A stretch of 64,000 bases of DNA from Clytia hemisphaerica (lineage: Eukaryota > Cnidaria > Hydrozoa > Leptothecata > Clytiidae): NCBI GenBank assembly GCA_902728285.1, contig CACVBU010001363.1, positions 186,001 to 250,000 of the forward strand, given 5' to 3'. The notes below the pieces were generated by a model. That model worked only from the letters and a program-made list of their open reading frames with translations. It ran no database searches and was not told the origin of the DNA. This document shows positions 1-64,000 of the stretch, piece after piece. The first letter of the stretch is position 1. Every line of letters starts with the position of its first letter. The translations under genes and the position numbers were made by a program.

Positions 1-1871
1 GCTAGACTTAAGACTTCGGACCTTAGGATCTGAGGATCCAAAAGTTCAAAAATGGTCCAGTAGGGCTTGAAATATACCAATAAGTCCTTCCCAGATCGAA
101 ATAATCAATGAAATCAAGTTGAAGGCCTGAAATTGACATTCTCGCTCGAACTTCAATTTTCGAAAAATTGTAAATTAGCCAAAAGTGCCAATAATATATT
201 ATGGCACTGATTGTAGGCTAGTTTTATTTAGAGACACCATCGATAAAAGTTCTTGAGGAATAGTGACATCTTATGATTTATCTTCAAAGCAAATGCTTTT
301 GTTTATTTTTTGGATATCACTCAAGATTACTCTTCACAATTCCTCTTATTTTTATTGGATCAGACTTGACACGTCCACTGCTGCAACACTTTTTAGAAAT
401 TCAAAAATTGATCCCCTTTTGACTTTCAGAGGCTCCTATGGCCTAAGTTTTGAAAATTTCAATAAAAAAACTACATAGAAAATAAACATTTTTGTGTCAG
501 AAGTTATTTTCGTTTGAGCCTCTACCTTCATTTTTTACTTTCTCAGCTATAAGGGTAGTCGGCAACTAAACTCGTAGTCAGCATCCGTTTTTAAAGGTCT
601 AAGAAGGATTTTCAAATTTTTTTTGCCAGTCACTTCTTGACAATACTTGGCAATAGGCTACTTTAAAAAAACTGAATGGAGAAAAAACAGTTCTGAAACT
701 TAAATTTAGATACAAACCCAATATCTACGGGAATTTCAAAATGCATTGCCGTACTACACTGAGATACACTCGAGGTACACTCTGGAGTAATAGAGCTTTA
801 TCGTGACATATAGAGCCCAATGTCACAGAGAAAGGGTAGGAACACATTTTACGTTCATCGTACGTGATGAAAAATACCTTCATAAATAAACAAGTGATTG
901 CTTAATTATCCTCACTTGCTAAAAGTTTCCTCACTGGTCACTGACACTGAGAAAGGGGTGCTACAGCTTTCAGAGAAGATCACATGACATTTCCCTTCTT
1001 AAAGTAATCAAACGTCTTTATGAAAAACATAGTTGTACGAGATTGAGTGTCACTATTTGTTTTGCTTGAACTTGATGATCATTAAAACATCCTTTCCGCT
1101 AGCATGGGTTTAAAACTAAGAATGAGAAGCCCAGAGGGCGTGAAGGCTCAGCGACTCGAAAAGTAACAAAGCGCCGTTTCTTCCAAAAATGAACTTGAAT
1201 TGAAAAGGCTTCTTTGAAAAACGGACATATAGCACCACGGACAGCAACATGCTAATGAAGGCCCAATGCTAGGCTGATAAAACTGGATAGCTATTTTAAA
1301 GTTACACCATCACCAGGAATTGAGATTCTAAAATACCAAAGTTGGATAACCTAAAGTTTGAGTTACTAATCTTACATAACCGCTTGAAAGGATATTCTAG
1401 CAAATTGCAACAACAACAAGAAAACACCAGAAGGTTGAACAGGATACCATACGTACCACAGAAAACGAAATATTATACTCCTTCTTCGAAAACCGAAAAC
1501 ACTTTCAGATTGATACAACTAGTAAAATACAAAAAGAGAAAATGAGGGTCTAATAAGGGCTCGATTATCTCTCTCTTATACATCTCTAAGAGTAAACAAA
1601 TACACGATTTATGTTAAATTAGTTGGAGGGCTGGTAGTACCTATTAAAGTAAATCGAATGATACTTAACCCTTTAACCCTAAAATGCGTACGGGTAAAAC
1701 ATTGCTCAGTACTAATTGATCATTTCTCATGTTTGTATAAAAGTCAAGTCTAAAAAAGTAAGAATACGTTAAGAATATTTCATCCTCAAATTCTAAACGG
1801 ACAAAAAAATACCCGCGTGGCAATTGGCGGCTACGGTCGAAAAGGTGTATTTAGAAACAACACATAAAAAC
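1..1871. other. Gene-free AT-rich stretch
   Basis: I see no supported gene here. The short open frames (for example 263-478 and 1342-1545) have no recognisable domain, no convincing splice sites and composition like the surrounding non-coding DNA. Confidence 0.6.
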
Positions 1872-2590
1872 TTAAGGGCTCTGACCATAGTCAGAAAATT
1901 GATTTTAGTATCTGAACATAAAAGTTATGTTTTAGATTCTTTAACACTTTTAACAAAGAATTGCCTTTATAAATTGCTTTTTAATCAAACCCCTTAAGAT
2001 TAATTAAGAACTTATTTGCAATAATGACGTTATGAACTTAAAAAAAACGTTAATAATATGTTGCATCACCTTCTTTTATAAAAAGTGCTAAGTTTTAATG
2101 GGTAATTAACCTTTTTGTTTCGAACTTTTTTCAAACTGTCCGCAATGAATTGAACTATTTTAAATTTTGCGGAAAATTTTTCTTAAAAGATGTGTCAAAA
2201 GTTATGACTGTTTTTTTAAGCAAAATCCAGACGAAAAATTTATGAAAAACCACTAATTTGAAGATTTCGAGACAAAGAAGCATTTACAAAAATTTTCCGC
2301 AGAAATTTTTATTGTTCGGTAAAAGATACACCATCTATTGCGAAAATTTTTTCAAAATGTTTTTTCTTCGCCGAAACTAAGCTCTTCAAAGTTGAAATAC
2401 TCTTCCTCGCAAAAGTCTTCATTTTCTTCTTCATCAATTTTTTTCAATGCAATTTTTGAATTTTCAGATTCAGGAATAGTTTGTCTAACAGAAAATGTAT
2501 AACATGCCATAGTTTTGTTGGTTGCATCAGTCAGAAAACACATTTTAAACACGGCAATTATGAAAAATTCACTATGGTCAGAGCCCTTAA
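1872..2590 (+). mobile_element. TTAA-flanked non-autonomous DNA transposon, copy 1
   Basis: The 719-bp unit begins TTAA-GGGCTCTGACCATAGT and ends with the inverse of the same motif followed by TTAA, so the termini are inverted repeats flanked by TTAA. TTAA target sites are known for piggyBac and Kolobok elements. A second copy lies at 33329-34049 in the opposite orientation and a diverged, enlarged copy at 58005-59174. No transposase is present. A short open frame on the minus strand (conserved part about 2352-2552) is shared with copy 2. Confidence 0.85.
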
Positions 2591-2848
2591 AGTTAAAAAC
2601 ATTCAAGCCAAAAAAGAAATCATACACGCTTTTTTTATATAAGAATGGTGTAAATCCATTTCATCATAGATATTCTTAATTTTTTTGGGAAAAGCATCCT
2701 AAAATATTCTTACAACATTCTTAGGTTGGGATCCTAATTCAGACTAGATTTAACATTTAGTACATACGTCTCAAGCATAAAACGGCATTTTTGTGAAAGG
2801 AGTGAGCCTTACTTGGGGGTTATTGACAATTTATAATTGAAAATGCTC

Positions 2849-3614
2849 TTAACCCTATTATTATCAGGCTTTTTCGGATTTTGTATTCTCAAGGGGGGGT
2901 GTTTTCCACCAGCTTTGCATAACTTTTGATCTAGAAAAGATATGGACTTGAAATTTGGCAGAAATGTTCTCTTTCATATAAGGAGTTCATAGAAAAAAAT
3001 TTGGGTTGATGACGTCATTATAAATGTGATGACGTCATCACAAAGTTCCACAATTATCGCTGACCAATGAAAAAGTACTATTCAATAAAATAGCAATTAA
3101 AGTTGAAAAAATGAAGATTTTCCAATTCTGTTTTAAATTTCTAAAAGCCAAACAGAATATCTTTAACATATTCGCCGGTTTTTAACATACTCATAAAATT
3201 CACGTTTAAAATCCGTGCAGAAAATGAGCAAATTTTTTCAAAAAACTATGACGTCATGTTTGATGACGTCAGCAGTTTTTGAAATTTTTTTAAATATTTT
3301 TTAAATATTATTATTGTTACCTAAAACCTGTCAAAATTTGAAGTTGGTTGGATGCCTAGATCAAAAATTATGATAAACTTAAGATTTTGGAATTTTACAG
3401 GGTTTTAGCTGGATTTTATGATATGCCTGCACAAAAAAAGTCATAAAACCTGATCTGGTCGATGTATAATTGTAAAATTTGGTATACATTCTGCTAATAG
3501 GATTATATTAAAAGTCAAAAACTTTCAGAGTGTTAAATATTTTTTTCAGTGAGCTATTAGCAAAAGAGTGCCAGCCTGGTGGAAAACACCCCCCCCTGAT
3601 AAAAATAGGGTTAA
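2849..3614. mobile_element. TTAA-flanked MITE carrying CRE-like palindromes
   Basis: Terminal inverted repeats CCCTATTATTATCAGG and CCTGATAAAAATAGGG are each bordered by TTAA. A second shared block, GGGGGGGTGTTTTCCACCAG on the left and its inverse on the right, lies just inside. The left end has a ~24-bp insertion between the two blocks. The TTAA target site and CCC-starting termini fit a piggyBac-like non-autonomous element. The interior has four TGACGTCA palindromes, at 3010, 3030, 3249 and 3264. No coding capacity is visible. Confidence 0.8.
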
Positions 3615-4470
3615 AATGGCATTCCTTTCATAGTTTTATAATAACACTTCTAAAGACCAAGCTACTTCGTACTTGTACAAAGTCATGAAGGACAAAATTG
3701 AGTCAAAAATAAATGATCACAGATATGAAGAAGACCACACAGAAAAAACTCGCTAGAACTCGCTGATAAAATCTTCACACGACCTTCACAATCGGATCTG
3801 GCGCCAAGTCAATTTCTGGAATTTTCAACAAAAAACCGTAATTGCAAGTACATTTTTGGTGGTGGATCCTCGGCTCTCGTTTTGATAGTATAACGGGAAC
3901 AGATCTTTACTGTCAGCAATGGTAATTGAATAACAAATCTAGTCTGGAAGTGAGATTTAAGTTTTTTTGAGATTCTTTTACCCAGTCGTTCTGATCACAT
4001 AATCAACAATGACGTCAGAGATTGGTCAATAATTTTTTGAAATGGAGTGGCTGTTGTGATGTCACCCAGCAAAAAGAGCCCATTCGTTTTGATCACGTGA
4101 CAAAAATTCAACCTTTTTGCTTGCGTTTCCTGACCAAGTTCTTTTTTTCAACTGACATTTTTGTCCATCAGACTTGCAATTCAGCAGTCCCCTAACACAC
4201 CCTTACAGTGTATCCAGCTTATTGAAGACCCTTGTAGTGCATACACTATATCAAAAGTACTCCGAAACTCGAAAATCCCTTAACTCGAAGAGATTTTTTT
4301 CCATGTATGTGTTCGACTTATGTATCACACCACGAGAAGCCCTCTATTTCGCCATAACGACCACTCATGAGGGAGGGCTGATAAACTCGATTGTTACGAT
4401 TTGTCGACTGTTATATTCGTACTCTCAAAATGAAGTAAAGAACAATAAAAAACAATGACAACTAGAAAAA
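3615..4470. other. Gene-free stretch
   Basis: No gene is supported. The open frame at 4174-4458 shows no domain and abuts the transposon start at 4471. The last 8 bases (TAGAAAAA, 4463-4470) are the left target-site duplication of the next element. Confidence 0.5.
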
Positions 4471-4690
4471 CACCCCTGCCTCTGTGACCCAGTGGGATCC
4501 ACCCCACTCGTCACCCCAGTGAAAAATATTCCCAAAAATCGCTCATTTTTTCACCCCAGTAGATAAATCACTCACCCCACTGAAATACTGTAATTGAAAA
4601 TGACCCCATTGAAAGATACGAAAATTTTATGATTTTGACGTACCCCAGTAGAATTCTCACATCAAAAGGTTCACCCCACTAGAATCTCCC
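4471..4690 (+). repeat. Subterminal CACCCC(A/C)GT motif array, left end
   Basis: The motif CACCCCAGTG or CACCCCACTG recurs about eight times within 220 bp, spaced roughly 20-40 bp apart. The mirror-oriented array lies at 9078-9215. Dense subterminal motifs in hAT elements are commonly transposase binding sites; that role is inferred here. Confidence 0.7.
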
Positions 4691-6154
4691 CTTCTCTTAC
4701 GAAATCCAGTGCACAAAAAAGCTCAATTTTTTTGTAGAATATATCCGATATGTATGAAAGTCCCTATCTTTAATGAAAAGGCAAGAGCAAAATGTTTTTC
4801 CGTTTTTCAGTCAAGCTTTTCTCAAAATATAGGTCGGTCGTGGGTCGATCATTCAAGTTCGTAAATCAAAAGCGAAAATAATGATGATCTTCAGGTAGGC
4901 TTGATGACTAGAGAAAAATTGATGAACATGCAAGTTGTTGGGTTAAATAAAAATGAAGCATGAAAACTTTGATAGGACATAAATAAATTAGTTGAAATTG
5001 TTTTTTTTCCCCTTTGTAAATTTTCAAAGTTGCAAATTCGTAAAAAAGGAGTGATTATAGCCTACACAAGAATTTTCCCCGTCGGCGCAAACCATGGTTG
5101 GGCCTCCTTAGTCACTACATCTTAAAACACTACATTTTAAATTAAAGTTCATAGTCTCCATAACTTTCAGAGAAATGTTCTTACATAATCCACTTTTACT
5201 TTATCCATAGAACATACAATTATGAGTATACGAGAAAATACTTTTAATTTATGCAGTTAATTCTAGTCAATAGGGCAAAGTCTTCCGATTGGGCAGACTG
5301 GAGTCGTTTATAATGCGTGTAATGCAGTAGTATGGGCGTTATATGATAATACGATAATTGTTACGGGATAATATTAGTTTGTATAAACGACTGGAAGAAT
5401 CCGGTGTTCCGGCCTTATAGAATCCCCGGCTAGCTACGCAGAAACTTGCGTAGCGAGAAAACAAAGAGTTTTTTCTGAAAACAAAAGAAAGCTTTTCTCG
5501 GACAGGGGTGCTTCCGTAAGAATTTGGCGCGCGAAAGGTAAGGAGAAATTAATTTTTGATCAAGCAACAACAAACTCTCAAAACAAAATGAACAAGACGA
5601 CTTAAAGTCGAAAATTTCGCATAATACTTGAACATCAACGACGAAGACGCGTGAAACGTGACTCCTGCAGCATTATGCATTTTGAATGAAGCGTTACACA
5701 AAATATACACAATGTATTGTACACACAGGTCATAGATTAGATACCCTGTTTTTTTAATGAAAAATCTCAATCCATTAAAAAAAAGATTCCTTTAAAAATG
5801 CGACTAAAGAATTCTATTCTATAAAGCGTAAACAAAATCTTTCAATTCAGAATAATTCAGAGAACTGCAATATACTTGAGAAAAATAATTTTAAATTTTT
5901 TTGAAAACGAAGAAGAAAAAATGAACTTTTCATTCTTTGATGCCAGAAACCTCATTTTGTGCTTTGAAGGAACTTGTGATAAAGACTTCTTTCACTTGCG
6001 CAAAGTTTATATCAACTTCTTTTTACAAACAGTAGAATGTATCTAAAATTGAGAAAAATGGCTAGTCAGAAAAATCTGTTGTATACTATCTTCGCTTTCT
6101 GATATGAATGATAGCCCACCACCATCAAAATCATTGGACTTTTCCAGAAAAAAA

Positions 6155-6340
6155 TTGAATATGGGGGGGGGGGTGAAGGATATAACATTTTTTGGAACCC
6201 CCCCCTGGACATTGTGACAGCAGGTCCAACCCCCCCCCCGCCCCGGACAAGCATCAGTTGATCCCATCGAGAGCAAGTTTAATCCCCCCAGGACAAGGCC
6301 CAGGACAAATTTTGTAGATTTTTCACTACCCTCCCCCACC
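6155..6340. repeat. G/C homopolymer tracts with CCAGGACAA motif
   Basis: Poly-G and poly-C runs of 8-11 bases alternate with recurrent CC(A/T/C)GGACA(A/T) motifs. The frames at 6043-6417 on the minus strand are driven by this low-complexity tract and are not credible genes. Confidence 0.5.
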
Positions 6341-7056
6341 CCCATGTACAGACATTTTCTGGAAGAGCCCATTAGAGGCAAAAAGCAGTTGAGGACACTC
6401 ATTTTTTTTATAAGCATACGGTAAATTTCGGCTGAAGCTGACTATGCTTAAGTAAATCTCAATATTGAGACTCAAATTATGCTTAACCCTATGCTTGGTA
6501 AAAAAATTATGTAAGTTTAGGTAGTGTACATTCTTAAGAGACCAAGTTGTGTTATTTATAAGAGATTAAACAAAATAAAATCACCAATTTTTCGAATTTT
6601 GTTTGTAATTCTCTTCTTCATTCTTCTGTTATTTTCTGAAGTTTGGGAAATTATGATTCTGAAAATTTCTTTGGCTGAGCCTCAAGGTATGCTTAATTTT
6701 TCTGTAAATTTGAGCTTCAGTATGCTTATAAACGTTATGCTTATAACAAAAATGAGTGTAGTTGAGCTCCAGCTCCAGCTTCTGGACTAGAAAATTGCAG
6801 GGTAAAAACTAGCCAACTTTAAGCTTTAAAGAAATAATACTCCTTGAGATTAAACTTTGACTCCTTTATAACTGCTTTAAACTGCATCCCATTAAACAAA
6901 CCCTCCCCAATCTCTTTCCGATTATCCTGTGAAAAATATATAGGGGAAAGATTCCAGAAAAGTAACAAGAATCTTAGTGCGGAAATGGGAATCTTATACA
7001 GACAACGTACCATGGTTCAAAATGAAAATTCTAATTAGCAAAAGGTGTATCAAGAT

Positions 7057-7250
7057 CGGTGAAGTTTGATTGAAGCTCGATTAGTTTGATTTATTACCTT
7101 GTTGCCCATTCTTTTTACATTCCGAAGGCTTATTAGCAGACGCCCACGCTAAAGCTTAAAGAGCGAGCCAACATCTATCATCCCATCGAGGAGGAAAAGT
7201 TGGAACTTTTACTAACCAAACTCATCGAACACCAATCAAACTTCATCGGA
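7057..7250. mobile_element. Short inverted-repeat element (MITE)
   Basis: The left arm (GGTGAAGTTTGATTGAAGCT) and the right arm, when inverted, align over about 40 bp with a few mismatches. There is no coding sequence. It is nested in the 4.7-kb hAT-like element. Confidence 0.55.
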
Positions 7251-7267
7251 TAAAAAACTGTCATCAT

Positions 7268-7425
7268 TAACGAGGGGCCGCTGTACATTGTGCGGTGGTG
7301 TACGATGGGGCTGGATCTAAATGCTTTGTACGGCGATGAAAATAGGTTAATTTGAAATCTGCTGTATTATCTGTACACCCCACCTTACCCACCGTAAATC
7401 ACCGTACAATGACAATGTACGGCAG
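7268..7425. repeat. Imperfect inverted repeat with GTAC-rich ends
   Basis: CTGTACATTGTGCGGTG on the left partly mirrors CACCGTACAATGACAATGTA on the right. It is probably another small decayed element; boundaries are uncertain. Confidence 0.35.
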
Positions 7426-7495
7426 TGTCTAGGCAGGGTCGTTTCGATTAGACAAAAATGGTTGCTGAATTTCAATTGACATGATTTCTAAGAAA

Positions 7496-7735
7496 TACCG
7501 TGAGATCGGGTAACTTGCATACGCATAGCCCTCAAATGAATGAATGACCTATTTGGTCATTAAAATACAGTTCATTAAAATACAAAGTTAAATCAAAACA
7601 AAAATGGTAGGCTAGAGCTGCAAGCGGAGCTGCGTATTGCATTTGTTTTGAAATTTTGCTGCTTTGATTGGTCAGTCATTTGATGGCTGTGCCAGTTACC
7701 CTCCACTCTGATGCAAGTTACCCGACTTCACGGTA
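7496..7735. mobile_element. TA-flanked MITE (mariner-like target)
   Basis: The left terminus TACCGTGAGATCGGGTAACT and the inverted right terminus TACCGTGAAGTCGGGTAACT differ by only two bases. Both begin at a TA, as expected for Tc1/mariner-type insertion. The interior is non-coding and 7623-7660 includes AGCGGAGCTGCG-type sequence. Confidence 0.7.
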
Positions 7736-8249
7736 CTTGCTAAAACTTACTGTTTGTCACAACTGGTGTCACTATTAACACATAACTATCTGGTGAAAAA
7801 AAGAAAAAAAGATCATACCTGTGCTGTTTGTAGTTTTGGTGAAGAAGAGAAGAGAGGGTTAATAATGTTGTTGTTTGTTTGGAAAATTAGCTCTTTTTGT
7901 ATACTTACTGAGCATGATCAATTTATTGGTGCATTCACTAACTACACAAACATAAAATACTTAGTAGTAAACAAATATTAAACCTCTTTAAACACTCTAC
8001 AAAAGACCAGACAATATGATAAAAATTTATACAGCAGCAGCAAGTTTCAAAAGCATGTGCAATCAAGCAGCCATTAAAAAAAAGTTCTCACGATGAATGT
8101 TTACGACCAGGTATGTTTACGAAGGCTTGGTTACACTTCTTGCACTAGCGTATTTTATTTATTAAGAAAAGCCCTGTTTTTTATCACTTTTTATCTTTGT
8201 GAGTGAGTCCACCTTTAGAATATTTGCCGTAGTACGCCCGCAGCCAAAC

Positions 8250-8345
8250 GCCCACGCCATAATTTGCGCCCTAAAAAATGTCTCGCCAGCCAGACACACG
8301 GAAGGCTATCGTAATACTTTCGCTAAGCGAAATTAAAAAAAAAAA
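8250..8345 (-). repeat. Dispersed repeat end with CGAAAGTATTACGATAG
   Basis: The minus strand carries TTTCGCTTAGCGAAAGTATT followed by ACGATAGCC. The same string is on the plus strand at about 15865-15893, just after the GIY-YIG relic, so this is probably a fragment of the same mobile element family. Confidence 0.45.
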
Positions 8346-9077
8346 AATTTTAACACACAACAAATCAACACACATTTTTTTTTCAAGAAGAGTTTTTTTT
8401 GAGCGGGAAAAAAAATTATAATTGCAATATTGACATGACACTTTTCTTTTGTTTGGAGTTAGTTTAAAACAAACGAGAAAAATTTTTCGAGAGAGAGAAT
8501 TGTTGTGTGTTCTGATTTCTCCTTTTATTTATGTGTTTCGACCATCTCGATTGTTTTTTCTAAACCAATCAAATCGATTTACGAAATCAAAACAAACCGT
8601 TTTTTTTAAATATTCTTGCTTGGAAAAGCTTATGACAAATTTTCAAAGTAGAATATTTAAAAATTTTGTCGGTCAATTTTAAATTCATTTGGTCAAAAGT
8701 TGATACATTCATTTATCTTTCCATTGATTCAGGTTTTAGCTTCCCTTTTTGCCCCAATTTCCCCCCTTTTTCACTTCAAGATTGACGTTGTATGGACGTT
8801 GAATGAATGTCGCTCTTGCAAAATCGTTTCCCCTTTGGGAGACGTCTCCCAAACGGGATTCGTCTCCCAATCGAGGTATATTGCCCTATTGTTAGTAATG
8901 GATGATGTTTTTTTTGTTTTTATGATGAGTCCTATACCTCACCGTTTCAACGCAGTTGAAAAATAAATTCCCAGTAGCCTCAGATAGTGTAACAACGACT
9001 CCGCACTACATTTTATAATTCAACAATTTGACTAGCACTGCTTTACCTCAGAATAAACTTTCAGAAAGATTTTTTTC

Positions 9078-9215
9078 ACCCCAGTGATAATCAAGCAAAA
9101 ATTGGTCACCCCACTCAACTTTTCGGGAAATATTTTGCACCCCAGTGAATTTCAGATTTTTCACATCTCACCCCACTGGATGTTTCACACCCACTGGGAC
9201 ACAGAGACAGGGGTG
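9078..9215 (-). repeat. Subterminal CACCCC motif array, right end
   Basis: It holds about five CACCCCAGTG/CACCCCACTG motifs, mirroring the left array at 4471-4690, and ends in the right terminal inverted repeat. Confidence 0.65.
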
Positions 9216-9223
9216 TAGAAAAA

Positions 9224-9418
9224 GACAATTAAGCATCAAAACAAGCGCGTGGTAAGATCTACGGCATCTACACGCTCGGATCTCAAGTATGTGCTTATTC
9301 TTGTTTAGACTAATCTAACGAAGAGAAATATTCAATTGTACGTACAAAGTACGTCTACGCCGTCATATATAAGAAAATCATTTCAAGTCGTCTCTGAACA
9401 GAGTTTACAAGCATCTAG
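9224..9418. other. Short gene-free stretch after the hAT-like element
   Basis: Nothing recognisable was seen. The frame at 9336-9554 runs through the TCACG motif array and is not credible. Confidence 0.4.
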
Positions 9419-9512
9419 GAGGCCCCCCAGTGGACCCTCAATTCACGTATTCACGCACAAAATTTTGCCAATTCACGTATTCACGCGTGAAAAAAACCAT
9501 TTTCACGTTCAC
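9419..9512. repeat. Element end with TCACG motif array, copy A
   Basis: It starts GAGGCCCCCCAGTGGACCCT and then repeats ATTCACGTATTCACGC-type motifs. The same terminal block plus TCACGC array occurs at 15141-15305, 51293-51500 and (inverted end) 54740-54805. It is interpreted as one end of a non-autonomous transposon family. Confidence 0.55.
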
Positions 9513-12444
9513 GCACCAATTTTGCTTTTATATCTTTGGTTAAAACGATTGTGACCTTATTGGGCTAAATATTACCTTTTTATGGTTTCCTTTAAGCAGT
9601 TTGACCTATTCTTATGCCAAACATTTTCGTCAATATGAAGTTTTCTGCAGTTTTGTGACCTTATTCTCGATAGGGTCGACCTTTTAAGGGATCTTTTACA
9701 TCTATTTGAGCTAAAATAAAGCAATGTTTTAGGTCTGCCGCGCCAAAGTCATAAAGAACTACCCTCTTATTTTAGGGTGGGCCTCGCAGACCCTTAAGAA
9801 TTATTTTTTAATTTTAAATCGAGGTTGGGGCAATCATGGTTTGAGAAGCCGTATACTTCAAAACAAGCTTCGAAGGGGTGGAGCGATAGTACAACCAGAG
9901 GACGCCAATCCCAATGTTTGACCCCAATCTCATGGAAGGAAATGTATCGAAGACAAAAACGCGAACGAAGGGAGCGCGAAATTTTTCGACAATTTTTGCT
10001 CTTTTATGACTGAAAAACGACCTTAATACGCTATTGTTAGCCAAGTTTGCCTTGTTTGGTCACACAATTCTTTTGAAAATTTTGATTTTATTTAGCACTG
10101 ACCATTTATGTTAGCAAAAATCGGTTACGACGAGCGACGTACCTGCCTTACCCGGTGCGGCGTTTCAAGAGTTTCGCTCAAGAGAAAACTTTTGAGATTT
10201 AGAATGTCTAGATTGCTTAAAAACACATCATGTGCATCTATTATCTATGAGGATTATTTTTTAATTGTTCGATGCTGCATGTATACAAGATGTTTTAGAA
10301 CTACCTACTTTTGCAAATTATTGAAGGAGCAAAAATTCTCTAGGTTAACGCGGTATCATTTTGTTTATTGTATTGTAGTAGAATATGAGTGACTACGGAG
10401 ACGGAGACGACCATTATTAAACGCTGACGGAGAAAATTTTCTCCAGACTTTTTTGGCTAAAAACGCTCTCGACGCACAAGGATTGTCATTGAAAAACGAA
10501 AAAACACGCCCTCAGAAAAATAACAAAAGTATTTCTTTAGATATCTTTGATGATTTTAATGTTATAAAGTTTTGATTATTTTGAATGACTTTACCATGAC
10601 AATAAGTTAAGTATAAGTAGACCGAGCTGTATATACAAGATAAGAAAATGATTTACAGCTACACCATCCCATGTAAAAATGACCTCACCATTTAAAATCC
10701 ACTGACCTAGTTCAAGTCTTTCTATTTTTCACATCTTAACAACTTTCAAGGAACTTCTTTTGAGGTGGGAAAAATTGTAAGATATTTTACAACAATTATG
10801 ATTTCTACAACTTTTCTTGACCAAAACTTTGAGTTTTTTGATGGGAAAAATGGGAGAGTTAGCAAATTTATGTACCAAAACTTTTCTCCTGTAAGAACGA
10901 GTTTTTATGTAATGACGAGTTTTTATGTAATGAATAATGTCAACGTACATAGATAAAAACGGTGGTCATCCGTGCTTCAAGTGTATATAAGTCACGACAC
11001 CCTGAAGAAGATTCCATGGGAGCAATATTGTAATTTGAGCTTCATAATAAAGCGTTTCAAAAAATGTATAAGTTAACAAATGTTTATGAAAAATCTTCTT
11101 TCTCAAACTTTTTGAAAGAAAAAATTTCTTTGGCAATACTTAAAAGGTGTAAGGGAGGATGAGGATACCATAATACCATTTTGTCAGTATTATTTAAAAA
11201 TTTCATTATCGACGTTTCAGGGCGTGGCCAAACCCCAAAAAGGGCAAAAAGGATTGGGTAGCTCTAGAAAACTTTGGAATGATATTTTTGATATTTATCT
11301 TGACGAATCCTGAGGATATTTCCCAAAGTAAATTCGTTATTTCGTAAGTAATTGTTTCGATGTCCGTAAAGGGGAAATATAGACGGGCTAGGGCTCATTC
11401 ATAAATCGTGTAATTCAATTGAAATTCCCTCTAGAAATTGGTATTCTTGATCCAAGAACAGTTTTGAAGCCTTTCAGAGTCGAAATTCATGTAAAAGTTT
11501 CAATTTTCCGCTTTCAGATCCCTTTTTACGTCTTCTGAACTTCACTGAGGTAGTGCTAAATTAAGGAAAGTGTTTTTATCACATAGAGCAAATTGTCGGC
11601 AGTTCTACGAGAATTTACATTATTTCAGATATAAAAGAAGTGCTTACAATTCACAAACATAAATTTTGATGGATTTTCTGTTGTTCAAGATCATAGAAAT
11701 AAAAGGTTGTCAAGTCACTCCCTCTAGGTAGGAAAAATAAAATTTTTAAGATTTCACAATTTACACTGACAAATCTTCACCTGAAGAGGTAATGTGCCAA
11801 ATTTAAGCAGGAAAGAATGTTTTCTCGCCTTTATAGTCAAGCCTTCCTCTTTTTTTGCCTGCGTAAAGCCTTTGGGCTACGCCAAAAATGTCCAAAATTA
11901 TATTTCTCGAATAAATGGTTTGATATACTTTATTTCTGTCCCTGAGAAGTGAATGTGCCAAATTTGAGCGGAATTCATCATTGTGTGTCTCATTTCCAAC
12001 ATAATTTGGGTAGTTGGGTAAATGGAAAAAGATTGATTTGAGGGCACAAACCTTAGTCTACAAAAAGGCTTCCCACATTTTTTTCTTCATTTTTGTTCAA
12101 AAAATATATTTGTTCCTGTCTACACTTATAATTTAGACCTCAAAAAAATTTAGTTTGACATTTTTTGAAAAATCACCCTGTATAACCCACTCCTATTTGT
12201 GTGCTAGTAATGGATATGATGGTTTGAGTGCGATGAGAGTCTTTTTTTATCTGAATGCGTGAGCAGGAAAGTTCTAGTAAGAAATAACCGTTTCTTTAAT
12301 CTTTATTCCAGCACTACGCACTCCCACATTCAATACTTAGTCAGAGTAATAACTCAAAAAAAAGTGACTAACTGCGAAACAGTTGCTTATATTGTCATAG
12401 AGAGGGAATTAGAGGGAAAATCTTTTCATTTTCATGGAGCATTA
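9513..12444. other. Gene-free stretch
   Basis: No credible gene was seen. The open frames at 9814-10044 and 9825-10013 overlap on opposite strands and at 10108-10392 there is no domain. Small features are an imperfect hairpin near 9732-9795 (GGTCTGC ... GCAGACC) and a 20-bp direct duplication at about 10897-10936. A CCCTGTATA string near 12176 resembles a solo transposon end. Confidence 0.5.
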
Positions 12445-12642
12445 TACCTTAAGTGGATAAACTTTCGCGAGCAGATATTTTCACGAGACAATTTTTTTTC
12501 AAAAATAATCTAATTTTATTCACGGGGTCTATTTTCGCGAATCGGTCCTTTTTCAATTAACTCTTTTCTTTCATTTTCCTAGAGGGTTTTTGTAAACTCA
12601 TGGTTATAAAATTTTAGTGAACATTAAACTCCACTTAAGGTA
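12445..12642. mobile_element. TA-flanked MITE, ACCTTAAGTGGA family, copy 1
   Basis: The left end TACCTTAAGTGGATAAACTT and the right end, inverted (TACCTTAAGTGGAGTTTAAT), share 13 bases beginning at TA. A longer relative lies at 59458-59765. The interior has TTTCGCGA-type motifs. There is no coding capacity. Confidence 0.65.
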
Positions 12643-13907
12643 CTAAAGTTAAATTATGTTGCATAAGATAGCACTGAAAACATCAAGCAACTAAACGACG
12701 GCTTATATGAAAATAAGAATCAAAGTCCATATAAGGTAAACTAATCAGTTCTCAAAATATCGACTTAAGGTACCATTAAACCTCAAAACGTACTTAAAAT
12801 TAAACCACATAAAGTCTCGAAGAATAAGCTTTAATATTGAATGAAATAGTATGTGGCTGAAACTCAGCTTGTAGCTTTCATATCTATGAGCCGGTATGAG
12901 CCCAAGAACTACCAGAAAAAAACCCGCAGTCAATTGGAAAGATTTGAACACATTTTGGCGCATTTTACTATGACGTCATATTTCAAACAAGATTTTGACT
13001 CATTTATCTGAAAAATCAGTCGAAGTAGATAACAAAAAATTAGGTTTTGTTTAAAATTCCGTCAATTAAACCCCCTAAAATGGTCAGAAAAGGGTCCAGA
13101 ATTCGCCATATTTCCTATGTATATATGTCATCGCTAGAGACTCGAAAGATGGGCCTTGAAACGTTAACTGAAAATGGTATTGCTTATAAGTTTCTGTGAA
13201 CTCTCTCTAAAGTTTTTCAGTCATCCTGGGGCTTAAAGATTAAAACTGCATATTTTTATAAAAATAAACTATACAAGAACATAAGGCTTCGATGACCGAA
13301 ATATTAACAACAAGTTTTTCTGGTATTGAACCTCGCAATACTTGAAATCTCAGTGATGATTCATTCAAATCATGGTAAAGTAATCAACTCTCAAATATTG
13401 ATGTTAGGTTCCAATTTTAAACGAGGTGACCATATGTTTTTGCAATAAAAATCTATGTTTTTTCTTCAAGGCAACACCTTGACTTTAATTTATTTCCATT
13501 TTAAGTTAAAATTCTCTTTTTTAGCCAGAGTTATATAACCTTACACAAACGAATGAAAAAGTACGTACTTGCTAGGGAGGTATAGCTATTTGCGTACGCT
13601 TGTGTACAGGGGGTACTCGATTTTTGACATCTTAGTGCGTACGTACTATGTGGATGGCCCCCTCCCACTTCCGCGCCCCACGAATTGAGCGAATTCTAGA
13701 ATCTAGGCTTAAACTGGTCCTAATTGGTTCTTAGGTTTTGGCCAAAACTGAGCCTAAATGTTCTTATAAAATTGTTCTTGTTATTAACTTTCTGGTAAAG
13801 AAGATTAAGTCAAGACCTTATAAATTTAGAACACCCCTGTCTCAATGTTCTCACTCGCTATAAAAATAGTAAAAATTCACCGGGTCGGATTTTGAGATCT
13901 AAAAATC
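12643..13907. other. Gene-free stretch with repeat fragments
   Basis: No gene is supported. A short inverted repeat around AGTACGTAC lies at about 13557-13650. A dispersed repeat (CTTAGGTTTTGGC ... TGAGCCT) at about 13690-13800 is shared with 31372-31560 and 46485-46640. Confidence 0.45.
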
Positions 13908-14047
13908 TTAAAAACTTTTACGGCAGTCCGTTCTTTTGTAAATAAATCTTGCGGTGCATCCGATACATAGAAGAATTATAACTGCAAATACCACACCGAC
14001 CACTATTTTTGCGGTGGCAACTATTTCATTCATTTCGTCATCTTCAC
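13908..14047 (-). CDS. EGF-like small membrane protein, exon 2 (transmembrane and tail)
   Basis: This is the last coding exon of the minus-strand gene whose first exon is 14592-14785. It follows a TTTTCTAG acceptor and completes the codon split after the first base in exon 1. It encodes an acidic juxtamembrane stretch (EDDEMNE), a hydrophobic helix of about 22 residues (IVVGVVFAVIILLCIGC) and a short basic tail ending DCRKSF before TAA. The phase match (1+2 bases), the clean acceptor and the fit of a membrane helix after an EGF module make this exon well supported although it has no start of its own. The intron is 544 bp. The product is probably a single-pass surface protein; its ligand or role is unknown. 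Confidence 0.75.
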
Positions 14048-14591
14048 CTAGAAAAGATATAAGAGAGATTGATAGTATTAGCCTCTAGAAAATAAGCTTG
14101 AAATTCAAAGAAAATTTCTTGAATTCAACAATATGCTCCCTTCAAATAAACACCCTGTAAAGGAATTGTGGCTTTATAGGGAGTTTACGAAGTGAGCGAT
14201 ATATTTGCTAATAAAAGCAACCTTGACACAATAAAAAGTCTGCAACCAGGATTTCTTATTCACATAAATCTTGAAGAAATAGCTAAACGAGGTGTAATTT
14301 TCTCTCAAAAAATATATATTTAAGGTCCCTTTCTTTTAAACGCCCGCCTCGAACAATCCCCTCCAAAATGACGTACGTCTCGGGCGTTTATTCGAGGTAA
14401 TACAAAGCAATTTTTATTAGGGATTTAAGTGACATCTCAATCATTCAAGTCAAGCAGTGCAATTTGGTTGGCTTCGAATGCAGAAGAGATACTCCAGAGG
14501 AAATACATTTTCTAAAGGTCTGCATTCTCCACCTTCCCAAAGGTCTATTTGAAACCATGGCACTGAAAAGAAATTAAAACCATAAAAATAC

Positions 14592-14785
14592 CTTCATCAC
14601 ATATCTTTCCAATATAACCCACAGCACAGGTGCAAGTATTAGAATCGGTGCAATTTCCATGTTTGCAAGGTGGTTCACATTCAAATGCCACGGTAGATGC
14701 TGATGCCTCTTTCGCACTAACTGCACAGAACGTCGTAAAACCACACAAAATAAGGAAAAAAAACTACCAGAAATTTTAAAAACAT
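14592..14785 (-). CDS. EGF-like small membrane protein, exon 1 (signal region and EGF)
   Basis: The exon ends at a GAAG|gtattt donor. It encodes one EGF-like module with six cysteines in the usual spacing (CEPPCKHGNCTDSNTCTC then VGYIGKIC). With exon 2 (13908-14047) it gives a predicted type I membrane protein of about 110 residues: signal peptide, one EGF, helix, short tail. The only upstream ATG (14785-14783) opens a hydrophobic, signal-peptide-like frame that is one base out of register with the EGF frame. The slip point coincides with an A8 run at 14756-14763 (T8 on the coding strand). The EGF frame itself has TAG just upstream and no ATG. Either the homopolymer length is a sequence error or the allele is broken. 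Confidence 0.75.
14756..14763 (-). other. A8 homopolymer at apparent frameshift
   Basis: The eight-base run separates the ATG-led signal-peptide frame from the EGF frame. A one-base difference in run length would put the two in register. Homopolymers are typical sites of base-calling error. Confidence 0.6.
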
Positions 14786-15140
14786 GCTTGATTTAATTTT
14801 GAAGCGTGATTAAATTTTTTATACTCGAATGATTTTTTCTTTTGATCGTTGCGTTGTACATTTGAATCTAGAGTAAGGCCATTCGGCAATGCATCTATAA
14901 AAAAGATGTCAAATCAAATTGGATTTCCATCCTTACTTTATAAAAGACTTTAAGCTCCATTAATTACCTCAGAGGTCGTTTGCTTCTAATACAACTGTAT
15001 GGTATTAAGCTCTCTACAGGTGGTATCTAACTATCATTAATTTCAATACAGCCAATTCTGAGAAAGTCTACCAAAGTACGAGGAGGGGGGGGGCAAATCT
15101 GCAAGGATGTATTGGGATGTTTGGTAACTTGTACTGTATA
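14786..15140. other. Upstream region of the EGF gene
   Basis: No coding sequence was seen. It would hold the promoter and 5' UTR of the minus-strand EGF gene, but I see no clear TATA box. A G9 run lies near 15085. Confidence 0.3.
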
Positions 15141-15305
15141 GAGGTCACCAGTCATCCTTCAAATCACGCAATCACGCAAAAATAATTCCAAATTACGTTA
15201 TCACGAGTTAAATTTTCTTTCTATCGCGATCACGTTGATCACGTTGGTTTCTCCGATCACGTTATCACGCACTTTAAAATCTTATAATCACGAAATCACG
15301 AACTT
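15141..15305. repeat. TCACG motif array, copy B
   Basis: AATCACGCAATCACGC-type motifs recur about ten times, with variants ATCACGTT and ATCACGAA. They are preceded by GAGGTCACCAGTCATCC, comparable to the leading block at 9419 and 51293. Confidence 0.55.
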
Positions 15306-15475
15306 GGAAAAACAAGTTTTGGAATATTGTGGAGGATCATAAGCTTCATACGGTGAACACCACAATTTAGTTTTCTCTGAAATTTAACCTGTGGAGACAA
15401 ACTGTAAGAATTTTATCGCGCAATGTCTCAATCACATTTCTATCTTAAGAACAAAGATGGAGGGAATATATTCTC

Positions 15476-15772
15476 ATGTTAAACTCAAGAATATTATATC
15501 ATTACATATCGTGCTCGTGCTTATCACTCTATGTTGGTGAAACTACCACAAAATTTGGTCAAAGGTTTAAGGAACATTTCCAAAAATCACGAACCTCGGC
15601 AGTTTTGGAACACTCGAAAACTTGTAGTGTTGGTAAAGAGAAAACTGATTTCTCAGTTCAGTACCTTGAAAACATGTACTCTAGAGGAAAGTACTCTTTG
15701 TCTGAAAGGGAGTACTTATGGAATGAACGTTTAAGAGGTCTCTTGAATATCCAGAAAACGCTGAAAAGTTAA
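15476..15772 (+). pseudogene. GIY-YIG endonuclease relic of a Penelope-like retroelement
   Basis: The 98-residue frame contains the GIY-YIG nuclease hallmarks: YHYI and LYVGET for the two short motifs, a catalytic-type Arg in FGQRFKEH and a Glu in LSEREYLWNERL, with Cys/His residues (SCSC, LEHSKTC) between. This is the C-terminal endonuclease of Penelope-like elements, which nicks target DNA. No reverse transcriptase domain was found upstream, so only the 3' part remains. The CGAAAGTATTACGATAGG string at about 15870 follows it and recurs inverted near 8310. Confidence 0.7.
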
Positions 15773-15779
15773 TTTGATA

Positions 15780-16095
15780 GTTTGATTATTTTGATTTTGT
15801 CCTTATACTTCGTCTCATTTTATCATTTTACTTGCACTTTTAATAACCTAATTTTTATTAATTTCGCCTTAGCGAAAGTATTACGATAGGCATTCAGCGG
15901 CGGTGTCCTCGGACGAAAATTTAGAAAACGAAATTACTCGATACGGTGGACGAACTTACTAAGCTTAATTTACATTTTACACGTTCGTATAACCACGGAC
16001 GATGGGACGATTTTCGCGGGTTTTCTTTGGATTACGTCATATATCTTTGTGTCTTTAGCTTCAGTTAGCTTCACAGTTTGGATTTTTTCTTTATT
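15780..16095. other. Non-coding stretch after the Penelope relic
   Basis: It contains the dispersed CGAAAGTATTACGATAGG block and CpG-containing sequence. No gene was seen. Confidence 0.4.
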
Positions 16096-16848
16096 TTCTT
16101 ATAAGCATACACTTTATAAGAATCAAATCAATAACTCTTGATAAATGGTGATATACCCTTCGGTAATTAGTTCTTACAAAGTAAACAAGGGATGGCGCAC
16201 AATATGAGCATATTTATTTTTCTTATAAGCATACACTTTATAAGAATCAAATCAATAACTCTTGATAGACTGTGATATACCTTTCGGTAATTAGTTCTTA
16301 CAAAGTAAACAAGGGATGGCGCACAATATGAGCATATTTATTTTTCTTATAAGCATATATTTTATAAGAATCAAATCAATAACTCTTGATAGACTGTGAT
16401 ATACCTTTCGACCTTTCGGTAATTAGTTCTTACAAAGTAAACAAGGGATGGCGCACAATATGAGCATATTTATTTTTCTTATAAGCATATATTTTATAAG
16501 AATCACATCAATAACTCTTGATAGACGGTGATATACCTTTCGGTAATTAGTTCTTACAAAGTAAACAATAGATGGCAGACAATATGAGCATATTTATTTT
16601 TCCTATAAGCATATACTTTATAAGAATCAAATTAGTAACTCTTGATAGACGGTGATACACCCTTCGGTAATTAGTTCTTACAAAGTAAACAATAGATGGC
16701 AGGCAATATGAGCATATTTATTTTTCTTATAAGCATATACTTTATAAGAATCAAATCAATAACTCTCGATAGAAGGTGATATAGCCTTCGGTAATTATTT
16801 CTTACAAAGTAATCAAGGGATGGCGCGCAATATGAATATATTTACATT
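16096..16848 (+). repeat. 124-bp tandem repeat, six copies
   Basis: Units starting TTCTTATAAGCATA begin near 16097, 16221, 16345, 16477, 16601 and 16725. The spacing is 124 bp except for one 132-bp unit, which has an 8-bp duplication (CCTTTCGA) at about 16406. Each unit carries the block ATGGC(G/A) followed by AATATGAGCATATTTA. Units are about 90-97% alike. The array is interrupted at its right end by a transposon and resumes as a fragment at 17590-17665. Confidence 0.9.
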
Positions 16849-17583
16849 ATCGGGGAAAGCTTCGTCGGCACAGTGGGCCCAGAGGTGGAAATAGGGAAAA
16901 AACGAAAGTTAAAATTTTGCTTTGATAATATGATTTATGGAATCTTGAATAAATTTCTGATAAGATGCCAAAGTTTCAAGTCTGTATCTGATCTGTAACT
17001 CAAGTTATGTGGCTCCAAAGTTGACTGAAAACCACATTTTGATGAAAAATCGAAAAAAGTGAAAAATGCATATTTTTGAAGATTCTGATCTAAATTCAGC
17101 TTGTAAATCAGTTCTTTTGTGTGATAACCTTTAGAGACATTATATTCTAAAGGGAAAATGCTTAAGGTAACCACAAATGTCCAAATATCTCAAAAACCGC
17201 TAAGTCCCCACATATCAAACCATATATGTTTTGAAAACTACAGACACTAACCTTTCCAAAAATGCTGGAGTTTCGATGTGACACTTAGCGGTTTAAAAGT
17301 TCAAATTTTGCCTGCATTTTCCAAGCTACAAATCTCAATTTTCATGAAAAATCTCAAAAGAAAGTCAAAATTTGAAGTTTACTATTTTCTAACTCATGTA
17401 ATGTGACCCTAGAGCTCTACTAATGCCTTAATAATACAAAAAATGTAAGAAATACTATCTTGTTGTTCTCCCAACTCCCTATTTCCAAACGTTTGTCCTC
17501 TGGGCCCAGTGTGGTCGGGGAATAATATTCGTCACTTGGCCAAGATTTCGTCACTTTTCCCCGACGAAGTTTTCCCTGATAAG
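16849..17583. mobile_element. TIR element inserted into the tandem array
   Basis: The left end TTATCGGGGAAAGCTTCGTC and the inverted right end TTATCAGGGAAAACTTCGTC differ at two positions. The tandem repeat sequence continues after the right end, which shows this is an insertion. The interior contains a second, nested inverted-repeat element (16869-17512). No transposase was seen. Confidence 0.75.
16869..17512. mobile_element. Nested inverted-repeat element
   Basis: CACAGTGGGCCCAGAGG plus TGGAAATAGGGA on the left mirrors CACACTGGGCCCAGAGGAC plus TGGAAATAGGGA on the right. It lies just inside the outer element's ends, so it is either a nested insertion or an inner TIR layer. The minus-strand frame at 16935-17174 has no recognisable domain. 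Confidence 0.55.
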
Positions 17584-17665
17584 GTTTTTTTTTCTATAAG
17601 AATCAAATTAATAACTCTTTATAGATGGTGATATGCCCTTCAGTTATTAGTTCTTAAGAATTAAA
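17584..17665 (+). repeat. Continuation of the 124-bp tandem repeat
   Basis: CTATAAGAATCAAATTAATA and the following sequence match the 124-bp unit, diverged, to about the AGTTCTTA block. Confidence 0.7.
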
Positions 17666-18480
17666 CAACCATTGTTCGTAAATTGATCTTATCTTTTTAG
17701 CGATTTTGAGGCTCGATGTAAAGTAGACTTCAGATTAGCTTTCATCTCTACTTCTTGTTTTTTCCCATGCAGTTTAAACTTTAGGCGAAATCTTCGACTT
17801 CAAGTCGTCTTGTTTATTTTTAGAACACTAAATAATTACTGATGATGATATTAATATATCGAAACATGTTTGAAAATAAAAATTAACATTACTCCTGTCA
17901 AGTTCGTTCGACTATGTCTTGCTATTGACTCATTAATATCATTACATATATCAAGTTATTTACAATCCTTCTAAATGAGTTTCCAGTGATAGTTGTGAAA
18001 GCTATAGCGATATGGGTGTCTTATACCAAGATGTGAAATTAAATGACCCAGGTCTTCGAACTTCGACATTGAATAAAATCGGAATACTTACTTAATAAAG
18101 TTGTTACTATAGTTGCATGAAAAGTTTAAATATAAATCGTAGAAAAAAATTCTACATGAATATAGTATTCAGACACTAGTATTGAGTTTGATATTTGTGT
18201 ATTTAACTGTTGCGGTCACAAAAAGTTGTTTGTCGGTTAAACCTTGTCGGATAGTGAAAGTTTGATATTTTCATAAATTAATATCCTACTGATTTTGACA
18301 AAATTATGGAGCAATACTTGAAAAATTTGTTAATTTCTATAGAAGAATTCTTGAACAGTTTTAAAGTAAGGTAGTTTGTGTGAGATAAGCTAGTGGCATT
18401 TGTGAGTGAGTATTCAATTTTGTTTTTTATTGTACGAGTAGAATCTTGTGGAAGGAGTGAATTTAGATTAGGGCAGTCTT
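17666..18480. other. Gene-free stretch
   Basis: No gene is supported. Around 17838-17866 a CTGATGATGATATTAATATA string followed by TCGAAAC resembles the conserved 3' region of Penelope-like elements. It may be a fragment of one. Confidence 0.4.
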
Positions 18481-18489
18481 TGCAAAGGT

Positions 18490-18687
18490 GAGCCAGAATC
18501 TCGTCCCCGGTGGGTAAATACCCCACATTCTCAGCCCCACTGGGACATTGACTTTGTTTTTAACCCCCATTCAAAATTTAATAGGGAAAATTGCACTCCA
18601 AAACCAACTCGACCAATTGATTTTTTTAACTAGGAGCAACAGAAAGAACACTGTGGAAAGAAGCTCCAGGTATGTGAAACAGGGGTG
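18490..18687. mobile_element. Fragment of CACCCC-family element
   Basis: The sequence includes CCCCGGTGGG, CAGCCCCACTGGGA and a right end ACAGGGGTG comparable to the 4471-9215 element. The left boundary is unclear. The minus-strand frame 18278-18526 runs into it and is not credible. Confidence 0.45.
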
Positions 18688-18956
18688 AATCATCTGATGA
18701 TTATTTCTTGTAACAAGCACACCGCAAGTTAAGTACTTAATTCACATTGTTTTTTCTATGCCAAAGAGAAAGAATGTTTTTACTTAAGTGTTGTTAACGA
18801 TTTCCCAGATGATAATGCACAAGCATGCAAAGTGGATACTAAAAAAAATAGGAGTTTTGGAGCAGAATGTTATTTTTCATCTAAAGAAAGAACTAGAGGT
18901 ACCCATGCACCCATGCTTAGCTATGTAAAGCGTTGATTTGGTTAAAGAAAATAGTA

Positions 18957-19181
18957 CACCCCGGACTCACAGCCCCGGTGGAGCTTTTCCCACAGCGGGA
19001 AAAACCCAACGAGATAAAAAATCGATTTTTCTGTTGTTCCGAGCTTAAAATCCAGTGAGGATGGTTTTGTAGTGCAATTTTTTACATTGAATTTCAAATT
19101 GGGATGAAATGAAATTTTTTGGAGGGGCAGGAACGCGTAATGCCATTTTCCCACCGCGCACCGGGATGAGATCACCGGGTG
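18957..19181. mobile_element. CACCCC-family short element
   Basis: The left end CACCCCGGACTCACAGCCCC is mirrored by CACCGGGATGAGATCACCGG followed by GTG on the right. There is no clear target duplication and no coding sequence. Confidence 0.6.
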
Positions 19182-19700
19182 TGATTGTCATCGGTGTAGG
19201 GAGAAGTACTTTCCAAGGACGAGGCTATCTAATCAGACTTTTTTAATATTAGTTAATTTCATTTCCATTTTTCATTTCGCCTTAAATTAATATTTTGGTA
19301 TGACAGAAAAATACTCTCAAAAAATAAAGAGCTACCTTAACCGAGGTACTATGGTTGCGAGCTACCTTGGATTCTTAGCAGGACTAAAAAGGAGGAACGA
19401 AAGGAAAATTTTGTGAACTTTACGATTAATTTGACCTAATATCGATCTGTCAAGTGGGACAGTGAGATTCAATTTTTTCCAACCCGCATGCAAAGTGCGG
19501 CAAATATCCGCATCCTTCACTTAGCCCGGGTTTTTCGGTCTTTGTGTCTTTGAAAGTTGTTTTCGAAACGAGCTTTGATTATATTGGTACAATGAAAGGG
19601 TTTTTACTGAAGTTGCAAATCAGGATGATAAAACACAATGATACAATGATACAGGAAAACGAAAAATAAGCAAAACATATTAGACAAGTATTTTAATTAC
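19182..19700. other. Gene-free stretch
   Basis: Nothing recognisable was seen. Confidence 0.4.
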
Positions 19701-19755
19701 CTTTTCTCGTCGAGTGTAAGGTTTCGTTTTCGTTCTTTTGATGATGCAATTCAGT
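19701..19755 (-). CDS. Candidate internal exon of an unidentified minus-strand gene
   Basis: On the minus strand TATTTTACAG precedes and gtaatt follows a 55-bp segment that is open as TELHHQKNENETLHSTRK. Both splice sites are good, but the neighbouring exons are not established. The phase is compatible with the ATG-led segment 20822-20851 upstream. The hydrophilic peptide could be a cytoplasmic tail; this is a weak call. Confidence 0.3.
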
Positions 19756-22479
19756 CTGTAAAATACACACAAGAAAATGTATGGTTAAGTACTCTTGAAG
19801 ATAAATCTTGTTAAAATATTTCAGGGTATGAAGTGTCAAAAATTCATGATGTAAGGTGTAGGAGTGTGTTGGAGAGCTGATGAAAAATATCTAAATAAGG
19901 AAGTTGTGAGCTCTTCGTCGTACAGCCGATGGGAAACATGAGGTAATCAAACTTTGGAATTTCGGGCAATGTTGAAATCGACAAAATGAAAGGTTTCCTT
20001 ACTTTACTTTGTGCTGCTGATTTTCTGAAAGTGCTCATTTAAAGACTCGAGGAAAGGGTTTTAATTGCGTTTAGGCTTCAATCAAGAATATATATTGTAT
20101 CTTATATAATTCTTGCTTCAATTTATCGTTCTCTATGTTTATTTCGTGTAACAATATTGAAAAGGACATGCTTTTCATTCACACAAATTATTTTCATGAA
20201 AATCGAGAGTCAGTAGACCTCTATGAAGTATGGTTTTTGTTTGTTTTTAGTCTGGATGTCATCAGGGGTTTGTTGTCACGAAGAATTTGAAAACAAATTT
20301 GTTTGAGACGAAATTGCTTCAATTTTTATCAAGTGTCATACCTATTGAGCTTAAAGCCTGAAGGGCTAGAGAGAAATGTTCAACCTTTCTCAAGCAAGAG
20401 AAAGTGACGCCTTAGGCTGATCGCCCCTTTTTGGAATGACAGATTGAACGTAGCACTCTCTATATTTTCACGTGGCATGTTTTTCGAAATATTGCGATGG
20501 AATTTACCTTTAATCTAGCGTTTGTGTGAAAACCACGCGGGTCAAGCGTTTTAGAAAGATGGGAAAAAAGTGGCTCATTTCCTACCCAAGAGTTTCATTT
20601 CAGACCCCTTCTTCGGGGGCTTCAAACTCAATGGCCATCGCTACATAGGTGCAAAATATGCATCGGTGCTAGATTGCTACTGTATATATTATATTTCTTT
20701 ACCCAGAAAGGAAGCTTCGATATGAGCTTTGTGCGAAATTCTACACCTGATTCAGAAAGTTCCTTATTAACCTCAATAAAGTTTTCAAAAGATCAATTTC
20801 ACAGACCGGAAATTCACATACCTCGTCAAGAAGGGAAATCTTAAAAAACATAATTATGTTATCATGCAAATTAGAAATAATAGAAATATATTACGTCAAT
20901 GTAATTAGCGAGGGTTGTTATTATATGCATTACAGAGAAGGTTTGTTTTCTCCAAGGGAACTAGTTAACATCTATTGAGAAGCAAAAGAACTCGCACAAA
21001 ATTGTCAAAGAAGTAGAAATTACGGTAATTAATAGACATATACTTTTTTCATTTCTTCAGTAATTGCGGTCTGAATGGTTCAACCCAATGTTGGATTTTC
21101 TTTTGGTGATAAAAGTGATAAGAATCTGTTATGGAATGTCATCTCTCGGAAGGAGTGGATTTTTGGTTTTGAAAACTTGATGTGGTGAAAGATTTCTGTC
21201 ATGCTGTTGGTTGAAAGGTGAAAGAAGTGTGTCAAGTCACATTTTTGTAACAAGCTTTCATCTTTCATCCATCCAGACTCCTCCCAGGAAAAATTGGCTG
21301 TGAAATGAAATGATGGTTAGTTCGGTCAGGAGTGAGAGGTTGGTCTATAATGCATTTTTGCCATTCTTTTATTTGAAAATGATTGATCAATTGCACCGTG
21401 GAATGTTGAAGGATCAAACTCTTCTGAGCGATGCATCTCTCTGACAATAAACGACAAAGAAGTCATAGTATTTATAGAAAACCCTTAAGGTAGCTTTAAT
21501 CACGTGTGAGTCAAGTATTATAACACTTAAACTGATTGAGAGATAAAGTGCGGTCAACCTTTCAGACGAAAAGCAGACGTAAGCCAAAAATGACAAAAAT
21601 CTGTTTTTGTTTAGAAAGTACGACAAACGGGCTCGAAGATTGATTATTCATCAAAAATTATTTTTGAATTTCGCAGATTAGGCTAGATGGTGGGGGATAA
21701 TTAAATGACCGTAAAAATAAAACTTGCTGATGCTGCACTTTTTCTTGGGAATCCAGAGAAATAAAAAGGAACCCATCTCAGTGAATCGCATTTCAAACTG
21801 GTAATTATTATGAAATATTGGATCAAATCAATTAAATAAATTGGAGGTAAAAAGGGTTCTTGAGGAAAGAATGGAGGATTTTCAAGTTGTTGATGGAGTT
21901 CAAAATAGAATGTCCATTACATAACTCGTCAACCAACATGAGGTTGGATCAATAGTACACGCTATTGACGTCACCTTAATTAAAGTCTTTGTTATTCCAT
22001 AAGTATGTTAATGGTGTAAGCAAAGCATGCAGCTTTTAAGCCAATCAAATCAAGTTTTGTAAACGACCAGTGCATGTTCTATTGTCATTTCCATGGAAGT
22101 TTTAAATTAGATACAAATGTCAATAATTGTGTATAATTGATGACAAAAGCAGGAATATTCGATTAAAAATAGACTGCCGTGTGGTATTTTTAATTCTTTT
22201 CTTCGACAAAGCCATCAATGCTTTCGTTTTGAGAAAGACAATAAACTTTAATAATAAATAGAAGAATGTTAATATCATTTTCAGCTTTTTGTCGCATTCA
22301 AAATTTGCATCCTTTGATGGGGTTTCGTGTTTTATTAAATTTGTCTGAAACTTTGGAATCTCATTTTGTTTGAAGCCTTGAGTTGAAAACTGTCACTTTT
22401 TTCAGTTAATGTTGTAGTGATACTGGTTGTTTGGATAACTTGGGTCTGTTAAGTATCAGGATTGAAAGGTTTGAAGAAG

Positions 22480-22760
22480 GTGACACAGGCAACTTTTTTC
22501 CTTAGTGGGGATAAAAATTCCTATTGAAATCCTAATGGGGATAGAAATTCTATTGTTCCAAGGTTAAAAAACCCAGTCACCAGTGGGGATGGTTTTGGAG
22601 AGCAATTTTTAAACATGGAATTTCGAGTGGGGATCGAGTGGGGATCAAAGTCAATTTCCCATTGGGGCTGAAATTCAAGGGTATTTTCCAACCAGCGACG
22701 AAATTCTTGCTTAGTTTTCCAGTGGGGCTGGGGTCCCAGCGGGTCTGTGACACAGGGATG
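22480..22760. mobile_element. CACCCC-family element, degenerate
   Basis: The right end GGGTCTGTGACACAGGGATG is the inverse of the family terminus. The interior repeats AGTGGGGAT(C/A) motifs at least five times. The left terminus is eroded. Confidence 0.5.
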
Positions 22761-24353
22761 TTTTTACTCTAACATATTTTGTCTTCCGAAACAGGGGGTT
22801 GAAAATGTCCAAGCACCGTGATCAAACTTCACCATACGCCACTGCTTGAGATTGATTCAGTAGGAACGAAGTCAATTTGATGCTTAAACCACCTCTCGCA
22901 ATCTCTGTTCGGGAAGTATTTGTAGCAATCATGTGAAATAATTCTCGCATAGAGCATTATGTCGTTCTGATCTAGTTAGTTCTATAGAAGACTTTGGTCA
23001 TGACAAGATGCATAATGACATTCACACATTTGCTTTACAACTTAAACTTTTGTATTTGACGTCATAGGGGAATTAACTTCTTTCACATTTTTCATTGTGT
23101 TCTTAAATAGTTTTTCTCAAGAACACCAGTCATCTGTAAAGTTCATCTAGCAACGTCATTCTAATTGCTTCTCAAGTCAACTATTTGGCTAAATGAATCT
23201 TGGGCATTCTAAATGGAGAGTTCAGTTCAAATGTACACAAACGATATCTTTGTATTACGAAATATTCTGTTATTGTCTTGTGACTCAAAAATCAGACATT
23301 TTTTTCATTCAATTGAAAATTTTTGCGAAAGATAGCATCGTAGAACATTATAATGACGAAAAAGAGTGGAATTTTTCTCATTTATTAAAATTCCTATGAA
23401 GGATGAATATTGCCTGAATTTTGACAGTTTTCATTTTTTGGTAAAATCATTACAATATCGTAATAAATTTCAGAATTAGCTGAATTCGTCACTTTTGGAT
23501 TGAAGGAGCAAAATCGATCTATCGTTCTATCATGCCCACTTGGAGGCTAGACTGATGAGATTAGAGAAACTAAGAAACCGAAAGGATAATAAATACTCTT
23601 AATGTGAGACGGATTAGATAAGGATTAGAAATGAAAGCAGGTTCCTAAGGAAAAGTGATCACAAAATGACGTTACTGTACTTTCAATAATAATGCTTGCT
23701 GATGCAAAGTCTTGACAGAAAGTTAGACATGCTGCCAAGTGTCCAAAGGTCAGAGTAGCAGATCCTACAAGAAACTGCAAGGACGAGACCTTCAGGCACG
23801 TAATAGCAATCTCGATAATTATTCAATAGTTTTCGTATGAGTATGATGAGTGTAGTTCAACTTAGCAATGTTCGGTATTTTCTTCCAAGAATTTCAAGAC
23901 ATTTTTATCTGATGATGGTTAACATGTTTGGGGTAGAGATAACAACAATACAACAATGACGTTGGAAAGGTTTAACTTGGTGATAGCATATTCAAAAGAT
24001 AGTCGTGATTTAATTCCTGCCTTTTCAAACGCATCCAAGATGACTTCAGTATTAGTGTTGCGTCAAGGCTAGATAAAAAGTAGAAGTTTGTACCTAGACT
24101 AGATCGATAAATAAACGGTTGGAGATAAACAGTCGGTATTGGATTCTTTTTCTTTTTCATTTTGATCTAGATGTTGTACTTTAAGATCTTCTGTTGCTAT
24201 TGTGTTCGAAAACCCGTGAGGCTTTTGATTGGTCAAGCGCTGAAATTCTATTGTAATGTTACGTGACCTAGGTAGGATTTCCTACCTAACCTCGGCACAC
24301 TTTTCAGTCGAAGCACGACATCTAGGCCTTCGGGCTTTATAAATCTATGAAAA

Positions 24354-24445
24354 CACCCCCTTCTCACAGACTCGGTAGGATTTTTCAACCAGTATGGTCA
24401 AATTAACGGACTTGTTCAAGATGGAAAAAAGAGTTGACAAAGCTT
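24354..24445. mobile_element. CACCCC-family left-end fragment
   Basis: CACCCCCTTCTCACAGACTC and the following ~70 bases match the left end of the copy at 39665-39982. No right end was found. Confidence 0.5.
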
Positions 24446-25066
24446 TATCACTCTGGTTTTAGTTTTAGTGAAAAAAGTTTCAACTTCAGTATTGTGTTCT
24501 TATAATGACAAAGGTATTAAAAGCCAATAACTCTTGTTTTTATCATGTGTTTTGAAAAAATAGCCACTTTTAGAGATTGGCTCGTTGCGGTTGTCTCAGA
24601 GACGAAGAACAAAACATAAAACTTTTATTTTGGTAACCAGATCAATATTTGACTTTTGAAAGATAAATATCTGGTGTAAGAAATATTGGCGAAGAGAAAC
24701 AATAGGATGGTATTGATAAGAAAGAAAGAAGATAGGTGTATGCTAACATTTTAATCTAATCATTATCATTTTGAGATAATTTGATTGAAGATGATAGATC
24801 AGGTGTGTTCAGAATGAGCAAGTTTTTCGTTTGCCAGGACAGGGATGTTTTTGATTCATTGGTATATTTAGATGATAGTTAAGATGGGTATACTACTTGG
24901 TTCTTTTTTGTCCTTTTGGTTTTGATCAAATGTTCTGGTACTGATGTTAACTATTTTGTGGGTTTAGAAAGTATACTTGAGGCACGAAATTAATTTTCTG
25001 GCCCATATACGATAATTTCAATCAGGGATTTTATAGGATTTTAACTATTTCACAATCTTTCATTAC

Positions 25067-25068
25067 AG
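25067..25068 (+). other. Splice acceptor in the 5' UTR of the Rho gene
   Basis: A pyrimidine-rich run ending CATTACAG lies 43 bases before the ATG. It suggests that an intron separates an upstream non-coding exon from the coding exon. Confidence 0.5.
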
Positions 25069-25111
25069 CAGAAACTAATACGAAAAAGAATCAAATAATT
25101 CAAATACAACC

Positions 25112-25762
25112 ATGGTTACAACAGACGCGACGCAACAACAAACAACCGCTGAAAACACCCCGACACACACAACGTCTGGTTGTAAGAAAGTCGTGGTCGT
25201 CGGTGATGGAAGTTGTGGGAAGACGTGTTTATTGATGTCTATAATCGAACGTGATGCACCTGACGGCTACGTACCCACAGTCTTCGAAACGTACGTCAAA
25301 GAAATCGACCACGGAAAAACGTCGTATGAAGTATCCTTTTACGATACGGCGGGACAGGATGTTTATGATCGCTTACGGCCGTTATCGTATCCCGATACAG
25401 ACGTTTTCTTAGTATGTTTTGCTGTGGATTCCCCGGACAGTTTATATAATGCTTATGATAAATGGACACCTGAGGTTAAACATTTCGGACCTAACGTACC
25501 ATTTGTCTTAGTAGGGACCAAATGCGATTTACGTAGTGATGAGAGCACGTTGAAGAGATTACGTAAAGCTAAACAAGAAGTCATTACGCAAGAAGAAGGA
25601 CGGGAAATGGCGAAAAAGCTTAAAGCTTCTGCTTACGTAGAATGTTCTGCGTTGACGGGGTTTAACGTTAATGAAGTAATTAGTACGGCGTTGAAATCAG
25701 CCCTCAAGAAGCAACACAAACAATTGAACAAGTTGAAGCAATTAAGGTGCACTTTCTTGTGA
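25112..25762 (+). CDS. Rho-family small GTPase
   Basis: The 216-residue protein cycles between GTP and GDP states to control actin and membrane dynamics at the plasma membrane. It shows the full G-box set: P-loop GDGSCGKT (31-38), switch I YVPTVFETY with effector Thr56, switch II DTAGQD (78-83) with the catalytic Gln82, TKCD (136-139) and ECSAL near 175. A Rho-specific insert helix follows LRSDESTLKRL. The C terminus is basic and ends CTFL, a CAAX box whose final Leu predicts geranylgeranylation. It differs from typical Rho by a hydrophilic ~24-residue N-terminal extension, rich in Thr and Gln, and by Asp where most have Glu after the switch II Gln. The coding region has no intron. The ATG at 25112 is the first in the exon. 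Placement within Rho, Rac, Cdc42 or a divergent branch needs a tree. Confidence 0.95.
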   Translation: MVTTDATQQQTTAENTPTHTTSGCKKVVVVGDGSCGKTCLLMSIIERDAPDGYVPTVFETYVKEIDHGKTSYEVSFYDTAGQDVYDRLRPLSYPDTDVFLVCFAVDSPDSLYNAYDKWTPEVKHFGPNVPFVLVGTKCDLRSDESTLKRLRKAKQEVITQEEGREMAKKLKASAYVECSALTGFNVNEVISTALKSALKKQHKQLNKLKQLRCTFL

Positions 25763-26064
25763 AGGAAATGGCTTGAAATATAGTGGAAATCCCAATGATA
25801 AGACCTAGGGAGTTTGGATGGAGGCAGTTTGATCTCTAGTGATTATTTAATCAATGACAATGAACTGCACTTAAATCCTAGCAGTAGTGCACACCATTGA
25901 TCTGCGCGAAAACTTATTTTCCGACTGGGACTAAATATGGCTCATTATTTAACCAAGATTGTCCGTTTGGATTTCAGAAATGCAACTGATTTTGGCTACC
26001 ACCTACACAGTGGAATATCACACACCCTGTGACGGGAAGAATGCCAACATCTCAAGAAGAAGAA

Positions 26065-26081
26065 AATAAACGATAAATAAA
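26065..26081 (+). terminator. Polyadenylation signals of the Rho gene
   Basis: Two AATAAA hexamers (26065-26070 and 26076-26081) lie about 300 bases after the stop codon. Confidence 0.55.
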
Positions 26082-26089
26082 CTACATAA

Positions 26090-27300
26090 CATTTCTTCCT
26101 TCTATCTTTTATGATATGAGATGTTTTCGGACATCAGTTTTTTGCTAAATTCCGCACTTAGCATTTATGATGTTATGAGCATCTTCTACCAAAGCGAATG
26201 TTTTTGGTTTAGAGAAGAAAGAATGACGTCACCATTTATCAGGTCATCAATGACCAGTAGAATAACGTTATTGTACTTTTTGAGCATCTAACTCAACCGA
26301 AGAAGTTATGAAACAGTAGTTACATCATATTGTACTGTGTTCGGAACTTAATTAGGTTGGTTCACGCACTTCCTATTTAATTTGCTAATAACATATTTTG
26401 ATGGCAATTAACAAATGGTTCACCTGTTTGTCAGAATGGTAATAAAATAATTAGCTTTTTTCATAGAATCGCAAAATTTTCTCTCTTTATATTTTCGGAT
26501 TCTCGATTATACCAACATATCAAAGACAATACCTATAAAATTTTAGATGAAATTTTAAACCAAAATAAATAAGTTTGTAAATATACAATTTGTGAATTTT
26601 TATATTTATTAGTATTTTTTATAGAAAAAATTACGTAATGTTTTGAGGCATTAAAATCTTTAAATTGTTGAAATCGTTACCTCACTTTCACTGTCCCGCC
26701 CTTTCCAAATTCTAACTTTGTTTATTTAAACGTTGACCTATTTAACAAGGAGCCCTGAGAGTCTCGTTGAAGAAATCTTACACGATTCTCTCCGTAATTC
26801 GAATTCTTTAATCCTTTCTAATTCGATCAAAAGTTCTTCATCTACATCTTCTTGAATATCAAATTAGAGAATTTACCTGTCTTCTAACTAAACGCTTTAA
26901 AAAATCCAAATGAACTCAAAATTTTAGTTTTGTGTTGTTTTGCCCCATTAAAGTATGAGATATATCTGCAAAAACACTATGAATCTTAATTCCTAAAATA
27001 GTAAATTAAAGACTTCCCTAAATGCTAAAATAATTCTCTTACCCGTTAATGAGACCAATGAAAACAAAACTATTTTGAAAGTCTCCCCATTAAGATATAC
27101 ATTAATAGAGTGAATTATATGATGAGTAGTATTCTAGGGTTTTTTCTAGAGGTTCTTGAATGTTTCTTTGGTCTGGAACAAAAAATTGGCATAGTATGAA
27201 GCAGTGAAGTTTTTCAATACTGGCAGTTTCACGATGAAAAGGCGCTGCAGAGTACCCAAGAAGAATGGTTAAGATCCGCACCGGAGCACTTGTCTCTACA
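26090..27300. other. Gene-free stretch
   Basis: No gene is supported. A short minus-strand segment ending at a gtaacg donor near 26682 is open but lacks a convincing acceptor. Confidence 0.4.
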
Positions 27301-27668
27301 TACAGGATGTCCCGAAAAAAAGTATCGAGTTGTACCACTTCTATAGAAAGAAAGTTCTTGTGTGTGTTTCACTGATTTTGCAATGTTTATCAAAGTTTCT
27401 CTCTGTCTCATATTAATTGTCATGAGACACTTTTTATGCTTTTACAAAAACCAATTCTCAATAACTTTGACGTCATGAAAATTGTAAAAAAAGTTTTTAA
27501 TGATAATGACTGTTGTAAAAACAATTATTGTGTTGGTATATATTTTTCGTTTACGATGATTTTTTCTTACATTTTTGTGTTGGTATATATTTTCTTACAT
27601 TTTGTTAAACACACGCAACAACCTTCTACTCATGCTCGAACTCGATACTTTTTTCCGGACACCCTGTA
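27301..27668. mobile_element. TA-flanked MITE with CAGG(G/A)TGTCC ends
   Basis: The left end TACAGGATGTCCCGAAAAAA and the inverted right end TACAGGGTGTCCGGAAAAAA match over about 30 bp, continuing into GTATCGAGTT. Both start at TA, as for mariner-type elements. The open frames across it (27229-27423, 27436-27687) are not credible genes. Confidence 0.75.
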
Positions 27669-27883
27669 TAGGATTTTGCACACATAAGCATATTTTTATC
27701 AAAATGTTCAAAGTATGAGGTAATCTTTCCATGTCTCAGCCAATCAGAGCTTTACTCGACGTTTATTCGTGAGTTTATTACATTTTACCTCTTTCGCAAA
27801 CGAATTCTCTCCTTACACTAATTATCCGGCTTGATACAGTATTGTTTCTACCTGACTGGCGTGCCAGTCTGTATGTTTTCACC

Positions 27884-28025
27884 TACAGTTGACGCTCCCT
27901 AATTCAGCGTTCTGTTATTCGATACGTTCCATTATTCCATAATATGGAAAGTCGCCGTCAAAATCGATGCTTTAATATTCGATACCCTCCCTTATTCGCT
28001 GAAAATCCAATTCCCCTCAACTGTA
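27884..28025. mobile_element. TA-flanked MITE, CAGTTGACGCTC family
   Basis: The left end TACAGTTGACGCTCCCTAAT and the inverted right end TACAGTTGAGGGGAATTGG share the first nine bases. A shorter relative, almost pure termini, is at 38409-38460. Just upstream, GACTGGCGTGCCAGTC (about 27854) is a perfect 16-bp palindrome. Confidence 0.6.
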
Positions 28026-29326
28026 CATTAAAAAATCGAAGCAAATTCAAAGATTTGATAGATCTGATTGAAGTTGAAAATCCCCTTTAATTGACAAGAA
28101 ACTTGACAAAAAAATTACAAAAATGACATGCAATCCTAAAGTCTTTTTTTATATCAGAGGTTATAGATGGTTGCATGGAGATCCAAAAGTGACGGCAAGA
28201 CACAACTTTCCGTTTCAATGTATTTCGTGCTGACCTAATTTCATTGACGTGCCTTGACCCAACCGTGTGACGAAAATTCCATTGGTATTTTTCGTAGCAA
28301 TAACAATAGGAAATGAGGTCGAAGGGTTTTGTAAGAAGTGTTTCGACTTTAAAATAAATTGCTTTTAACTTTGATGGTACGCAATTGCGTATTCATTTTT
28401 TAGCTGAAGAGTGTAAAATGAAGGAGGTGGTGAAATCAGGACCTGACTGTGATATAAACTAGGTTGTTGAAAACGAGTGTATAAAAAACGTTATATGAAA
28501 ATCACAATTTTGAATATTGAGTTTACGTATTCACTCCGCATTAGAGAGGACGGAAGAATGACTGAAGAACCAATTCCATTGTCTTGACACGTCGAATCGA
28601 GGGCGGCAAACAATGAATTATACATTCAGTCAGTTTCTAGTTTTGGCTACCGAAATACAGGATACATAAACTTACTTTCGAGTAGAAAAATCGAAAGGCG
28701 TTGCTTTTGGAGCTACGTAATGAACTTTAATGGATTTTATTGGTTGAGAGTTGTAGGATGTGTCTTATTTACACGGAAATAATATTTCCCACGAAACTTA
28801 ATTGTCATATCCTTAACGAAACGGCTTTAATTACCCACCTATTGTATAAAAAGTCATCTTCCAAAACACCTCATCTCCTAAATATCGCAAATTTGCAACA
28901 GCTATACAATTAAACGTAATACTTTTGTAATTAAATTCATCAGGCTTTAATTAATCATTTCTATAAGATCAAAATTAAAACTTTGAAATTTGATTCTAAT
29001 GAAAAACTTAGCGCTTAGTTACAAAACTTCATAATAAAGGTCTCGACTATCCAAATACATTTTGAAATCTGCCGGGGCCTACTCGTTCATTGAAAAGTGC
29101 TTCGAATACAAATCCACGGTTGAAATGCTCGAGCTTTTACAAAGCAACCTCTTGTGCTGAGTCTATATTTACTTCACTTGAGTTAAGAATTTTTTCTCCC
29201 ATAATTCTTGTTTCCAGTTTCTTATAGAATCTTTGGAAAAGAAAACAAATTTACTGCATACCAAAATTATAACCCAAACCACGAACACACGTTGATGAAT
29301 AAATAAACGATCAACTATTTACTTAC
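28026..29326. other. Gene-free stretch
   Basis: No gene or repeat was recognised. Confidence 0.4.
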
Positions 29327-29383
29327 CAGAAGCAGGACGGTTAACAGAACAGGAGAAGGATTTCCTCGTCGTTGTATAATCAT
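29327..29383 (-). CDS. Candidate first exon encoding a signal-peptide-like N terminus
   Basis: On the minus strand an ATG opens a 19-codon segment, MIIQRRGNPSPVLLTVLLL, that runs into a perfect gtaagt donor. The basic start followed by a hydrophobic run resembles a signal peptide. I could not establish the next exon, so gene identity is unknown and this is a tentative call. Confidence 0.3.
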
Positions 29384-29749
29384 ATTTTCGATTGTCAACA
29401 ACATTCAAGGAGATTCACCAGTCAGTAAGAGACACCATTTTGGAAGATCCTGCATTGCAGCATATAAAGCTCATAACGTCTATCTAGCCAACAATTTCTG
29501 AAAATCAAGAGAGGAGAAGATTACATCAGGAATGGTCCTCAAGGTAGGCTATTTTCTACTTTCGTTATATAGTACATATTTTTGCTCATACAACAGTGCT
29601 GTAGAAAGCATTTTGATACTGGGTATGGGCTCATGTTTAGCGGCATCAGAAGTTTGGCCCGAGGGCCGGGAAATGGACTCAAAATGAAAACTTACTAGGA
29701 AAAATGGAATGAAAAATCTGTAATATTATCAGAAAATTTATAAAAAAGA

Positions 29750-30450
29750 TTATTAGTAGAGGGCATTTTGTAAAATCGCTTGACTGTTTTGTTAGAAGCA
29801 CTTGTTATACATTTTTGGAAAGCTAAGGGGTAGGGGAATCGAAATTACTATGTTTCCAATTTTTTTTCGGACACTTTGGTGTGATTTTCGGACAAATATG
29901 ACGGTCTCAGGCAAAAATCATAGGGTTAAAAATTAATGAAAATTTTAGCTCGAGAAAACGGAGACCTGTTGTATATTTTTGGAAAGCTCTCAAAAAATTA
30001 GGATTAGAGATACATTGCAAGTATAGGTGATTTCAGTACCTAACTCGAGATATTGAGCTTCAAAAAGCGCAAAAACTGGACAAAATAGCTGTTTCTGGCT
30101 GAAAAACACGGTTTTCTAGGGTTAATATCTCGAGGTAGGTACAGAAATCACCTATACTTGCAATATATCTCTAATCTTAATTTTTTGAGAGCTTTCCAAA
30201 AATATACAACAGGTCTCCGTTTTCTCGAGCTAAAATTTTCATTAATTTTTACCCCTATGATTTTTGCCTGAGACCGTCATATTTGTCCGAAAATCACACC
30301 AAAGTGTCCGAAAAAAAATTGGAAACATAGGAATTTCGATTCCCCTACCCCTTAGCTTTCCAAAAATGTATAACAAGTGCTTCTAACAGAACAGTCGAGC
30401 GATTCCAAAAAATCGAACAAAATTCCCCCTACTATATATTTTTCAAAAAA
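29750..30450. repeat. Large palindrome (foldback element)
   Basis: Arms of about 285-310 bp (core 29774-30056 and 30120-30414) are inverse copies with over 90% identity, around a ~65-bp spacer. Shared landmarks are TTAGCTTTCCAAAAATGTAT in the right arm and its inverse in the left. Similarity fades outward to about 29750 and 30450. No open frame was seen. It is most simply a non-autonomous foldback transposon, able to form a long hairpin if transcribed. Confidence 0.85.
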
Positions 30451-32417
30451 GTAATAATGATTTTATGAAGGGGATGTGTCAGAGGACAGTGGATTTGTAG
30501 ACAAAAGGATTTGTAGTTCTGGAAAAATCGGAGAAAAATATTGACCGATTTTTGTGAAATTATTTGGCATTTAGCCCTTGGACTGATGGTTGGTATATTT
30601 TAATGATTGCTTCACCTTTTCCCTAACAAACTCGGTATAGAGGATAAAGACAAAATCATTTTTCACCCGTTAGCCTGTAAATAAAGTCATCACTCGTTCT
30701 TAAATATGTTTGAAAATTCATGATATTGTGTATCTGGTATATGTCAATGTGTCACTCTTAGATGTCAAATACACATTCTAACATATTATCGATTGACAGA
30801 TTGCTAGAATTTTAAACATTGGGTCGAAAATTTATGATTAATGAAAACATTCTGTTGTTGTTGCACAAGTATGGCATTATTATTATCAACGAATTCGTTA
30901 GATACAGTGGGTAGTCAGTAGTAGTCAGCATCCAGGAGGTAACTGGTGTGCAAGATGATGGGTATATCCGCGAGTCTGAGCTTTACAACCAACCCAAGGA
31001 AAGACTGAATTTTGAAAATGTTATTCAATTATTTTACAACCGCCATAATTAATCTTATGAAAATTAAAAAACCAGAAAAATTGAAGTTCGAGTTACTTTT
31101 TTAGAATGAATAAAAATACAACTTTTTATCTCATTTTCATTTTTGTTTATAACAGTATACTTCTAAAACTAGCCATAACTTTCATTAAGGTGCCACCGCA
31201 GCAAAACGAACACATAGAGTTGAATTTGCGTTCAAAAGGAATGATCTTAGCCCTACAGTAATTTTTGTTAAGATTGACCTCTCATCTGAGACAAAATTCT
31301 TTCAAATGCTAACAAATGTGTCAAGGGAGTGATTTACAGTCTACTTAGAGTGACATCCGTGCCTTGTCTTACACGTTTTTTATAAGAACAGTTTAATAAG
31401 AATACGAGGCTGAAATTTGGCGAAAACCTAAGAACAAATTAAGAAGAATCTGTAGAACCTCAGATTTCAGAAATTACTGAGAAGTACATGTTTCCATTTT
31501 AATTAATATGGACATTTAAGGCTGAAAACTCATATAAATTTAAGAACAGCCCAGCCAGAATCATATGACTTACTAGTTTTTCCTATAAAAAGAGTATATA
31601 TCTGAAGATACTGTTCTTCATATGTTATTTTACTAGTGTACACGTTTAGCAACATAACTGTTCGCTTACTTTGAGTAGAGTAATATTTTTAACCTATGAA
31701 GAGCGCTTAATAACTACTTGTGGTATAAAAAGGGAATTTCCCAGAAAAGGGAATTTCCTTAGATTCATTTAACTCTCCAGGGATAAGAAAAAGACAAACT
31801 GACATTTCAAAATGAGTAATCAGATCAAAATAACTCCGGAAAAGTCTTTTTGATGATGATAAAACAATAGAGAGACCGTAAGATAAGAATGCTACCGTTA
31901 AGCGGAACTAAAATACTGAAAAACGCGCGCAAAATTATGAGATGTTTGCCCAACTTCCTTATGCGTGAAGCTATGAATGCCATCCTCAGAAGCTTTAGGC
32001 TTCCTCCGGTGGCAATTATCATTTTTCATATAATATTTTGAATTTCAGAAATCTATCTTAAGAAATATTCTCGTTTTAGGTTTTGAATTTATGAGTGTCT
32101 TGTGTTAAATTTTTAAAATTTTATAATTGGAAGATAAAGGAGATAGCAAAGAAACTTTTTATGGTTATCAAACTTAAGCATCTAACAAGTGATACTTTTA
32201 TGGACCTACCTGGTTATGCATTTAACACATATATAATTGATATCTACGTGACGTGACCATTAAACAATCATTCAGAACACAAATAGTTACGATCTATTAA
32301 AATTAGTCGTTTGTTTCTTATAAAAAAACGTTTAGAAACTAAAATTTCATGCTCTTGAAATGATCTTTCATATTCAAGACTTCGTGAGCAAAAAAACATC
32401 TATCTCATCATAAAATT
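30451..32417. other. Gene-free stretch with a dispersed repeat
   Basis: No gene is supported. The repeat at 31372-31560 (below) is the only recognisable feature. The minus-strand frame 31825-32022 has no known domain. Confidence 0.4.
31372..31560. repeat. Dispersed repeat, TATAAGAACA / AAAACCTAAGAACA family
   Basis: It holds GAGGCTGAAATTTGGCGAAA followed by ACCTAAGAACA. The inverse relatives TCTTAGGTTTTGGCAAAAAT (46571) and TTCTTAGGTTTTGGCCAAAA (about 13721) also end in TGAGCCT and ATGTTCTTA. It is an old non-autonomous element family. Confidence 0.5.
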
Positions 32418-33240
32418 GAGTAATTTGGCTAAGAACATTGATGTATGCTTATTATAGTGATTCTTATAGATAAAGATGCGTTTTTTGAGCTGAAAAATTA
32501 TTTTTTTACAAAAATCTGCTTGACCATCTTTTACCTACTTCCATGCAAAAAATCAGAAAAAAACAATGATCCAATACTTCACAAAGTCCAAAAAACTCTT
32601 TTTTTAGCCGTTTTTTGGCCCAAATTTACTCAAAAACATTTTTTTTTCGAAAATTAGGCTTCGTTAAATTTGATGGTTTATAGTTATGCATCTTTGTGCA
32701 AAAATCATAAAGAATGAAAGAGCCACTCTTGAGAAAAGTTAAAACCCAAGTAATTGATAATGCGCTTATAAAAAAAGATCGAATTTGGCCAGTTTTTCTA
32801 TAAAAACAATAAGCCCTCATGAGCAGGAAAAAAATCTTGAGTAATTTGACTAAGAACATTGATGTATTCTTAGTAATAGGGATTCTTATAGATAAACATA
32901 CATGTTTTGAGCCAACAAATTTTTTTTGCAAAAATCTGATAGAACCATTTTTTACCTATGATGGTACCCTACTTTCATGTAAAAAAATTAGAAAAAATTA
33001 ATGATCCAATTTTTCACAAAGTCCAAAAAACCGTTTTTAGTCGTTTTTTTGGCCCAAACTTGTCCCCAAATTTATTTTTCGAAAATCGGGCTCCGTCACA
33101 TTCGAGGGTTTATAGTTATGCATCTTTGTGTAAGAAATCATAAAGAATGAAAGAGCCAATCTCGAGAAAAGCTAGTAACTAACGAACGAACGGACGAACG
33201 AACATACAACGATTAATTTATAGGACCTCCACCGGGGTAG
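32418..33240. repeat. 421-bp unit repeated in tandem
   Basis: Two units begin with GAGTAATTTG(G/A)CTAAGAAC at 32418 and 32839 and align through TAGTTATGCATCTTTGTG. A partial third copy is at 37078-37195. Unit 2 ends in a short (AACG)n tract (33178-33204) and the block ATAGGACCTCCACCGGGGTA. Overlapping short frames on both strands are repeat-derived. Confidence 0.75.
33178..33204 (+). repeat. (AACG)n microsatellite
   Basis: It holds about six imperfect GAAC/GGAC tetramers. Confidence 0.6.
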
Positions 33241-33328
33241 GTCCAAAAGAAAAGAAATATTATATTTGTTCAATTATTTAAATTCAAACAAACTTCATCT
33301 TAAAAAAACATATATATATGAATATTAT

Positions 33329-34049
33329 TTAAGGGCTCTGACCATAGTGAAATTTTCATAGTTGCCGTGTTTAAAATGTGTTTTCTGACTGATGTAACCA
33401 ACAAAACTATGGCATGTTATACATTTTCTGTTAGACAAACTATTCCTGAATCTGAAAATTTAAAAATTGCATTGAAAAAATTTGATGAAGAAGCAAATGA
33501 AGACTTTTGCAAGGAAGAGTATTTCAACTTTGAAGAGCTTAGTTTCGGCGAAGAAAAAACATTTTGAAAATTTTTTCGCAGTAGATGGTGTATCTTTTAC
33601 CGAACAATAAAAAATTTTGCGGAAAATTTTTTTAAATGCTTCTTTGTCTCAAAATCTTCAAAATAGTGGATTTTCATCAATTTTTCATCTGGATTTTGCT
33701 TAAAAAAACAGTCATAACTTTTGACACATCTTTTTAGAAAAATTTTCCGCAAAATTTAAAATAGTTCAATTCTTTGCGGACAGTTTGAAAAAACTTCGAA
33801 ACAAAAAGGTTAATTACCCATTAAAACTTAGCACTTTTTATAAAAGAAGGTGATGCAACATATTATTAACGTCTTTTTAAAGTTCATAACGTCATTTTTG
33901 CAATTATAAGTTCTTAATTACTCTTAAGGGATTTGATTAAAAAGCAATTTATAAATGCAATTCTTTGTTAAAAGTGTTAAAGAATCTAAAACATAACTTT
34001 CATGTTCAGATACTAAAATCAATTTTCCGACTATGGTCAGAGCCCTTAA
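33329..34049 (-). mobile_element. TTAA-flanked non-autonomous DNA transposon, copy 2
   Basis: This 721-bp inverted copy of the element at 1872-2590 has the same TTAA-GGGCTCTGACCATAGT ends. It carries a 66-codon open frame (33367-33567) matching that of copy 1. The two differ at five sites in the frame, all of which change the amino acid. That is compatible with neutral drift rather than coding constraint. Confidence 0.85.
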
Positions 34050-34127
34050 GTAGAATAAAATAGAAAAATTGGTTTGCTTTGCGGGCTTTCAATCAGGCTG
34101 CCGGCATCCATTAACGGATTCGTGCTC

Positions 34128-35777
34128 CTATACTACACAGGGTTCAGTTTCCTTTTTCACCACGATTAGGTTTGTCATGCATCTAAGGTAATAATTACAT
34201 TCATGTTCTTCTACAGGCCAATTTAAGAAGCGGCCCACAAACGAGATCACTGTAGGCCACTCAAATCCTATGACCGATCGGCTGGAAGCGAACAGAAATT
34301 TGCCATCGCATAGGTACTTGTATGGGCTTTCACCTTCACTAAAATCGTTTTGGGCCAATGGTTTCATATCATAAAATTTCCATTCTTCTTGCACCTGATC
34401 TAAAAAATTGGCAAACGTTACGAGTTCTTTAGTGTTATCAAGAATGCATAGAATACCAAGATTCGATTGTTTTCTTGCCAACTGTACCGCCTCCTTAAAT
34501 GTATTGACAAACGTTGGTGGACAGCCAGAAGGAAAGTTGGCAGGTGGCATCTTCACACCTTCCTTGTAAGAATAAATTTTTTGCTCCGCATGTTTCTTCA
34601 CCATCTCAACAATTGCTCTGCTATTTCGTAAATTTTGTGATAAATTTAGAAAGAGGAAATTATTACGAAGGATATTTTCTAGACCTGCGTACTGACTTTC
34701 GGCATTTGGTGCGACCCAGATAACCTCGACGAGTTTTAAAAGACTATCGATCAAACTGTCCTTCACTAGCCAACTTACTGCGCACTCATCAATCAACAAG
34801 GCTTTTATATCATCATTTTGAATCTCCTTCACCATTAAGTCAATATCTGGTGATTGTACTCTCAATTCGATTCCACACTGGTCAAAATCGTGTCGTAATT
34901 TATGGTAAATCAAAGATTTAAGTGCACTTATTCTTGCAAAAGTTATAAACATTACACGACCTTTGAAATCCGGTAATTTGCTGAGCATAATGGCTTTTTC
35001 CTGTAACAAAAATTTCTTACCGACTCCAAATCCACCTTGTATTACTAGTTTCTTGTACGCAAGATCATTGCTGGTCAACACTGGAAGCTGTTGAGTAGAG
35101 TAAAATAACATATTGTTGCTATTCGAGACAGTTTTGATGACTTCAGTGATATAATCGACCCAATTTGATGCAATGAGAGGCGTTTTGAGGTTCTTTTTCG
35201 ACAGGTGGATGGTAAAAACAATGATTCGAATGATCTTTTTGAGATTCCCCAACGATAAAGTGATGTCTGCTTCACCGAGAACTGGGTATTTCTTCAGGAT
35301 GCTTGATAACCAGATGTTTATATCGCTGTCACTGTGTACATAATGATGATTTTGAAATCCTACTTGGTCTTTCTGAACACTGATGACCGGAAAGAAGGTC
35401 CAGCCAGGACCAAGCTGATCACTTAGTCCTTCTTCAAAAAGTCTATAGTAAGTGTTTAACTGTTTGAAAGCAGTGTCTGTCAGCTGCCTTTTTGATTCAA
35501 TACCAATTAGCAGTTTGTGTGCAGGAAAGAAAATGAGAAAATCAAACTCCTGATGCTTGTTGCTAACAATGTCGGTGAGAAACGTAGCTGAACGAAGGAT
35601 TACCGCATTTTGTAGGCAGGCTTCATCTTTCAAGGATACTAAATCATCGAAGCAGCAGTGCTCACCTTCTTCACCAGTTAACTCAGCAATGTCAAGTCCG
35701 AAAAACCATTTCAGATTGAAATCAATTGGAGAGTTATTTTCGATCAGTTTTTCAATTCTTCGTCGAAAGGCTTTCAT
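34128..35777 (-). CDS. Nuclease/helicase-like P-loop protein, main reading frame
   Basis: The 549-residue intronless frame is not assigned to a named gene. Residues 79-96 hold D79 followed by IGIESKRQ with E94 and K96, the D-(x)n-ExK signature of PD-(D/E)XK and NERD-type nucleases. A superfamily-1 helicase-like core follows: Walker A QGGFGVGKK (247-255), Walker B LLIDE (327-331), a UvrD-like NLRNS (382-386), IGFEWPTVI (503-511, like the usual GxEx(D/P)xVI) and YLRCMTNLIVV (530-540) where motif VI belongs. Walker A has Lys where Ser or Thr is usual and motif VI lacks its Arg, so helicase activity may be lost. In bacteria such nuclease-helicase fusions act on DNA, often in defence; the animal role is inferred only. 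The frame continues upstream past a TGA (35781-35783) into 35781-36446. It lies just downstream of the TTAA element at 33329-34049. Confidence 0.75.
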   Translation of the reverse strand: MKAFRRRIEKLIENNSPIDFNLKWFFGLDIAELTGEEGEHCCFDDLVSLKDEACLQNAVILRSATFLTDIVSNKHQEFDFLIFFPAHKLLIGIESKRQLTDTAFKQLNTYYRLFEEGLSDQLGPGWTFFPVISVQKDQVGFQNHHYVHSDSDINIWLSSILKKYPVLGEADITLSLGNLKKIIRIIVFTIHLSKKNLKTPLIASNWVDYITEVIKTVSNSNNMLFYSTQQLPVLTSNDLAYKKLVIQGGFGVGKKFLLQEKAIMLSKLPDFKGRVMFITFARISALKSLIYHKLRHDFDQCGIELRVQSPDIDLMVKEIQNDDIKALLIDECAVSWLVKDSLIDSLLKLVEVIWVAPNAESQYAGLENILRNNFLFLNLSQNLRNSRAIVEMVKKHAEQKIYSYKEGVKMPPANFPSGCPPTFVNTFKEAVQLARKQSNLGILCILDNTKELVTFANFLDQVQEEWKFYDMKPLAQNDFSEGESPYKYLCDGKFLFASSRSVIGFEWPTVISFVGRFLNWPVEEHECNYYLRCMTNLIVVKKETEPCVV

Positions 35778-35780
35778 TCC

Positions 35781-36446
35781 TCATTTTCTTGAGAGTCTCA
35801 AGAATAAAGTTTGAAATTCTGTCACCAGAGAAGACGTTGGCGATAATGTATTCAGTTTATTGATACAGACTTGCAGGAGAACGTCAGTTCTTGTGTTAGC
35901 TGCTGCAGATGTCAAGCGAAGATTGTCAATCTTCAAATAATTGAGCGTTAGGTACATGATTTTAATGTTTAATATCCATTTCCTGAACTCATTTTCTCTG
36001 ATGATATCCTCGCGAGGATGGCTGGCGTTTTGAAGGTGTAGAAATGTTTGTAATTCAGAGGTAAGCCAATAGGTTGGTGAATTTCGTGTCAAATTTGCGA
36101 GGGTTTTCTGCATCTGTTCTTTGATGTTATAATCAAGGACAGCTGTATCGTTAGATGATTTTTCATATTCTACAGATTGAAATACAGGTGGGATGAAGAT
36201 AGGTTGTTGTTTTGTGGTATCAAACAAAAATGTATCACCATGTTCTCTGGCCAGTAAATGATCTGCAGCTTGTAAAGGGTCGGTGAAAGAGTGACCATTC
36301 CCCAGATTAAATTGAACGGTCTGTTGATCCAGTCGTTCTTGTGAGCTATTCAAGATCTGGTGGTAAAGCGATGTGCCAGAATTGCAATTAGCAGGATCGA
36401 TGCTTTTTGGTTTCAAAGTCAGCAATTTGTTTTGAAAATTCGACAT
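35781..36446 (-). CDS. N-terminal frame upstream of the nuclease/helicase ORF, same frame
   Basis: This frame of about 221 residues from the ATG at 36446 (or 239 from 36500) ends in TGA. After that stop come one GGA codon and then the ATG of the 549-residue frame, all in the same register, so a single TGA divides what looks like one ~770-residue protein. It has no recognised domain: an N-terminal hydrophilic half (around FNLGNGHSFTDPLQAADHLL), then helical, leucine-rich sequence to LRLSRK. It could be one protein read through or recoded, two cistrons, a recent nonsense mutation or a base error. I favour one gene with a disrupted or uncertain base, because the spacing is a single codon and codon use is alike on both sides. 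Confidence 0.65.
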   Translation of the reverse strand: MSNFQNKLLTLKPKSIDPANCNSGTSLYHQILNSSQERLDQQTVQFNLGNGHSFTDPLQAADHLLAREHGDTFLFDTTKQQPIFIPPVFQSVEYEKSSNDTAVLDYNIKEQMQKTLANLTRNSPTYWLTSELQTFLHLQNASHPREDIIRENEFRKWILNIKIMYLTLNYLKIDNLRLTSAAANTRTDVLLQVCINKLNTLSPTSSLVTEFQTLFLRLSRK

Positions 36447-36500
36447 GTTCTTTACTCGTATACCTCTAACTTTAAACTCTGAACATAGATACATAAACAT

Positions 36501-37077
36501 TTATTTCTCTACTAACACAAAAATACGAAAATTTATTCATACTTTCAAGAATAATTATCTCCCCTTTCGCAAAATAAATGGTATTGTTACGTCACATTTC
36601 TTATCATGATCAAATTTTCAACAAAAGGGCTTAATTATATCATGTTTCGCTATGTAATATAGATAAATGTTTCTTGCTTGTAAAATAAAAAATTGCCGTT
36701 AAAAAGCATCAATAAGTATATATGCTCTAAAATTTCAAATTTCAAATCTCAAAATCTAACAATACAGCTGAAGTAATTCTAACAAAAGTAAATCAAATGA
36801 CTAAACGGGTAAACAAATTTAGCCGGTGACTTTAAAAATTAAATTTGTTGGGAATTCAATTTGCCCTAAAATAGCACACATTTGGGGAGAGAAAGCAATA
36901 GTTTAAATTTGGCGGATGGCAGGAAAATCAGGTCACATCTTGGGGCAGGTTTCACATCTTAGGGCAGGGCTTACATCTTGGGGCTGCACACCGTACCCTC
37001 CATTTGCCTAAGTACCACCTCCCACCTATTCTCCCGCCTATTCTTCAAAAGTAAGCCCGTGAGAAAAAAAATTGATT
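36501..37077. other. Upstream region of the nuclease/helicase gene
   Basis: It is AT-rich and non-coding. No clear TATA box or initiator is visible. A CATCTTGGGGCAGG-like motif repeats three times near 36935-36985. Confidence 0.3.
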
Positions 37078-37195
37078 GATGTATGCTTATTAATAGTGAT
37101 TCTTATAGATAAACATGCGTTTTTGAGCCAACAAAACTTTTTTGCAGAAATCTGCTTGAGCCATCTTTTACCTATGATGGTACCCTACTTTCAAA
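37078..37195 (+). repeat. Partial third copy of the 421-bp repeat
   Basis: TGATGTATGCTTATTAATAG through TACCTATGATGGTACCCTAC matches units at 32418 and 32839. Confidence 0.7.
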
Positions 37196-37616
37196 ACTTT
37201 TTAATTTCATAAAGTGAAAAGTGGAAAAACTTTTTTGCTTGTCCAGAAAATAAGTGAAAAATTTCACACTTTCGTTGAAAAAGTTTTAAATGTCATTCAG
37301 CATTTTTCATGATTTTGAAAAAGAAATCTTTCGAAGTTTGAACGGATGTTGTAAAGATTGAATTAGTTTGAAGTGCAGCACGAACTAGAGAGAGAAGTAA
37401 AGATTTTACTTGAGAGGGTAAGAAGAAAGACCCCGGTTGTCATACAATGTTGTTTAAGCGTTCTTCTAACGTTCATAAAGTTTCAGTACCAGGTGGAAAA
37501 GGCAATGATGGCGGTACTAGATTTGATATAAGGTTGAGAATTGATTTCATTACAGTAAAATCAGTTATCATGTCTCAAGTGCTACTTTGTGTAACGGTTT
37601 GCAAAAGTTAGATATT

Positions 37617-38201
37617 GTGGGGGGCGTACGGGCCTTCGTAATACCGATATACCGATCACTTTTTCTCTCAATTACCGATATACCGATAAATTTTTCGTTC
37701 AAATACCGATACCGATCAATTTTTCCCAATTTTTCCGGTACTTATGGGCAAATATGGGTGCTGGGTATGTGTGGACGATAAAGGTTGGGTTTGTCGCCAT
37801 CCAAAGTCTCTATGACGATTACCAAACAGTAGCGTGGTGGGTAGATCAAGGATGGGCGGGCAAAAGTAGAATTTTGGTTTAAGGCGCCTTGTATGCTTAT
37901 TCTGGCGCCCATTTTTTGGTTGCATTCGTATACCAAAAATTTAAGTTAAAATTCAGGTAATTTTAGAAACATTTAGGAAATGCGAGCGAAGCGAGCAAGA
38001 AAAAATTGCGACATTGCTCATCGAGATGGATTGAGTAAGTTGACCAAAAATACCGAAATACCGACATAAAAAAGGGTCTTTTACCGATACCGAGATGGTC
38101 TTAAAATACCGATTACCGATAAATGTTTTCCTCTAATACCGATTTACCGATCTAAAAAAAGGCCAATACCGATGTACCGATATCCCGTACGCCCCCCCCC
38201 C
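37617..38201. mobile_element. hAT-like MITE with ATACCGAT arrays and AGATATT TSD
   Basis: The ends GTGGGGGGCGTACGGG and CCCGTACGCCCCCCCCCC are inverse. AGATATT flanks both sides (37610-37616, 38202-38208). Near each end ATACCGAT/TTACCGAT recurs about 6-10 times in the same direct orientation, so the arrays are not mirror images of each other. No coding sequence; the frames at 37587-37936 are incidental. Confidence 0.8.
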
Positions 38202-38208
38202 AGATATT

Positions 38209-39480
38209 CAAGATAAGATAAAAATTACCATTGCACAATGGCTTTACTATACACTACTAGCAATGTTAAAATCAAGACATGTCAGGTACACGAAGCTTGT
38301 GTGGGATTTTGTGAAGTGGAGAGTTGTTCAAATTTGTTATTAAAGTAATAAAATTGTCAAAGATTTGATGAAACTTTAAGCGCCTGTTCTAAGTTTACGA
38401 ACGAATTCCAGTCGACGCTCTCTAATTCGATTTTCACGTCGAATTCGAGAGTGTCAACTGTTCTGTCGATCAGACGTAAAACAGCCTACAGTATTAAAAT
38501 TCCTTTTAAACACTCACTATATGACCTGCAACGATTGAAGAAAAAATCCGACAATCATTTGGTCAAAACAAGAAGTTACGTATGATAATATGGAATCTAA
38601 AGTTTTTTACAAGAATTTGCTCAGGATTTCTAGAACTTTAAAGGACAACATAAATGACCCAATCAGCTCACAGCTTCAATAAAAACTCCTGCTTATTGCA
38701 TCAATAGTAGAGGGTACAGTATACTGTAGTCAATGCTGTGTCTATTCTGAAATCCGTCAATAGAAGAGGAATTAAAAACACAAGTAAAGTAAATTTCATA
38801 TAAGAATATTATTATTTTAACCAGTTCTAATTTAAAGTCATTCGCTCAAACTATAAAGGTAAACACTAAGAAACTCTCACCACTAAATATAACTTTGTAC
38901 ATGCAAATATCTTGAATCTTTATGCACAACAATGCCTGTATATTTGGACCTTTTGATTTGGTAAGTTAGTTCCATATGATAAGGAAAGTATTCTTATGTT
39001 AAATGATAAAGCTCAACTGCCTCCTTTCAATACCATGTCGCGCTTACTCTATTTTAGACGCGATGCTGGATAATTCCATTATTGGTGTTAAAGCACTGTA
39101 TGTTCAGGTTGTGTACTCACTCCTGGGATAGAAATGAAGTAGAAAAAAGGTTTAATTGACTTATAGATCAAATTTGTTTTAATCTGATGTCATCCCATGT
39201 ATTTATTAATGAATCAGAACTTTTAAAACACATATTGTGGAGGTAAACATGTGTGAACGATTCTATGATTGAAGATTTTTAAAGGGTCGAAAAAAACGAT
39301 ACATCGGAGTCTTGCAAACGTGTTTGACTTATGGAAATTTCGAGTTATGGAGTAAGATTTCTAGAGCATTGTTGATAGAAATCTTGTTCGAGGTAAGAAG
39401 ACATTCGAGTTATAGAGGTTCGAGTTAAAGAGTTTCCACTGTATTTGTTGTTCAGTGGTTGTGAAGTATTGATAGTAGAC
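38209..39480. other. Gene-free stretch
   Basis: No gene was seen, apart from a very short MITE (38409-38460). The segment ATGCCTGTATATTTGGACCT before a gtaagt donor near 38960 could be a small first exon but nothing links to it. Confidence 0.35.
38409..38460. mobile_element. 52-bp minimal MITE, CAGTTGACGCTC family
   Basis: CAGTCGACGCTCTCTAATTC on the left and the inverted right end CAGTTGACACTCTCGAATTC make up almost the whole element. Confidence 0.55.
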
Positions 39481-39660
39481 TTCGTATTTGGTTTATAAAG
39501 TGTACCTGATGCCTTCTCTGTTTTATGTTCAGTAATTAAAGAGAAGGATCAAGGGTAAGTGGTAAGTGGAGCTATCCAGGGAGAACAGCGCCCTCTCTTA
39601 CCTTCGGGTAGATAGCTGTTGGAAATGGAGCCTTCAGGTCTTCCGACTTACTTATCTTAT
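39480..39660. repeat. SINE-like repeat, copy 1
   Basis: It shares AAAGAGAAGGATCAAGGGTA, CTTCGGGTAGATAGCT and GGAGCCTTC blocks, in order, with 41762-41995. Confidence 0.5.
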
Positions 39661-39664
39661 ATCA

Positions 39665-39982
39665 CACCCCCTTCTCACAGACCTGGTAGGTATTTTTCAG
39701 CCAGTTGGGGTAAAGATAACGGATTGAAACTCGATGGGGATTGATATTTCCAAATTTTTTATGGTTGGGGATTTCAATTCTTTTTTTTTCAAGTCAGAGA
39801 ATTCAGTCAGAGATGGAAAAATCAGAGATGGAAAAATAGCATAATATTTTGCAGTGAGGATTGGTTTATTTGATTATTTGATCAGCGGGGACAAAAATTA
39901 GAGTGTAATTTTCCCCTGGTGATGATATTTTGGCCAATTTTTCCAGTGGGAAGGGGTCCCAGTGGGTCTGTGAGAAGGGGTG
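39665..39982. mobile_element. CACCCC-family MITE, intact ends
   Basis: The terminal inverted repeat CACCCCCTTCTCACAGACC is matched by GGTCTGTGAGAAGGGGTG at the right end. The flanks TTATATCA and TTATATTG are a degenerate 8-bp duplication differing by two transitions. At 318 bp it is a compact relative of the 4.7-kb element at 4471. Confidence 0.8.
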
Positions 39983-41118
39983 TTATATTGCAAGACTTAC
40001 CATTTATCGATAGTTATTTAAATGGTATGTTTGGAGCTTAAATTTGTTAGTATGATCTACTGCTCCCTTCCCGAGTTGTTCGAGTGTAGTTACTATACAG
40101 AGTCAAGTATGCGTGGTGGTTTCCCTATCGTAGGATAGTGGATGCTCTGTCCTGGATAGGACCTGTTTCGTTGCCTCTCTTTTTTTTCTTGACGGAAAAA
40201 ACAACTACCTTTTAAGGGAGAACTGTGGTCTACCCTGTCTATAATCAGTAAATATAGATACATATAATTATCGAGACGGAAATTACTTAGAAAATACTTA
40301 AAATGATCAAGGTCTATAGTTCTCTTATCTCCAAGAAAGATTGATACATAACTTGAGCTTGATGACTTGTTAGTTAGATTTTGTAAGTTACAATATAATT
40401 TTATAGGGTCCCATCTGGGAGCGTAGTTGAAAGTATAATAAAGGTTTGAAATTTTTCTAAAAAATATCATTATTTAAAGCTGACAGGTAGACAGTGTTCA
40501 AAGGGCTTTTTAAAAGAAGTTTTAGTTAGTACTTCAATCAGAAATGATTGATGTGAAGCTGAAATTAGTATCTAGTCATAAAATATGATTTCACAATCAG
40601 CCGTTTTTAGTTCGACTCTTTCTTTCTTACTGGTTCATTTCTGTGTGTGTAAGTAAACACAATGATATGATTGGTCATAGAACCTTTGGGAAATGTTCCC
40701 ACTCTTGAAATCTGAGATGATTGTTTTCAATAATTATGGTTTTGCTAAACCATTATAAGATTTGTGATACAGTGGAAGATTGTTTAATGTGCTTAATTTT
40801 GACCACAAAAAATCTGGTCGTACATCATCAAGAGGGGACCTCTCGTAATCTCTTAAGTTTCAAAAACAAACCAAAACCTCCATGATGTGAAAATCTTATT
40901 TATATGGCTAAGATACCTCTGAGAAAGAAAGAACTCTCTGTTTTGGGGGCTTGAAACTTTTGGCCAAGAACCTTTGTATTCGTAGCCATATACTTAGAAT
41001 TTTGGCATATATAGCCTTCGTTGCTTTAATAATTTAAGTGGTGTTACTATATAAGAGTAAGTTTTCTGAGATACTTACAATATAGGCTATTGAGAGGTAT
41101 ATGTGCAGTTCTTTACAG
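39983..41118. other. Gene-free stretch before the 41.1-kb gene
   Basis: No coding sequence was seen. TATATATAG near 41008 is a possible TATA-like element but is upstream of a 5' UTR splice acceptor at 41117-41118. The promoter of the next gene may therefore lie further left. Confidence 0.3.
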
Positions 41119-41150
41119 ATAAAAATCAACCTTAGAAAAACGAAAGAGAA

Positions 41151-41549
41151 ATGAAATTCTTTGAGAAATTGAGAAAGGCTGGATCTTCCAGTAACATATT
41201 GGCATCACAGCCGCTCAAAGATGGCGAAGAATCAACACTCAACTTGGATTACTTTGGAGAATATGGAACGCTCAGTAAACTGATTGTGGATAGACAGAAA
41301 CAATTATACAAGAAATACAACAAAGGAGATCAAGAGAGACAATCTTGGGATATTTCTGATTTGGATGATAAACTTAATGATGAATTTGTGAACGAAAGAG
41401 CTTTAAAGAAATATGGTGTGACCAGGGAAGATTTCATGGTAACAAATAGTGACTGGTTTCCACGCCTTCGTGTTGGAGCAAAGCATGATAGAAATGAAGA
41501 GATAAGATATCAGGAAAGTGACGTGGAGAGTGTGAATAGTGAAGATTCG
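41151..41549 (+). CDS. Unrecognised charged protein, exon 1
   Basis: The exon starts at the first ATG after a 5' UTR acceptor (TTCTTTACAG at 41117-41118) and ends in TCG|gtaagc. Its 133 codons begin MKFFEKLRKAGSSSN and are rich in acidic and basic residues, with an aromatic motif TNSDWFPRLRVGAKH and an acidic SDVESVNSED end. No signal peptide, membrane helix or known domain was seen; an intracellular scaffold or regulatory protein is plausible. It ends in phase 0, and the small exon at 44422-44469 fits it. It is probably the start of a locus extending to 49126. Confidence 0.7.
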
Positions 41550-41761
41550 GTAAGCCATAAAGATGTGCAATACTGCGCACATTCTGTTTGAAAGCAGATG
41601 TTTTCTCAAGACTCTTCGGGAGCCTTAAAATATTAAAGCCTAAAAATTGTGTTAATTCATAAAGTTTGCAGAAAAAGAATTTGTATTTTCTGATGAATCT
41701 GGTGACAGTTAAGTCGCGAAAGGGAAATCTTTGAAACTGACTTTAATAAGAACACTTTTCA

Positions 41762-41995
41762 GCGACTGTAGCATAAAGGTAAAGTACGGTACGTAAGGTT
41801 GTTGATTCTATCTCAGGCCGGGTACCCAAAATTACCAAATAGGACTTGGTGCCTCTCTGCTTAATGCTCATCAATTAAAAAGAAGGGTAAGTAGATCAGG
41901 GAGGGAGAGAGTGACGTCTTCCCCTTTCTTCGGGTAGAGAGCTATCAAAAAAAGGAGCCTTCGGATCGCAACCGACCCCGGTCGCAAGACTTACA
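41762..41995. repeat. SINE-like repeat, copy 2 (in intron 1)
   Basis: A tRNA-like start (GTAGCATAAAGGTAAAGTAC) is followed by blocks shared with 39480-39660: AAAAAGAAGGGTAAGTAGAT, CTTCGGGTAGAGAGCTAT and GGAGCCTTCGGATCGC. It is probably a short retroposon. The A/B box match is weak. Confidence 0.5.
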
Positions 41996-43209
41996 TTACA
42001 ATAAAACTTTTCAAGCACCCTATCTGAAAATGTGGTAATTTGTAGTCCCAGCAAAAAAAAATTACAAACTGATCTCTTTCAGCTGACAAAAAGCGATGTG
42101 AAAATTCTCCTTCTCTTCGACATCAAAGGATATTGAATAAAATGTAAAGATTAAATGATGATATATTACAACCGATATATCACTGAAGGTTTCTCAGCTA
42201 TATTTGGTTTGAAATAATTACAGATTATAATCATGTGTAATTTCTCAAGAGAGGAAATTAATCAGACACGTTTTCAAACGTTTGTCAGCTTATATCGGAA
42301 GTGATGCCTCCTAAAGCCTAGTTTACATTATCGTATTTGCGTCGAAATTGAATGTATCGCATCCTTTAAGAGCCGTATACTCCTCAAAAATCGGTTGGAT
42401 TAAATACTCTTTATTTAACATCGATCTAAGTCAAAGTAAAGCGAGTCTCCCCAATAATACAGTAGTTACTTTCTTAATGATATATACGACTCGAATGAAA
42501 TCTTGTGCGGACTTACATCACGAAGTAGAAAGAGCCTTATGCAATACCAGTATTATATTAGTTAAATGGGCGGGAGATACGTTACCATAAAGGATACCTT
42601 ATAACATGTTGTTATTGGAGACCAGGATGCTATAAAAGAGCTTGTGACACACACGTTAAATTATTCTTGATGTGTTTCATTTTTGGCAGCACTTTTTTCT
42701 TTTCTTCGACACTTATAGATTAATTTGGCTGACTTGTAGCAGTTTTAGTGAAACGAGTTTCGTCATTTTGTAATTTCAAAGTCTCGTAAACTTGAGAACT
42801 CTTGAAGAACATGATACTTTGGAGGGTAATATACTGTTGTATTTGAGGGCCTGCTTTAATTTTATACGTTTTATGAGCGTTACACCCTAATTCCTAAAAT
42901 TTCCTCAACTAAAAAAGGAGGGAAAAAGGGAAAGATGCGCATATATATTTCAACTGCATAGATGAAAACACCAACAATTTTATATGTTAGTGGATCGAAT
43001 GAACAAGAGATATGGGCATTCCAGGAAAGATTTATAACATTGCAAATTTAGCCTGTCTGTTACGTAAGCAAGGCGGAATATTAGCTATTTTGGCTTGAAT
43101 ATTGATGGGCCGGTCGAAAATAATTATGAGATGAATAATTATTCTTTAAGGCAATGTGTAGTATAACTTTACCTTTTTTACAAGAAATATTAATCATTAA
43201 AAGGATTAT

Positions 43210-44137
43210 GTCGGACAAACGACCGTTTGTATCCAGCGGTCGGCACGAGGAGGAAACAAGAATTCCCCACCGTTTCTTATGCTGGACCTTTTCTCAAAGC
43301 ATGAACTTGGCAGTGTTTGAAGCACTGTAAGCTAAACCACTGTGGCAGTTCTGCTATGTTGCTTGACGACCTCAGTGATTCGGAAGTGTAGTATATTTTG
43401 AGCTGTTTAATCGCTTGTGGTTGTCACTTTAAAGTATATAAGTTTTTTTTTCATGAGAATCTGTCAATTTTGTCTGAGGCTTGGCTGTTCTTGATTTGTC
43501 TGCGAACTTACAGTTTTGAATGTTCTGAAAATGTTCTTGATCGAGCTGACTTAATCGCCTTTTTCTGAAAGCTGAGTTTGGAATTGATTGTACTGTACTA
43601 AGTAAAGTAAAGTTTTAAAAGAAATTGCTATGTGTTCTTAAAAAATTGTTCTTGTAAATCTATTGAATTCTTTCGACTTAATTTTTGAATTGGATAAGTG
43701 CTTTTTTATGAGAAAAGCAATTTAAATGCTACGAAAAATTAATTAATGGTGGAAGGATGGTGAACAATAATGTCATTTATACGGACAAGGCAGACAACAT
43801 GAGAAATCAGCTAAAGTTAGTCAGTTGTGTCTATAATGATCCCATGAAAATATAAAGATCAGTCGAGCCTCGGATAAAATTTACTGATTCTTATAAAAAA
43901 ACATACTACTATACTTTAAGCGACAACCACAAGTGATTAAACAGCACAAAATATACTATCCTTCAAAATCACTGAGACCGTCAAGCAACATGGCAGAACT
44001 GCCACAGTGGTTTAGCTTATAGTGCTTCAAACACTGCCAAGTTCATGCTTTGAGAAAAGGTCCAGCATAAGAAACGGTGGGGAATACTTGTTTCCTCCTC
44101 GTGCCGACCGCTGGATACAAACGACCGTTTGCCAGAC
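43210..44137. repeat. Large inverted repeat in intron 1
   Basis: Arms of about 280 bp (43210-43490 and 43858-44137) are inverse copies at roughly 90% identity around a ~370-bp spacer. Landmarks include CAGCGGTCGGCACGAGGAGG in the left arm and its inverse in the right. It would form a long hairpin in the unspliced transcript. It is probably a foldback element or a pair of inverted copies. Confidence 0.8.
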
Positions 44138-44421
44138 AAAAAAGTAATATTCACGGACGTATAGTATACCCCTAAGTATACTTTCACAGATATATTCCCT
44201 TGGCATGCCAGGCCTTTCCACCATAAAAATTAGTTTTTTTACTTCACTTAGCTCATACAATATCTAATCTTTTCCTGGTTAAAAATATTCTTGTACTAGT
44301 TTACTCACAGCTGATCAATGGTCGCTCTTTTGCTTCCTTTATTACTGGACAGGAAAATTTTAACCCTAGTAAATAAAAAAGTGCATATTTAAAATATTTT
44401 CTCATTTCTTTGATTTTGTAG

Positions 44422-44469
44422 GATTTTGATTACGATGGATTTGCTGGTCCTTTCTCATGGGAAACCAGG
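44422..44469 (+). CDS. Unrecognised charged protein, exon 2
   Basis: The 48-bp exon lies between GATTTTGTAG and gtaagt and encodes DFDYDGFAGPFSWETR. Both junctions are phase 0 and continue exon 1 directly. The next plausible coding exon (46097-46263) needs phase 1. So either an exon is missing from this model or this transcript ends elsewhere. Confidence 0.55.
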
Positions 44470-44648
44470 GTAAGTTTACTTATTTCCATACAGGCACTGG
44501 TAAAATTACCACAATATATCTTCCACTTGATCTAATCAATCACAAGCAATATTTCAGTTTAAAAAACCCTGTCTCAGCAACAGCCTATGAGAATATTTTA
44601 GCTAGTGAAAATAAAGCCTAATGAGGATAAAGCTCTAGTGATAAAAGA

Positions 44649-45115
44649 CGTAGCGGTATAGTGGTTATCGTGCTAGACTTCTGTCCAGGAGGCCCGAGTT
44701 CGATACCCACCATGGCACTACGATTCACTTGGCAAGTGAAAGCTCCTTCGCCCGGGTCAACCCATATGCCATGTGAGGGGAATTGGGTACCATAACTCTG
44801 ATTATGGGTAGATATTCCAGACATTGTGGTGTGCTGAGACACTTAAGAGATTCTACACCTGCCAGGACATCCGTTCTCCCGTGTAGTTGGAGTGTCGTGG
44901 TATACACCGTGGCTCGGCAGCTTGCATCTGCAGGGTTGCAATGTCTGCTTGCACTATGATCCCTACTCCATCGTGGGTAGGACCCATTCTGATGCATCGG
45001 AGGGTATATCTATCATCTATCATCGTATTGATGCAAAGATTGGGGTTCTTATTCTATTGATTGGAGCTGCAAAAAGGGAGACTCAACCGAGTATGTGAAA
45101 GATGGGTGTAATTTG
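44649..45115 (+). mobile_element. tRNA-derived SINE
   Basis: The head is tRNA-like: an A-box region TAGCGGTATAGTGGTTATCG (44651-44670) and a B box GAGTTCGATACC (44696-44707) at tRNA spacing. It continues into a ~400-bp non-tRNA body and a tail with short ATTGTACTAC duplications near 45140. A bona fide tRNA gene is unlikely because the acceptor stem does not close. It sits in an intron of the 41.1-49.1 kb locus. The open frames across it are incidental. Confidence 0.6.
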
Positions 45116-45263
45116 ATATCCAGGGAGCACCGACCTAGCATTGTACTACATTGTACTATGTTGACGTTTGGGATGCATCTTTTAAGTATGAAAGGATAGC
45201 TCAGGTAGAAACTTATGGGATAAGTAATAAAAATAAGTTATAGCAGATAGATAAACAGAGACA

Positions 45264-45507
45264 TACCCTATGTCATAGACCCGGTGGGATCCCCACCCTC
45301 TGGAAGATTTAGTCAAAAATTTTCCCCCGGTGGGAAAAATATTTTCTCCTCTGGAAAATTGACTTTGATTTCGTCCCTATTCAAAATTCAAAGAAGAGAT
45401 ATTTTGAGCTGGGAACAATGATAGAATTTCTATCCCAATCGGGATTTCGATAGAAATTTTCATTCCCACTGTGGGAAAGAGATTCATCGGGGCTGTGGGA
45501 TAGGGTG
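45264..45507. mobile_element. CACCCC-family MITE
   Basis: The left end TACCCTATGTCATAGACCCG and the inverted right end CACCCTATCCCACAGCCCCG match at about 14 of 20 positions. The interior includes GGTGGGA motifs. Confidence 0.6.
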
Positions 45508-46096
45508 TATACATAAATGGTGGAAGCACAAAACAGACTGTGTATTTTTTTTAGCGGAGAGAAGAAAACAGAAGAATACGACTGGCCAGTCATTGATATA
45601 TTCTTTGAGCAGCTCAGTATAGAAATAACGCAATGATGGCCTCTCTTGGAAAAAATCGAAGGAATAGTGGGAGGGGATAAACAAAAAGATATATCTTGCA
45701 TTATATGAAGAGAATTCTTAAGTACAAGATATTTCCTTTTTCGAATAATAAGAAGAAAGATCGACAGGAGGTCTCATAAAGAAAGAATTCTAATGAACAG
45801 CCTTCATCATAGGATATCTTCTATTCAAAATATTATGACGTCATCACACAAATGATACAGATTTTTCCCATCTCTTGAAATCTTCATCAAATAATCAAAC
45901 CTTGAATTGAATTACTTTTATGAAATGAAAGGAAAAAAACGAGTTGTTTTTTTGAATGAGTTCACTCAAGACTTTTTGGCGCTTTTTGGTCGAAACAATT
46001 GACGAAATAATGGTGAAAATCAAATACTAATAAACACCTTTACATGTGGGGAAATTCGTTAGTGGAAAATTTACTGGAATTTTAAACTATTTGCAG

Positions 46097-46263
46097 TAAA
46101 AATGCAACTAGCAAGGAGTGTACATGACATTTTAGAAAATGCTGACGAAGCATATTTGATGGGGAAAGTGTACGATGATAGAGACCTATCAATTGATTAC
46201 ACAGAACTTGAAAATGAACAGAAAGAAGAAGAAAAGAATAAAGTGGTCAAAGAATTGATCTTG
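46097..46263 (+). CDS. Unrecognised charged protein, middle exon or alternative start
   Basis: It follows a TATTTGCAG acceptor and ends TTG|gtaaaa. From the ATG at 46102, 54 codons (MQLARSVHDILENADEAYLM onward, helical, acidic, ending KELIL) continue in phase 0 into 48140-49126. Reading in from 44469 would meet a stop, because the acceptor demands an incoming phase of 1. The ATG five bases after the acceptor suggests that it could be a second transcription start with a non-coding leader. Confidence 0.6.
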
Positions 46264-46484
46264 GTAAAACAAATTATTTTTTCCTAGTAAAACTTTTTAG
46301 AGCCGATAAATGTTGGCTTAGCCGGGAATTAACTAGTTTTCGCATTTCTTATTGTTTTGAAATTTTAAGATGTTTTTAATATGGTGCACGTTTTTTTATA
46401 ATTAGCAGTGAACTTCAGTGGAGACCCAATTGTTCTCCTTTTTTCGAGATTTTCAGGCTCAACTATTCTAAAACTGTTCTTAAT

Positions 46485-46640
46485 TATTCTTAATTATGCA
46501 TTCTTCACTCACTTGTTGGCTTAAACGGGTTTAAAATCAGCATTTTCTTACGCTAAGATTGTTCTTAATCTACTCTTAGGTTTTGGCAAAAATTGAGCCT
46601 CATGTTCTTACAAACTTGTTTTTTTATTAAGCAGCCCATT
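46485..46640. repeat. Dispersed repeat, CTTAGGTTTTGGC family
   Basis: TCTTAGGTTTTGGCAAAAAT followed by TGAGCCTCATGTTCTTAC is shared with about 13700 and, inverted, 31372-31560. It lies in an intron. Confidence 0.5.
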
Positions 46641-47531
46641 TTTCTAAGGGCTTCAGAAGTTTTTTATGTTTCGGCTATAAATCTCATTCTTACAACTTTC
46701 TATGAGTGCAAATTATTAGTCGGCTTTTAGTAAATGTCGTTTTAAAAGAAGGGATAAATTAGAAAATCAAAATATCTATAAAATTATAAAAGATATCTGG
46801 TTACTTGTCAGAATTGTTTTCGTCATCCTTTACATACCTTTACATAAAAAGAAGGGCTCATACAGGATAATACAATGATATAATCAATGTAATGTCTAAG
46901 TATATAAACAAACTTTTTATAAGAAACATTAGGAGAGTTTTGAATATTCCATTGAATAAAACTGGTATTAAAACCAAGATCGCCGAACACAGTTTCAATG
47001 CTTCCAAGCATTTTTCTTAAAGAAATTTCAAGGCAGAAGATAAAAAAATGTATAGGTAAGAGAGATATTTTCCGTAAGGAATCGTCAAGAAAGATAAGGG
47101 AACCTTTTAAACGAATATGAACCATGATTAGTTCTTATAGAAAACAGACCCTATCTAATTCACTGATCAACGATAAGTATCATGTGAAAAGAACTTGTTG
47201 GGGGTTTTTATCACAGAGGAATGTATAGTTTTGATGCGGTTTGAGAAAAGATAAACTTTTTTTGATAAAAGTTCGCTTATAATGAAAAGTCCACGTCTAG
47301 ATTTTTGTTAGAGACTCGTATTGTAAAGACATTTATTTTGATTGAGTCTGTCTGAGAGGAGGATAGGATTTAAAGGCGGAAAAATGGAGTTTAAAGAAAG
47401 GTTGGTACTAATTCTCATTTCGCCATTTCGGTACTTGGTTACAAAAGAATAAGCATTTTAGGGCATAAACAGCATAAACAGGAAATCCTTGAAGAACTAT
47501 ATTTTGAGGGTATGAAAACCGTCCGTAATAG

Positions 47532-47700
47532 GCATTTTCATAAATTACGTCACGAACATCACTTGCCTCGTATTCAAACAATTACCATGGTTATTATGTC
47601 CCTCATAAAAAGTAGTTTAAATAAAATCTGCTGGCGGAGTTAATCATCATGGCAATAATATCAAAACGAGGCAAGTGAGTGACGTAATTTGTGAAAAGGT
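47532..47700. mobile_element. Inverted-repeat MITE with TTACGTCAC ends
   Basis: CATTTTCATAAATTACGTCA on the left and its near-perfect inverse (GACGTAATTTGTGAAAAGG) on the right frame a 169-bp element. The shared ACTTGCCTCGT block continues the symmetry inward. It lies in the last intron of the 41-49 kb locus. Confidence 0.65.
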
Positions 47701-48139
47701 CTATAGGAAGCAGGGTTTTAAGAAATAGTGATGGTTAAAGCCATAAGTTTTCGAAAGAAAGATTTTTGATTATCAAAGGCAACAAAACATGAAAGCATGG
47801 AGCGATTTCACTGGTAGATGCAAATTGAACTTCGTTTGTTTGTTATGTTTTACAAACAATTTCCATAGTAGATTAGAAAATATTTTCTGCGGAAAGAAAA
47901 TATTGACCTAAAACAGGACTTGGTTACCACTCATTGCAAAGCACATATCAAGTGCTCTAAGATGGAGAATTTGAAGTAAGAGTGGGACTTTTTTTCGTAA
48001 ACACTTCCTCGTAGGGTTTTTTATAAAGATGCACCTTAGTTTTACGTATTAATAAATTGAGTACGGAGGAGTATTCAAAGGTCGAGCGAGATATCTCCTT
48101 CGTTGGGACTGATTTTTCTGTTTGTTTACTTTTTTGTAG

Positions 48140-49126
48140 TCCTTGCAAGAAATGGAATTCCCACCAACTCCAATAGGAGAACGAAAGCTTTCACCAGCAC
48201 CTGGCAAAAGTCATTTTTCAACCAAGCAATTACCGAAGAGGATGGCTAGTCAAGATTTAGATGACTCACATCGTAGTTACGAGACCATCGAACAGTTACG
48301 AGCACGTTTGAAGCAGAATTATTTAGAGGCGAAACGGCAACGCGAAAAATATTTGAATTTGAGTCCAACTCGTAAGAAGGACAGTGCTAAGAATTTAAAT
48401 GGATACCGTTCAAAAACCCAACAACAACCTGTTTTCAAGAACTATAAACAAAAATCTGAAGTCCAAGAACGAACAAACGGAGTTGTTAAGTTCGATAATC
48501 AACTATCAGTCAACGGCGTTCGAACAAATAGCCCGAACGATCAATCTACGTCTGAATTATCACAAGCTCTTTCTAACAAGAAAACAACAAGCGATCGTGA
48601 AATAATACCGACCGTCTATTTAGGTGATCAATCCAATCTGAAATCAAGAGACTCTACTAGTAATTTGAACGGATTTTCAAAACAAGAAAGTTTTGACCAA
48701 CACCGTTCACCACCACCGAAGACCAGTGAAAAACCACAAGGCTATAAAACGAACAATGCCTCAAAATCAACGGTAAAATCTCCAAAACAGATGCATCAAA
48801 TGTCGAGAGATAATTCAATCGATCTAGATCGACCTTCGAATCAAAATCCAGGATCGACGAATCTAACCCGCAAGAACAGTCTTAAGAACTTGGTCAAGAG
48901 GAGCGACAGTCGGAGTAGCATAAAGAAAGACATTAAGCGTTCACCTGAGATTAATCATAATGATATCGATAATGTGCTGACTAATCATAATATAAATGAT
49001 GACATCAGCAAAAAGAAAATACACCATGAAGAAGTGAAAGGAGAAGAAGAGGTAGATAGTTTACCTACAGTTTCTTTCTTACGTCAAAATGGATGTCTCT
49101 CCTCGCCAGTCTCCTTTCTCACGTAG
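48140..49126 (+). CDS. Unrecognised Ser/Lys-rich protein, terminal exon
   Basis: After a TTTTTTGTAG acceptor, 328 codons run in phase 0 to TAG. With 46102-46263 this gives a 382-residue product. It opens SLQEMEFPPTPIGERKLSPA, then has a short coiled-coil-like stretch (SYETIEQLRARLKQNYLEAK), then low-complexity sequence rich in Ser, Asn, Lys and Pro. The Arg/Lys-flanked Ser motifs (TRKNSLKN, KRSDSRSS) look like kinase sites. It ends in an acidic run (EEVKGEEEVDSLP) and VSFLT. No known domain was recognised. A cytoplasmic, phosphorylated adaptor is a guess. A CACCCC-family element begins about 125 bases after the stop. Confidence 0.75.
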   Translation, partial: SLQEMEFPPTPIGERKLSPAPGKSHFSTKQLPKRMASQDLDDSHRSYETIEQLRARLKQNYLEAKRQREKYLNLSPTRKKDSAKNLNGYRSKTQQQPVFKNYKQKSEVQERTNGVVKFDNQLSVNGVRTNSPNDQSTSELSQALSNKKTTSDREIIPTVYLGDQSNLKSRDSTSNLNGFSKQESFDQHRSPPPKTSEKPQGYKTNNASKSTVKSPKQMHQMSRDNSIDLDRPSNQNPGSTNLTRKNSLKNLVKRSDSRSSIKKDIKRSPEINHNDIDNVLTNHNINDDISKKKIHHEEVKGEEEVDSLPTVSFLRQNGCLSSPVSFLT

Positions 49127-49251
49127 GAGTTCATTGATGCGTTCCACGCCCTAACACTTGACCCCAGGGCAGATTTATGGCTCTTTTCACTTCAGATCCT
49201 AAAGTTTGACAGGATACAACTCTGAAACTAAGAGTTACTTAGTTACTAAAA

Positions 49252-49705
49252 CACCCCTATCTCTGTGCCCCAGTGGGAATGTTGAGAGCCCAGTGGGGTG
49301 GGAATTTTAAAATCTGAAATTCACTGGGGTGCAAACTTTCATCAAATGTTGAGTGGGGTGGTAAAAATTTTCTTGATTTTCACTGAGGTTGAGAAACATT
49401 TTGGTAACTTTTTGCATGAGCTGACTTTCACCTGTAGATAATGGTTCCAGAAGAAGGGGGAGAAGATTCTAGCTGATTTATTTTTGAAAGGAAAGTTCTA
49501 CTGGGGTATGTTTAAATCAGGATATTTTGAGTGGGGTATGTGTATATGTATACGGGATGTATACGTTTATCGATCTGAATGGGCTATTTCTTAACTACAA
49601 CATTTCAGCTGGGTGAGTGATTTGTCCAGTGGGACGAAAATATGGGCCATTTATGGAAGAATTTTTCACTGGGGTGATAAGGGGGATTGATTCCACCGGG
49701 TGACA
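49252..49705. mobile_element. CACCCC-family element with CAGTGGGGTG array
   Basis: The left end CACCCCTATCTCTGTGCCCC is nearly identical to that of 4471. Inside, (C)AGTGGGGTG or ACTGGGGTG recurs about nine times. The right end (ACCGGGTGACA near 49700) is eroded. It lies immediately downstream of the 41-49 kb locus and could contain its 3' UTR or polyadenylation region. Confidence 0.65.
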
Positions 49706-51292
49706 ATATGTTAAGGATAATAAGATAGTTTTAGACCGGTCCCTAAGTACACACAGCTGGAACAGAAAGATCAAACTCAACCATGATTAAGTTTTCATCA
49801 AAGTGTTTTGCTAACGCAAAGATCTTCACTGAGTATTTGTACTGGAGGCAGTCTATTTTTTGTTTCATTGATTAAAAACACTATTTCAATTTGCGTTGAC
49901 AGTTCTTGTGGTCTCTGTTAAGTTTGAAAACACTCATCATCGATACTTCTAAGAGAGCGAATGGTTATTTCTGTCACACACAAAGTAAACAAATCCTATA
50001 TTTGACAAGATAGGCTTTCAACTTTCCTCTGTTCAACAATCAAAAAGGTTAATCCTTGTTCCAGCTATCTAACAATACAAAAAGACTTTTTCGATAGAAT
50101 TATTCTCTTCCACGATACATACCACCAAAAATTAATTCTTGTAATGACCCATTTGACCCTTTTAAACTCTAGCATAATCATACTTCATGTTGGCATTTGG
50201 TTTATTAGGTGTAATAAGGTTATTTTCCTACAGTGAAATTTCGAAAACAACAAGAGCTTTGAGGTATAATTATTTTTCTTTTTAGGGTAACGAATTCGAT
50301 GTTATGGACATGTTAGCGAATTGGTAGATGGCATGGTTAAACTTATACAAATATGTGTCATGTATCTCGCGTATTTAACATGGAAGTAGCCACCGAGCCA
50401 CCAACAGAACTAATGAACAATAGGGTATATGTTCTGGACGTGCTTGAAATCAATTAGCTACAGACAATCGATGCAACAATAGAGACAATTTGTGAATTGT
50501 GATCCTTTACTTGTTTGAAATGAATTATTTTACCCGGTCGAGACAATATGGATCCAAATAAAGCTAATAGCATCCTGTTTTATTCATGTCAAATATTAAC
50601 GTATTGTTGATGTTAAAAGGAAATGCTTTATCAGATTATATTTCGACATCGTGTTTGTTTATTTTGATTATGGTGAGCATGTCATGGTATACAACATGTT
50701 AAATTATTTCCGCAGGTCAATATTTTTGCAGTATGTTCAAATAATATGTTGAGTTTGAAAGACTAGATAACGGTAGAAGCTAGTACCGAGGTGGCAGAGG
50801 GTGACTGGGGAGCAGCCCCCCTCTAATGGGGTTACCAATAGGAAAAACGCACCGCTGATTACCGATTTTGCATCCTTTTCCTTTTTTTTCACATGAAATA
50901 GCATTTTTAGCAAAATTTTCCAGAAATTTCAGGCTCACTGCTTTCACCTGTTTTCCCCCAGTTTGCCTTAATATTTGGTAAGTCACCATTGGTCATTGGC
51001 CAGCGCAGTATGTTAATCAAGTTTTTTTTAACCTGAATCAAGAAATGCAGAAATACTATATTCTCATATTCTCATGTAAATAGCTTACAATATACAGTAT
51101 TTATATTTTCGTACTTTTGAAAAATCAGGAATAGAACAATGCGACAGTCCTTGAGATAAGAAACAAAAACATACAATTTATTTCCTGATACAGATACAGG
51201 GAGGGGAAAAATTCAACAGCTCGGCACAGACAGGATTAAAAATAAATCACAAACCATGAAATTTTTGTGAATTTCGGTTGGATTTGATTTAT
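49706..51292. other. Gene-free stretch
   Basis: No gene was supported. The minus-strand frames 49595-49780 and 50780-50989 have no domain. Confidence 0.45.
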
Positions 51293-51500
51293 GAGCCCCC
51301 CCCCCCCAAGCGGCACCCCTAATCACGCCATTACGCAAAAAAAAATTTTCTCCATCACGCATCACGAAAATCGCTAAAATTTGTCATCACGCAAAAAATA
51401 GCGAAAAATAGCCCAAATCACGCATCACGCCTCAAATTTTTGCCCTATCACGCATCACGCCAAAATCTAGACTGGCACGCCAGTCGGGCTGGAACGGTAT
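51293..51500. repeat. TCACGC motif array, copy C
   Basis: It begins GAGCCCC with a C13 run, then AAGCGGCACCCCTAATCACG and at least ten ATCACGC motifs. It ends next to GACTGGCACGCCAGTC, a 16-bp palindrome that also occurs (as GACTGGCGTGCCAGTC) at 27854. An 11-bp inverse pair, CCAGTCGGGCT and AGCCCGACTGG, lies at about 51480 and 51570. Confidence 0.6.
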
Positions 51501-52010
51501 CACGCGGGAAAAGTGAGCGTAGGAGTTAGGTAAGCGTTGGAAGAAATTTTGTCGGCGGCGAGGGCTGAAAGCCCGACTGGAGCGAAACCCCAGGAAGGAA
51601 AAAACGGCTAAGCTGAAGCCCCAATCTTACAACGCCAGATTTCGGCGTTGTAGAAATGAATGAACTTTGAGAAATTCGTGAAATGAGAAATGAAAACTTC
51701 CGTCAAAGTCGCAGATCGTGTTGTTTTGATTTTTGAGGAGGGAGTGATTGGAAAAAATAATGGCTGACTTCTAGTGGAAAATTTTTATTGAAAAGATTTT
51801 GTTTTGTTTCTGTTTCTATTGATGAGTCTCTTCTTTGTGTATATATGTGGCTTTTCTTCATGGTTCTCTGCATGCAAAATTCTTTGGCTCATTTTTGATT
51901 GTTTTTTGTTTTGATTTGAGAGGCAAGAGAAGATGGAAAATCTTGTAACATCAGTTATCAGAACTTGTTGACTTGTTATCTTTTCCTATTCATAACTCAT
52001 TCAATTTTAG
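51501..52010. other. Non-coding stretch
   Basis: The first 170 bp are relatively GC-rich and belong to the repeat. ATGGAAAATCTT followed by gtaaca near 51933 could be a tiny exon in phase with 52011, but this is speculative. Confidence 0.3.
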
Positions 52011-52315
52011 GAATGGAGTATTCAGATTGCAAACACTATGGACTGTGAGTTTTAATTTCAGCTTTCTTTTTCCTAGGTTTGCAGGTGGTAATCAAAGGGA
52101 TAACCCAGGTACAGTAGCTAACAATTATTTACTGACATTCAAACACATAAGACGTTTTAATTTTCCAGGACTCACAAGTCAAAGGTTCTTTATCAAAAAT
52201 ATATGGTTGTTGGACTACCAGAGACTACTACACGACACTGACACAATGTCGTGTGTATTGGAAGTGCTACAAACTTTTGTGAATATCTACCTGGTTATCC
52301 CTTTGTTTTGAGTTT
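52011..52315 (+). CDS. Run of three exon-like segments with tiny introns
   Basis: Acceptor CAATTTTAG, then a ~34-bp segment to gtgagt, acceptor TTTTTCCTAG, a ~32-bp segment to gtacag, acceptor AATTTTCCAG, then a longer last segment. Joined, two of three frames stay open, so the true frame is undecided. One ends at TGA about 52284, the other (beginning ATGGAGTATTCAGA) at 52311. Predicted introns are only about 35-60 bp. The protein is unrecognised. It may be a real small gene or chance splice-like sequence. Confidence 0.25.
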
Positions 52316-52784
52316 AATACGTACTGTATCTATCCCTATGATAAAATTACACAGTTTTGAGTAGAAATAAAGTTATGGAAAAGCGGCACTGACAGATTTC
52401 TCCAAAAAATATTTTCTTTCAAATTATGAAATATTAAAAGTCTTCTTACATCTAAAAATGATTAAATTTTTTCGCCATGCTTATGTTTTACTCAATTCTA
52501 GTATTTTTTCCAAAACTTATATATACTTACGTAGAGGGAAATTTAGCAGAATTTATGGAGAAAATTAAGAATTCTCAGTTTGGCAACAAAAATTTCTCAA
52601 ACGTACTGTACACATAGTACCTACTATAACTTTAAACATTTACATATTTTTAAATTGCCAGATTAGTGTGGGCAAGAAAACTCATTATTTTCATTCAGCC
52701 ATAAATCTTCAAGTGTGAAGTTAATTTTATAGTACACATACTTACAATTTACAGAAAAATGGGTGATAAGTATATGTCACATGT
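52316..52784. other. Gene-free AT-rich stretch
   Basis: Nothing was recognised. Parts of this segment (GAAAATT(A/C)AGAATTCTCAGT) recur at 53145-53290, which suggests an old duplication around the array. Confidence 0.4.
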
Positions 52785-53082
52785 TCAACAACCCATTTTT
52801 TCCACAGCTTACTTGTTCAACAAATTCTTGTCAAATTGAATGTCGAACAAGTGGGTTGTGGAACAAATGGGTGCCAAAATGATCGACAACCCAGTTGATT
52901 GACAATCCACTTGTTCGACAATCTATATAGTTGTTCAACAGACCAGTTGTTTGAGAGAAGAGTGTCGAACAAGTGGTCGTCGAACAACCATGCAGTCGAG
53001 CAAATGGGTGTCGAACTAATAACTGTCAAACAACCGGTCTAAAAAATGTACTGTCGGACAAGTATACTGTCGAACAAGTGGG
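52785..53082. repeat. Degenerate TGTCGAACAAGTGGG array
   Basis: A ~15-base motif TGTCGAACAAGTGGG and its variants (GTCGAACAACC, GTCGAGCAAATGGG, and inverse CCACTTGTTCGACA) recur more than ten times at irregular spacing in 300 bp. Both orientations occur. Flanking sequences left and right are similar to each other. Confidence 0.7.
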
Positions 53083-53902
53083 ATTTCCCCAAAATTATAG
53101 TTGAATGTACGTAGATGAAAATTTGTCAGAATTTATATTACGGTGAAAATTCAGAATTCTCAGTTTGACAACAAAAATCTCTCAAATAGGTAACTTTAAT
53201 TTAAATAATTATATTAAATTGTAAAATTAGTGTGGCAAGAAAACTCTCAAAAAAATTTAGCCATAAATCTTAAAGTGTAAGGTTAATTTTTCAGCATTTT
53301 TGGTGTGACAAGAAAATTCTTCAGCACATATAGCCACAGTCTATAGAAAAAGGTCAGAATTTACAATAATTCTCTTCTCATGACAAAAATACTGCATTTT
53401 TCTAAAATCATGAATACGTGTACCCAAAAAACTTTTCTGTCACCATATAAACTCTGGATTTTCTATCAGAGCTATCTTATCACAGCACTAAATTCTGCAA
53501 ATTTCAATTTTTCACAAATTAAATTTGTACATGACAGATGTTACATTTTTCATTCGACAGACTGAAATACTTAATTATAATAATACACTTATAATAATAA
53601 TTATGCACCAATGTGTCATTGTTTTGAGGTTGGAGTTTTAGTTATTCAACATATGACATCTAACTATTAAAAGTAAGTACTTTTCTGTAAGTTTTCCATT
53701 TAATTTTCTATGTGTACGTGTAATTTTCCTGTGCTTGGTTGGTACGTTACATGCTGACAGTCAGGACAGGTTGTTTTTTGTAGCAGTGAGTCTGTTGAAG
53801 AGGGTCGGACTGTCAGACAGCAGCCTGGCAGTAATGACATTGAGAGTGATGAGAGGGATAATCTTTGGAGTTTCTTTAAACTAACCAGGAAACGCTGTTT
53901 AT
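53083..53902. other. Gene-free stretch
   Basis: It contains a diverged second copy of the sequence left of the array (for example AATTCTCAGTTTGACAACAA). No gene was seen. Confidence 0.4.
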
Positions 53903-53989
53903 TCTCACGATAACCTAAAAATAGTTTTCAAACCGTACCAAAAATATTTTTGGTACGGCTTTAAAACCTGTGTTAGGTTATCGTGAGAT
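53903..53989. repeat. Perfect-stem hairpin (about 87 bp)
   Basis: CTCACGATAACCTAA and AAACCGTACCAAAAATA on the left are mirrored by TATTTTTGGTACGG and TTAGGTTATCGTGAG on the right, almost without a loop. It may be a minimal MITE or a small-RNA precursor-like hairpin. Confidence 0.7.
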
Positions 53990-54154
53990 ATTAAAAGTGT
54001 CAGAATTATTGATTATTATGATATGTTATTATTCTTAAAATAGTGTCAAAATTTTTTTCAAAAAGGTTATTTTGTTGGGTACTTTTGAGCAGAGTTCCTG
54101 CCTGGTTAGTGTTACTCTTACTGTTGTATTCATAGAAAAGAGTGTTGGAGGGGT

Positions 54155-54212
54155 TCACTTAGCCACAATGAGACTAGAGTAATCAAGTTCCTTAACAAGT
54201 AGTCTGTAAGTA
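54155..54212 (-). CDS. Small putative membrane protein, last exon
   Basis: After acceptor TTTTTATTTTAG this segment completes a codon begun in 54279-54340 and runs TYRLLVKELDYSSLIVAK to a TGA at 54155-54157. It is frame-consistent with the two segments upstream. Confidence 0.4.
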
Positions 54213-54278
54213 CTAAAATAAAAAGCAAAAAGTATTTAGGTGGAACCAAATTAGACTGTTAGAAAAAATATTTCTTAC

Positions 54279-54340
54279 CTTGAATGAAAGAGGCTAGCAA
54301 AAAGCCCCAAAAGCACGTAACATATACAATACCACCAACC
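54279..54340 (-). CDS. Small putative membrane protein, penultimate exon
   Basis: It lies between acceptor TTCCTTATGCAG and a near-consensus donor CAAG|gtaaga. In phase 0 it encodes VGGIVYVTCFWGFFASLFHS, hydrophobic enough for a membrane helix. Introns on either side are 76 and 66 bp. The three segments have matching phases and consensus splice sites, which is hard to get by chance. The start exon was not found and the protein is not recognised. Confidence 0.42.
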
Positions 54341-54416
54341 TGCATAAGGAAAACTGAATAATCCTTGTACACTTTTGATGATTGTAGAAAACTGAAGCTA
54401 AATTGCAAATACTTAC

Positions 54417-54447
54417 CTTTCTAAGAATGTATGAATAACAAAAACAA
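54417..54447 (-). CDS. Small putative membrane protein, upstream exon
   Basis: It lies between acceptor TACATCTTTAG and the consensus donor AAAG|gtaagt. It encodes CFCYSYILRK in the frame that continues into 54279-54340. It needs an upstream exon ending after two bases of a codon. The GC-richer sequence at 54480-54710 could be its leader, with an ATG near 54703 (MSEGGNIKAAGVC before a stop), but no valid link was found. Confidence 0.35.
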
Positions 54448-54739
54448 CTAAAGATGTAAAAGTTTCAAAACTTGAAAGGTGGCTCCTCCACCACCCAAAA
54501 TTCAAAACAAAGTGGTCTGTCGGCTTTTCTCCCTCCAAAATTTAGGAAAGCACTCCTCCGTTCTCACAACCTCCAAAATGAAGCCGTGGCAGAATGTTCT
54601 AGTCTGTATATCAGCAGCCTCTCACCAACTTTTGCTCGCTCTCCTACGCAGCTCCTATTCTAGCAAACGCCCGCCGCCTTTATGTTCCCGCCCTCTGACA
54701 TGATTAATTTACAGACTAGTTTGCTAGTCTAGCCAAAAT

Positions 54740-54805
54740 CTTGATCACGCCATCACGCCAAAAAAAATCTCCAATCGCGCCATCACGCAAACCGCTGGGG
54801 GCCTC
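54740..54805 (-). repeat. TCACGC motif array, copy D (right end)
   Basis: GATCACGCCATCACGCC and CATCACGC motifs lead to CCGCTGGGGGCCTC, the inverse of the leading block seen at 9419 and 51293. The family therefore has this block at both orientations. Confidence 0.55.
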
Positions 54806-55761
54806 ATTTATTTCATCCGAATGAATCTCTGATACAGAACTGTTTACGAGGAAATCATACATTTATCATAATGGGGCCCATAATGTCTACAGAAAAATAA
54901 TGAATCTATATTTTATTAAAAAAAATTTCTCTTGTTTTATTTCTTGTCAAAATTAGAAAAGGAATAAGGAAGTTATTACCCTAGATAGGGATGCGGTGAA
55001 TAAATCGAGCAAATACGTTACATGTTTTTTTTATAAGCAAGTGTCTGTCCCTATGTCAGGCTCGCATTATGCTTAGTATTCTATTGTTCTCAAACAATAG
55101 AGCCATTGTTTAGGGACCAAAAACTGAGCCTGCATATGCTTATAAACGTTATGCTTATAAAAGAAAAAACATGTATCGCAATGAATCCACTATGTTTCCT
55201 GGGTGAAATTTGACGCAAAATTCGCACGCAGAGATTCAAAGTCCATATCTGTTTTGTTTCATTACACCGATATCGTTCTGCTATTTATACGCTGTTTCAC
55301 GTCATTCTAAATGTAAAACTCTTTCAAAACAAAAGATTAGATCATTGAAAACGTGACGAAACTTTCCCTCTCTATTCGATGATTAGTCCATTTTTTACGA
55401 GCACGAATTTGTGATTTGAGATATTAATAAAAATCCACTAATGACGTCAATTCAATTAATGGGTCATTTGGAAAGCTTTCCTCTCCTCCTTTTTGATTTG
55501 TTTGGTGAAATTGATATAAGAATTAAGTTTTAAGCTTGTAAAACAAGCAACGAAGGAGAGGCACGTTTTGTTTAACGAAGAAGATCTCTGTTCAAAATTT
55601 CTTTTATAAACAAACTTTGAAGAGCAGCCATAAATAAAGATATTTGAGCAGTCTGTCTGATAAAGTGGAAGAGAACTTTAATGTGCAAAAACGAACGAGA
55701 CAAGATTTGTTGAAGAAAGCGATTATTTTCTGACATTTTAGGGGAAGTTAGAAAATACAAG
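54806..55761. other. Upstream region of the LRR-EGF gene
   Basis: It contains a MITE (55025-55170) and otherwise no recognised gene. The minus-strand frame 55572-55865 overlaps the LRR gene start and is an antisense shadow. Confidence 0.4.
55025..55170. mobile_element. MITE with TTTTATAAGCA ends
   Basis: The left end TTTTTTTTATAAGCA is the inverse of the right end TGCTTATAAAAGAAAAA. The interior has AGGCTCGCATTATGCTTAG and TGAGCCTGCATATGCTTATA, also inverse. A similar set lies at about 6415-6760 and the 124-bp satellite begins with the related CTTATAAGCATA. Confidence 0.6.
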
Positions 55762-57147
55762 ATGAGGATTCGGAAAGATTTTTTGACAATCAGTTTCTTT
55801 TTCATAATGGTGACTGGAGTTGCAGCTGAAGATGGTTGTAACGTCATCAACTGTAAATGTGACACTGCAGGTAAAAGAGTTTATGATTGCGTCAACGTCA
55901 ATGATACGATTCTAAGAATGATCGCTCAACAGATCAATAACGATACAATAGATTTGAGTATCACTGGACAGAATTTAACAACGTTTGATGCACCCTTTTA
56001 TCTTGAGAACTTGAACAATCTCGATTTAAGCGGGAACTCGTTTAAAAGAATCCCTGAAAATTTAGCCAAGAAGTTTCCAAAACTTGGAGTATTGGAGCTG
56101 AAGGATAATTCAATTGATAAACTGGATCCAGAAGATTTTACAGGGTTGAGTAATTTGAATAAACTCAGAATGGATCGTAATCTTTTGACTGAAATTAAAG
56201 GAGGAACCTTTATCGAGCTGAAGAATCTGAAACAGCTATATGCCGATGAAAACCAAATTGAAACATTATCTGCCGATTCCTTCTCTGGTGCATCAAATCT
56301 TTTGAACATCGAAATGAAAAAAAACAAAGTCAAGAGCCTCCCTGTTGGAATCTTCGACCCATTGAAACCAAACAACCAATTGAAAATCGAACTTACAGAA
56401 AACTATCTGACTGAAATTCCAAATGGATTATTTACAAAATTAACAGAGTTCCAATTCATCCTTGCAGACAAGAATTTATTGACGAAGATTGGAGACACAG
56501 CGTTTCAAGGAGTGCGTGCATATGCCATCAATATCAAGGATAACAAAATAACTGAACTCTTGAAAAGCACTTTTGAAGGGGCACAACTTCAAATTCTTCA
56601 AGTAGATGATAATCCAATCAGATGCCAATGTTCCTTGAAAGATCTACACGGCCTTGTGGATCAAATGACTGGAACGTGCATCAATAAAACTTCAGCGGAA
56701 ATAGACTCAGCTGAATGGATTCGAGAAGAGTTGTGTAATGAATGCGAGGTTAATAACACTTGCCAGCATGGAGGTATCTGTGTACCAGTAGGCAAGATGG
56801 ATATCAACTGCAAATGTATTAATGACTACCACGGGAAGAATTGCCAGGATAAACCAATATGTGAATCTGTAACTTGCCAAAACAAGGGAACTTGTAAGAA
56901 TCTCAGCCCCTCTAACTACACTTGTGAATGCAAAGATAATTATTCTGGCAACCATTGTGAGATTTTTAACGAGGACAACAGTTTAACGGTTGCAGAGATC
57001 GTTGGGATTGTGCTTGGTGTTTTGTTGTTTTTCATTCTGCTTGTGGTGATTTATATGCTCTGTAGAAAGAGATGTCAAAAGGGTGGAGACGGAAAAGCTA
57101 AAGCAGGAGAAGGTGTACCTTTGAAAGGAGGCCCTGTCTCTGCTTGA
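55762..57147 (+). CDS. LRR-EGF-EGF single-pass membrane protein
   Basis: The 461-residue type I surface protein has a signal peptide at about 1-22 (hydrophobic, after MRIRKD) and a Cys-rich LRR N-cap (CNVINCKCDTAGKRVYDC). About eight leucine-rich repeats follow (75-285, for example LNNLDLSGNSFKRIP), then an LRR C-cap (CQCSLKDL to LC). Two EGF-like modules come next (about 329-362 and 366-401, each with six Cys), then a membrane helix (VAEIVGIVLGVLLFFILLVV, about 412-436) and a ~25-residue Lys/Gly-rich tail. The order recalls Slit-type and other adhesion or recognition receptors, but no specific orthologue can be named. The coding region is one exon. The tail has no obvious signalling motif such as TIR or ITAM, so it may work through partners. 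An adhesion or pattern-recognition role is inferred. Confidence 0.93.
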   Translation: MRIRKDFLTISFFFIMVTGVAAEDGCNVINCKCDTAGKRVYDCVNVNDTILRMIAQQINNDTIDLSITGQNLTTFDAPFYLENLNNLDLSGNSFKRIPENLAKKFPKLGVLELKDNSIDKLDPEDFTGLSNLNKLRMDRNLLTEIKGGTFIELKNLKQLYADENQIETLSADSFSGASNLLNIEMKKNKVKSLPVGIFDPLKPNNQLKIELTENYLTEIPNGLFTKLTEFQFILADKNLLTKIGDTAFQGVRAYAINIKDNKITELLKSTFEGAQLQILQVDDNPIRCQCSLKDLHGLVDQMTGTCINKTSAEIDSAEWIREELCNECEVNNTCQHGGICVPVGKMDINCKCINDYHGKNCQDKPICESVTCQNKGTCKNLSPSNYTCECKDNYSGNHCEIFNEDNSLTVAEIVGIVLGVLLFFILLVVIYMLCRKRCQKGGDGKAKAGEGVPLKGGPVSA

Positions 57148-57190
57148 TACGAACGATGCAGCGTTGCGTTCAATGGGTTGACTTGAAGGA

Positions 57191-57196
57191 AATAAA
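57191..57196 (+). terminator. Polyadenylation signal of the LRR-EGF gene
   Basis: AATAAA lies 44 bases after the stop codon. Its closeness would give a very short 3' UTR. Confidence 0.4.
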
Positions 57197-57199
57197 TTT

Positions 57200-58004
57200 C
57201 TTCTTGGAGGGTTTTATTACTCTAGAACTTTTGTTAAGGCTATATGGAAGTTGATCACAAAGCTGGAGCTGACATTTATTTCATATTTTCTTTAAGCACG
57301 CCCAGAGATTTAATGGTGTTTGTTTTTTTGTACATTTTTGTGACATTTAGGATTATTTGATACAAACTATTTGATAGATTGGTGTGTCAAACATTTCATC
57401 ATAACAAAGCGTTCAAAGTACTTTTGCTTTGTTTTGACAAAGGAGGAAACAAGAGCTGTGGTTTGGTTGATAGTTTTACGTCTAATGTTTATTATTGAGT
57501 AATTTCATACAAGGTTTAAAATCGTCTTACATAAATATTGTAAATTATATTTAGTTTGTGTTTATTTCATTAGGATTTTGTTTGTTATTTCTAGAAACTT
57601 GAAAATTCTTATTATTACAAACAAATCATGAAAGAATTTACCTGCTACCGCTTGACCCAGAAAAAGTATAAGGGTTTGATGGGTAACTGCGTTCGAAATA
57701 ATGTGAGCTTTGGTATCAAGGTGAATTTTGATTTCAAAAGCTTATAACTTGAGAACCACTCCACTTAACTGTACAAACTAACTGTACCAATGTTAAAAAT
57801 ATATATGCCAAATTTTAAGTTTGCCTTTCCTGTTGACAATTAAAAAAGAAAACAGTAAAAGTTTACATTACTTTGGACACAGTTAACCGTCAAACTTTTA
57901 CACTTTTTCTGGGTCACCCGGTAGTTTATCCAATAGAGTCCATCCTAAATTAAACCATTAATTAAAACATTTTGTTGAAAATACTATAAAAAGTAACGTA
58001 AAAC
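57200..58004. other. Gene-free stretch downstream of the LRR-EGF gene
   Basis: No gene was seen. An imperfect inverted pair, GACCCAGAAAAAGTATAAGG at 57655 and its inverse near 57900 (TTTACACTTTTTCTGGGTC), suggests a ~260-bp foldback or MITE. Confidence 0.45.
57650..57925. mobile_element. MITE with GACCCAGAAAAAGT ends
   Basis: TGACCCAGAAAAAGTATAAG on the left is mirrored by ACACTTTTTCTGGGTCACC on the right. The interior is non-coding. Confidence 0.5.
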
Positions 58005-58131
58005 TTAAGGTCTCTGACCATAGTCAGAAAAAGTGTAAGGGATTTGACGATAAACTTTTTGTTTTGGATTTCTTAACCCTTCTAACAAAAAAACTGACTT
58101 TACAAGTTGTTCAGAGTTGTTTGGTAATTTA

Positions 58132-58472
58132 CCCGGGGGGGGCACTGGCTTTGCGGACTGACGGTATGTGCGGGCCGAAAATTGGCTTTTAAAATTGCAC
58201 CCTTACAGTGCAGCAAAATTCGATGAAAATCGTACCCTTAGAGTGCATCTTCCCCCAAATTTTCAATCCTTTTCGTGCAAAAAATGGTCAAAATTCTAGC
58301 ATTTTTGGGCGAAATATCGACATTTTTCAAGAATTTTCTGAAATTTCTACCCTTACATTGCATCTTTAGTTTTTCCGACCCTTACAGTGCATTTTAAACA
58401 TCTTGGAAAAGGTACCCTTAGGGCCCGCACATACCCGTCGGTCATTTTGCCCAGCTGCCCCCCCCCCCCCCG
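58132..58472. mobile_element. hAT-like MITE with ACCCTTACAGTGCA motifs and GTAATTTA TSD
   Basis: The GC-rich ends are CCCGGGGGGGGCACTGG and CCAGCTG followed by a C15 run and G. An exact 8-bp GTAATTTA lies on both sides (58124-58131, 58473-58480). Inside, (A)CCCTTA(C/G)AGTGCA recurs about five times in direct orientation, and TATGTGCGGGCC and GGGCCCGCACATA are inverse subterminal blocks. Confidence 0.8.
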
Positions 58473-58723
58473 GTAATTTATTCTGTCAAGAGTAATTAAG
58501 AATTAAATTACAAAAATGATGTTATGTACTTTAAATTAAAAAGACGTAAAAAAAATGTTATATTACCCTCTTTCACAAAAAGTGCTCAGTTTCAAGTAAC
58601 CTTTTTCTTCAAAATTTTTTCAATTTGTCCGCAAAAAATTTTCTTATTGGTGTATCAAAAACTATGGCTGTTTTTCTACGAGAAATGGGGATGAAAAATC
58701 GGTCAAAAACCACTATTTTTAAG

Positions 58724-58890
58724 AATAGACGATATTGGCTTAACATGAAAACTCAGATTTGACCCCCGAGAATTGCCCGTAATGCTTTGCGCGGAAAAAA
58801 GTTCATGATGAAATTCTTTCCACACAAAGCATTGTGGGCAATTCTCGAAGGTCAAATCTGAGTTTTCATGTAAAGCCGATATCGTCTATT
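58724..58890. mobile_element. Inverted-repeat hairpin element nested in copy 3
   Basis: AATAGACGATATTGGCTTAA and AAACTCAGATTTGACC on the left match inverse sequences on the right over ~70-bp arms, with a ~25-bp loop region. It looks like a compact MITE. Confidence 0.75.
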
Positions 58891-59457
58891 TGAGACAAAG
58901 AAACTTTCACAAAATCTATTTTTAGTTTGATTAAAGATGCACCATTTAACGCAAAAATATTCTCAAAATATTTTTTTCTTCACCAAAAATAAGGTCCAAA
59001 AATTTTCTTCTTCATCAAATTTTTTCATTGCGATTTTTAAATTTTCAGATTCAGGAATGGTTGGCCTAACAGAAGATGTATAACATGCCATAGTTTGGTT
59101 TGTTACATCAGGCAGAAATCTGTACTTTGTACATGGCAAAATATAAAAAATTGACTAAAGGTCAGAGCTCTTGAGTATAATCTCCCTATTATGATTGAAT
59201 GTTAACATCATGTTTACAGTCGACAATTTCTTATATCAAAAATCTGATTTCAAAAGGTTATGTCGAGTGAACACGTAAGTTTTCTTTTATATTTGCAATA
59301 CAAATTATTCATTGTGGAAAATTGGAGCACAAAAATTTATCTGATTCAATTTTGCTCCATTGTCCCAGGGACCAAATTTGTGTAAAACGAAACAATCAAC
59401 GATGAAAGAAACCATGCACACGTCATTTTTCTTTACTCATGTTGGTAGGATAGAGCA

Positions 59458-59765
59458 TACCTTAAGTGGATTAATTTTGGCGTGGATTTAATTTGGCGAT
59501 TGATCAATTTTATAAAATTTGGCGGGGATTTAATTTGGCAAATTGGGAATTTGCAGAGACTAAAATGGTGAATTTTATTACTATAAAATATACTGAAAAG
59601 GTGTAATTTTTCACACAATTATTCTTTTTGTTCAACTTGGCGGGGATTTAATTTGGCGAATGGCTGATTTTTGAAATTTTGGCGAGGATTTAATTTGACG
59701 AATTATGTCAAAATTCGCCAAATTCGCCAAATTTAATCCACACCAAAATTAGTCCACTTAAGGTA
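59458..59765. mobile_element. TA-flanked MITE, ACCTTAAGTGGA family, copy 2
   Basis: TACCTTAAGTGGATTAATTT on the left is mirrored by AAATTAGTCCACTTAAGGTA on the right. The interior repeats GGCG(G/T/A)GGATTTAATTTGGCG-type units about five times. Related to 12445-12642. Confidence 0.75.
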
Positions 59766-60904
59766 GCTTCCTGATAGTGATAGTTTAGTAAAATTGGATT
59801 GATGTCAAAGGAAAAATTAATTGAATGCTTTAAACTAAAGAAAACTATATTTTAAAACTTTTAATAGACTCAATCTTATTTATGTAATTCGGACATGGCT
59901 AGATTATGGATTGACACTTTCTGAAAAAATGTTTTCATTATAAATGGAACCCCTCCCCCCAAATAGCTTTTTTAACTTAAAACATAAAGTTTTGCTCAAA
60001 TTGGGAGGGGGTAGCTCCCTTTGATATATAAATAGGCCTACAGGCTCAAATCTGATTGGTGGTCCAATTTTGCACTCTACCTCAGATGGCTAAGACCCAT
60101 CCTTATTGCACTGGTCAAAAATGCAACTCTAAAGCTACGATTGCACAACCTCGCTGGAAAAATTGGCTAAAATATTGTCCTCCTTGGAAAATTATTTCTC
60201 AACTTTTGTTTTGTTTTGAAAATAATCAAATAAACAAATCCTTATTGCAAAATATATACTATTTTTCTGGCTGTAAAAATCTTACCAGATCTGTAAGAAG
60301 GCCTGTTTTGGAATTGGGACAGGGCTGTGTATAAAAGTACCATAAATTAATCTCCTTTTTTGGCATACTGCTTTAGTTTGACGAACTGGCTCCACAGGGG
60401 GGCACCATAAGACAAGAGGCATAAAAAGGCACCTTTTGAGTCCCTTTTCCTCCCCAATTTTGGTTAACAATAGATAGCAGACAACTGATAAAAAAATTCA
60501 CTCCATTAAGAATTAGTGAATAAGATAATAATAAGAAAGAAAGAATTATTAAAAAATCATCTTAAAAATCTACACTGGTGAAGACAACTGCTGCAGTGTC
60601 AACCAACCCAGCAACAATATCAAAACAAAAGTGCTACCAAAATCAAAGTCTGCTCGTGATGGCAAAGCAAAAAAGATAAAGACAGCATTTAAAGAGGAAA
60701 CAAGACCCCTCAGCTTTTACACACCAGGTTAGCCCTGGACATCACATGTATAACTTTCTTCCCATTATTACGTTCCTCGAGCAGCAGGGTCCTGTGTCTT
60801 GGTCAGCTCAGGCATTTTGTTAATCACCTTGGAACGGCTGCACTCTTAGCTTGGAGCTAAAGTGCAGCTGATCAGGTATCTATTATTCTTATTCTGATTT
60901 CATC
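59766..60904. other. Stretch up to the LINE; possible LINE 5' region
   Basis: No host gene was supported. The frame at 60056-60334 has no domain. Sequence from about 60550 may be the LINE 5' UTR, but its start is not clear. Confidence 0.35.
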
Positions 60905-61294
60905 ATGAAATTGCTCAAACTATTGATCATTCTTTTGTACACCACTTTGTGGCCAAGACCAAGATTGTACCCTCACTTTGTTAATGTAACTGATGTGAGC
61001 TTTTGCCCTCCGACACGCTTCAAGCAAGAAGTTATATTTTCCATATTCCACGCTTACTCAACAAACTCATCCTACATAAAATCAACTGCTCACTTGATAG
61101 ACTTGCTACTAGTCTTGAGTGGTCAAATCGAGATCAGTCCTGGCCCACCTGTCAAATTTCCCTGTGGTGAATGTTCTTCAGCTGTTAGATGGGGACAAAA
61201 TGCAATTGCCTGTGACACTTGTAATCGCTGGTTCCATGCATACTGCATAATGCATACATGCATACTGCATCCAAATGAACAGTGTAATGTATGA
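60905..61294 (+). pseudogene. CR1/L2-like LINE: N-terminal region with PHD-type finger
   Basis: The frame holds a hydrophobic start, a variable region, then SGQIEISPGPPVKFPCGECS and a PHD-type zinc-finger segment (CGECSSAVRW, CDTCNRWFHAYC). This arrangement, an xIExxPGP motif just before a PHD finger, is known from CR1/L2-like LINEs of invertebrates. A short GCATACTGCAT duplication near 61230-61270 breaks the finger and shifts the frame into the endonuclease frame (from 61275). Confidence 0.75.
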
Positions 61295-62273
61295 TATCTA
61301 TCAAACAAACAATGATCTGGAATGGGAATGCTGCAACTGTGGAGTGAAAAACATCAACCCATCACCTTTTGATAGCTCACTTGATTCATCAACTGACTCT
61401 AACCTATCTCCGCAAAGGGGTATTCCTAAAAGAACTCCAACACAACTTAAACTGATGTGCATAAACTTTCAAAGTATTTGGGGAAAAAAAGAGCAAATAG
61501 AACAGGCTCTGTTTGAGGACAATGTTGATATTATTATTAGTAGCGAAACTCATCTTGACAGTAGCATCAAGGACTCTGAATTCATTCCACCAACATACAA
61601 ATGTTATAGACGTGATCGAGACGATGCAAAAGGCGGTGTGATAATCATTGCAAAGAAAGACCTGGTCATTGAGGAAGTGAAGAAATCCAAAAAATGTGAA
61701 TTTATTGCAATCAAGGTTCAAACACACCAGAGACCAGTCATCATAGCAGCATGTTACAGACCTCAAAAATCCAAAATTGGTGAAACAACATTCATCTGTG
61801 AAGAAATCAAATCTCTAAACTCTTCCTTTAAAAACTGCCCTCTATGGATTGGTGGTGATACCAACCTTCCGGATATTGACTGGGTAAATGATGCCATCAT
61901 TGATCATAATTACAAAAAAGAATCGTTTTTAGATACCTTTAAATAATGCTGCCTTGAGCAAATTGTTTTGTTCCCAACCCGAGTTAATAATATACTTGAC
62001 ATTATTGCCACTAATCGACCATCATTTGTAAACAACTGCATCCCTCATCCTGGTCTCAGTGATCACGAAACAGCTGTGTTGGTTGATATTGCCTGTCATC
62101 CAAAGAGATCAAAATCTATTAAAAGGAATGTATACCTGTGGAAAAGGGCAGACCTAAACACGATAAAAGACCATGTTAACTCCGAAATGACCAACTTCAT
62201 GGCAAACAACGATACAACCACACCAATGATCAACTATGGTCTAGTTTCAAAATGCTTGTCGATTTTTCAATGA
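61275..62273 (+). pseudogene. LINE apurinic-type endonuclease domain
   Basis: One register holds the exonuclease-endonuclease-phosphatase fold of a LINE: NFQSIWGKKEQ, SSETHLDSS, GGVIIIAKKD, CYRPQKS, IGGDTNLPDIDW and GLSDHETAV, with the catalytic Glu, Asp and His of SET, GDTN and SDH all retained. It is cut by in-frame stops TAA at 61944-61946 and TGA at 62271-62273. The domain would nick target DNA to prime reverse transcription. Confidence 0.85.
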
Positions 62274-62276
62274 GTT

Positions 62277-63174
62277 TTGTTCCTTCAAAAACAACTTCAC
62301 CTCGATATACGCAACCATGGATCACAACCAAATGCAAAAGAAAGAGCTTGTAAACGTGCTAAACGAACAAATAGACAAGAAGACTGGAACAAATTTAAAG
62401 TACTCACCGCCAAATCAAGGAAAACCTGTAGAGCAGCATTTAACAATTATGTAGTGAAATGTGTTGATCCCGGAGAGAACAACAATCCCAAAAAACTGTT
62501 TACATATATAAAATCTCGTAAGTGTGATAATGATGGTGTTGCCCCTCTAAATGATAAGGCTCACATCCACATTGATGACAAAAAGAAAGCAGACTTACTG
62601 AACCATCAATTCTCCAGTGTTTTTTCTAAACCAGATGGACGCATCCCTCCAGTCATTGGTCAACGTTGCATAACTATGCCAGACATAACTATCAATATAG
62701 CAGGTGTCAAGAAACTTTTGAAAGATCTCAACCGAAACAAAGCATCTGGTCCAGACAATGTCTCCTCTAAATTCCTAAAGGAGCTTGGTAATGAAATCGC
62801 ACCTGGACTAACATTTGTAATGCAGGCATCCATGCTGCAGTCAATGACTCCAAAGGACTTGCTTCATGCCTTGGTTGCCCCAGTCTTCAAACCAGGGAAA
62901 ACAGACCGAGCCAAAGCTGAAAACTACAGGCCTACAATGGTATAACATAACTATAAGCCTAACATCAGTATCATGCAAGATATTTGAGCATATTCTTCAC
63001 AGTAATATCATCTCCCACCTTGATAAAAACAACACACTAACTGATACACAACATGGCTTTCGGAAAAATCGTTCATGTGAATCTCAGCTTTTACTCACCA
63101 TTAATGACCTTGCAAAATCGCTTAATGAGGGAAGTCAAATCGATTTCATTTTGCTTGATTACGCACGGAGCGAG
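62277..63174 (+). pseudogene. LINE reverse transcriptase, 5' part only
   Basis: The same register continues into reverse transcriptase blocks: NKASGPDNVSSKFLK, APVFKPGKTDRAKAENYRP. A small insertion or frameshift near 62938-62955 then moves ITISLTSVSCKIFEHIL and QHGFRKNRSCESQLL into another frame (62866-63180). The homology stops at IDFILLDYA, before the catalytic xADD box, where unrelated sequence (GAGCGAGCGTTAGCGAGCG) begins. The 3' half is therefore missing. Confidence 0.85.
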
Positions 63175-63548
63175 CGTTAGCGAGCGTAGTAAGACTCTTT
63201 TGGCAAACGCATGCGCGTAAGCAAAATTTACAAAATTTCAATGATATGCGGGCCCTAAAAATGGAAATTCAGTTTTTTTCATTCAGTTTTTTTTCACCTT
63301 TTTTTTCGTCTAGCCGCTATTCCACCATGTTTAGCCTCTGGAATGTTTCAACTTTGAAAATTCGTGAAAATTAGCCTTTTTACGAGAAGTCGTTGCAGTG
63401 TCAATCTTTCGCAAATTTAAAAACACACTTTCCCTTGGAAAAGGGTTACCTGTTGACCGAAAAAATTCCTAAATTCGCGAATAGACCGTTGACAACATTA
63501 GGGGTAAAGGGGTCCACTGACGTCATGGGTTTGGGAAAAACTTCAAAA
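63165..63548. other. Junction sequence after the LINE
   Basis: It begins with CGGAGCGAGCGTTAGCGAGC, unlike the LINE, probably another repeat that truncated it. No gene was seen; the frame at 63393-63623 runs into the tandem repeat. Confidence 0.45.
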
Positions 63549-64000
63549 TGCGATATCTCGAGTTTAAAGAAGAGTGGAGAGGTCGTCGACCCCTCATTCT
63601 ATCGGGAATTTTATGGGGAATGAGATAGGAGGGTTTATAAGGCTTGAGTAGCACTTTCAAATTTGGCTGAATTTTTAGCCATTTTCAGCTGATGACGTCA
63701 TCAAAATAGAAAACATGCGATATCTCCAGTTTGAAGAAGAGTTGAGAGGTCGTTGACCCCTCATTAGATTAAGAACTTTATGGGGAATGAGATGGGAAGG
63801 TTTATAAGGCTTGAGTACGATTTTCAAATTTGGCTGAATCTTTAGCCATTTTCAGTTGATGACGTCATCAAAACAAAAAATGTGATAACTCGAGATTGGA
63901 AAGGAGTTTGGAAATGGCTAACCCCTCTTTGGATCGGGAAATTTATCGAGAATGCAACGAGAGAGGGGTGTTATGAGGCCTTAGGACGACTTTAAATAAA
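63549..64000 (+). repeat. ~166-bp tandem repeat with TGACGTCA palindromes
   Basis: Units starting GCGATATCTC(G/C)AGTTT begin at about 63549 and 63716, and a third (GTGATAACTCGAGATTGG) near 63881. Each contains GTC(G/A)(T)CGACCCCTCATT, ATGGGGAATGAGAT, TTTATAAGGCTTGAGTA and TTTTCAG(C/T)TGATGACGTCATC blocks. The array runs off the window end. Confidence 0.8.

Follow-up and report, generated by a model that had tools for sequence, protein, structure and literature searches.

A probably decaying member of a hydrozoan nuclease-SF1 gene family with hypervariable loops in its helicase-like module

Organization of the window gene

In this study, we analyzed a stretch of 64,000 nucleotides from a hydrozoan genome (positions 186001-250000 of contig C932; hereafter the window) and found on its minus strand a gene in two open reading frames, 34128..35777 (549 aa) and 35781..36500 (239 aa), which lie in a single register, as proposed in the original prediction, with TGA, GGA and then ATG between them. 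The upstream frame encodes an N-terminal domain of ~220 aa (35784..36446, minus strand; probable start Met at 36446) and ends at the in-frame TGA (35781..35783, minus strand), a site that reads GGA in the sister copy L009. The 549-aa frame (34128..35777, minus strand) comprises a nuclease and an SF1 helicase-like module. The PD-(D/E)XK-like nuclease domain (residues ~17-165; 35283..35729, minus strand) carries E39, E77, D79, E94, K96 and Q106. The SF1 helicase-like module with motifs I to VI (residues 240-541; 34155..35060, minus strand) was delimited by predicted structure and by matches to SLFN11/SLFN14 and UvrD. Its Walker A, GGFGVGKK (35013..35036, minus strand), has Lys255 in place of Ser/Thr, and its Walker B is Asp330-Glu331 (34785..34790, minus strand). 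A phase-0 intron that was present in all 16 relatives in which the junction could be located is missing from the window copy and from L009; its place would be at about 34836..34844 (minus strand), an approximate position because the junction region is hypervariable.

No Pfam family was found for the N-terminal domain, and the window protein, when used on its own, gave no useful result in profile searches. Rfam at gathering scores had no match within the window.

Several other features of the window were also recorded. A direct repeat of ~120 bp (80-90% identical; 32858-32977 and 37075-37193) flanks the gene on both sides, its two units ~4.2 kb apart. On the plus strand, 25112-25762 holds a single-exon ORF that by eye resembles a Rho-family GTPase with its own N-terminal extension, and 60905-62945 holds LINE-like fragments with ORFs that look PHD-finger-like, endonuclease-like and reverse-transcriptase-like. 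An ORF at 55762-57147 resembles, again by eye, a leucine-rich-repeat and EGF membrane protein.

A large gene family in the host genome

The 549-aa protein was searched against its own genome, a single hydrozoan genome of 417.4 Mb in 951 contigs. We obtained 91 matching stretches at E 1 or better, 86 of which had no internal stop, and at least 79 loci including that of the window; these are the 79 of 255 candidates that were scored, all of which matched the first part of the query. The nearest copy was L009 on contig C229 (82% identical), and the remaining first-part matches were 40-49% identical. The copies are partly clustered, with neighbours ~4-26 kb apart, and partly dispersed.

The order N-domain, nuclease and SF1 module on one strand was found in all 20 whole loci (L009-L028; 21 copies), and the N-domain of the window is 37-45% identical to the domain at the same position in L010-L016 and L018-L028. 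That the two frames of the window derive from a single fusion, as had been suggested, was borne out by the relatives: 17 of the 21 copies (L009-L028) carry N-domain and nuclease as one open frame. The site of the TGA reads GGA in L009, and the 17 one-frame relatives have no stop at the joint. One of these 17, L027, has a stop further along in the nuclease. Of the other four copies, L009 and L017 are broken, whereas L016 and L028 carry N-domain and nuclease in two frames with a probable intron between them. The intron between motif Ia and Walker B was GT..AG, phase 0 and 165-583 bp long at all 16 located junctions; the first frame had 513-556 codons in 14 of these 16 copies and 335-342 in L016 and L028. 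We regard the window locus as a probably decaying copy without this intron, belonging to a live, large and mostly open hydrozoan family.

Some subfamilies have a C-terminal extension, in which the second exon remains open for ~350-470 codons past motif VI (L018, 1228-3450; L022, 4384-6258; L023, 4359-6497). No prior description of such a nuclease-helicase family was found in the open-access literature searched or in passages of PMC3710099.

Domain identity and relation to known systems

We found that the active-site pattern E / D / ExK / Q of the nuclease (E39, D79, E94, K96 and Q106) occurred in 36 of 36 copies. The nuclease signature reported earlier from the window alone was upheld and extended, since E39, E77, D79, E94, K96 and Q106 are invariant in all 36 family nuclease exons, and the motif is therefore not due to chance. 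The signature residues of SF1 proteins were likewise retained: all 36 copies have the Walker Lys, and of 31 helicase exons, all have the Walker B DE and 30 have the motif VI Arg. The module is predicted to form two RecA-like lobes, the pLDDT blocks of its AF2 model being mostly 70-95. The N-domain of L022 is mostly helical by prediction. Taken together, the full genes encode a new N-domain that is predicted to be helical, a predicted PD-(D/E)XK-like nuclease with a complete active-site pattern, and a predicted ATPase of SF1 helicase-like type, whose modelled fold is nearest to those of Schlafen group III and UvrD.

The original prediction had held that the helicase motifs were lost, with the motif VI Arg among them. 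Across the family, motifs I, II and VI are kept, and the positions of Ia, III, IV and V are mostly hypervariable. The Arg itself is present in the window (NYYLRCMTNLIVV), in agreement with the family pattern N-x3-R-C-T-x-N-L of the helicase exons; the departure of the window in this motif is a Met at 534, where 29 of 31 helicase exons have Thr. The motifs with which SF1 helicases bind nucleic acid (Ia, III, IV and V) were not found in conserved form, most of these positions varying strongly among close paralogs, and helicase activity is therefore not claimed.

Profile searches with the relatives gave P-loop families as best matches (DnaA, 6e-7; nSTAND_NTPase5, 2.5e-5), which we judged to be generic. 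The NERD profile, one of those suggested earlier for this gene, was matched by 3 of 21 members (best E 5.6e-4) and had no match to the window protein; HSDR_N_2 reached a best E of 0.0035 (4 of 21 members). A viral fold library returned nothing at E 0.001 or better, with phage nucleases on top.

Bacterial defence systems are known to include fusions of a nuclease with a helicase, and Schlafens have been described in vertebrates. With PD-(D/E)XK nucleases (Can2/Can1-type, McrC and Hjc, as well as NERD and HSDR_N) the family shares a like E..D..ExK..Q pattern and may share the core topology; Can2/Can1-type, McrC and Hjc nucleases were among the structures nearest to the L022 model. Unlike group III Schlafens (SLFN11, SLFN14 and SLFN5), the family has its PD-(D/E)XK-like nuclease at the position of the Schlafen linker and not in an N-terminal core. 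It also lacks a SWAVDL-type motif: none occurs in the window translation, and a pattern search of the matched frames in L009-L028 gave none either (the S-N-W-V-D-Y at window residues 204-209 is a different motif). PF09848 matched nothing in the host genome at E 0.001; of 20 members, two reached E 1, with a best E of 0.0048. In contrast with the SF1A helicases UvrD, Rep and PcrA, the family is hypervariable at the positions of Ia, III, IV and V; no sequence-level match between the SF1 block and UvrD was obtained by hhalign, and the motifs were placed by eye beside UvrD. Gabija (GajAB) and AddAB/RecB-type systems likewise couple a nuclease to a UvrD-type helicase, but they are bacterial and differ in nuclease or domain order, and GajB profiles matched just one of 21 family members, at E 0.01. 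Finally, the family resembles the expanded innate-immune families of cnidarians (NACHT-HEPN, TLR-like and RLR) in being a large lineage-specific cnidarian gene family; those families are mainly anthozoan, whereas the present one is hydrozoan and built on an SF1 scaffold.

Decay and duplication of the window copy

The window copy and L009 are 89% identical over 2,416 alignment columns. L009 has GGA against the TGA and GKT against the GKK of the window, its own N-domain carries an 11-nt deletion that shifts the frame, and an ATG stands shortly after the TGA/GGA site, at the same place in both copies. The Walker A Lys noted earlier proved to be private to the window copy, the other 35 of 36 copies having Ser (25) or Thr (10). 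Ka/Ks between the two copies was 0.54 over the 549-aa part and 0.40 over the N-domain, and by residue block it was 0.25 (1-150), 1.14 (150-230) and 0.99 (300-420); these values indicate that constraint persisted into the separate history of the two copies. In one unrooted tree, the branch of the window copy measured 0.153, double the 0.074 of L009. Departures from strongly conserved residues were also most numerous in the window copy (11 of 78 sites; L023 was next with 10 of 74), although eight of these 11 sites differ in L009 too, so just three are private to the window.

Recent decay of the window copy is therefore probable, resting on the TGA, the Walker A Lys and the branch and site data. 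Judged from the sequence, the link between N-domain and nuclease is lost through the TGA and ATP handling is probably lost through the Walker A Lys, and the copy is probably a pseudogene and the least interesting member of the family. The earlier interpretation of this gene was supported in part, as to one nuclease/SF1 fusion and its probable decay, and not as to the loss of the motif VI Arg. Selenocysteine or programmed read-through at the TGA was set aside in view of the sister GGA and of the window having no Rfam match.

With regard to the origin of the pair, the 3' flank is common to both copies once a TTAA-flanked element is removed. The two therefore look like DNA-level duplicates, which is their probable origin, and two independent retrocopies were rejected. 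Upstream of the start, homology between the 5' flanks was not found beyond ~40 bp. No target-site duplication came out of a simple search, and no poly(A) tail was seen. The missing intron may reflect an ancient retrocopy, intron loss or the ancestral state. The removed element is MITE-like (33329..34049, unstranded; terminal inverted repeat GGGCTCTGACCATAG, TTAA target duplication) and lies 3' of the gene and outside it; the site is empty in L009, and the element was thus probably inserted after the duplication.

Hypervariable loops and selection on the SF1 module

Conservation in the SF1 module extends to the P-loop, DE, NLRN and GFEW. Per-site counts over seven clades (20 copies) revealed replacements concentrated in seven loops and one patch, given here on the minus strand of the window. 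Five loops were also placed, by eye beside UvrD, at or beside named motifs or Walker B: loop 1 at motif Ia (residues 282-286; 34920..34934), loop 2 past Walker B (333-339; 34761..34781), loop 3 at motif III (360-370; 34668..34700), loop 4 at motif IV (446-455; 34413..34442) and loop 6 at motif V (498-500; 34278..34286). The same placement puts loop 7 past the motif V strand (514-526; 34200..34238). Loop 5 (471-475; 34353..34367) and a patch away from strand ends (400-403; 34569..34580) rest on the counts. In the predicted structure, dN was 0.213 in the seven residues after strands (67 sites) and 0.071 in the seven before (73 sites), a difference that was matched by two of 276 circular shifts; as exceptions, the loops following strands 243-247, 375-378 and 422-424 are conserved. 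Strand-end loops of SF1 helicases contact nucleic acid.

For the selection tests, we used 36 nuclease and 31 helicase exons that were complete in one frame, 30 copies having both. L017, L019, L027, L030, L037, L041 and L042, in which the two exons were not both complete, were left out, as were L001-L003 and L005-L008, which repeat other loci. Seven clades comprised 20 of the 30 copies; the other ten had no close partner or, for L040, a mosaic history. Ka/Ks was higher in the helicase exon than in the nuclease exon in all 22 pairs with Ks < 0.25 and in all nine more distant listed pairs, and it exceeded 1 in five of the 22 close pairs.

In a leave-one-clade-out analysis by counting, each clade was scored at columns that had been picked from the other six, so as to avoid circularity. 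The pooled held-out dN/dS at threshold 0.15 was 1.79 (bootstrap 1.43-2.32), and 1.78 (1.37-2.56) with indel neighbourhoods masked. It was 1.41 at threshold 0.12 (masked 1.34, 0.99-1.74), 1.82 and 1.90 at 0.20, and 1.20 at 0.10. The remaining helicase columns gave 0.49-0.60. Six of the seven clades were above 1 at every setting, the exception being L020/L029 (0.36-0.67); without the window/L009 clade, the value at 0.15 was 1.71 with five of six clades above 1. The dS at the chosen columns (0.144) was similar to that elsewhere (0.128); misalignment or conversion is thus less likely. As a control, nuclease residues 17-240 gave 0.37, 0.50 and 0.31 at the lower thresholds and no columns at 0.15. 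For the whole exon labelled nuclease, the values over thresholds 0.06-0.15 were 0.63, 0.89, 1.14 and 1.30, the columns chosen in it being increasingly those of the motif Ia loop at the exon end (39 of 44 at 0.15). We read the replacement excess at the SF1 loops as diversifying selection on a putative nuclease-linked sensor.

L040 showed a different pattern for its two exons against L016, L032 and L033, with Ks of 0.22-0.26 in the nuclease exon and 0.74-0.97 in the helicase exon; this mosaic suggests exon exchange or conversion among paralogs.

Proposed mechanism and alternative explanations

According to PMC12499436, the helicase domain of SLFN11 recognises ssDNA and a separate nuclease domain is the effector. 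On the model of this division between helicase sensor and nuclease effector, we lean towards a joint explanation in which the window holds a decaying copy of a hydrozoan nuclease-SF1 family whose loops would form a paralog-specific sensor that licenses the nuclease. The SF1 module would sense nucleic acid or an invader protein, with ATP binding and inter-lobe movement presumably kept through the conserved motifs I, II and VI, NLRN and GFEW. The strand-end loops would form the binding face, and their divergence among paralogs could give each a distinct specificity; engagement of the target would in turn allow the fused nuclease to cleave nucleic acid of foreign or selfish origin.

It is also possible, albeit rather unlikely, that the SF1 module is merely structural and that its surface loops drift under relaxed constraint without positive selection. 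Loops are often variable, helicase-exon Ka/Ks exceeded 1 in just five of 22 close pairs, the excess from our simple counting method fell to 1.2 at the loosest threshold, and the human SLFN14 SF1 module is described in PMC12499436 as ATPase-dead yet retained. Such drift agrees poorly with a held-out dN/dS of 1.8 with a bootstrap lower bound of 1.4 and six of seven clades above 1, with the preference of the variation for strand-end over pre-strand loops, and with ATPase residues that are invariant or nearly so. We regard as similarly doubtful a role in genome-internal conflict (anti-transposon, meiotic or as a selfish element), in which the loops would track transposon or drive targets and not serve immunity: the clusters plus dispersed copies, the nuclease and helicase architecture and the mobile elements surrounding the window copy would fit it, but transposon ends framing the gene were not seen in the window-L009 comparison and the relatives have introns. 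The observations fit such conflict and immunity alike.

Even less probable is a functional window gene, either read through at the TGA or started at the ATG as a shorter nuclease-helicase, that is, a domesticated and repurposed enzyme. Its frame is otherwise open across 239 + 549 codons, the low Ka/Ks of residues 1-150 against L009 points the same way, and so does the shared position of the ATG; on the other side stand the GGA of L009, the private Walker A Lys, the longer branch and the frameshift that L009 itself carries. As for a recent horizontal transfer from a bacterial or viral source, most NERD/UvrD-type fusions are bacterial, and in PADLOC one or two of 21 relatives weakly matched the profiles of AbiO, Nhi and GajB. 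We consider it highly improbable, as scans of GTDB and IMG/VR with the protein or family alignment gave no relative (the scans needed exact short motifs, so distant relatives could be missed), and a family of 79 loci or more, which had introns wherever this was checked, points to long residence.

A large animal family that has an intact PD-(D/E)XK pattern and evolves fastest at SF1 motifs which are normally the most conserved would be a new route to a recognition repertoire. According to PMC8260672, medusozoans appear to lack prototypical receptors, which makes an unusual repertoire more interesting, not proven. The family may bear on the question, raised by the same text, of what replaces receptor families in medusozoans, and laboratory hydroids allow tests. 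In addition, its domain order is a candidate for an ancestor-like arrangement from which the Schlafen linker, so far unexplained, might be understood.

Mitochondrial contig

The genome includes a mitochondrial contig, C900 (L044/L045; 14,551 bp), in which cox1 runs past the contig end. In linear hydrozoan mitochondrial chromosomes, cox1 runs off the end. At what we take to be conserved sites, cox1 translates well when TGA is taken as Trp, AGA/AGG as Arg and ATA as Ile. From reading ORFs and one Rfam match in the first 10 kb of the contig, the minus-strand order is nad2, nad5, rns, nad6, nad3, nad4L, nad1, nad4, cob, cox1, which fits the collinear hydrozoan blocks given in PMC4655093. From this code and gene order, we assign the host to the hydrozoans, subclass Hydroidolina.
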